Source of the DNA: a virus
Virus record (IMG/VR): IMGVR_UViG_3300048111_000009
Location: 1 to 31,890 of that record
Reading direction: 5' to 3' (one strand)
Length of the DNA stretch: 31,890 nt
The position numbers and the translations under genes are program-made. This document shows positions 1 to 31,890 of this stretch, piece after piece (position 1 is the stretch's first letter; every line of letters begins with the position of its first letter). Under the pieces are notes generated by a model. It worked only from the letters and a program-made list of their open reading frames with translations. It was not told where the DNA came from and made no database searches.

Positions 1-362
1 TTCTCCTTCATACCCTCTATTAGTTCTACATCTGCTTCTTTAATTACAGTAAGACCTCTCTTCTCATATTCTTCTTTTAATTCTTTGTTTGCCTTGGTGT
101 ATGGACTGCCAGTAATGACAACCACTTCTTTATCAAAGGCTTCTTGCCCTTCTACAAGCAATGAATGTGCTGCAGTTCCAAACCTCATTGCAGGTGTAGT
201 CTCTTGCTTATGTTCTATTGCATGAAGCTGTGATTCACCAAACCTTCTAATATAACTACTACTTATACCTACGCCTTTGTGATATTCATTGTTAGGCATG
301 TCATTGCAAACCCAAGCCTTGCCACGTTGCTTAGGTTGGTATGCTTTTAATTCTTCTATCAT
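1..362 (-). CDS. PD-(D/E)XK exonuclease, N-terminal part (continues at window end)
   Basis: This is the first 120 codons of a gene that runs off the left edge; the rest is at 31276-31890. The ATG at 362-360 shares its A with the TAA of the upstream methyltransferase-like gene (TAATG). The product starts MIEELKAYQPK and contains an MRFGTAAHSLL segment, typical of the N-terminal helix of phage and RecE-type PD-(D/E)XK exonucleases. Joining at the terminal repeat gives a 275-residue protein. The catalytic residues lie in the other fragment. The expected role is 5'-3' degradation of double-stranded ends for recombination or replication. The last eight or so codons here differ from the other copy in sequence but stay in frame. 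Confidence 0.8.
   Translation of the reverse strand, partial: MIEELKAYQPKQRGKAWVCNDMPNNEYHKGVGISSSYIRRFGESQLHAIEHKQETTPAMRFGTAAHSLLVEGQEAFDKEVVVITGSPYTKANKELKEEYEKRGLTVIKEADVELIEGMKE
24..149. repeat. Terminal direct repeat, left copy
   Basis: These 126 bases are identical to 31765-31890. The 23 bases further left (1-23) align with 31742-31764 with 9 mismatches. The repeat lies inside the exonuclease gene, and joining the copies restores one reading frame. This fits an assembly overlap of a circular or circularly permuted genome better than a true terminal repeat, which would not normally sit mid-gene with variant flanks. Confidence 0.95.
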
Positions 363-940
363 TATTCTTTCCCCCATTGATCGGCCATAGCATCAGCTAT
401 ACCTGTATAAAATTTACTTCTCTCCTTACCTTTTCCACCGCCTAACCACCATATTCTATGTTTTTCTTTGTCAGGTAATGCATCTGTTTCTTTTTTTACA
501 TTATTAGTCTCTTTAAGTTTAGGTAAGTTCTTTAACCATAGGCAAGTTCTTTTATATTCATAATGGCCAAATTGGTAAGGATTTATCATTTGGTCTGATT
601 TTCTTATATAGGATGAAATTACACTCACTGGATTTTCTATTGCTATTTTATCAATAGGTGCATCCATAAGTTTCTTTACAAATTCTATAGCTTCATCTCT
701 AAGATGCATTGGTTTATGGCCACTTGTAAACCATCTAGCACCACTAACAGATAAATGTGTACAAGGCGGATGTGCAATCATTAAATCCCAACCATCATCT
801 AAAATATCTAAAACATCACCTTGGTAATGCTTACCTTCAGACTCAGTGGGTAAAATGTCACAGCTTGTTGCATCATGTCCATTTTTTGTAAAGGCATCTC
901 TTACAATACCGCTATACTCACACGCTACTAATACTTTCAC
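362..940 (-). CDS. C5-cytosine methyltransferase-like protein (short)
   Basis: The 192-residue product resembles a minimal C5-cytosine DNA methyltransferase. It begins MKVLVACEYSG at the place of the SAM-binding strand. It has AHPPCTHLS with Cys60, matching motif IV that carries the catalytic Cys, and IENPVS at 101-106, matching motif VI. It is roughly half the length of a normal enzyme, and I see no room for a target-recognition domain or the usual late motifs. Motif I also departs from the common FxGxG. The start is GTG at 940, sharing GTGA with the preceding 58-residue gene, and its stop overlaps the exonuclease start. It may modify DNA or free nucleotides, or be a divergent non-methylating relative. 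Fold assignment is fairly safe, activity is not. Confidence 0.7.
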   Translation of the reverse strand: MKVLVACEYSGIVRDAFTKNGHDATSCDILPTESEGKHYQGDVLDILDDGWDLMIAHPPCTHLSVSGARWFTSGHKPMHLRDEAIEFVKKLMDAPIDKIAIENPVSVISSYIRKSDQMINPYQFGHYEYKRTCLWLKNLPKLKETNNVKKETDALPDKEKHRIWWLGGGKGKERSKFYTGIADAMADQWGKE

Positions 941-1113
941 TTAACCACCCCCATAAGGTACGCGATCTCTGTCAAAGACTCTCTGACCTTATGCTCAGAC
1001 TCGCCAACTTGCACTTTAGTCTCACCTGTTAAGAAGTCTTTGTAATAACCCCTGACCTCTCTCTTGGGTAGGCGGATTTCTCCGCCACCTACTATATTAA
1101 ATATTACTTCCAT
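937..1113 (-). CDS. Small hypothetical protein (58 aa)
   Basis: An open frame from ATG 1113 to TGA 939-937 encodes 58 residues starting MEVIFNIVGGGEIRLPKREV. I do not recognise a family. The upstream GAGGGAAG is a strong ribosome binding site. The start shares TAATG with the preceding 49-residue gene, and the stop shares GTGA with the methyltransferase-like gene. The product is charged and soluble, with no membrane segment. The position between coupled genes and the good ribosome binding site are the main evidence that it is real. Confidence 0.6.
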   Translation of the reverse strand: MEVIFNIVGGGEIRLPKREVRGYYKDFLTGETKVQVGESEHKVRESLTEIAYLMGVVK

Positions 1114-1262
1114 TACTTCCCTCTCTTTTTTGTTAGTTTTACTTCGTGACCTTGCTTGATTAACCTAGCTCTTTTTCTAGCCATGTAGAATAAGTCTCTA
1201 GTCTTGATGGCAACTACCCAGCCTAAGCTAGGTAGTTTTACTTCTAAAGTGTATCTAGTCAT
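1113..1262 (-). CDS. Small basic hypothetical protein (49 aa)
   Basis: The frame from ATG 1262 to TAA 1115-1113 encodes 49 residues starting MTRYTLEVKLPSLGWVVAIK and ending in a basic stretch (KLTKKRGK). It overlaps the genes on both sides by TAATG junctions. The middle (RDLFYMARKRARLIKQG) looks like a helix rich in Arg and Lys, so nucleic-acid binding is possible but only inferred. No family recognised. Its placement in a coupled chain of genes supports it being translated. Confidence 0.55.
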   Translation of the reverse strand: MTRYTLEVKLPSLGWVVAIKTRDLFYMARKRARLIKQGHEVKLTKKRGK

Positions 1263-1447
1263 TATGCACCCCCTCTTTGCAATCTTTGAACCTTCTTTAT
1301 TTGCTTGTCAAATGACCTATAGTTATTAAGGTATTCCTCTCTTCTAGCTAGATTTTCTGTTGGTGTTTCACCAGCAAAAGGTCTCATGTTGTTATATGCT
1401 TTTAACCAGTGTGTTCTTTGTTTTTTTAGGTTTTCTAGTTCGTTCAT
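1262..1447 (-). CDS. Small hypothetical protein (61 aa)
   Basis: I chose the ATG at 1447, starting MNELENLKKQRTHWLKAYN, because AAGGAG lies six bases upstream. A longer frame reaches 1498 but has no such site and would run through an AT-rich, promoter-like stretch. The product is charged and probably helical throughout, ending KKVQRLQRGGA. It has no recognised domain. Its stop overlaps the next ATG (TAATG at 1264-1260), and it is the first gene of the small-gene/methyltransferase/exonuclease group. Confidence 0.6.
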   Translation of the reverse strand: MNELENLKKQRTHWLKAYNNMRPFAGETPTENLARREEYLNNYRSFDKQIKKVQRLQRGGA

Positions 1448-1477
1448 GTTTGACTCCTTATTGTTTAACATACCCCC

Positions 1478-1506
1478 ATTATGCATATATAAATGCATTT
1501 GTATAT
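1478..1506 (-). promoter_or_regulatory. AT-rich promoter/operator candidate upstream of the 61-aa gene
   Basis: The 71-base gap (1448-1518) after the nuclease gene is strongly AT-rich. On the minus strand CATAAT at 1483-1478 could be a -10 box, but the -35 match (ATATAC) is poor. Two ATGCAT hexamers at 1481-1486 and 1493-1498 are spaced as an inverted repeat around an AT core, which could bind a regulator. The evidence is composition and position only. Confidence 0.25.
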
Positions 1507-1518
1507 ATAATAATTAAT

Positions 1519-1962
1519 TTATTTTAAAGGGTTAAGAACTGGCACTTGGCTAAGTGCATCTAAGGTTTCTTGTAAAGAGTCTATTTCTAGGGTTGGGGTT
1601 ATGATCTTTTTATCAAAGGTAAAGTAGGTTTGCGAAGTAGTATTTGGCTTGAAGATAATTCGCTTATGTTCTTGGCTGTAGAAAACAAAAGCAAGAATAT
1701 CACAATGGTAGTTCTTATAAACTTCTGACATTTGCCTTGATGTCTCTGATGCAAAAGTATATTTGCCTTGCTTGGACTCTCTTCTTGTTTTGACTTGTAC
1801 TGTATATTTTCTGCCATTTGTCTCAAGCAGGATATCTGCTGGGTGTTTGTCTTGTGTTGGATATACAAAGTCTGCATATTCCAGCAGGAATGTTTGTACT
1901 AAGGATTCACCCAAAGCACCTAATCTTGAATTACTTTGATGATCTTCCGATGTCTTTGCCAT
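1519..1962 (-). CDS. PD-(D/E)XK endonuclease/resolvase-like protein
   Basis: From ATG 1962 the product is 147 residues starting MAKTSEDHQSNSRLGALGES. It shows the restriction-endonuclease-like core: Glu19 in the first helix, Asp43 in PADILLE and Gln56-Val-Lys58 in YTVQVKTR, the arrangement of small Holliday-junction resolvase or PDDEXK_5-type nucleases. The start overlaps the end of the lysozyme gene by 32 bases. A longer frame to ATG 2025 exists, but neither start has a strong ribosome binding site, and the shorter one matches where the family fold begins. It may resolve branched DNA before packaging or cut host DNA. The substrate is not predictable here. Confidence 0.7.
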   Translation of the reverse strand: MAKTSEDHQSNSRLGALGESLVQTFLLEYADFVYPTQDKHPADILLETNGRKYTVQVKTRRESKQGKYTFASETSRQMSEVYKNYHCDILAFVFYSQEHKRIIFKPNTTSQTYFTFDKKIITPTLEIDSLQETLDALSQVPVLNPLK

Positions 1963-2374
1963 CTTTGCCACATAGTGCAAGTTGTCTTGAATTGTAATTT
2001 GCCCTGTTTGCAGTTTGTATAGCATATTTGCTGTCTAGCAACTCTTCTGATGCTTCCAACCACATACCCATTTCCATTAGGGCTCTTGTCCTTCTAAAAC
2101 CCATGAATCCCTGTATACCCATTTGAAAGCACATATCAAGGCAAACCATTTGTCCTTTTTCAGGAAAGCTACGCCAAACAGTCCAGTATTCATCTAATTG
2201 ATTCATAACTCTTTTTATATCGTTATCAAGCAGATACATGGCTTCTTCTTCTGTGATACCTCTGTCTTCCAAATTTCTTCCTGCACCTATTGTCCACCGC
2301 GATTCGCTGCATTTATAAAGGGTACACATAACACCTTCATGCCTTATAAGCATTTCTTTTACTTTATCGTACAT
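1931..2374 (-). CDS. Endolysin, GH24 (T4-type) lysozyme
   Basis: The 147-residue product cleaves the glycan backbone of peptidoglycan at lysis. It has the GH24 catalytic triad spacing E-x8-C-x5-T: Glu13 (RHEG), Cys22 (YKCSES) and Thr28 (WTIGAG), with Cys in place of the T4 Asp, a common variant. I start at ATG 2374 (MYDKVKEML), one base after the holin stop. The longer frame to 2485 lies inside the holin gene. No signal peptide is seen, so release should depend on the holin next door. The 3' end overlaps the nuclease gene. Confidence 0.9.
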   Translation of the reverse strand: MYDKVKEMLIRHEGVMCTLYKCSESRWTIGAGRNLEDRGITEEEAMYLLDNDIKRVMNQLDEYWTVWRSFPEKGQMVCLDMCFQMGIQGFMGFRRTRALMEMGMWLEASEELLDSKYAIQTANRANYNSRQLALCGKDGKDIGRSSK

Positions 2375-2375
2375 A

Positions 2376-2768
2376 TTATTTGCTGTGGATTCCTTTTGTT
2401 TTTTCAAATGTTCTAAGTGATGACATGCCAAGTAACGATAAAAGTATTGTTGTAAGTTGTGAAAAATCAAACTCAAGAGCTTCAAGTTTTAAATCTGCTC
2501 CATTTACCACAGCTATCCAAGTTGCAATAGGCAAGATAATGTAATGAGTGCAAAGGCTAAACCCACAAACATATCCAATACAGGGTCTCCATGACGATAC
2601 AAACCAGTTCCCGTTCTTCGCTTCTTCAGCATTAAGGCTAATTTGTGCTTTATCCAGCGATATAAGTTCTTTTTGTAAGTCATGTGATAGTTGTTCTTTT
2701 AAATCTTTATCCTGAACAAATTTATCCAAGACGTTATTTGCTACTTCAGCAATTTTGGTAATACTCAA
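2376..2768 (-). CDS. Holin, GTA-type three-transmembrane family
   Basis: The product forms the inner-membrane hole that lets the lysozyme out. I choose TTG 2768, giving 130 residues starting (M)SITKIAEVANN, because AAAGG lies just upstream and the TTG shares TTGA with the stop of the preceding gene. The frame open to 2834 would overlap that gene. There is an amphipathic charged N-terminal half, then NWFVSSWRPCIGYVCGFSLC leading into hydrophobic segments, and a last segment with LLSLLGMSSLRTFEKTKG. These are hallmarks of the 3TM holin family found in gene transfer agents and many proteobacterial phages. It is followed directly by lysozyme. Confidence 0.85.
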   Translation of the reverse strand: MSITKIAEVANNVLDKFVQDKDLKEQLSHDLQKELISLDKAQISLNAEEAKNGNWFVSSWRPCIGYVCGFSLCTHYIILPIATWIAVVNGADLKLEALEFDFSQLTTILLSLLGMSSLRTFEKTKGIHSK

Positions 2769-2965
2769 AACAAGCCTTTTACTATTAAGGTGAATAATGC
2801 AACTACTATTGTAGTAAGACCACCAACCAGCCAAGCCTTTGTGCTATTGACTGAGTTTTGCAAATCATCTGTTTTGCGATAGATGGTCTTCCAACGCTCT
2901 TGACATATCGCATCATGCTTTTCTAAATCTGATGCTACTGATGCGATTGTCTTACGTTCTGCCAT
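2765..2965 (-). CDS. XhlA-like small membrane protein of the lysis cassette
   Basis: This 66-residue protein has a charged, probably coiled-coil N-terminal part (MAERKTIASVASDLEKHD) and one C-terminal membrane segment (WLVGGLTTIVVALFTLIVKG). That layout matches haemolysin XhlA-like lysis accessory proteins. The stop overlaps the holin start by TTGA, so the two are probably co-translated and could interact in the inner membrane. It could instead be a holin regulator or part of a spanin, but there is no lipoprotein signal and no second spanin frame. Confidence 0.65.
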   Translation of the reverse strand: MAERKTIASVASDLEKHDAICQERWKTIYRKTDDLQNSVNSTKAWLVGGLTTIVVALFTLIVKGLF

Positions 2966-2967
2966 TA

Positions 2968-3213
2968 TTATTCCTCTGTTACTTCCTCTGCTTCTTCTTC
3001 TACAGTTTCAGAAAATGCTTTGACCTGTAGCTCTCTATAGTCAGCAAGAATTACATATCTTTCATAAGCAGATTGTAGTTCTTGTAACTCTCTTTGAGCT
3101 ACATTTAATTTGCCAGCTATATTTGCCTGATCTTCGTTTAAATCTTCTGCTTTAAAGTCTCTGCCATTAAAGCTAATGATTACATCGTTTTTTACTTCAT
3201 TCTCGTTACTCAT
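2968..3213 (-). CDS. DUF6447-like small protein
   Basis: The 81-residue product starts MSNENEVKNDVIISFNGRDF, has a helical Q-rich middle (AQRELQELQSAYERY) and an acidic tail (VEEEAEEVTEE). The short beta-hairpin followed by a long helix resembles DUF6447 proteins, which occur next to tail and lysis genes in many environmental phages and have no known function. The ribosome binding site AGGAGA is strong. It lies just downstream of an AT-rich gap that may carry a promoter, so it may be the first gene of the lysis transcript. Confidence 0.6.
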   Translation of the reverse strand: MSNENEVKNDVIISFNGRDFKAEDLNEDQANIAGKLNVAQRELQELQSAYERYVILADYRELQVKAFSETVEEEAEEVTEE

Positions 3214-3243
3214 ATATCTCTCCTATATGTTTTAAGTTAGTTA

Positions 3244-3279
3244 ATTATATTATATATAAATTAAGGCCTATGACCATAG
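3244..3279 (-). promoter_or_regulatory. Candidate promoter and operator before the lysis genes
   Basis: The 89-base gap 3214-3302 holds two overlapping TATAAT matches on the minus strand (3254-3249 and 3249-3244). A perfect 5+5 inverted repeat, CTATG-n2-CATAG, at 3268-3279 sits at roughly the -35 distance. No good -35 hexamer is present, so an activator binding the palindrome, or late host-factor control, is possible. The gene at 3213 follows with a strong ribosome binding site. Confidence 0.35.
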
Positions 3280-3288
3280 TGTATTTAT

Positions 3289-3304
3289 AATTGTAATAAC
3301 AATT
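3289..3304 (-). terminator. Short AT hairpin at the end of the 118-aa gene
   Basis: AATTGT and ACAATT form a perfect 6-base inverted repeat with a 4-base loop, overlapping the stop codon of the gene at 3303. The stem is all but one A/T pair and no clear U run follows, so it is at best a weak terminator or a chance palindrome in AT-rich DNA. Confidence 0.2.
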
Positions 3305-3659
3305 ACTCACCTATAGTTTTTGTTTCAGTCGTAGGTGTTATTTCTTCGTCTATTTTATCTTTTAAAGATTTTTTTAGGTTAGCAACCTCTTCTTCACCCA
3401 TAATGCTTTTTACCCAACCTTCTACTATTGTATTAGTCAGATCAGCGAAAGGTACAAAGTCTGAACCAATGTCCTCTAGTGATAGTGATTGAGTACCATA
3501 AACACTAGCGGTATATGGTACTTCTTGACCATCCACTTCATGCTTTTCACTACTTGTTCCATTTAATCTCCAATGGACATTATAAACTGTGTCTGTATTA
3601 CCCTCATAATCAGGATATACATCTACTGTTTTACAGTCCCATTCGTATGTATTTGCCAT
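3303..3659 (-). CDS. Conserved-type phage protein downstream of the tail fibre (118 aa)
   Basis: The product starts MANTYEWDCKTVDVYPDYEG. The N-terminal two thirds looks like beta strands ending in a YGTQSLSLEDIGSDFVPFADL stretch, and the C-terminal third is a charged helix (EEVANLKKSLKDKIDEEI). Small proteins of this shape often follow fibre genes in marine phages (compare DUF7936), but function is unknown. The position, nine bases after the fibre stop, suggests a tail-fibre assembly or particle-associated role. That is inference only. Confidence 0.6.
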   Translation of the reverse strand: MANTYEWDCKTVDVYPDYEGNTDTVYNVHWRLNGTSSEKHEVDGQEVPYTASVYGTQSLSLEDIGSDFVPFADLTNTIVEGWVKSIMGEEEVANLKKSLKDKIDEEITPTTETKTIGE

Positions 3660-3669
3660 CTTTTTTCTC

Positions 3670-6600
3670 CTATATTGTTGTTATTATAAAACTTAGCAAT
3701 TCGTTATATCTTACACCAAGTCTCGTTTGTTCTACACCATCATCATCTTCCCAGGTCTGTGATATAAACATACCATAGTCACTTGCATCCAATCCCTCTG
3801 CTGTAAATGCATCTTGTAAGTCTTGTGCTATGACTCCAAAATGATATCTAGCTGTTTCATCAGAATCAGGATTATCATCTTTTTCTGCTACTGAATCTTG
3901 CCATCTAAATCTTCTTATTAAACCTTTACACGCTGTAGCAACCCTTTGCTCTGCATCTGTTAATGCTTGTATGTCTTGTTTTTCGTTTTCATCAGAAGTT
4001 TGGATAGTGCCATTGGTTGCATAGATGTCATCAAACCTTGCACCCACAGAACCTAAATCAATTACATTATCAAGAGTAGAGCCATTTCCTCTGCATGGTT
4101 GTATGTTTGTAACTTGATAATCTATAAATCTAAGACCAACACCTGCACTACTTGTAGTACCACTTGCAATATACATATCATTGCCAGTAGCACTATTTAT
4201 ACCTATGTTACCTTTGGTAGTTCCACCAATTTGAACTGCTATGATTTGCCCTGTATCAGATTGACTATCATTTGCTGTTAATACTGGATTAAATGTTTCG
4301 GTTTTAAAGAAGTTAAATACACCATCACCTGTTGCTGTTATAGAAGATGATGCAATATTTCCATTTGGATATATGGTTGTAGCACCAGTTTGACCTGCTG
4401 ATGTGCCACCAACAATCAATCGTCCTGATGAGTCTATTCTGGCTCTTTCTGCATTGTTATAACCATTAAAACGCAAAGAATCATCTGAGTGAAAATAACT
4501 TATAGAGCCTGTTGCCAAATCATCTTGTGAGCCAAAGATAATTGAAGAGTCGGTAGTATTGCTCGATGTCATGTAAAGCTGACAAGAACCTGATGTTTCG
4601 TTTAATCTAAGTTTTCCATAAGGAGTTGCAGTACCTATTCCAACACGTCCTGATGAGTCTATTCTCATGCGTTCTGATGTAGATTGTTTAAATATAATAG
4701 GATGTGTTGCAGATATAGCTGTTAGGGTACAATCCCCATTACTTGAATTATATCCAGCGGTAAAACCTTCTGTAGTTGAACTATCTCTACCAATAGTAAT
4801 GTAAGAGCTTGTGGCATTAGGTGATGTAAATCTAGCTATTTCACCGCTTGAACCATGACTTACATCAAGTTTTGAATCAGGACTATCAGTTCCAATTCCA
4901 ACGTTTCCAGTATTTTTAATATAAATTCTATTTGTATTACTTGTTACAATTGCATGGTCATGATTTGATAAAGTTCCTGATTTTGTATAAGTTATATTGT
5001 GGTCAACACCTGCTATATATTGTTTTGTTCCATCACTTGCTGAATAAAAAGAATAATCAGAAGAACCATTTGCTATTCCTATGCCTGATAACGCTGCATT
5101 TGATTGTGAACCAGAACCAACATGTAATCCCATTTGTGGATTAGTCGTGCCGATGCCCAATCTTCCACTACTATCTATTCTAACCTTTTCAGTATTATTA
5201 ACCTGAAATCTCATGTAGTTATTTGTATGGTCATAACCTATTTGACCAATATTTGCATCGTCAGTATCACCAAAGTTTACATAACCAAAACCATTTGTTG
5301 CCTGATTACTTTGGAAACCTGCTGCATTCGCAACTCCTGAAAGGTGAAGGTCTTTGAATCTGCCACTTGAATAACCTAAATCTATTGCAGCATCTCTATT
5401 TGCTCCAGTAGTTGTTGCAGGTGCGATAATGCCACTTACAAATCTTAAACCTGAATCATTCCCATAAGGAGAACTTATATATAATGCATCGCTATTAGAA
5501 CCAATGCTTCCAACTATTCCACCATCTTTATAGAACCTAAGTATTTCTCCCTCTACACCAGTTTGGTTAAGAATTAAAACTGGGTCAGCATTATCAACAC
5601 CTTGTTTAGCTATTTGTGTAAACCCGTTTGAGCTAACAGAAAAGCCACCACCTGATGTATTGTTAAGCAAAGTTGTGTCAGTAGTTGCCACTAACAGATT
5701 ACCTGATGAGTCTATTCTTGCTCTCTCAGTACCACCCATGTTGAAATGAACATCAAGGGCATCAATATCTAATGATTTATATCCACCACCTGTTCTATCA
5801 TAACTAAACAAAATGTTCCTGTTATGTGCGTGTTGAGGGATAATTTCTACACCAGTATTACCACCATCAGAAACCGATAACAAACTAGCAGGCGAAGTTG
5901 TGCCAATTCCAATGTTACCACCATTTTTAACTGTAAGACCAACTCCACTATCGTCAAATAAATTTATATTTTTATTATTATCAGCTTGAATTGTAAATTG
6001 ATTTAAACCACCCCCCATTCTTCCATATCGGATATTGTCTCTATAAACTTCATAAGCAGTGAAACTTGCACCATTATCAATTCTAATTGAACCTGCAACT
6101 TCTAAAGCAGTTGAAGGCGAATCAGTTCCAATTCCAACATTTCCACCATTCATATAAGAATTGCCATTACCTCTTAGCTGAACAGTTTTTGAGCCTGAAG
6201 AGAATAACTGTAAATAACCCTCATCTGCATCTCTTGTTATTGCAACAGCAGTATTGCCAAGGTCAGATTCTTTTAAATAAATACGACCACCTTGTATGGT
6301 TAAATCACCTGATGTGTCTATTCTAAATCTTTCTGAACTATCTGTTTCGTCATATACTTTTAACGTACCTGCATCTGTAATAAGTCTAAAATGCCCTTCA
6401 GTATTTTTTATATCTACACTAGCTTGACCTGCGTTAGTGCTTTGAACTGTAAGTGTATTATCGTCTTTAGCTGTTGTTATAGCACCTGATGAGATAGTCC
6501 CTGAAAGGTAGAGGTCTTTGAATTTAGCATCAGACTTACCTATATCAATAGCACTATCATTAACAGCATTGGTTGTAGTGTTCCAAGGCATAAGCTGCGA

Positions 6601-9600
6601 ACCAGCTTCTCTAAATCTTAAACCCGCAACACCTGTGCCTATAAATAAATCAGTAGCAGAAGTACCAATACTTCCAACTGTTGAGCCATTTTTTTGGAAA
6701 GCAACTATAGTACCATCTGATGTTTTACGATTAAAAATACCAGTAGTTCCGCCATCGCGAATATGGTAAGCACTACCATTTTGTAAAAATATATGACCTA
6801 CTGTATTTGTGTCTATAGAGGATTGTGCAACTAAAAAATTTCCTGAAGCATCAAACCTTCCATATTCAGTTTCAGATGTTCCGTTATGACCTGCAAACTT
6901 TATAACACCATTACTTGTAGCATTTCTTGAGATTAGGGTTGTAGTTCCTGTAATGTGGTTTAGTTCGGCTAATTTGCCTGAACTGCCTACATCTTTTAAT
7001 CTTAATATTGGTGGAACACCACCTATAGAACCACCTGTAATTTCCAAGTCTGCACCTGTAGTGCCATAGGTTAATGTGGTTTCTGCATTTAAAGTTCCTG
7101 CGGTTGCAGTACCAGTAATAATTCTATTGTCTGCATTGTTGTTTATAGTAAAGCTGTTTGCATCTACATAAGCCTTAACAGATTGTTGTGTTGGTAATAG
7201 CGTTGCAGAATCAGAGGACATATCATCTTGATCTACAAAGCCTGTTATGGTTATCGTGCCATCTGATAGGCTTCCGAAGTTAGCTGTACCTGAAAGGTAG
7301 AGGTCTTTGAATCTTCTATTACCTGTGCCTAAATCAACAAGTCCATTAGAAGCACCACCACTTACATTGCTCATAGGAACAACAGTTGCGTTAAAAAATC
7401 CTAGATTACCAGTACCTTGTCCGATACCTAAAACACCAGCTCCAGTACCAATACTTCCAACTTGTGTAGTATCTTTATAAAACACAGCAATCTCACCATC
7501 ACTTGTTTTACGACTAAGGGCTAAAGGACTTCCACCATCTCTAGTAATCTGAACTTTTCCTGCTGTTCCGCCTGAAGCCAGCTCAACACCTGCTGTGCTA
7601 AAAGAACTGCTAGTCTTACCAACTAAAAAATTCCCGCTAGTATCCAGTCTAGCAGACTCTCCGAAACTTGCTTTGTTTCTAAAGACTATTCCTTGTGCTG
7701 GTGTTGCACCACCTACATATAAAGTTGTGCCTGATTGTGAAATACTACCATCATAACTATGTGCTGTATCAGTATCGTTAAAGAATAAGTAAGGTGCAGT
7801 AGAGCTAATTTTTATACCATTATTAGCTGATGCTGATACTTCTAAAGTATTACTTGGTGCTCCTGTTCCTATGCCTACCCTATTGTTATTTGTAACAGCA
7901 AAGGCTTCGCCAAGATAAGTATCTATAGTTACTCTAGGTGCACCACCTGAATCTGTTTTAAATCTGTGTTGAAACCCATATGTGTTCCAGTTAGTAGTTG
8001 CACCTGTATAACCTGATGTACTTGCAATAAGATATGGTGCATCTTGATTGCTTGAATAGCTGACTACTTCTCCTCTAAACTCATCCCTAGCTAGTACATC
8101 GCCTTGAACAGTTAGTTTGGCATCGGGTGTAGTGTCTCCAATTCCAACATTTCCTGATGAGTCTATGTTTACTACTTGGCTTCCGTTGGTAAAAAACTCC
8201 ATACGATTATTAGTATGGTCATAAGCAATACGACCTACTGAAGCACTTGTAGTGTCACCAAAGAATATATAGTTTGTATTAGTATCGTTAGCAGAAGTTA
8301 ATCTTATACCACCATTATCAACAAGACCTGCAACATGCAAAGCTTTTTCAGGCGAAGTCGTTCCTATACCAAGCGATTCAGCACTTGCATCCCAGAAAAA
8401 CTTAGCGGTTGTTCCAGTGTCTTCGTAGAAAGAGATGTCTCCGCCATTATTAATAGTTAATCTATCTTTAGAAGTTGTTTGTAATTTAATAGCACCAAAA
8501 GAAGATTCAGCATCAAATATATATCCTGAACCTGATATACCTGCATCATAGTTTTTTAATGTAAATGGTCTATTACTTGCTGAACCTGTAAAGGTTGCAA
8601 CAGTTCCAGTTGAACCTAAATTAACAGTCAAACCATCAGCAGTTACCCTTCCTGTTACGTCTATGCCTGTAGAGGTTGTTTTAATTTTTTGCGAACCATT
8701 ATGATTTAATTCAACTGCACCATCTTCACGGGCAATCATCATTATTTCACCATCTAGTTTTTGCATAAGAATACTAGAGCTTCCCTGTATGCGAAGTGTT
8801 CCAGTGCCAGTATCCTTAATATAACTATTACTACCATCATGGTAGATTTGTAAATCATTACCTGCACCAAAAGTTGCTTTTGCATTATCAACAAAGTTTA
8901 AGGTATCTGCACTAGCATCCCATTTTAAGTTTTGTGATGTACCTGTATCATCGTAGAATGAGATGTCTCCGTTAGATGCTATTGCTAATCTTTTAAGTAA
9001 TGAAGTATCGTCTGATGTAAATAAGTTTAACTCACTACCATACGAATTATATTTTGCACCAAATGCTTTTATATTTACTGAGGAAAGGTCATTAGCATAG
9101 CTTCCGTCAATAGCCAAACCTGAACCAAAGCTAGAGTTTACACTTGGTGTATTAAAAATTACTGAACTGCCTGTACCAATTGTACCAACAACAGAACCAG
9201 CAGTAGATACAGGTAAATAAGAAAAACCTGCGGTGCTATCAACAGTCAAACCATCCATTGTGGCTGTACCTGTTACGTCTATACCTGTGCTAGTAGTTGC
9301 GATTTTAGGTGAACCATTATTGTACAGGGTTACTGCACCGCCATTGATAGCTTGTAAATAATTCTGCGTGCCATTTGGAATCTGCATTTCAATATTGGCT
9401 GCTTGGATTTTTAAGTTACCTGTGCCTGTTTCTTTTATGACACTATGGTTGTTTCCAGACTCATGGTAAATTTGTAAATCTGCATCAGCACCAAACTCTA
9501 CTTTTTGATTGTCTGGAATTCTTATAGTGTGTGAAAAATCAAAATTATCAAAATTAGTATTCCAAAGAATAGTCGCATCATTACCTACACTTACAGCATC

Positions 9601-12264
9601 TTGAATGGTAATACCTGCACCATTAGCTGAAGCAGATGAATCACCTGTTGAATAGTTTAGGGTAATGTTTTTGTCTTTTACGTTTAGATCATCTGTGTTT
9701 ACAGTTGTTGTAGTACCTTGAACTGTTAAGTCACCACCGATAATTAGGTTGTTAGAAAAAGTGTGATTGCCTGTAATGGTAGAATCAAGATTTAAAGTAA
9801 CTGAACCTGAAGTACCACCACCATTTAAGTTAGTACCTGCTACTACTGCTGTAATATCACCAGTGCCAGTTCCTAGTGCTTGACCATTCCAGTATAAAGA
9901 ACCACCTACATTGTAAAGATTATTAGTTGTGGTTGATGGTGTGTAAGAGCCAAACTGTATTGAGCCAGCAGATATATTGAATAATCCTTGACCGCTAAGA
10001 CCATCTGCAAAAGTTGGTGCATTTTCAAATTGAACACTATCGTTAAAAACAACAGGGTCTTCAAAATCTACATTGTCTATAAAAGCTACTTGATTTGTAA
10101 ATTTAACCCAATTACCAGATTGCCCTGTTACAGTTCCATAACTTTCAACTGTTGATAAGGTAACACCATTCATTTCAACTTCAGTAGTTTTTACTGGGTC
10201 ATCTGCAATAGTAAATGTTTTGGTAGATGCGTTAGACTCAATTCCAACGCCATTAAAAGAAGTAATACTTGCTTCATAATTTGCTGCTTTAGGTAAAAAA
10301 GCTAAATCAACTGATGGTGTATCTACTATTTTACTAAATACATTGTTTGCCGAGCTATCAACTACATCTACCCTATATTGTCTTACTGGAAAATCAGTTG
10401 GTTCAGTCCAAGTTAAAGTAGGTCTATTGATTGATGAAGCATCTGTGTCTGTGAATACAATGCTATTTGCTTCTGGTGGATGCAAAGCACCTATGCTTGG
10501 CGTATGGGCTATTATTTCTACTGGCTCTTGAGCTGGTACTTCCCATGTATAAACATCAAAGTATTCAATTAAGCTAACAGATACAAGCCCATTTGCTTGT
10601 AATTCTAATGCTTCTACTCTGCAAACCTTGCCCGAGAATCCCAAGCCTGAATAAGTAAGACTAACAATATCACCCACATTTAATTTATACATCTCAGGAG
10701 TTCCTAAGAACTGCATAGTGGTCTGATTTCTACTTCTAGTTAAGATAGCCTTACCCATATTGTAAGCAATGTATGGGTCTGTTACATAAGGGAATTCAGC
10801 TTTAACTTCTAATACCTCACCATCATCTGAATAATACTCAGGTGATGCATCATGTAAAACTGTAGCTGTATCAAGTTCGTATTTCTTGTTAGCGTTAAAG
10901 AATTCAATAACAACTTTATTTGCCTTTTTATCTTTATTACCATAATCAACTGATATACCAGCATCAGCTATGATGTGGTCATCTGTGATGCTAAATGTAG
11001 ATGTTCCTGTATCTTCTATTTGTAATTCATATTTGCCATCAATATAAAGAAAGATACCTCGCATATTTGCAAGAAGCTCTTTAGCGTTATCCATGACATT
11101 CTTGTTCGTGTCAATATAACCATTACAATGAAATCTCTTAACTTTAGCTCTAGCGTTTCCTGCTTCGTTTGTATAACTATTTGCTAAAACATCATCTATG
11201 TATAATCTGTTTTCTTGCACAGAATCATAGTATTGATATCTTGTAGAGCCTGTAATACTTACAGCGTTAGAAAATATACTTGCATCATTAGAATCTCTTA
11301 TATCTATAACTTCATCTACTTTGTTTTGCCACCAGTCATCATTATCATTAATAACTATAAAGTCATTTCCAGCAGTTCCACTCCAAGTTAAGTCTTGATA
11401 AGTGTCGTTATAGTAAGGTTGATCTACTTCTACTTCACATGCAGTTGCAGCAGCACTGATAGTGGTCATGTTTATCTGTGATGTTGCTAAACCTTTACCA
11501 TACTCATCATTTTGTATGTAATCTAAGAAACATAAAGCTGGGTTAGATGACCATTTAGTAGAGCTATCTCTTGGGTCAAAAACCTTTTTACCTTTAACCT
11601 GTACTGTTATTTGCGGAACGCCTTGATACATTCCTTTCTTATCGTAATCAAAAGAAGCTGCTATATAACAAATGCCATTTAGCTTATGGTTAGCAGTCCA
11701 CTCAGTAGGTATAGATGCCCTAAGCATTGGGTCTGCTGTTTGACTAGATGCACCATGATGCAAGTTAAATACAAAGGAATATCTTTTTGTTGGGTCTGTT
11801 CCTAATGTGCCTGCTTGTGAATATTGATTATCACCAACTTGAGATGCGGTATTTAAAGAACCATTACCTGAAGATATTGCATCTGAACCTACATATCCAC
11901 CACCTTTGTAGATATTGCCATCAAGAATACTATTGCCATCTATCTCAATAGTTCTACCAAGTATCTCCTCACATTCACCAACTGATATTGCATAAACCAC
12001 AAACAAGTCTCTTGATCTATTTTGTGCTGTGTCCATATAAACAATTTGAGCACCAACCCTTCTTGTTCCGTATATGACTGGTATCTTGCCACCAGCAGAA
12101 GTTTTGTTAGCCATGATGTCTTGGCCTTTAGCCAACATTTGTTTTGCTTGTAAAAATCCTTTAACACCTGTAACTAAGGTTGCAATACGCAAAGTAGTAA
12201 CAAAAGCCTTGCTATTAACAACACCAGCAACAAAAGTACCTATAGCTTTAAAAAACTCTAACAT
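3670..12264 (-). CDS. Tail tip protein (gpJ-like) fused to a long fibre with S74 chaperone
   Basis: This 2864-residue gene takes about 27% of the genome. Residues 1 to about 590 look like the tail-tip hub protein: a hydrophobic start (MLEFFKAIGTFVAGVV), KIPVIYGTRRVGAQIVYMD, and later an NVGDIVSLTYSGLGFSGK element. A fibronectin-III-like stretch follows at about 600-690. From about 720 on there is a repetitive fibre with modules such as DLQIYHDGSNSYIKDTGTG, ERARIDSSGRLGIGTTNP and four copies ending KDLYLSG or a variant. The last 108 residues form a Peptidase_S74 intramolecular chaperone with Ser2757 (TSDENEK, codon at 3996-3994) as the expected self-cleavage point, and it ends RYNELLSFIITTI. 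It should fold as a trimer that releases its C-terminal chaperone. Tip and fibre are usually separate genes. Confidence 0.88.
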   Translation of the reverse strand: MLEFFKAIGTFVAGVVNSKAFVTTLRIATLVTGVKGFLQAKQMLAKGQDIMANKTSAGGKIPVIYGTRRVGAQIVYMDTAQNRSRDLFVVYAISVGECEEILGRTIEIDGNSILDGNIYKGGGYVGSDAISSGNGSLNTASQVGDNQYSQAGTLGTDPTKRYSFVFNLHHGASSQTADPMLRASIPTEWTANHKLNGICYIAASFDYDKKGMYQGVPQITVQVKGKKVFDPRDSSTKWSSNPALCFLDYIQNDEYGKGLATSQINMTTISAAATACEVEVDQPYYNDTYQDLTWSGTAGNDFIVINDNDDWWQNKVDEVIDIRDSNDASIFSNAVSITGSTRYQYYDSVQENRLYIDDVLANSYTNEAGNARAKVKRFHCNGYIDTNKNVMDNAKELLANMRGIFLYIDGKYELQIEDTGTSTFSITDDHIIADAGISVDYGNKDKKANKVVIEFFNANKKYELDTATVLHDASPEYYSDDGEVLEVKAEFPYVTDPYIAYNMGKAILTRSRNQTTMQFLGTPEMYKLNVGDIVSLTYSGLGFSGKVCRVEALELQANGLVSVSLIEYFDVYTWEVPAQEPVEIIAHTPSIGALHPPEANSIVFTDTDASSINRPTLTWTEPTDFPVRQYRVDVVDSSANNVFSKIVDTPSVDLAFLPKAANYEASITSFNGVGIESNASTKTFTIADDPVKTTEVEMNGVTLSTVESYGTVTGQSGNWVKFTNQVAFIDNVDFEDPVVFNDSVQFENAPTFADGLSGQGLFNISAGSIQFGSYTPSTTTNNLYNVGGSLYWNGQALGTGTGDITAVVAGTNLNGGGTSGSVTLNLDSTITGNHTFSNNLIIGGDLTVQGTTTTVNTDDLNVKDKNITLNYSTGDSSASANGAGITIQDAVSVGNDATILWNTNFDNFDFSHTIRIPDNQKVEFGADADLQIYHESGNNHSVIKETGTGNLKIQAANIEMQIPNGTQNYLQAINGGAVTLYNNGSPKIATTSTGIDVTGTATMDGLTVDSTAGFSYLPVSTAGSVVGTIGTGSSVIFNTPSVNSSFGSGLAIDGSYANDLSSVNIKAFGAKYNSYGSELNLFTSDDTSLLKRLAIASNGDISFYDDTGTSQNLKWDASADTLNFVDNAKATFGAGNDLQIYHDGSNSYIKDTGTGTLRIQGSSSILMQKLDGEIMMIAREDGAVELNHNGSQKIKTTSTGIDVTGRVTADGLTVNLGSTGTVATFTGSASNRPFTLKNYDAGISGSGYIFDAESSFGAIKLQTTSKDRLTINNGGDISFYEDTGTTAKFFWDASAESLGIGTTSPEKALHVAGLVDNGGIRLTSANDTNTNYIFFGDTTSASVGRIAYDHTNNRMEFFTNGSQVVNIDSSGNVGIGDTTPDAKLTVQGDVLARDEFRGEVVSYSSNQDAPYLIASTSGYTGATTNWNTYGFQHRFKTDSGGAPRVTIDTYLGEAFAVTNNNRVGIGTGAPSNTLEVSASANNGIKISSTAPYLFFNDTDTAHSYDGSISQSGTTLYVGGATPAQGIVFRNKASFGESARLDTSGNFLVGKTSSSFSTAGVELASGGTAGKVQITRDGGSPLALSRKTSDGEIAVFYKDTTQVGSIGTGAGVLGIGQGTGNLGFFNATVVPMSNVSGGASNGLVDLGTGNRRFKDLYLSGTANFGSLSDGTITITGFVDQDDMSSDSATLLPTQQSVKAYVDANSFTINNNADNRIITGTATAGTLNAETTLTYGTTGADLEITGGSIGGVPPILRLKDVGSSGKLAELNHITGTTTLISRNATSNGVIKFAGHNGTSETEYGRFDASGNFLVAQSSIDTNTVGHIFLQNGSAYHIRDGGTTGIFNRKTSDGTIVAFQKNGSTVGSIGTSATDLFIGTGVAGLRFREAGSQLMPWNTTTNAVNDSAIDIGKSDAKFKDLYLSGTISSGAITTAKDDNTLTVQSTNAGQASVDIKNTEGHFRLITDAGTLKVYDETDSSERFRIDTSGDLTIQGGRIYLKESDLGNTAVAITRDADEGYLQLFSSGSKTVQLRGNGNSYMNGGNVGIGTDSPSTALEVAGSIRIDNGASFTAYEVYRDNIRYGRMGGGLNQFTIQADNNKNINLFDDSGVGLTVKNGGNIGIGTTSPASLLSVSDGGNTGVEIIPQHAHNRNILFSYDRTGGGYKSLDIDALDVHFNMGGTERARIDSSGNLLVATTDTTLLNNTSGGGFSVSSNGFTQIAKQGVDNADPVLILNQTGVEGEILRFYKDGGIVGSIGSNSDALYISSPYGNDSGLRFVSGIIAPATTTGANRDAAIDLGYSSGRFKDLHLSGVANAAGFQSNQATNGFGYVNFGDTDDANIGQIGYDHTNNYMRFQVNNTEKVRIDSSGRLGIGTTNPQMGLHVGSGSQSNAALSGIGIANGSSDYSFYSASDGTKQYIAGVDHNITYTKSGTLSNHDHAIVTSNTNRIYIKNTGNVGIGTDSPDSKLDVSHGSSGEIARFTSPNATSSYITIGRDSSTTEGFTAGYNSSNGDCTLTAISATHPIIFKQSTSERMRIDSSGRVGIGTATPYGKLRLNETSGSCQLYMTSSNTTDSSIIFGSQDDLATGSISYFHSDDSLRFNGYNNAERARIDSSGRLIVGGTSAGQTGATTIYPNGNIASSSITATGDGVFNFFKTETFNPVLTANDSQSDTGQIIAVQIGGTTKGNIGINSATGNDMYIASGTTSSAGVGLRFIDYQVTNIQPCRGNGSTLDNVIDLGSVGARFDDIYATNGTIQTSDENEKQDIQALTDAEQRVATACKGLIRRFRWQDSVAEKDDNPDSDETARYHFGVIAQDLQDAFTAEGLDASDYGMFISQTWEDDDGVEQTRLGVRYNELLSFIITTI

Positions 12265-12813
12265 TTATGAACCCCACCTTACGTCTGATTTTACTTGTGT
12301 GGCAAACTCTAAACCTCTATCACCTGTATAAACTGATTTCTGAGATTCATCTGAATAATGCCTACCTTTTGCTAAATTCCAATTAGCCCAATGCGAAGCA
12401 ACAGTCATGCTTAATACTGAATCGCTTATGTTTTCTGAAATAGATACACTTCTAATTTGCCCTGTAAAATAATTTATAGCACCTACTAAAGTTTCACTCT
12501 CATTAAAGTAAGCTAAATATATTTCTACTGTTTTGTCTGTAAACGCACCGCTTTGAACTAAACTTCTAACCTGATTGGTAACATTTGAAAAGCCAAGATT
12601 TATCTCATCTATTTGTAATTGACCTGTTTCTGTAACTGAATCTACTGTTAAAAAAGAACCACCAGCTTCATAAGAGTTAGAATCATAGGTAACATCTGAA
12701 TACCAGTCAGTTAATCTTATGGTTGTAGATAACCCTAATTCAACAAGAAATGCTGTTTTGGTTTCTGCTGCTGATACTTGTGCTTGTAAATCTGTTGATA
12801 AACTTCTTGGCAT
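12265..12813 (-). CDS. Tail protein, DUF2163 / BR0599-like
   Basis: The 182-residue product starts MPRSLSTDLQAQVSAAETKT and carries an RLTDWYSDVTYDSNSYEAGG segment, as in the DUF2163 family of distal tail proteins. It ends with HYSDESQKSVYTGDRGLEFA, the pattern of the BR0599 C-terminal domain. In gene transfer agents and related siphoviruses this protein sits between the distal tail protein and the hub, which is its place here. The start shares TAATG with the upstream gene and the stop directly abuts the fibre start. It probably forms part of the baseplate-like tail tip. Confidence 0.75.
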   Translation of the reverse strand: MPRSLSTDLQAQVSAAETKTAFLVELGLSTTIRLTDWYSDVTYDSNSYEAGGSFLTVDSVTETGQLQIDEINLGFSNVTNQVRSLVQSGAFTDKTVEIYLAYFNESETLVGAINYFTGQIRSVSISENISDSVLSMTVASHWANWNLAKGRHYSDESQKSVYTGDRGLEFATQVKSDVRWGS

Positions 12814-13412
12814 TATGTTATTACCTCTCTAACATCAAATGAAATGCTGTAAAAACCACTAGCATCTGTACTATACATAATATCATTATTTTCAAGATAT
12901 ACAGTAAAAGATGGCTTGTTTACAGTTACAGATTCATTATTTGCTAGAGAGCTAACAAGATTTGGAGATATTTTTACAGTAGCAGCACCGCCTGATGCAT
13001 TTTCATTTTCTTGCACCATATATACTTTTGAATGATTTGCGAATTTAATTAGATCACCAGCTTTAAGAACGCCTGTAGTTGCTGAAAAACCATCCATATT
13101 TACAGTCTCAGCACCTGCTGAATGTGCGGTGTTTACAAGTATGTCTGCTTCGTTTTTACTTGCACCTAAATTATCTAATGGTGCTTGTATTGTAAAGTTG
13201 CCAATAGCACCTTTTTGTTTTTGTAAGAAAGCAAATATCTCCTGTGCTTTCTCTTGTTGTAATGGTGGCATTTGAACTGTGAATGAAAAATACTGGGAAC
13301 CTATTTGTCTTGCAGACTTTTTGCCTGATAAAGTTTGATTCAGCAATGTAGGTCTATTATCTCTAAAGTTTATTGAGCTAAAATTTGGGTCTGTAGGAAA
13401 TGCACCACTCAT
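12813..13412 (-). CDS. Distal/minor tail protein
   Basis: This 199-residue protein lies just downstream of the tape measure gene and shares TAATG junctions on both sides. Its N-terminal part includes TLSGKKSARQIGSQYFSFTV and PPLQQEKAQEIFAFLQKQKG, the beta-rich start and helix typical of distal tail proteins that cap the tube in siphoviruses. The C-terminal half is beta-rich, ending YSISFDVREVIT. It has no cysteine or catalytic signature. Gene order (tape measure, this gene, DUF2163, hub) matches the GTA-like tail cassette. Confidence 0.65.
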   Translation of the reverse strand: MSGAFPTDPNFSSINFRDNRPTLLNQTLSGKKSARQIGSQYFSFTVQMPPLQQEKAQEIFAFLQKQKGAIGNFTIQAPLDNLGASKNEADILVNTAHSAGAETVNMDGFSATTGVLKAGDLIKFANHSKVYMVQENENASGGAATVKISPNLVSSLANNESVTVNKPSFTVYLENNDIMYSTDASGFYSISFDVREVIT

Positions 13413-15208
13413 TACACTATCCCCATTTTGCCCTGAGTATTCATGGCGTTATTAATTATTTGTGTTATTAGTCCTTTTCTTGATGTTAGCAACTGGTCAA
13501 ATCCAGTAGCATCAACTGTTGATATGTTGAAGTTTACTGTAGCACCACCGCCAAATGATTGACCTTTTGTATGGTCAACAACAGTTTCATTAGGATGTAG
13601 TATTGCTGGAAATCCACCTTTCCCATCTATACCACCAGCTCTTGCACCCATGCCTGTATAACCACCGCCATCCATAGTTACTTTAGGCATAAGATTATCT
13701 AACATATCTTGCGGTGATTTTACTGACCCAGTGTTGCCTTTGACAACATCGCCAACATTAAATATATCATCTATATATGATCTAAATGGGTCAATTAGTT
13801 TTGCTATAATGACTTGCTGTATTGCCACCCTTACTAACTGCTCTACAACATAGGTTGCAAAGTCTTTAAATGCTAATTTTCCTGTTTTAAGACCTTCAAC
13901 AATAGAATCCTCAAACTTCTTCATAGAATTTACTGCAATAGTGTCTAATGATTTTCCAGTGTCCATTATTTGTTGTTTAAACACATCTATGGGACTTTGT
14001 ATGTTCGTTAAACTTTTGCCAATATTATCTGTTGATGTTGCTACGCCATTATTTGAATCAGTTAAATCATCTTGAGAGACAATTAACTCATCAACATTTG
14101 TTTTAAATTTTCTTACACCATCTGCTGTTAATTTCGCTTCTTTTCCATAACTGGTAGTACTACCTTCCAAATCTTTCATGGCTTTATTATTAAAGATAAT
14201 GGTATACGCCATGTCTTCCATTTCTTTTGTGAAATCACCCAGTCTTGCAGGTAACTTTCTTAAAACATTTCTAACAAGACTTAAAAATGAATTTTCTACT
14301 TCAATTAATTTTATTTTTATATCATTAACAAAAGAAGCCACCTCGTCTCTAAATGTTCCAAACTTTTCTATACCAACAGCAACAAATTCAATAATGGCTT
14401 TAGCAATTTTTGCACCTAGCTTATCCATACCGCCAGCATTATCTACAATTTGCTGTATTTTTTTAGCAATAAATTTTTGCATTTCCTCAAATACTGGTAA
14501 GAATGATGTTGTTATATTGGTAACAAAAGAACCTAACTGCATTTTAATAACACCGACAGCATCGTTAAATTCTTCTGTTCTTCTTATTACTTTTTCACTT
14601 AATACAATGCCTAATTCTTTAGCTCTTGTAATAAAGTTCTTTAGACCGCTTTCAGATAAATCATTGATAGCACCAGTCAATACAACACCTTGCCTTCCAA
14701 ATAAGTTAGCTAGAGCTGTTGCTCTTGCTGTTTGATCTCCAAGTTGAGTTACACCTTTTGCTGTATCTTCCAATATGTCATCAAATGACCTCATAGAACC
14801 ATCTGCATTCTTAAGTTTTACATCTAAGTCTTTGAATATGTCTGATTGCGTTTTAACACCTCTTTGTGCATCACCAACGCTTCTTGCAAACTTAATCAAA
14901 GCAGTGTTAGCACCTTCGATGCTTGTGCCTGACTCTCTAGCAGCCAAATGGAATGCTTGTAATGTATCTGTGGCTATTCCTGTTTGTGTAGATGTTTTAC
15001 CAATAGCATCCACAGCTTGATAAGACCTATCAACTATTAAAGCTAAAGCTGTTGCGGAAGCAGTTGCAGCAAGTCCTATACCAGCAATACCCTTAGATGC
15101 TCCAGTAGCTACAGAACCAATGCCTTTAAGACCTTTGGTGACCTTATCAAATGCTGCTTTGGTTTTATCAACCGCAGTTAATTCAAACTTTACTTTTTTA
15201 TTTGCCAT
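13412..15208 (-). CDS. Tail tape measure protein
   Basis: At 598 residues this is the tail length ruler. It begins MANKKVKFELTAVDKTKAAF, the usual N-terminal tape measure motif. An Ala/Gly-rich hydrophobic stretch lies near residues 38-60, followed by long helices (IEGANTALIKFARSVGDAQRG). A Gly-rich C-terminal part has GGFPAILHPNETVVDHTKGQ, a conserved tape measure ending. At about 0.15 nm per residue a tail near 90 nm is expected, a short siphovirus tail. The start lies inside the end of the frameshifted chaperone frame, and the stop overlaps the next gene (TAATG). Confidence 0.9.
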   Translation of the reverse strand: MANKKVKFELTAVDKTKAAFDKVTKGLKGIGSVATGASKGIAGIGLAATASATALALIVDRSYQAVDAIGKTSTQTGIATDTLQAFHLAARESGTSIEGANTALIKFARSVGDAQRGVKTQSDIFKDLDVKLKNADGSMRSFDDILEDTAKGVTQLGDQTARATALANLFGRQGVVLTGAINDLSESGLKNFITRAKELGIVLSEKVIRRTEEFNDAVGVIKMQLGSFVTNITTSFLPVFEEMQKFIAKKIQQIVDNAGGMDKLGAKIAKAIIEFVAVGIEKFGTFRDEVASFVNDIKIKLIEVENSFLSLVRNVLRKLPARLGDFTKEMEDMAYTIIFNNKAMKDLEGSTTSYGKEAKLTADGVRKFKTNVDELIVSQDDLTDSNNGVATSTDNIGKSLTNIQSPIDVFKQQIMDTGKSLDTIAVNSMKKFEDSIVEGLKTGKLAFKDFATYVVEQLVRVAIQQVIIAKLIDPFRSYIDDIFNVGDVVKGNTGSVKSPQDMLDNLMPKVTMDGGGYTGMGARAGGIDGKGGFPAILHPNETVVDHTKGQSFGGGATVNFNISTVDATGFDQLLTSRKGLITQIINNAMNTQGKMGIV

Positions 15209-15682
15209 TGTTTCTTTTCTCTTCAGCTAACTCTAAGTAAGCTATCCATCCTTGATATTCGTGGACACTAATTTCTTGGAGTTCCTGCAAAGTTTTTCCA
15301 AGTTTTTCAGCTAGTGCATATTGCACATATAAATTAGTATCCTTTATTAGTTTTTTTTCGTTTCCTCTATAGTCTCTTGACCCATGATTTGTGTAGCAAC
15401 GCTTACTAATATCTCTCTATCAACACTATTTAATAAGGCATTTTTATCACCTAAATCAAACAGCTTGTCTCCATTTTCATCTAATGCTTTATATATAAGA
15501 ACATAAGCCATCATTGTTAGATCATCTTCTTTACTCATTTTATAAAGTTTAGAAGTTTCAGCTAACGTCAATGGCTTACTGAATATTCTTAGAGGTTTAT
15601 CATCTTCACCCCATTCAGGCACTTCGATTACTTTTACATCTTGCTCTGCAAAATGCTTTTTCGCGTTATCTATTACTGACAT
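15198..15682 (-). CDS. Tail assembly chaperone GT, -1 frameshift product
   Basis: Reading through gene G and slipping back one base at A AAA AAC (15356-15350) continues the frame for 50 codons from CTA at 15350 to a TAA at 15200-15198. The predicted protein is about 161 residues. The added part reads LIKDTNLYVQYALAEKLGKT and then ELQEISVHEYQGWIAYLELA, which matches the T domain of lambda-type GT proteins. The extension has no obvious start of its own, ends inside the first codons of the tape measure gene, and lies exactly where GT is expected. GT recruits tail tube subunits around the tape measure and is absent from the finished tail. Confidence 0.85.
15347..15682 (-). CDS. Tail assembly chaperone G (unshifted form)
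   Basis: The 111-residue unshifted product starts MSVIDNAKKHFAEQDVKVIE and ends at TAA 15349-15347, just after the slippery run. Acidic and helical, with RIFSKPLTLAETSKLYKMSK, it resembles lambda gpG and HK97 gp14-type chaperones. It lies between the tail tube and tape measure genes, four bases after the tube stop. Most translation should end here, with a minority shifting to GT. It coats the tape measure before tube polymerisation. Confidence 0.85.
   Translation of the reverse strand: MSVIDNAKKHFAEQDVKVIEVPEWGEDDKPLRIFSKPLTLAETSKLYKMSKEDDLTMMAYVLIYKALDENGDKLFDLGDKNALLNSVDREILVSVATQIMGQETIEETKKN
15350..15356 (-). promoter_or_regulatory. Programmed -1 ribosomal frameshift site (A AAA AAC)
   Basis: Gene G ends ACG AAA AAA AAC TAA. 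The heptamer A AAA AAC, within a run of eight A, has the X XXY YYZ form and is in the correct phase. A -1 slip joins G to a 50-codon extension. I did not identify a definite pseudoknot downstream. An AAAGGA beginning seven bases after the heptamer could matter but lies on the wrong side for a stimulatory upstream SD. Confidence 0.85.
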
Positions 15683-15686
15683 CGTA

Positions 15687-16076
15687 CTATACTGTTGTTG
15701 ATGTTAAAGCACCTGTACCTTGTACAGAAACACTAGCTTCAACCAATCCATCAAATGATGCACTTCTTGAAACGCCAGTAACAATAGCTGTGCCAGTATA
15801 ATAAGTATCACCACTTGTATCGCCTTCAGGATAAACATTCAATGTTACTTCAGAACCTATGCTTAAAGCACCTTGTCCATTAGTATCAGTTTCATCCCAA
15901 AAAACATCTAAACTTCCTGAGAAAGAAGTTAGTGATGGCTTATAAGTTCTAGCAGAATCACCCATTGTAGTATCTTCCAAAGTATCAGCAGATTCTTCTA
16001 TTGAGTAAGACTTAATTTCAGCTACAGCATTAGAACCGACTTTTACAGTTCCTTCACTTCCTTTATGTGTTGCCAT
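15687..16076 (-). CDS. Major tail tube protein
   Basis: The 129-residue product starts MATHKGSEGTVKVGSNAVAE and contains IEESADTLEDTTMGDSARTY, the characteristic N-terminal loop of TP901-1/GTA-type major tail proteins. The rest is beta-rich with LDVFWDETDTNGQGALSIGS and ends in a Thr/Gly/Ser-rich tail. It polymerises as rings to make the tail tube. The gene sits directly upstream of the G/GT chaperones, as in most siphoviruses. The start overlaps the end of the preceding 56-residue gene. Confidence 0.88.
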   Translation of the reverse strand: MATHKGSEGTVKVGSNAVAEIKSYSIEESADTLEDTTMGDSARTYKPSLTSFSGSLDVFWDETDTNGQGALSIGSEVTLNVYPEGDTSGDTYYTGTAIVTGVSRSASFDGLVEASVSVQGTGALTSTTV

Positions 16077-16233
16077 TTTCTTTTACCTCGTCTTTCGACT
16101 TTTTCTTGGAAGAAGGTTTAATTTTGTCTTTCGACTGGACTGCTTCTTCCTTCCAACCCATATTCTTCAACGACTCAACTTTTGATGGATGAGCTATTAT
16201 AGAATTTTTACCATTTGGACTAATTAATTTCAT
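16063..16233 (-). CDS. Small basic head/tail-region protein (56 aa)
   Basis: The frame from ATG 16233 to TAA 16065-16063 encodes 56 residues starting MKLISPNGKNSIIAHPSKVE with KNMGWKEEA in the middle and a Lys-rich end (SSKKKSKDEVKENGNT). AGGAG lies upstream at good distance. The short 'protein-plus-GW' pattern (N-terminal strands, helix, then GWKE) is common in tiny phage proteins near head-completion genes, with function unknown. It overlaps the tail tube start by 14 bases, which suggests coupling. Confidence 0.65.
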   Translation of the reverse strand: MKLISPNGKNSIIAHPSKVESLKNMGWKEEAVQSKDKIKPSSKKKSKDEVKENGNT

Positions 16234-16245
16234 AATTATCTCCTG

Positions 16246-16692
16246 TTATACCGCTACATCAGGATTGGTTTCCTGAACATAGTAGTTTGTTAAAAAAGTT
16301 AGAGTTACATAGCCTACTGGCTGTTCTCCATCTCCTGTGTATTCTATTTCAGTTGATTCAACATAAGTATCTTTTGCTAAACCACCCAATGTTCTATCAG
16401 CAGAAATTGCTTCTTCAACTTCTTTGCTTATTGTATCAATAGTATCATCAAAATTACTGGTTGCTTTGCAATATCCTTCTACCACAACTGATAATTCTCT
16501 ACTCATAACCCTATCAGTACCTATAACAATAGGTTCAGATGTTTCTGATTTTGTATAAATAACTAAAGAAGGAAGGGTATCTTCTTGTAGTGTATAGACC
16601 CTAGACTCATAAACATTAGAGCCTGTTGTTGTAAGACCTGTTAATGTAGTGCCAAAGTATTCTCTGATCTGCTGTCTTACATGATTAGCCAT
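16246..16692 (-). CDS. Tail terminator-like protein
   Basis: The 148-residue product starts MANHVRQQIREYFGTTLTGL and has a helix-strand pattern with RELSVVVEGYCKA and VGYVTLTFLTNYYVQETNP, resembling lambda gpU/gpZ-like tail completion and terminator proteins. It lies between the head-tail joining gene and the tail tube, the usual position of a terminator. It should cap the tail tube and bind the head connector. It shares TAATG with the upstream gene. Family call rests on pattern and order, not on a diagnostic motif. Confidence 0.65.
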   Translation of the reverse strand: MANHVRQQIREYFGTTLTGLTTTGSNVYESRVYTLQEDTLPSLVIYTKSETSEPIVIGTDRVMSRELSVVVEGYCKATSNFDDTIDTISKEVEEAISADRTLGGLAKDTYVESTEIEYTGDGEQPVGYVTLTFLTNYYVQETNPDVAV

Positions 16693-17039
16693 TATTGAAC
16701 CTCAAGTAGTAATGAGGTCATGCCCAGGTTGTCATGCTCGTAATTTATAACTTTATAAGTTGTTAATGGTTTTATTTGTGTACCATCTAAATTTTTTATA
16801 GCTGGAGCAACGATAGTATCTCCAAAAGCTATACTTGGTATATCAGTAGTCTTACTTTGTGCTACTGGTTGATACCCTTGAACTGGTAATCCTGCTGTAT
16901 CTATATCTACATACTCTTGATTCAGGATGACGTTGATAGAAGAAGATGAACCACCTGTAGGTGTGTAGGTAACTTTAATACCATGACCATAGGTGGCATC
17001 TAAGTAGCCATCGAAATCTCTATCAAATTCCATTGGCAT
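16692..17039 (-). CDS. Head-tail joining protein candidate (gpFII-like)
   Basis: This 115-residue, mostly beta protein starts MPMEFDRDFDGYLDATYGHG and ends TTYKVINYEHDNLGMTSLLL EVQ. Small beta-barrel proteins of this length, with a final strand bearing 'G(M/W)xxLxLE', are typical of lambda gpFII-type (Phage_attach) head-tail joining proteins. Its place between the capsid and the tail terminator gene agrees. Residues 1 and 3 are both Met; I use the first. The stop overlaps the terminator start (TAATG). Confidence 0.6.
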   Translation of the reverse strand: MPMEFDRDFDGYLDATYGHGIKVTYTPTGGSSSSINVILNQEYVDIDTAGLPVQGYQPVAQSKTTDIPSIAFGDTIVAPAIKNLDGTQIKPLTTYKVINYEHDNLGMTSLLLEVQ

Positions 17040-17041
17040 AA

Positions 17042-17257
17042 TTACTTCTTGGCTCTCTTTTTAACAGGCTTTACTTCAGAAGTTTCTAAACCAACACTTC
17101 TTTCAGTCTTTTTAGGTTTTGGCTTTTCAACACAAACCTCTGCCTTTTGATAACCACATAAAGAATGACCTTCAACTTCATTAAGCTCTACTATATCTCC
17201 AGCATGAACTTTAGAACCACCAGCCATTGTATCTTGTAAAATTTTATATTTTTTCAT
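17042..17257 (-). CDS. Small Lys-rich head protein (71 aa)
   Basis: From ATG 17257 the product is 71 residues starting MKKYKILQDTMAGGSKVHAG, then DIVELNEVEGHSLCGYQKAE and a very basic C-terminal tail (VKPVKKRAKK). A frame open to ATG 17299 would read through a strong RNA hairpin, so the shorter start is preferred, but neither has a clear ribosome binding site. It may be a small SH3-like protein that binds head or packaged DNA; similar 'KVHAGDIVEL' proteins lie after capsid genes in several phages. Function not known. Confidence 0.55.
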   Translation of the reverse strand: MKKYKILQDTMAGGSKVHAGDIVELNEVEGHSLCGYQKAEVCVEKPKPKKTERSVGLETSEVKPVKKRAKK

Positions 17258-17267
17258 ATTTAAGGTA

Positions 17268-17283
17268 GGGGTGTTTCCACCCC
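17268..17283 (-). terminator. Hairpin with GAAA loop just after the capsid gene
   Basis: On the minus strand GGGGTG and CACCCC pair perfectly around GAAA, a GNRA-type tetraloop. The hairpin starts 24 bases after the capsid stop codon and precedes the next likely start by 11 bases. It is by far the most GC-rich stem in the region. UACCUUAAAU follows rather than a U run, so it is more likely an mRNA 3'-end stabiliser or a partial attenuator than a classic terminator. Confidence 0.5.
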
Positions 17284-17306
17284 CATTCCATTTAAGCATC
17301 AGTTAA

Positions 17307-18554
17307 TTAGTCTGAAGATTTACAGAAAGATACTGCATGTCTTACAGCTACATCAACAGTTTGTAGAGCAACAATTCTTACTCCGCCTGATGTTGATAAT
17401 GCGTAAGGGTCAACAGTAATGTCTAAACCACCATACATACCAATTAATAGGTCTGCAAAGTTACCAAAGTAGAAGTCACCACTTGTTACTTGATTGCTTC
17501 TGACAACATTATAGCCATTCATGCTATTGTCAGGAGAAACAACAAACTGAGCAGTACCAGTAGCCTTTTCAGTTGTTTTTAAAGTACCAAAGTCAGCAGG
17601 TCTACAAATGTAACCTAAAGAACCAGTTAATGCGTTGTCATTAGCAACAGCACTTTCCATAGCTACGATCTCAGCCCATGTTGGGTTAGCAGCAGCAAAA
17701 GTAGTAGTGTTAATACCTGATGTACTAGCAATACCTGTTGGTTGACCACTTGAACCTGAACCAGCTAAAGCACCTAAGTCAATTGCAGTAGCGATTGATT
17801 TTGTTAGGTCATCTCTGATTAAGTTCTCAACATCTAAAGAAGATTGTTGTAGTAAAAGTCTTGTTACATCAGTATGAGCACCAATTACTTTAGGAGTCAT
17901 AGTTACTGAACCAGCAGTGAACTCAGACTCAGCAGAAGCTGCACCTTCAGTTGCAATCCAACCAGCAGAAGCACCAGCAGTTTTCTTAGGTATTACAACA
18001 TTTCCTTGTAATCCTCTTAAGATTGTTGCTCCAGCTTGCATTACTGATGACTCATTTCTGAGTATATCAATAAAGTCATTTCCTCTGTAATCTTCAGCTA
18101 CTAGAGTTGAATCATCAGATGTGTTTAAGTCTCTTTTACCCCAGCTTCTTAGAACTTCAGCAGGAAGCATAATGCCTTGTGCATCTTTGCCATACTGTCT
18201 AGCAGCTTCAGCAGAACATTCAAATTCAAATGCTGCATCTTCTTGTGCTTTTCTATCTGAAGGGTTTGCCATTGCTCTTATAGCTTTAATTAAGCTAAAG
18301 TCTCTGACTTCTTCTTTGCTCATGCCGATTTCTGAAGGAGTTTCTAGTGGTTGATTGTTAGAAATATTTTCTAATAATACACCTCTAAATTCTTCTACAG
18401 ATACGCCATCTGCAATTGCTTTGTCAGCTAAATCTCTTTTATTGTGTCTAGCTGCTAAATCTATGATCTCTTTTGAGTTTCTTTTAAATTCAGCTTTAGC
18501 TTCATCAATAGTCTGAGTTCTAACTTCTTCAAGATTAATATCTTTATTTTCCAT
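17307..18554 (-). CDS. Possible internally started capsid protein (nested)
   Basis: Met354 of the fusion (codon 18554-18552, MENKDINLEEVRTQTIDEAK) is preceded by GAGG with an 8-base spacer, a better ribosome binding site than many annotated starts here. It lies exactly at the junction after the protease domain and before the helical scaffold region. Starting there would give a 415-residue delta-domain plus capsid protein, which is the usual stand-alone HK97 capsid layout, and would let capsid exceed protease. This parallels nested lambda C/Nu3. No direct evidence of use. Confidence 0.4.
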   Translation of the reverse strand: MENKDINLEEVRTQTIDEAKAEFKRNSKEIIDLAARHNKRDLADKAIADGVSVEEFRGVLLENISNNQPLETPSEIGMSKEEVRDFSLIKAIRAMANPSDRKAQEDAAFEFECSAEAARQYGKDAQGIMLPAEVLRSWGKRDLNTSDDSTLVAEDYRGNDFIDILRNESSVMQAGATILRGLQGNVVIPKKTAGASAGWIATEGAASAESEFTAGSVTMTPKVIGAHTDVTRLLLQQSSLDVENLIRDDLTKSIATAIDLGALAGSGSSGQPTGIASTSGINTTTFAAANPTWAEIVAMESAVANDNALTGSLGYICRPADFGTLKTTEKATGTAQFVVSPDNSMNGYNVVRSNQVTSGDFYFGNFADLLIGMYGGLDITVDPYALSTSGGVRIVALQTVDVAVRHAVSFCKSSD

Positions 18555-19613
18555 TGTTATTACCTCTATATTATTAATAGTTTGTTTATCTTTAGAACGA
18601 CCAACTCCAACAAGTCTTGACTGGTCAGCAGGAACGCTTACAGAAGAAACTTCCATAGGTGTCCATTGAGCTTTGTAGTAAGTCTCATCGTCTTTGTTCA
18701 TTCTTGTTAATTTATCGACTCTGTAACCAACTGAAATGTTCATTCGTATACCATCAGCTACATCTTCAAATACTTCACGAGCTAAAGCAGATTTACCAAA
18801 TCTAACTACCGCAGTTGTCCTCTTTGCAGTCTCATCCAATTTGAATTCTTCAATTACACCAATTTGTTTTTCCATATTATGGTCTAACAAAAGTGGGGCA
18901 CGTCCCGAATTTATAAACTCCATGTTTATATCTTCAGCAGAATGTCCTAGCACTTCCATGCCAAAACTACGTTCTACAGGTTCTTCACTAGAAACGCCTA
19001 TACGAACTATTCTCTTTTCTTCGTCAAGATAAGAATGTTTGGATAGATCAATAGTCCTAAATTTCATAGGCATATCAATTACTTTCCTCTCTTCTTCACT
19101 TGATTCATCCATAGAGACTTCATCAGTTGCTTCTAATTCTTCACCTTCATGTTCTACATCCTCATGCTTCTCAAATTCAACAATAACAGTATTGTCAGTT
19201 TCAGTAACATTAAGGATGTGTCTATCTTCTTTATTCATAGATTTCTCCTCTTCATTTGTTAATAAAGGATGTTTTTCTAACCCTTTCAAGTCAAAACTTT
19301 TTTCATTTTTCATTTGATTGACCAATTTTCTTGACCAACTAAATCCTGCATCTCCACCCCATAATGCCCAAGCTATTCTTCCGTTTGAAGGATAGCCTTC
19401 TTCACCTTGTTTAAATCCTTCGGCTTGTTTGTCTACCTCATGCCTACTAAAGAAGCTATACATTCTTTTTACAGTATCATCAGATAGATTTTCACCAGCA
19501 ACTATTTGTCTTGCTCTTACAGCACCAACCCTAGTGCCACCCCTACCATGCTCTTCACGCCAATCTAAACCTCTCTGAGCTTCTTCTTTCATACCCTGAT
19601 TAGGATTACTCAT
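17307..19613 (-). CDS. Prohead protease - major capsid protein fusion with extra N-terminal domain
   Basis: This 768-residue protein has three parts. Residues 1-105 form a small domain (RGLDWREEHGRGGTRVGAVR, RIAWALWGGDAG) seen at the front of some phage head proteases. Residues about 180-340 are an HK97-type S78 prohead protease with His245 (LLLDHN) and Ser294 (NISVGYRV). After a helical scaffold-like stretch (355-430), residues about 430-768 are an HK97-fold capsid protein with VIPKKTAGASAGWIATEGAA and ending VSFCKSSD. Fusion lets the protease and shell be made 1:1, and the protease should cut itself free. The start overlaps the portal stop, with AGGA upstream. An internal start at 18554 may also be used. 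Confidence 0.9.
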   Translation of the reverse strand: MSNPNQGMKEEAQRGLDWREEHGRGGTRVGAVRARQIVAGENLSDDTVKRMYSFFSRHEVDKQAEGFKQGEEGYPSNGRIAWALWGGDAGFSWSRKLVNQMKNEKSFDLKGLEKHPLLTNEEEKSMNKEDRHILNVTETDNTVIVEFEKHEDVEHEGEELEATDEVSMDESSEEERKVIDMPMKFRTIDLSKHSYLDEEKRIVRIGVSSEEPVERSFGMEVLGHSAEDINMEFINSGRAPLLLDHNMEKQIGVIEEFKLDETAKRTTAVVRFGKSALAREVFEDVADGIRMNISVGYRVDKLTRMNKDDETYYKAQWTPMEVSSVSVPADQSRLVGVGRSKDKQTINNIEVITMENKDINLEEVRTQTIDEAKAEFKRNSKEIIDLAARHNKRDLADKAIADGVSVEEFRGVLLENISNNQPLETPSEIGMSKEEVRDFSLIKAIRAMANPSDRKAQEDAAFEFECSAEAARQYGKDAQGIMLPAEVLRSWGKRDLNTSDDSTLVAEDYRGNDFIDILRNESSVMQAGATILRGLQGNVVIPKKTAGASAGWIATEGAASAESEFTAGSVTMTPKVIGAHTDVTRLLLQQSSLDVENLIRDDLTKSIATAIDLGALAGSGSSGQPTGIASTSGINTTTFAAANPTWAEIVAMESAVANDNALTGSLGYICRPADFGTLKTTEKATGTAQFVVSPDNSMNGYNVVRSNQVTSGDFYFGNFADLLIGMYGGLDITVDPYALSTSGGVRIVALQTVDVAVRHAVSFCKSSD

Positions 19614-21099
19614 CTTCCTGATCTCCGCCTTGTATATTAGCTTCTACTGGCAATTTTTGACCAAATGGTTGATATGCTAGTTCTATTCCATACTGTTTAG
19701 CTAGTTCAATCTCTTTTTGATGTTGTTCAAATAGCTCTTCTGTGTCTCTTCCATAAGCAGCAGCTATATCTGAGTAGCTTATTGTTCCATTTTGTAAACC
19801 AAGTACGTTTGACTGCATTTCTTTTAAAGGGTCAATCCAAGCAAAACTTCTTGGTATAAAGTTGACTGAGTTAGAGAATTTATCAAACTTACCTATTGGT
19901 AGATTAATACGACCTGTAGATATTGCCATCTCTAACCAAGATTGAAATATTGGGTTTACAAAGTGTTCAATAACAAACTGTTGATATATCTGATACATAG
20001 ACCTATCTTCTAAAGCTCCTTGCCTGATACTGGAGTAATTAACTGAAGTTAAGTCATTAGATAATGAGTGATAAGAAATATTTAAACCTGATGCAATGCT
20101 TCTTAAAACACTTGTTGTAAATGAATCAAAAGCAGATGTTGGGTGTGTAGGGTCAAATGCTTTGAAGTCCATACCTTGAGGTAACTGTTCAAATACACCA
20201 GCCTGTGCGTTCATTGTTGGATTAAAGGTATCTTCATATTCACCATCACCAACATAACCATCACCATCAGGTGAAGTAAAGAAACCCATTTTAGATGCAC
20301 CAACTCTAGCTGCAACAATCTCTGCTTCTAAGTAACCATTTAACATCTTCACATTAGCCATTGATGTAGCAATTAAAGAAACACCTCTAGTTTGTTCTGC
20401 TCTAGTAGGTAAGTAAGCATGGATAATTTCATCTGCTGGAACTCTAATGTGTTGATTTTGACTTGCGTAAGTTCTATCGTATGGATGATCTTTGTAAAGA
20501 TGATATGCCACTGGCTTGTCGTACTTATCTACCTCTACACCCATCTTAATACGATTCCCAGTAGCTTTATACACATCATTTTTATTTTCATCTAAATGAT
20601 CTGCTTCTAGGAATTGTATTTGGAAACCAAATGGAGAATTGCTATCTTTTATTTTTCTTATTAAAACTTCACCATCTCTAGCTAAAGATTCAATAAATAT
20701 TTTCTGACAATCTAAAAATGATAATCTTCCATTTGTAGTGCAATTGCCAACCTTTGACCAATCTTTCCAAGCTGATTCAATGAGCTGGTTAGCAGCAATG
20801 TCTAATGAACCATTGTCATTTCGACTTTTACTACTAACTCTTATGCCATGCTTACCGATAACATTAGACACCATCAGGTTAAGGTATCTTGCAATGTAGC
20901 TATCGTTCCTTGCTAACTCTCTTGCTCTATCTCTTAATATTCTTATGTTATCTTTTATTTCAGCATCAGCACTTGTAGAGCTTGTTACAAAGTCTGCAAA
21001 CAACCTACCTGTACTAGCACCAGCATAACTTCTTCTATAAGCCTGTCTTTTTTTCTTTTTAGGCTCATTAACGCCTAGTATTCTGTTATACCATGCCAT
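19606..21099 (-). CDS. Portal protein, lambda-type
   Basis: The 497-residue product forms the dodecameric ring at one head vertex through which DNA passes. It begins MAWYNRILGVNEPKKKKRQA and shows RELARNDSYIARYLNLMVSN, AWKDWSKVGNC and EADHLDENKNDV, conserved in the lambda gpB-type Phage_portal_2 family. FTTSVLRSIASGLNISYHSL and YSSIRQGALEDR appear later. Length is close to the family's usual 500-530. Starts with TAATG overlap to the preceding gene and overlaps the protease-capsid start by 8 bases. Confidence 0.93.
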   Translation of the reverse strand: MAWYNRILGVNEPKKKKRQAYRRSYAGASTGRLFADFVTSSTSADAEIKDNIRILRDRARELARNDSYIARYLNLMVSNVIGKHGIRVSSKSRNDNGSLDIAANQLIESAWKDWSKVGNCTTNGRLSFLDCQKIFIESLARDGEVLIRKIKDSNSPFGFQIQFLEADHLDENKNDVYKATGNRIKMGVEVDKYDKPVAYHLYKDHPYDRTYASQNQHIRVPADEIIHAYLPTRAEQTRGVSLIATSMANVKMLNGYLEAEIVAARVGASKMGFFTSPDGDGYVGDGEYEDTFNPTMNAQAGVFEQLPQGMDFKAFDPTHPTSAFDSFTTSVLRSIASGLNISYHSLSNDLTSVNYSSIRQGALEDRSMYQIYQQFVIEHFVNPIFQSWLEMAISTGRINLPIGKFDKFSNSVNFIPRSFAWIDPLKEMQSNVLGLQNGTISYSDIAAAYGRDTEELFEQHQKEIELAKQYGIELAYQPFGQKLPVEANIQGGDQEDE

Positions 21100-21725
21100 T
21101 ATGTGTAACTCTTAGGTGTAGAACCAGTAGAACTACCAAAATTAACCTTGATAGTGTTTCCCGACCCTCTTTTGTTTTTAATTCTAGCCACTTTAACTTC
21201 TTTTAGGTATTCAGCATGATATCTATCTCTGAATGTCATTAATTCATCAATAGATAGCCTTGATAGCGATCTTCCGCCTAAAGAGAAGGATGATTGATCT
21301 ATTGTAGCCCTTCCTTCTATTACAGCTTCAATAGCATCTAAAACTTTCTTAGCATGACTTCTTAAATCAGCATTTGTGTCTGCTAGGTTAGGTAATATAG
21401 TTATATTACCCTCACCAACTTGTATTCTTGCTGAATCTGAAGTCCTTGTTATATAAGAACCCCATATATAATCATGTGGATTATAGTCATCTGTGGTTGT
21501 TGTTGGTACTTCTATGTAATAAGTGTTGTCTGCTTCAGTAGCATTAATTGTAAACTGATGGCTTCCACCACCACCTGAATCGCAATGAAACTCATAAGAT
21601 AGAGAGTAAGAGCCAACTGGGTAAGTTGATGCTAAATTGTCTTTCTTCCAAACCCAGTAATCACCAACGACTAATTCGCTAGGCTCTTGGGTTGGATAGT
21701 TTTCTCTGTCAAATTGATTGCTCAA
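21099..21725 (-). CDS. Head-tail connector-like protein with beta-rich N-terminal half
   Basis: The 208-residue protein begins at TTG 21725 with GAGG seven bases upstream. The N-terminal half is beta-rich (YWVWKKDNLASTYPVGSYSL, HQFTINATEADNTYYIEV). The C-terminal half (ANKKVLDAIEAV-like helix, then QSSFSLGGRSLSRLSIDELM and FRDRYHAEYLKEVK) matches the short helical proteins found between terminase and portal in lambda-like phages, similar in place to gpW. It likely works at head assembly or completion. The fusion of an Ig-like part with this helical part is somewhat unusual. Confidence 0.6.
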   Translation of the reverse strand: MSNQFDRENYPTQEPSELVVGDYWVWKKDNLASTYPVGSYSLSYEFHCDSGGGGSHQFTINATEADNTYYIEVPTTTTDDYNPHDYIWGSYITRTSDSARIQVGEGNITILPNLADTNADLRSHAKKVLDAIEAVIEGRATIDQSSFSLGGRSLSRLSIDELMTFRDRYHAEYLKEVKVARIKNKRGSGNTIKVNFGSSTGSTPKSYT

Positions 21726-21746
21726 ACAAAAACCTCATAAATGTTT

Positions 21747-21758
21747 TAGATATATCTA
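21747..21758. promoter_or_regulatory. Perfect 12-base palindrome upstream of the connector gene
   Basis: TAGATATATCTA is a perfect inverted repeat in the 88-base gap between terminase and the connector-like gene. It lies just downstream of a possible promoter, so it could be an operator. AT-rich palindromes of this length do occur by chance in such DNA. Confidence 0.3.
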
Positions 21759-21764
21759 CATCTA

Positions 21765-21792
21765 ACACTAAGGTTTATTAGTCTATTGTCAA
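21765..21792 (-). promoter_or_regulatory. Candidate sigma70-like promoter for head and tail genes
   Basis: On the minus strand TTGACA (21792-21787) is a perfect -35 consensus. A 16-base spacer leads to TAGTGT (21770-21765), a weak -10 with three matches to TATAAT. It is one of few gaps in the structural region and would drive connector, portal, capsid and tail genes. Confidence 0.35.
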
Positions 21793-21813
21793 TATGGAAA
21801 CAAGAAAATCTTA

Positions 21814-23634
21814 TTATTTCCAAGAAGTGGCGAAATTACCTCTATTTATACCTTTTTGTGGTTTGTTTTGTTGTTTTTGCTGTGGTTTTGAGTGTTGAGT
21901 CATAACTCTTTCTTGAATTGTGTCGTAATTAGGATTCAAAATGTAAATAGCAGCAAAGTTATAGACCAGTGTGTCTAATGCTTCGTTTCTTGGTCTAATT
22001 TGCTTCCAGACCAGTGATTTCCTACCTCTTACAAATTTTGTGACCCTTTTCTCTGCTGTAAGCTGTTTAAAATACTCTTCATCAAGATCAGAGCAAAAAT
22101 GTAGTGTTGTATTATCAGATTCAGTAGATAATCTAGAAAATATAGCTTCTTTAGCACTATCTGTGCCAACACCATATAAAACAGCCTTATTTTTACCTAC
22201 AAACGTAGGTCTATTGGCTATTGGCTTACCTGCTGTGGATAAACCCTTAATTGCAAAAACCCTTCTGCCTTGTCTTGGTTTTGTGAACTGGTAAACCATA
22301 TTTGTGGATAAACCACCTGAGTCAATACAGGTACAAGATATGGTTAAGATTCTTCCTGATTCAGTTGTGAATCTTTTTTTGAGATAGCTATCTAGCTCTT
22401 GCCACACGTTTTGTGCATTTGGGTCACCCCAAAATACCTTGTAATCTACAACCCATGCTTCATAGTTAGCACCCCAACCAACCATTTGTAGCTCTAATCT
22501 ATCTTTTTGTGTATCAACACCAGCGGTTAGAACTAATACATCTTCAGGTATGGTTGTGTAATCGTAATTTAATCTACGTTCAAGTAGTGTTTCATACTCA
22601 ACTGCATCGCCTTGCTCTTCCCAAGATTCGCCTAAGGCAGTATTTATCCAGGTCTTTAGCATTTCAGGATTCTTTTTAGCTTCAAGGAATGATTTAGCCA
22701 TATCTGCCCAAGTAGACCAAACTGAATATAGTTCTGAAATATGAAATCCTGCTGTATCTGACTTAGGTGCTGATGCTATCCATTCACCATGCTTTAACAT
22801 CCATTGCTTTTTAGATTCATCAATAATAGAACCACACTCCTCACATGCATAATTAGCTGTTTCAGGTTTATCCTCTTCCCAAACTACATTCTTCCACCTT
22901 AAGACCTGTTTATGATTACATTCAGGGCAGGGTACATGGTAGTAACGCTTATCTGATTCTTCAAAGGCTGTTTCTATTCTTGATAATCCTTTTACAGTTG
23001 GTGTGGAACATAGATAAATCTTCTTATTCCAAAAGGTAGTTGTTCTTTTGGTTGCTAGTGATATTGGGTCACCTTCTGCTCCAGCACTTGATTCATATCT
23101 ATCACACTCATCAGCTAACACTATTCTAATAGGTCTTGATGCTAAACCTGATGCAGAATTAGAACCAACTATGTTTAGATTACCGCCAGCAAACTTCTTG
23201 GATAGAACTGTATTACCACTATCTCTACTTCTTGGGTCTTTAACGCAATCTCTTATCTTCTCAGAATCCCTAATCATCATAGCAAGTCTATCTTTGCTGA
23301 ATGCTTGAGCCATTTGAAGTGTTGGTTGCATTATAAGTAATGGTGCTGGGTCTTGGTCTATGTAGTAGCCAATAACATTTAACAAAATTTCGGTAGCACC
23401 AACCTGTGCTGACTTCATAAATACTATTCTTTGAATATCAGGGTCATTGAAAGAATCCATTATCTCTCTTTGAAATGGTGCTCTATCAGTTCTCCATTGA
23501 CCAGCTTCTGCTGAAGATTCAGGAGATAGTCTTCTATAGGTATCTGCCCAGTTACTTATCTTCAGATTGGGTGGTGGAGTCCAAATCTGATTGGTCTCCT
23601 GTATCACCTTTTCTATATTTTTGAGGTATTCCAT
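21814..23634 (-). CDS. Terminase large subunit, lambda gpA type
   Basis: The 606-residue motor and nuclease packages DNA into proheads. The ATPase part has VFMKSAQVGATE as Walker A region (about 70-81), IVLADECDRYE as Walker B, and an SLATKRTTTFWNKKIYLCST coupling segment. A Cys4 cluster (CPECNHK and CEECGSI) precedes the nuclease. LTAGVDTQKDRLELQMVGWG carries the first acidic residue of the RNase H-like nuclease. The length fits the lambda gpA family (about 640). The start overlaps the small subunit gene by 83 bases, as in many such pairs. Lambda-type enzymes usually cut at cos. Confidence 0.95.
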   Translation of the reverse strand: MEYLKNIEKVIQETNQIWTPPPNLKISNWADTYRRLSPESSAEAGQWRTDRAPFQREIMDSFNDPDIQRIVFMKSAQVGATEILLNVIGYYIDQDPAPLLIMQPTLQMAQAFSKDRLAMMIRDSEKIRDCVKDPRSRDSGNTVLSKKFAGGNLNIVGSNSASGLASRPIRIVLADECDRYESSAGAEGDPISLATKRTTTFWNKKIYLCSTPTVKGLSRIETAFEESDKRYYHVPCPECNHKQVLRWKNVVWEEDKPETANYACEECGSIIDESKKQWMLKHGEWIASAPKSDTAGFHISELYSVWSTWADMAKSFLEAKKNPEMLKTWINTALGESWEEQGDAVEYETLLERRLNYDYTTIPEDVLVLTAGVDTQKDRLELQMVGWGANYEAWVVDYKVFWGDPNAQNVWQELDSYLKKRFTTESGRILTISCTCIDSGGLSTNMVYQFTKPRQGRRVFAIKGLSTAGKPIANRPTFVGKNKAVLYGVGTDSAKEAIFSRLSTESDNTTLHFCSDLDEEYFKQLTAEKRVTKFVRGRKSLVWKQIRPRNEALDTLVYNFAAIYILNPNYDTIQERVMTQHSKPQQKQQNKPQKGINRGNFATSWK

Positions 23635-24079
23635 TTTGTGCTAACTCATTTAGTGCTTCATGCACCTGTTCCTTTAATATCAATTCTGCTTCAGCGTACT
23701 TATCCACTGTAATAACTTGATGTGCAATTCTTGATGGTAGCCCTAGCAGTTTTGCCCTAGCGTTAGATACATAATCAACCCATGTGTCTTCTACTAATTG
23801 TGATGGTATCAAGCTACCTTCCATTTCTTCTACTTCCAATTCAGCCTTTCTAGCCTGAGCTGCAGTTAGTTTGGTCTTTTCTTCTGCAATATCGCCAGTA
23901 CCGCTTTTTTTGTTGTACCCACCAAGTTTTCTAAGGTACGAAATGTAAGCAACTCTGCAAATATCTATATTAAGTGGACTTCTTCCCATTTTAGAGGGAA
24001 GGATGCCATCTCTAATCAATTCTGAGACTCTTTTGACTGATAAGTCCAAGTGATCTGCAACCTCTCTTTGTGTAGCCAT
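23552..24079 (-). CDS. Terminase small subunit, Nu1-like
   Basis: The 175-residue protein begins with a winged helix-turn-helix MATQREVADHLDLSVKRVSE, followed by LIRDGILPSKMGRSPLN, the Nu1-type DNA-binding domain that recognises the packaging site. A long charged helix (KTKLTAAQARKAELEVEEME) and an Arg-rich segment follow. It ends in a hydrophilic tail overlapping the large subunit start. The family and gene order are clear. Its DNA target is likely near the 97-base gap just upstream, but this is inferred from lambda. Confidence 0.88.
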   Translation of the reverse strand: MATQREVADHLDLSVKRVSELIRDGILPSKMGRSPLNIDICRVAYISYLRKLGGYNKKSGTGDIAEEKTKLTAAQARKAELEVEEMEGSLIPSQLVEDTWVDYVSNARAKLLGLPSRIAHQVITVDKYAEAELILKEQVHEALNELAQNGIPQKYRKGDTGDQSDLDSTTQSEDK

Positions 24080-24117
24080 ACAGTGCTTAATTACCTTAAT
24101 AAATATGGGTTGTCGCT

Positions 24118-24146
24118 AAAAAAATACTGGGATGCGAATATACCCA
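24118..24146 (-). terminator. Weak terminator-like hairpin before the small terminase gene
   Basis: In the 97-base gap 24080-24176, TGGG and CCCA flank an 11-base loop (24146-24128), followed by GTA and seven T on the transcribed strand. The 4-base stem is too short for a confident terminator. By analogy with lambda, the same gap, just upstream of the small subunit, is also the most likely place for a packaging (cos) site, but I see no diagnostic sequence. Confidence 0.25.
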
Positions 24147-24176
24147 CGATGTATGCTGTAGAAGAACCTACGTTTC

Positions 24177-24770
24177 TCACTTAGCAGTCCTCAAAGCCTT
24201 ATCCATAGCCTTCTTAAAGTTCTTATCAAAGGTGTTGGCTGTGTATTTATCAGAGATAACGTAGAAGGGAAATTTAGGTCTATAAGTTACATCGTTGTGT
24301 AGTCCAATGATTAGTTTGGTTTTATTACCCTTGTTAGTTCTTTCCCATACACCAGTAGTTCCTCTAATCTCTCCAAAGAATTGTGTTTTCTTTTTAATTA
24401 AACCAGTACGCTTACCAATAATATTTCCATACTTATTAAGTTTTGCATTTTTAATTATAGGCACAGGTATTAGTTTGTTACTTGTCCTGACCCCACCATC
24501 TATCTGAAACTTAAGATACTTAGCCACATCATCTTTAATAAATAAAGTTCCAGTAAGGTTAGTCTTCTTAGATTTGCTTACCAAGAATCCACGCTTGGTA
24601 AATGGTGTTGGATTATCTAACTTCTTCTCTGTTTGTTTAGACATTTCTTTTCTAAGTCCAAACAGTGTGTTGTTGATAGCCACTGATGTTGCAAAGGGTA
24701 CTTGCTTCTTTTGCATAGAGCTTAAACCCTTGGTCACTTCTTTGATGTTTGATTTGATATTAACTCTCAT
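24177..24770 (-). CDS. Minor structural protein, possibly gpZ-like
   Basis: The 197-residue basic product starts MRVNIKSNIKEVTKGLSSMQ, then KQVPFATSVAINNTLFGLRK and LDNPTPFTKRGFLVSK. The N-terminal half (a helix, then 'A(T/M)xxAINxT') resembles lambda minor tail protein Z and similar neck or tail-completion proteins. The C-terminal half is beta-rich with RPKFPFYVISDKYTANTF. In most phages such genes follow the capsid, whereas here it is upstream of terminase. Start shares ATGA with the small helix-turn-helix gene before it. Function call is moderate. Confidence 0.5.
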   Translation of the reverse strand: MRVNIKSNIKEVTKGLSSMQKKQVPFATSVAINNTLFGLRKEMSKQTEKKLDNPTPFTKRGFLVSKSKKTNLTGTLFIKDDVAKYLKFQIDGGVRTSNKLIPVPIIKNAKLNKYGNIIGKRTGLIKKKTQFFGEIRGTTGVWERTNKGNKTKLIIGLHNDVTYRPKFPFYVISDKYTANTFDKNFKKAMDKALRTAK

Positions 24771-24925
24771 CCTTTTCTCCAGTAAGACTTGGCTTTAAAC
24801 TTCAAACCAATCTCTTTAGCTTTTCTTCTAGCGGTAGATGGACTACAACCAAAGGACATAGCTGCATCATGTGATGACTTCCCTTGCTTAATCATTTCCT
24901 TTAGTTTCTTCTTGTCTACCTTCAT
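24767..24925 (-). CDS. Small helix-turn-helix protein (52 aa)
   Basis: The frame from ATG 24925 to TGA 24769-24767 encodes 52 residues starting MKVDKKKLKEMIKQGKSSHD followed by AAMSFGCSPSTARRKAKEIG. The pattern of a lead helix, GKSxxDAAxxFGCSxSTARRK, is a classic homeodomain-like helix-turn-helix of the resolvase/transposase type, here standing alone. It may regulate packaging or structural genes, or help recognise the packaging site. It follows the DUF3310 gene with no gap (its ATG directly after the TAA) and shares ATGA with the next gene. Confidence 0.7.
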   Translation of the reverse strand: MKVDKKKLKEMIKQGKSSHDAAMSFGCSPSTARRKAKEIGLKFKAKSYWRKG

Positions 24926-25204
24926 TTATAAGTTTTCATAATGTTTTATTAACTTATTAATATACCATTTAGCCTTTTCTAAGTCTTGAATGTTAGCGTT
25001 CTTCATGCGATGCCTGTGAATGTATTTTATAGCTGAGCCTTCTAAGTAGCTAGGAAACTCTGCACCTAACTGTTGTTTGATGTAACTAATACACTCAATA
25101 GACCCGTTATTATAATGTGCTGGTGCTGACACTGGGTCGTGTTTAGTATTCTTAATCTCTGCCAGTCTATCCCATTCTTGTTGCGTTACTTTATCTATAC
25201 TCAT
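24926..25204 (-). CDS. DUF3310 protein (SaV-like)
   Basis: The 92-residue product starts MSIDKVTQQEWDRLAEIKNT. The core DPVSAPAHYNNGSIECISYI, then GSAIKYIHRHRMKNANIQDL and KAKWYINKLI, is the signature of DUF3310, a small phage family often described as a possible nucleotide kinase or nucleotide-binding protein but without an established role. Start shares ATGA with the preceding 58-residue gene, whose end supplies AAAAGGAG as ribosome binding site. Confidence 0.88.
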   Translation of the reverse strand: MSIDKVTQQEWDRLAEIKNTKHDPVSAPAHYNNGSIECISYIKQQLGAEFPSYLEGSAIKYIHRHRMKNANIQDLEKAKWYINKLIKHYENL

Positions 25205-25377
25205 TTTTTTCTCCTTTTAAATAATTTATTTGCCTGTCGTTGAAAAGACCATTCTAAAAATCTATCCAACCAACTACTCTTCTTCTTCTTGCTAAAGATA
25301 GCATCCCAATTTGCATCTATCTTCTTTTTATCTTCAACCCTTCTACCTGAACCTTTACCGCCATGCCACTTAGTCAT
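25201..25377 (-). CDS. Small basic 'WHGGKGSGRR' protein (58 aa)
   Basis: I choose ATG 25377, just before the end of the PP-loop gene, giving 58 residues starting MTKWHGGKGSGRRVEDKKKI. The longer frame to 25419 would begin inside the PP-loop gene without support. Small phage proteins with the N-terminal WHGGKGS motif followed by 'NWDAIF' and a basic tail are widespread in T4-like and other marine phages, with no known role. Here the second half (SSWLDRFLEWSFQRQANKLF KRRKK) is an amphipathic basic helix, which could bind nucleic acid or membrane. Confidence 0.65.
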   Translation of the reverse strand: MTKWHGGKGSGRRVEDKKKIDANWDAIFSKKKKSSWLDRFLEWSFQRQANKLFKRRKK

Positions 25378-26137
25378 AGTTATTCTCACTTGTACAAAAA
25401 ATACCACATTCAAAGTCATAGCTCTTCAAGTCTCTGCCTTTGGCATCTACTGGCAATTCTTTTAATTGTATTCTTTTGCCTTTGTATCTAACAAGATTAG
25501 CACCATATTCTTCAGACATTTCAGCTCTTTGCTTGAATACATCGGGGAATGTTTTTCTTACCAAGTTCCAATAAGTTGGTGAACTAGCTTTTACACAACC
25601 AATACAATTAGCATTGGGATAACCAAAAGAATATATCTCAGGTAGCTTAATTCCAGATTCTAATAAAATATCAAAACAACCCTGTTTAGTTATGCCTTCA
25701 TCAATTAATACAGTAAGAAGATTGTCTCTTTGATTTTCTCTAAATCTTTTAGCTCTTCTTTTCTCTTCAACAGTAAAACCTAAAACAATATAATCAGTAG
25801 GATTTTTAATTTCCCACACCTGTCTAGCATTTTTCTTTAAATGAGTTGTACAAGGTGCTCCAAAATTCCCTGCCATATACTTTCTTTTTCTCCATACAGT
25901 TTCGCAAGATTGGTCAGGAAACTTTGGATTGATTGCAAATTCAATTTCAACACCTAACCATTGCTCTATATCTTTTAAAAATCTTTGATTATCCTCATGC
26001 TCTTCTTTGATTGGATTGTTTACAACGCGAATATTATTATCATCACCATATAGTTCTATGGTCTTTTTAGCAGCTATAGCACTAGCAGCACCACAACTAA
26101 ACCAAACAGTGATGTTTTTGCCAGTTATTTTAGTCAT
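25370..26137 (-). CDS. PAPS-reductase-like PP-loop protein 2
   Basis: The 255-residue product is in the adenine-nucleotide alpha-hydrolase fold. The PP-loop is SCGAASA at residues 14-20 (VWFSCGAASAIAAKK). Further on are GAPCTTHLKK, LGFTVEEKRRAKRF, NCIGCVKASS and near the C terminus ECGIFC. The CxxC and paired Cys suggest a metal or iron-sulfur site. Members include sulfonucleotide reductases, tRNA thiolases and DndC. Which reaction this one does is unknown. It shares segment order with the protein at 30334-31275. Starts inside the end of the preceding gene (8-base overlap). Confidence 0.75.
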   Translation of the reverse strand: MTKITGKNITVWFSCGAASAIAAKKTIELYGDDNNIRVVNNPIKEEHEDNQRFLKDIEQWLGVEIEFAINPKFPDQSCETVWRKRKYMAGNFGAPCTTHLKKNARQVWEIKNPTDYIVLGFTVEEKRRAKRFRENQRDNLLTVLIDEGITKQGCFDILLESGIKLPEIYSFGYPNANCIGCVKASSPTYWNLVRKTFPDVFKQRAEMSEEYGANLVRYKGKRIQLKELPVDAKGRDLKSYDFECGIFCTSENNYD

Positions 26138-26624
26138 GATTAATCCTTTTAAAGTTTACTGATCTGTCTAATTTGCTTAGCAATTCTTTAGCCTTCATAA
26201 AGTCTTCAGGTATACATCTTAATAATTCTTCTATACTAAATATCATCATCTCAGGTTCGTTTTTGTGTATCTTTTGTAAGATAGGTTTCTCATCATCAGT
26301 ATCACAAACTAAAGCAGTCTTCTTATCAAAGTTAAAACACCTAGCATTAGGTTGAATCATTATGTAACCACTCTCTTCACATTTCTTGTTAAGAGCCACA
26401 AAAGCTCTAAGCATCATATCAACCATCTTTAACTTTTCTTTAACCTTACCTTTGTAAAGTGTGTCCCTTAGCATTGTCTCTGCTCTGCAAAACTTAATTT
26501 CAAAATCAACACCCAACATCTTAAATATTCTCTTCCTACTTCCCCACTTCTCAAAACTTTCAGCTTCGTAAGTTCTAAGCTCACACAACTTAGTCTCTAA
26601 AGATTCGTCTAAATATGTCTTCAT
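26130..26624 (-). CDS. Hypothetical protein (164 aa)
   Basis: The product starts MKTYLDESLETKLCELRTYE. The first 90 residues look helical and charged (KVKEKLKMVDMMLRAFVALN), then a small beta part (YIMIQPNARCFNFDKKTALV CDTDDEKP). I do not recognise a family. GGAG nine bases upstream supports the start, which shares ATGA with a small membrane-protein frame. It overlaps the PP-loop protein by 8 bases, so the two are likely coupled and may work together. Confidence 0.65.
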   Translation of the reverse strand: MKTYLDESLETKLCELRTYEAESFEKWGSRKRIFKMLGVDFEIKFCRAETMLRDTLYKGKVKEKLKMVDMMLRAFVALNKKCEESGYIMIQPNARCFNFDKKTALVCDTDDEKPILQKIHKNEPEMMIFSIEELLRCIPEDFMKAKELLSKLDRSVNFKRINHD

Positions 26625-26764
26625 TGGTTGGGTCTCCAGTCGTGAAATTCATAGTGGTTTGGGTTGGTTGCTTTAGAAAAGCAAACCAAACCAACCAACT
26701 TTTTGTTAATTTGGGCAAAAATACCAAACCAAAACCAACCAAAACCAACCAAAAAACCAACCAT
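26621..26764 (-). CDS. Small predicted membrane protein encoded by a GGTTGG repeat tract (47 aa)
   Basis: The frame starts at ATG 26764, one base after the primase-helicase stop, with GAGG nine bases upstream. It ends at TGA 26623-26621, overlapping the next start (ATGA). The product starts MVGFLVGFGWFWFGIFAQIN, a very hydrophobic Trp/Phe/Gly segment, then KKLVGLVCFSKATNPNHYEF and HDWRPNQ. It could be a one-helix membrane protein. The repeat gives a strongly skewed amino-acid make-up, so a non-coding role for the DNA is a fair alternative. Clean junctions at both ends favour coding. Confidence 0.45.
   Translation of the reverse strand: MVGFLVGFGWFWFGIFAQINKKLVGLVCFSKATNPNHYEFHDWRPNQ
26656..26696. 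repeat. Imperfect inverted repeat (stem-loop) in the repeat gap
   Basis: Two arms rich in GGTT/AACC face each other around TGCTTT-AGA-AAAGCA, a perfect 6-base core stem with a 3-base loop (7 with the flanking T-A). The outer part pairs with several bulges. The stem lies downstream of the GGTTGG repeats on the transcript and has no U run. It may be an RNA structure, a replication feature, or a by-product of the repeats. Confidence 0.45.
26724..26763 (-). repeat. Tandem GGTTGG-type short repeats
   Basis: Reading the minus strand, GGTTGG recurs three times separated by runs of T (spacers TTTTTT and TTTT), followed by GGTTTGG. GGTTGG pairs can fold into a two-layer G-quadruplex in single-stranded DNA or RNA, as in the well-known thrombin aptamer. 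The repeats lie at the 3' end of the primase-helicase gene. They may be origin iterons or simply low-complexity coding DNA. Confidence 0.7.
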
Positions 26765-26765
26765 G

Positions 26766-28646
26766 TTAAAACACCTCATTATCGAAAGATTTTGACTGAT
26801 ATCCATAACCTTCTTTGTAGTGAACTAGATCATGTGCTTTTAAATCATTCAGCCTACTTTTTAATGCACTGTCTTTAATATCCATTCTTGCTAATAATAT
26901 TGAATACTTAACCCAAACGCTAATAGGGTCATTAGGTTCTTTTTCCTTTTGATACGCTTCTATGGCTTCTATAGTTTCTTTTCTTGCACCTTTAATAATA
27001 GTTTCCCTGGGTGACTCAAGTGTAAGTTTCAGTACACCTGAAGTAACATTACTAAATCCAAAGACTTCTACTTCATGGAACTTAAAGTTCATAGGTTGTA
27101 TTGGTCTACCATCTTTAACAAGTGTCTGATCTACAGATACAAGCATAGCTTCATCATCACCACTTCTTTTAACCCTAAATTCATAGTCAAGTGCTGCTGG
27201 TAATACAGAGCTTCCTCTTGCTCTTGCTGAAGAGCCATGACCAGTGTGATGCACTATCACTATAGAAGCATTAAACTCTTCTTTAAGCATGTCTACACGC
27301 TGTATAAAGGTATTCATGTCTTTAGTGCTGTTCTCATCTAATCCATAGTTTCTAGCCAAGGTGTCGATGATAATCATACCTATACCATTGTTCTCAGCTT
27401 CTATATCTCTACAAACCTGTTGCAGGATAGCAAACTCTTCATCATCACCTATTCTTGAACCCCTATTTGATACAAGTAAAGGTTTCTTATCTAAGTTCAT
27501 GCCATAGAACTGTTCATATGCTTTTATACGTCTACCAACTGCATTAGTACCTTCACCTGCAAGATAAAGCACAGTTGATGGTTTAGTATCATATCCATAG
27601 AAATCTTTGCCTGTGGCAACCGCACAACCCATAGCAATAGCCACAAATGATTTACCTGTCTTGGGTGCTCCAAATATAGAAGTAACTGTGCCACGTTCTA
27701 TACATCTATCTACCAACCAATCAGGCTCAGTAATATTGGCCATGATCTCATTTACTGTTTGGAAATATAAACTTCCTTTTGGTCTTTTAGCTGTATTGCT
27801 TGTTATGTAATCTTCCAATGATTTAGAGTCTGCAAAATAACCTGATTCATACGCATCCCATAAATCGTCTTTTTCTTTAAATTCTTTTGGTGGTTCAGCA
27901 ATTAAAACACTACAACCATTTTGTTTTAGGTGACTAGAAATCTCATTAGCAACCTTCTTACCAGCCTCATCATTATCAGGGAATATCCAAACATCCCTTC
28001 CATAGATAGGTGACCAGTCAGCTTTTTGCCAACTATTAACGCCACCATGCCATGTACAAGCATCTCCATCCTTTCTTATAGCTTCACATCCACGCAATGC
28101 TTTCTCACCTTCATTAATAATGATAGGTTTATCAGGAAATTTATTAGTAGAATAAATAGGTAACAAGCCCTCAGGTCTTCGCATAGACCAAGAACCATCA
28201 GGATTCATACTGAAGGGTGCATACTTTTGTTTGATAGGATGACCATCAGGAAACCTCATAACCCAAAAGTTAGTTGCATACTGCACCTTAACTATTGCTT
28301 GAGAATGAAGTTCCCTCATTTGGACTTTTGTAAAAGACCTTGCATTGCCCTTGTTAGTGTTATTTTGGGGGAGTCCACTAACGCTGAGTAAGGAGTCAGA
28401 GGGCAATGCTTGGTCGTAACCAAATTGTTTTAAAACTGTATTAATATCTTGATTCAAATGTTTAATTAAATCGATGATGCCACCACCTACATCTTCTTCA
28501 AAGTCGTACCAAGTCCCTGATTCTAATGTAAGGACTTTGCTTTGCTTATTACCCCAGCGTAGCTCTTTAGAAGAGCTACTACTAGGTTCACCAAGCAATT
28601 GCTTTGCAACTTCAGGTGCTATTTTCTGCCAATCAATTGACTGCAT
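26766..28646 (-). CDS. Primase-helicase (TOPRIM plus RecA-type ATPase)
   Basis: The 626-residue protein starts MQSIDWQKIAPEVAKQLLGE. An N-terminal segment (GTWYDFEEDVGGGIIDLIKH) matches the zinc-binding-domain position of DnaG-type primases but lacks the cysteines. A TOPRIM domain follows with Glu179 (INEGEKA) and IFPDNDEAG (222-228). A RepA/RecA-type helicase domain has Walker A GAPKTGKS (326-333), Walker B IIIDT (425-429) and VHHTGHGSSARARGSS. The C-terminal part looks like a winged helix. It should unwind DNA and possibly prime it at the fork, recruiting host polymerase. Starts at TGATG with the preceding SSB-like gene. Confidence 0.9.
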   Translation of the reverse strand: MQSIDWQKIAPEVAKQLLGEPSSSSSKELRWGNKQSKVLTLESGTWYDFEEDVGGGIIDLIKHLNQDINTVLKQFGYDQALPSDSLLSVSGLPQNNTNKGNARSFTKVQMRELHSQAIVKVQYATNFWVMRFPDGHPIKQKYAPFSMNPDGSWSMRRPEGLLPIYSTNKFPDKPIIINEGEKALRGCEAIRKDGDACTWHGGVNSWQKADWSPIYGRDVWIFPDNDEAGKKVANEISSHLKQNGCSVLIAEPPKEFKEKDDLWDAYESGYFADSKSLEDYITSNTAKRPKGSLYFQTVNEIMANITEPDWLVDRCIERGTVTSIFGAPKTGKSFVAIAMGCAVATGKDFYGYDTKPSTVLYLAGEGTNAVGRRIKAYEQFYGMNLDKKPLLVSNRGSRIGDDEEFAILQQVCRDIEAENNGIGMIIIDTLARNYGLDENSTKDMNTFIQRVDMLKEEFNASIVIVHHTGHGSSARARGSSVLPAALDYEFRVKRSGDDEAMLVSVDQTLVKDGRPIQPMNFKFHEVEVFGFSNVTSGVLKLTLESPRETIIKGARKETIEAIEAYQKEKEPNDPISVWVKYSILLARMDIKDSALKSRLNDLKAHDLVHYKEGYGYQSKSFDNEVF

Positions 28647-29251
28647 CAGAATGGCACATCACTGTTATCTTCCTCAGCTTTATTGACTAAGTCAGCTAGT
28701 CCCTCGTTTGGAGAAACAAAACCATCATCATCACTAACTGGTGCATCAGGGTCTACATACCACTCAGGTACATTAAAACCACGATCACCCCACTTAGAAA
28801 ATTCAAAAGATAACTCTGATGAAGTTCCCATGCCTACTTGTATTGGCTTACTACCCTTGTATTCAACTACTGGCAACTTACCTACGTTGGCATCCTTTTC
28901 ATGCCAAAAAGTGCCTAGTATCTTGTTAAAAGCACTAGATTCAGCAAAAGTAAACCTTTGCCATAACATAGCGTGGCCACCATTTGGCATTACCCAACAA
29001 GAAAAAGCTCTTTTCCAATCATCAGCAGGTTTAGCATCAACAACACCAAACTTTGCATCCCATTTATATTCAAAGCCATCAGCCTTCGTGTATCTACCCC
29101 AACCTGATTTGAATGTATCAATATCAAGTTGTAAGTATTTAAACTCAACTGGTGTCTCTCCATTTGCAAAAAATTGTTGACCTAATGTTTTAAAGCCAAA
29201 ATAAATTTGCGGTTTTTCTTCGGAATTTTGCATTCCACCTAATATATCCAT
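28646..29251 (-). CDS. Putative single-stranded DNA-binding protein (acidic C-terminal tip)
   Basis: The 201-residue product begins MDILGGMQNSEEKPQIYFGF, is beta-rich through the middle (SCWVMPNGGHAMLWQRFTFA, GTFWHEKDANVGKLPVVEYK), then has a disordered acidic tail ending EEDNSDVPF. An acidic tip ending in Pro-Phe is the protein-docking signal of bacterial SSB (DDDIPF) and is also found in phage SSBs. The gene is coupled to the primase-helicase by TGATG and follows nuclease genes, which agrees with an SSB role. AGGAG precedes the ATG. No standard SSB motif was found in the core, so an annealase or another replication accessory is possible. Confidence 0.6.
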   Translation of the reverse strand: MDILGGMQNSEEKPQIYFGFKTLGQQFFANGETPVEFKYLQLDIDTFKSGWGRYTKADGFEYKWDAKFGVVDAKPADDWKRAFSCWVMPNGGHAMLWQRFTFAESSAFNKILGTFWHEKDANVGKLPVVEYKGSKPIQVGMGTSSELSFEFSKWGDRGFNVPEWYVDPDAPVSDDDGFVSPNEGLADLVNKAEEDNSDVPF

Positions 29252-29267
29252 AAATACTCCTATATGG

Positions 29268-29477
29268 TTAATGTATTGTTATATCAATACTATTTATATA
29301 ATCAGTTTCAAGTTGGGTGTAACACCTTTCCTTAAAACCCTCATAATCCTCGTCATTTATAATGCCAAGGAAATCACATGCAGTTTGTATCCTCTCAAAT
29401 GCCAATCTGCAATATTGTTCAAAATCTTCTTCAAGCAAATAACTATATAAGTCCATTTGCCTTTTTAATGACCTCAT
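29268..29477 (-). CDS. Small hypothetical protein (69 aa)
   Basis: The product is acidic and helical (MRSLKRQMDLYSYLLEEDFE, CRLAFERIQTACDFLGI, EDYEGFKERCYTQLETDY). Two starts have a ribosome binding site: ATG 29477 with GAGG four bases upstream, and ATG 29456 (MDLYSYLL) with AAGG very close. The longer one overlaps the resolvase-like gene by 35 bases, the shorter by 14. I do not recognise a family. The coupled position suggests it belongs with the replication or recombination genes. Confidence 0.55.
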   Translation of the reverse strand: MRSLKRQMDLYSYLLEEDFEQYCRLAFERIQTACDFLGIINDEDYEGFKERCYTQLETDYINSIDITIH

Positions 29478-29868
29478 CTAACCTCTCACAAACTTCTGAT
29501 AGTGGACACATATAGTATTGTTGCCAATTCTTCTTGTAACCACTTTCCATAAGGCATAAGGGTATGACACACATAATCTTTCTTCTGTCATACTTATAAA
29601 TTAATACTGGTATTAGGTTATCGTTAGCACTATCAACCGCTTGATTCCACCAGTCGTTTTTAAATATGTCACTTTTGCCATTACCTTTATATCTTTTACA
29701 TTCAATGGCTAGGTTTCCCCAGTAGATATCAGCCATACCTTTTGTTTGATACTGGTCTAAGTTCCTTTTAACAGTCTCTCTACTACCTTTAGATGCAAGA
29801 TAAGTGTTTATCTTATTGCATATCACCCTTTCAAATGCTGCACCTTTGGTTCTACTGTTAATTGGCAT
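29443..29868 (-). CDS. Resolvase-like PD-(D/E)XK nuclease
   Basis: The 141-residue product starts MPINSRTKGAAFERVICNKI, then QTKGMADIYWGNLAIECKRY. Glu13, Asp47, Glu55 and Lys57 give the E...D...ExK core of archaeal Hjc-type Holliday junction resolvases and phage PD-(D/E)XK relatives. WWNQAVDSANDNLIPVLIYK follows, as in this group. The expected role is cutting branched DNA intermediates before packaging. Its start lies inside the end of the preceding small gene. This is the second such nuclease in the genome, after 1519-1962. Confidence 0.8.
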   Translation of the reverse strand: MPINSRTKGAAFERVICNKINTYLASKGSRETVKRNLDQYQTKGMADIYWGNLAIECKRYKGNGKSDIFKNDWWNQAVDSANDNLIPVLIYKYDRRKIMCVIPLCLMESGYKKNWQQYYMCPLSEVCERLDEVIKKANGLI

Positions 29869-30034
29869 CAGTTATAACCTCTTTTTTACCAGTTGCATGA
29901 TGTGTGATGGTCAAGGTATTGCCTTGTTTAACCTCTGTATACCCTGCTCCATTATTTACATGGATATACCACTCATCTCTCTCTTGATTAAGCTTTAGCC
30001 TATGTAGTTCTACTATGTCGCTAAACTCAGTCAT
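29858..30034 (-). CDS. Small hypothetical protein (58 aa)
   Basis: I choose ATG 30034, giving MTEFSDIVELHRLKLNQERD, because it overlaps the end of the previous gene and has AGGA just upstream; the longer frame to 30052 runs into that gene. The C-terminal half is beta (EWYIHVNNGAGYTEVKQGNT, LTITHHATGKKEVITDAN). No family recognised. It overlaps the resolvase-like gene by 11 bases. Confidence 0.55.
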   Translation of the reverse strand: MTEFSDIVELHRLKLNQERDEWYIHVNNGAGYTEVKQGNTLTITHHATGKKEVITDAN

Positions 30035-30185
30035 TGTTCCTATCCTCTTCATAAGACACTATGCCAAGTTTAATTAGCATCTGACTTGCCTGTTCTATTG
30101 TTAGGCTGTTTTGTATTGCAAAGATTTTTATATCTTTATGTAGCTCTTCAGGAATCCAAAGTGCCTTTTTGATTATTTCGTCCAT
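30027..30185 (-). CDS. Small ribbon-helix-helix-like protein (52 aa)
   Basis: The frame from ATG 30185 to TGA 30029-30027 encodes 52 residues starting MDEIIKKALWIPEELHKDIK, then IFAIQNSLTIEQASQMLIKL. A short strand, then 'W/L IPEELHKxIKxFAIQNSxTIEQAxxxxI' is the typical outline of a CopG/Arc-type DNA-binding fold, so it may be a small transcription regulator. GGAGAG lies six bases upstream. Start shares TAATG with a 44-residue frame. Confidence 0.65.
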   Translation of the reverse strand: MDEIIKKALWIPEELHKDIKIFAIQNSLTIEQASQMLIKLGIVSYEEDRNND

Positions 30186-30319
30186 TATTTACTCTCCATA
30201 TTCATATTAAAATTTATTTCATAATAAAGCAAAGACTTTATTACATCTCCAACCAAAAACCTTATACTATCCTTAAGGGCAAAGGATAAACTCTCCATAT
30301 AATACTCTACTACTCTCAT
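30185..30319 (-). CDS. Possible 44-aa protein before the ribbon-helix-helix gene
   Basis: The frame from ATG 30319 to TAA 30187-30185 encodes 44 residues starting MRVVEYYMESLSFALKDSIR with FLVGDVIKSLLYYEI. It ends in TAATG with the next gene and starts 14 bases after the PP-loop gene stop, exactly filling what would otherwise be a 148-base gap. The ribosome binding site is weak (AAGGG about 12 bases away, inside an inverted repeat). Otherwise this stretch is an untranslated regulatory region with two hairpins. Confidence 0.4.
   Translation of the reverse strand: MRVVEYYMESLSFALKDSIRFLVGDVIKSLLYYEINFNMNMESK
30222..30243 (-). repeat. 8-base perfect hairpin near 30.23 kb
   Basis: TAATAAAG and CTTTATTA pair perfectly with a 6-base loop. 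It lies within the small-gene cluster on the transcript, inside the 44-residue frame. All pairs but one are A/T, so it is only moderately stable. Confidence 0.4.
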
Positions 30320-30336
30320 TATCTTTTTTGCCCTTA
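30274..30336 (-). repeat. Spaced 10-base inverted repeat around a small-gene start
   Basis: TAAGGGCAAA (30336-30327 on the minus strand, with the PP-loop gene's TAA stop) pairs exactly with TTTGCCCTTA (30283-30274), 43 bases apart. It encloses the ATG at 30319 and could hide the AAGGG ribosome binding site or serve as an operator. Confidence 0.5.
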
Positions 30337-31275
30337 CTCAATCTCTTTTACTGCAATCAAATCGTTATTTATTTCATTTTGAAATGGCTCACATGAATCT
30401 TCACAACCATCAGTAATGTGTAGATGATGCATGTCTTTAAACTTTGTAAAATCTTCAGTTATCATTTTTTGTATATCATCTACAGACTTCCAACCTCTAA
30501 AAAATTTAATATCTTCTTGTATTTTATTAGCTATAGCACCATTTCTTGCATATTTTTTTTCCATTCTTCTGGGAAAATCAAATGCACTAGGTTCTTCAAC
30601 CATTATTGTCATTAGTTTTTTAAATGATTTTTTCCAACACCAAACACAATTACCAAAATGTTCAGGTATTTCTAAATCAAAGGTTTGTTCTTGCCACCAA
30701 TCTAGCACATCCTGCTTATCAACATTTAAGTCAAGTAATGGATAAATAAAGTTTCTTTTATTATTAAGATTTGCTCTTCTATTCTCATCTGCTCTTATAC
30801 CTATCGCTAATACATAATCTTCTTTTTTTAATCCTAAATTATTGATATAGCTTTTAATTGGATAATCTTTTAACTCTCTTGTGCAAATTGGAGCTGCTGT
30901 AAAGGGTATTCCATATTTTTTTATCTGATCTTCAAAAGGTTCGCCAGTCCTAGATGCTGTTTTAAAATTAACAACATTATGCCTAGTACCCTTGCCTTTT
31001 TCGTGTGTTATTTTGGCTTCTAGCCAAATTGTATTAAAGCCAAAATTCTTATCACAATTGTTAATAAATTCTAATGTTTTTTCATGCTCTTGACCTGTAT
31101 TAGCAAAAATTACAACAACATCCTTCCATTTATCTTTATGTTTTAAAATTTCTTTAGTCATATATCCTGATGTTCTGCCACCACTGAAAGATGTTATTAA
31201 AGTTTTATCTTTATCAAAATATTTTTCTAATGAGCCCTTGCTTTCTTCAAATAAGTTTATTTGTTTATTTTTCAT
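30334..31275 (-). CDS. PAPS-reductase-like PP-loop protein 1
   Basis: The 313-residue product has a PP-loop SGGRTSGYM at residues 31-39, the ATP-binding signature of the PAPS reductase/DndC group of adenine-nucleotide alpha hydrolases. Then come TAAPICTREL, AIGIRADENRRA and NCVWCWKKSF with a CxxC. The C-terminal region is charged. Phage copies are common and none has a firmly known role. Candidates are sulfur activation, DNA or tRNA base modification, or a nucleotide-handling defence. Starts directly after the exonuclease stop (TAA then ATG) and is likely co-translated. Confidence 0.82.
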   Translation of the reverse strand: MKNKQINLFEESKGSLEKYFDKDKTLITSFSGGRTSGYMTKEILKHKDKWKDVVVIFANTGQEHEKTLEFINNCDKNFGFNTIWLEAKITHEKGKGTRHNVVNFKTASRTGEPFEDQIKKYGIPFTAAPICTRELKDYPIKSYINNLGLKKEDYVLAIGIRADENRRANLNNKRNFIYPLLDLNVDKQDVLDWWQEQTFDLEIPEHFGNCVWCWKKSFKKLMTIMVEEPSAFDFPRRMEKKYARNGAIANKIQEDIKFFRGWKSVDDIQKMITEDFTKFKDMHHLHITDGCEDSCEPFQNEINNDLIAVKEIE

Positions 31276-31890
31276 TTACAACACCAACTCAACAACATTA
31301 GGACTATTGTAAACAGATAGCGGTTTGCCCTTCTGATATTCTTTATAGTTCTCTAAGTATGTTTCCATGATTGACCAACCAAAATCCATTTGCTCTTTAG
31401 TCATTCTAAATACCTTAGATGCGTAAGGATATGTTTTCTCTTGTGCTACAAATACAAAGTCATCAACCTTATATCCAGCAGACTCCATACCACGCCTATA
31501 CCATGCTGCTTGTAGATCATAGCCATACTTCTTGACTGATCTAGCAAAGGTGTAAGGCTCAACTGATTGTGTAGTCTTGTAATCAACAACCACTATCTTA
31601 TCTTTTGGATCAGTATCATCTAAAGGTGGGCATATTAAGTCAGGCCTACACTTACATAAAACAGCATCTTCATACCAATAGAAACTAGACTCTGCTATCT
31701 TATTCCTGGCTTCAAGATAATTATTACCCTCATACACCATTGCATCTTTCATACCATGTATATTTTCTACATCTGCTTCTTTAATTACAGTAAGACCTCT
31801 CTTCTCATATTCTTCTTTTAATTCTTTGTTTGCCTTGGTGTATGGACTGCCAGTAATGACAACCACTTCTTTATCAAAGGCTTCTTGCCC
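31276..31890 (-). CDS. PD-(D/E)XK exonuclease, C-terminal part (starts at window beginning)
   Basis: This fragment runs off the right edge and is in frame with 362-1. It includes the catalytic half: LCKCRPDLICPP carries the Asp and VVVDYKTTQS the D-x-K pair of the PD-(D/E)XK active site. QAAWYRRGMESAGYKVDDFV matches the RecE/DUF3799-type motif near the end. With the left fragment the whole is 275 residues. The GTG at 31866 is an internal Val codon, not a start. The family processes DNA ends and usually pairs with a strand-annealing protein; none was recognised nearby. Confidence 0.85.
   Translation of the reverse strand, partial: GQEAFDKEVVVITGSPYTKANKELKEEYEKRGLTVIKEADVENIHGMKDAMVYEGNNYLEARNKIAESSFYWYEDAVLCKCRPDLICPPLDDTDPKDKIVVVDYKTTQSVEPYTFARSVKKYGYDLQAAWYRRGMESAGYKVDDFVFVAQEKTYPYASKVFRMTKEQMDFGWSIMETYLENYKEYQKGKPLSVYNSPNVVELVL
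31765..31890. repeat. Terminal direct repeat, right copy
   Basis: Identical to 24-149, offset 31741. It continues the exonuclease frame, so joining here closes the genome at about 31,741 bases. Just outside the repeat the two ends differ, which points to two co-existing alleles rather than plain duplication. Confidence 0.95.

Follow-up and report, generated by a model that had tools for sequence, protein, structure and literature searches.

The window analysed here is a stretch of viral DNA of 31,890 nucleotides (positions 1 to 31,890 of IMG/VR record IMGVR_UViG_3300048111_000009), and on its minus strand an element of ~140 bp lies between the gene for a primase-helicase and a gene for a 164-aa protein (Table 1). 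The first half of this element is the GGTTGG tract that a preliminary description of the DNA had placed after the primase-helicase gene, and it is denser than chance: nine GGTT(T)GG/CCA(A)ACC copies fall within 150 bp, against a maximum of three in 200 shuffled versions of the window, and a stricter pattern of three spaced repeats has this tract as its one match in the whole window. Several short direct repeats are thus found beside a putative initiator gene, as in an iteron-type origin. An AT-rich region adjoins them, as judged by reading the sequence, and folding as DNA gives z scores of -1.9 for the window, -4.0 for locus L010 and -2.3 to -5.1 for ten representatives. A search for known RNA families returned nothing between 26300 and 27100 at E values up to 1, no tRNA was found in the window, and there is no switch in window-scale GC skew at the position of the element. 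Elsewhere on the minus strand, two genes (25370-26137 and 30334-31275) match the phage PAPS-reductase family phrog_424 within one small genome, and the window ends (3-377 and 31276-31890) encode nearly identical protein stretches, a few differences apart, as would result from imperfect closure of a circular genome.

Table 1. Features of the element and its flanking genes in the window.
Feature	Position	Strand	Description	Basis
Primase-helicase, 626 aa	26766..28646	-	Proposed initiator; Toprim, RSF1010-RepA-like helicase, winged-helix-like C-terminus	Pfam, PDB profile, predicted structure, Foldseek
C-terminal domain, residues about 550-626	26769..26999	-	Predicted helix 592-604, likely recognition helix	
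Direct repeats (iterons)	26724..26762	-	GGTTGG x3 + GGTTTGG; start-to-start spacing 12, 10, 10 bp	Sequence, density control, relatives
GGTTGG copies	26762-26757, 26750-26745, 26740-26735	-		
GGTTTGG copy	26730-26724	-		
AT-rich spacer	26700..26723	-	Putative unwinding region	Also in relatives
Imperfect hairpin	26656..26699	-	Direct copies in 5' arm, inverted copies in 3' arm (about 26674-26656)	Folding
Second repeat cluster	26699-26686	-	GTTGGTTGGTTTGG, within hairpin 5' arm	
Apical stem	26684-26668	-	TTGCTTT/AAAGCAA, loop 26677-26675	
Last inverted copy	26626..26632	-	CCCAACC, directly 5' of 164-aa start codon	
164-aa gene	26130..26624	-	Abuts element in relatives; not tracked by repeats	
47-aa ORF	26621..26764	-	Incidental reading frame through element	Frame lost in relatives keeping element

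The primase-helicase matches AAA_25 in Pfam (E 1.7e-36) and, narrowly, Toprim_2 (23.5 bits against a cut-off of 22.1), with Toprim_3 just under its cut-off. RSF1010 RepA (1g8y, E 3.7e-11) was the single match at E up to 0.001 in a PDB profile search, and a Foldseek search with the predicted model placed Twinkle and T7 gp4 at the top, with RepA also ranking highly (1olo, TMt 0.77); by profile and model, the helicase part is of the RSF1010-RepA type. The C-terminus is predicted to be winged-helix-like: the model, built from 25 sequences with a pTM of 0.46, gives helix-helix-helix-strand-strand over 553-618 (pLDDT 79-91 over 551-620), and there are weak helix-turn-helix matches to a FadR-family chain (E 4e-4) and, in 8 of 25 members, to Fe_dep_repress (best 1.9e-6). 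For the 164-aa protein, tblastn against named phages gave no match, and a search with its structure model returned nothing at E up to 0.001. In three loci it is fused to ~196 further residues (L006:3752-4831, L008:2274-3353, L045:5014-6099) that look PD-(D/E)XK nuclease-like by eye, one member having a weak RE_LlaJI match (E 0.0068).

An open reading frame of 47 aa runs through the element, its ATG (26764-26762) lying just past the primase stop TAA (26768-26766) and its TGA overlapping the start codon (ATG, 26624) of the 164-aa gene. The preliminary description took this frame for a small membrane protein, rich in Trp, Phe and Gly, with a GAGG site before it. The GAGG is indeed present (26777-26774), but it belongs to two codons, GAG GTG, close to the 3' end of the primase gene. 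The frame is intact in all 15 close relatives (of 16 loci with a primase relative, 15 span the whole primase at 91-100% identity and the 16th ends inside it), and an ATG-initiated ORF of at least 42 aa occurs in 18 of the 23 unique elements of the GGTTTGG class, a count that leaves out L036 because its ATG falls inside the primase frame; with that ATG admitted, L036 has the ORF too. However, when the comparison of frame with repeat is carried to relatives at 60-71% primase identity, the repeats stay and the frame goes: in L055, L056, L060-L062, L065 and L067 the repeats and hairpin are intact, the ATG is missing, the frame is shifted because the hairpin loop is one base longer, and no ATG ORF of at least 42 aa remains. 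Outside the GGTTTGG class such an ORF occurs in just one unique element out of 21, and its sequence is unrelated. Even within the close clade, an alignment of 12 sequences shows no variation, at synonymous sites or elsewhere, in a run of 66 columns (91-156) that spans the hairpin and extends past it, and the 47-aa product has no family match and no tblastn match among named phages. We therefore reject the membrane protein, which now seems extremely improbable. The G-quadruplex proposed for the same DNA fares no better as a conserved property, since GG runs are missing from the GTGTG class of relatives and from the roseophage repeats TTTGTAG and TTTATAC.

What, then, is conserved? A profile search, of which the best 80 of 136 relatives were taken, contributed to a set of 110 loci, overlapping and in several cases from one contig, 105 of which have a match to the 164-aa protein (none in L016, L057, L058, L070 and L085). 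By reading of the sequences, one plan is common to every class of element: direct repeats come first, then an AT-rich spacer, then a hairpin that holds inverted copies. The letters of the repeat change in concert across all copies of an element, and script rules assigned 67 loci to seven classes, namely GGTTTGG/GGTTGG (38), GGAAGT (14), GGATTGG (5), CAGGGA (4), TTGGGTG (3), GTGTG (2) and TGGGGTA (1). Each of the 44 unique elements has an apical stem of 6-8 bp, perfectly paired by Watson-Crick rules and closed by 3-5 loop bases. Every class has a stem sequence of its own, with two exceptions: a single one is common to TTGGGTG and TGGGGTA, and three occur in GGTTTGG. A further genome collection yielded one full-length relative (L111), which carries a GGTTGG-type element and which, although it comes from a MAG named Flavobacteriaceae, we take for phage DNA, as well as one fragment. 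The preliminary description had also allowed that the DNA could be an origin, and this suggestion is well supported in the form of an iteron-plus-hairpin origin, not of a G-quadruplex: judging from sequence, the element is probably an iteron-type origin of DNA replication that would be bound by the C-terminus of the primase-helicase.

Indeed, the repeat type follows the winged-helix-like C-terminus, and neither the N-terminal half of the primase-helicase nor the abutting 164-aa gene. Across 68 loci, the Spearman correlation of tract 5-mer similarity is 0.74 with C-terminal identity and 0.68 with the helicase part, versus 0.27 with the Toprim part, 0.13 with residues 1-200 and 0.24 with the 164-aa protein; for 54 dereplicated loci the corresponding values are 0.70 (C-terminus), 0.63 (helicase), 0.14 (residues 1-290) and 0.15 (164-aa protein). 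The partial correlation in the dereplicated set is 0.48 for the C-terminus given the helicase, a value reached in none of 2000 permutations, which ignore relatedness, and 0.29 for the helicase given the C-terminus. As the helicase part correlates too, linkage on the primase side contributes to the correlation. Among distinct variants of the predicted recognition helix, KHL is found in 10 of 11 for GGAAGT, KML in 4/4 for CAGGGA and DRL in 3/3 for TTGGGTG; x-RL is found in 18/18 GGTTTGG and 4/4 GGATTGG variants, so that these letters fail to separate the last two classes. Recognition of the repeats by the 164-aa protein is unlikely, as near-identical 164-aa proteins follow different classes (L050/L078, 91%).

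Tracking of the C-terminus, and a position before the 164-aa gene, would equally be expected of an operator, at which the C-terminus on its repeats would regulate transcription of the 164-aa gene and those following it. Yet a long array, an AT-rich spacer and a structured hairpin exceed what an operator needs, and the origins of SaPI and SCCmec elements, in the available text of PMC7581432, occupy the same place relative to their helicase; we regard a pure operator as quite unlikely, whilst noting that operator and origin roles could coexist in the same element. Could the element instead act as RNA, a transcribed leader folded such that its repeats pair with the inverted copy beside the start codon, thereby controlling translation of the 164-aa protein? 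The RNA fold is stable (z of -3.45 for the window and -4.48 for L010), and in the GGTTTGG and GGATTGG classes that last inverted copy varies along with the repeats. The element also stays beside the 164-aa gene in L043, L047 and L051-L053, where an extra gene separates it from the primase (gaps of 639 to 1199 bases). This leader is nonetheless highly unlikely, because the repeat type tracks the primase C-terminus and not the 164-aa gene, and because the last inverted copy is partial or absent in the other classes. A repeat RNA like those of type III toxin-antitoxin systems was a further reading that we considered. In L036-L053 the 164-aa start codon lies further upstream (ATGACCAAACC...), so that the last inverted copy is coding there. 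The gene inserted in L043, L047 and L051-L053 is of other sequence and by eye resembles MT-A70.

An origin bound by the C-terminus accords best with pairs of loci in which the domain and the element have been exchanged together, and these exchanges are stronger evidence than the correlations, whose permutations ignore relatedness. L059 (GGATTGG) and L065 (GGTTTGG) are 96% identical over primase residues 1-540 and 98% over the 164-aa protein, versus 56% over the C-terminus. In 120-base windows their DNA identity is 0.92-1.00, with one dip to 0.82, from ~420 bases before the primase gene to its last quarter; it falls to 0.54-0.78 across the C-terminus and the element, recovers to 0.91-1.00 across the 164-aa gene and for about 450 bases past it, and is lower further on. 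Likewise, L063, L064 and L066 against L067 have cores at 96-99%, C-termini at 56-58%, 164-aa proteins at 84% and differing repeats, and 12 pairs between L089, L092 or L100 and six GGAAGT loci have C-termini at 36-40% and 164-aa proteins at 75-81%. In all, 16 pairs of different class are at least 93% identical over residues 1-540, and in all 16 the C-termini are at or below 0.58. Among same-class pairs above the same threshold, the C-terminus drops below 0.6 in 11 of 127, down to 0.39 (L045/L046); an altered C-terminus can therefore retain the same repeat, which speaks against a strict one-to-one code. We found no case of the converse, in which the repeat would change and the C-terminus stay: among all different-class pairs, C-terminal identity reaches 0.64 at most.

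Named phages display the same plan. A search with the terminase found 745 related phage records, of which the six best are roseophages of the CRP-822 type (50-52% identity), and we compared five of these six, the sixth being CRP-822. All five cultured roseophages have direct repeats and a hairpin after the helicase gene, with TTTGTAG in CRP-811 and CRP-823, TTTATAC in CRP-831 and CRP-821, and GGCTGGAAA in CRP-406. CRP-823 and CRP-821 share the host strain FZCC0197; their helicases agree at 0.95-0.99 over the first six 100-column blocks and at 0.79 and 0.70 over the last two, and their repeats differ. The helicases of CRP-811 and CRP-823 agree at 0.75-0.89 in the early part and at 0.98-1.00 at the C-terminus, and the repeat of these two phages is identical. 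The gene after the origin-like element in roseophages resembles the 164-aa gene by eye, but showed no detectable homology to the 164-aa protein (hhalign probability 0.1%). In Verrucomicrobia phage P8625, seven ATCGGCA copies and one inverted copy lie within 115 bases after the helicase gene (L116:4343-4457), and at the other record end (L117:1-60) a hairpin with arms ATCGGCACTCT/AGAGTGCCGAT bears the same motif, which suggests the same origin plan, split by the ends of a record listed as linear. In the available portion of its main text, the paper on the family (PMC12629253) does not use the terms origin of replication, iteron, repeat, hairpin, intergenic or primase. The CRP-406 gene CRP406_2 (L113:3951-4277), annotated as hypothetical, begins across the origin-like repeats, and its first third may be an over-annotation.

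These roseophage repeats also bear on the idea that the origin is RNA-primed or forms through an R-loop, its site being set by a G-rich transcript instead of a protein. In the UViG classes the repeats are rich in G on their sense strand, and RNA-based phage origins do exist, according to the accessible part of PMC7157519. However, TTTGTAG and TTTATAC are not G-rich, and a transcript would not be expected to track a protein domain, leaving the idea barely credible.

For the protein-bound iteron origin, we propose that the C-terminal winged-helix domain would bind the direct repeats, about one helical turn apart, and that this binding would bring the RepA-type helicase onto the AT-rich spacer. 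The hairpin might then offer the same protein a structured site for starting a primer, the role that ssiA/ssiB have for RepB' in RSF1010; this priming role, drawn by analogy, is the weakest step of the mechanism, and we place it only slightly below an even chance. DNA binding, unwinding, priming and origin firing are all inferred from these sequence patterns. The plan kept through seven classes, the tracking of the C-terminus, the 16 exchanged pairs, the CRP-821/CRP-823 pair, the RepA-like helicase and the stem in 44/44 elements argue for such an origin; the 11/127 exceptions, the partial correlation of 0.29 for the helicase, the recognition-helix letters common to GGATTGG and GGTTTGG, the GC skew without a switch and the model pTM of 0.46 argue against it.

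Perhaps, then, origin identity resides in a transferable cassette made up of the C-terminal domain, the iterons and the hairpin, and exchanged by recombination among co-circulating marine phages, a tentative reading of the sequences to which we give somewhat less than even weight. Were it true, near-identical phages, even on one host strain as with CRP-821 and CRP-823, would acquire different origin specificities, perhaps as an escape from competition during co-infection or from exploitation by satellites, and one chain would fill the roles that RSF1010 divides among RepA, RepB' and RepC. The joint changes suggest that phages exchange origin specificity in this way, and, if the origin reading holds, they come with a located origin and initiator for a recently described, widespread and mostly uncultured group of marine phages. 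The classes would also provide a natural series of repeat/DNA-binding-domain pairs from which to read how a winged helix picks its site. Such elements are readily misread as genes, as with the 47-aa ORF here and CRP406_2 across the CRP-406 repeats.

In the literature searched, we found no description of this arrangement, or of its exchange as a cassette, in CRP-822-like marine phages. The DNA-binding domain of the O protein and the ori iterons vary together between related lambdoid phages; unlike the element here, lambdoid iterons lie inside the O gene, and O is neither helicase nor primase. An iteron origin downstream of an initiator helicase is nevertheless of a known kind, since SaPI and SCCmec elements have one, and P4 and pRN1 are similar. 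In the accessible sections of PMC7581432, the C-terminal domains of SaPI Rep and SCCmec Cch2 bind short repeats directly downstream of the helicase gene, as proposed here, and the putative SCCmec origin also has inverted repeats; their primase is separate and their helicase of another type, whereas here the hairpin arms carry repeat copies. The available text of PMC4234260 supports three further comparisons. P4 alpha unites a Toprim-type primase, a helicase and a winged-helix origin-binding domain in one chain, with repeats at ori, although the helicase here is RSF1010-RepA-like and the likeness to P4 is one of domain plan. RSF1010 oriV combines a RepA-type helicase with iterons and stem-loops (ssiA/ssiB, which prime in RSF1010); there RepA, RepB' and RepC are three proteins, here there is one chain, and the hairpin here is known from sequence. 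The pRN1 protein ORF904 has a C-terminal winged helix and a stem-loop 3' of its primase-helicase gene, kept in structure and changed in sequence, and its authors mention similar stem-loops in some phages, but its origin is without iterons and its primase and helicase are of other types. Other origins for comparison, as far as the excerpts of their sources go, are that of PLE RepA (PMC7145576) and those of mycobacterial prophages (PMC7157519). As far as our searches go, what is new is the combination of a Toprim primase, a RepA-type helicase and a predicted winged helix in one chain with iterons and an iteron-bearing hairpin, and the exchange of that combination between near-identical marine phages.
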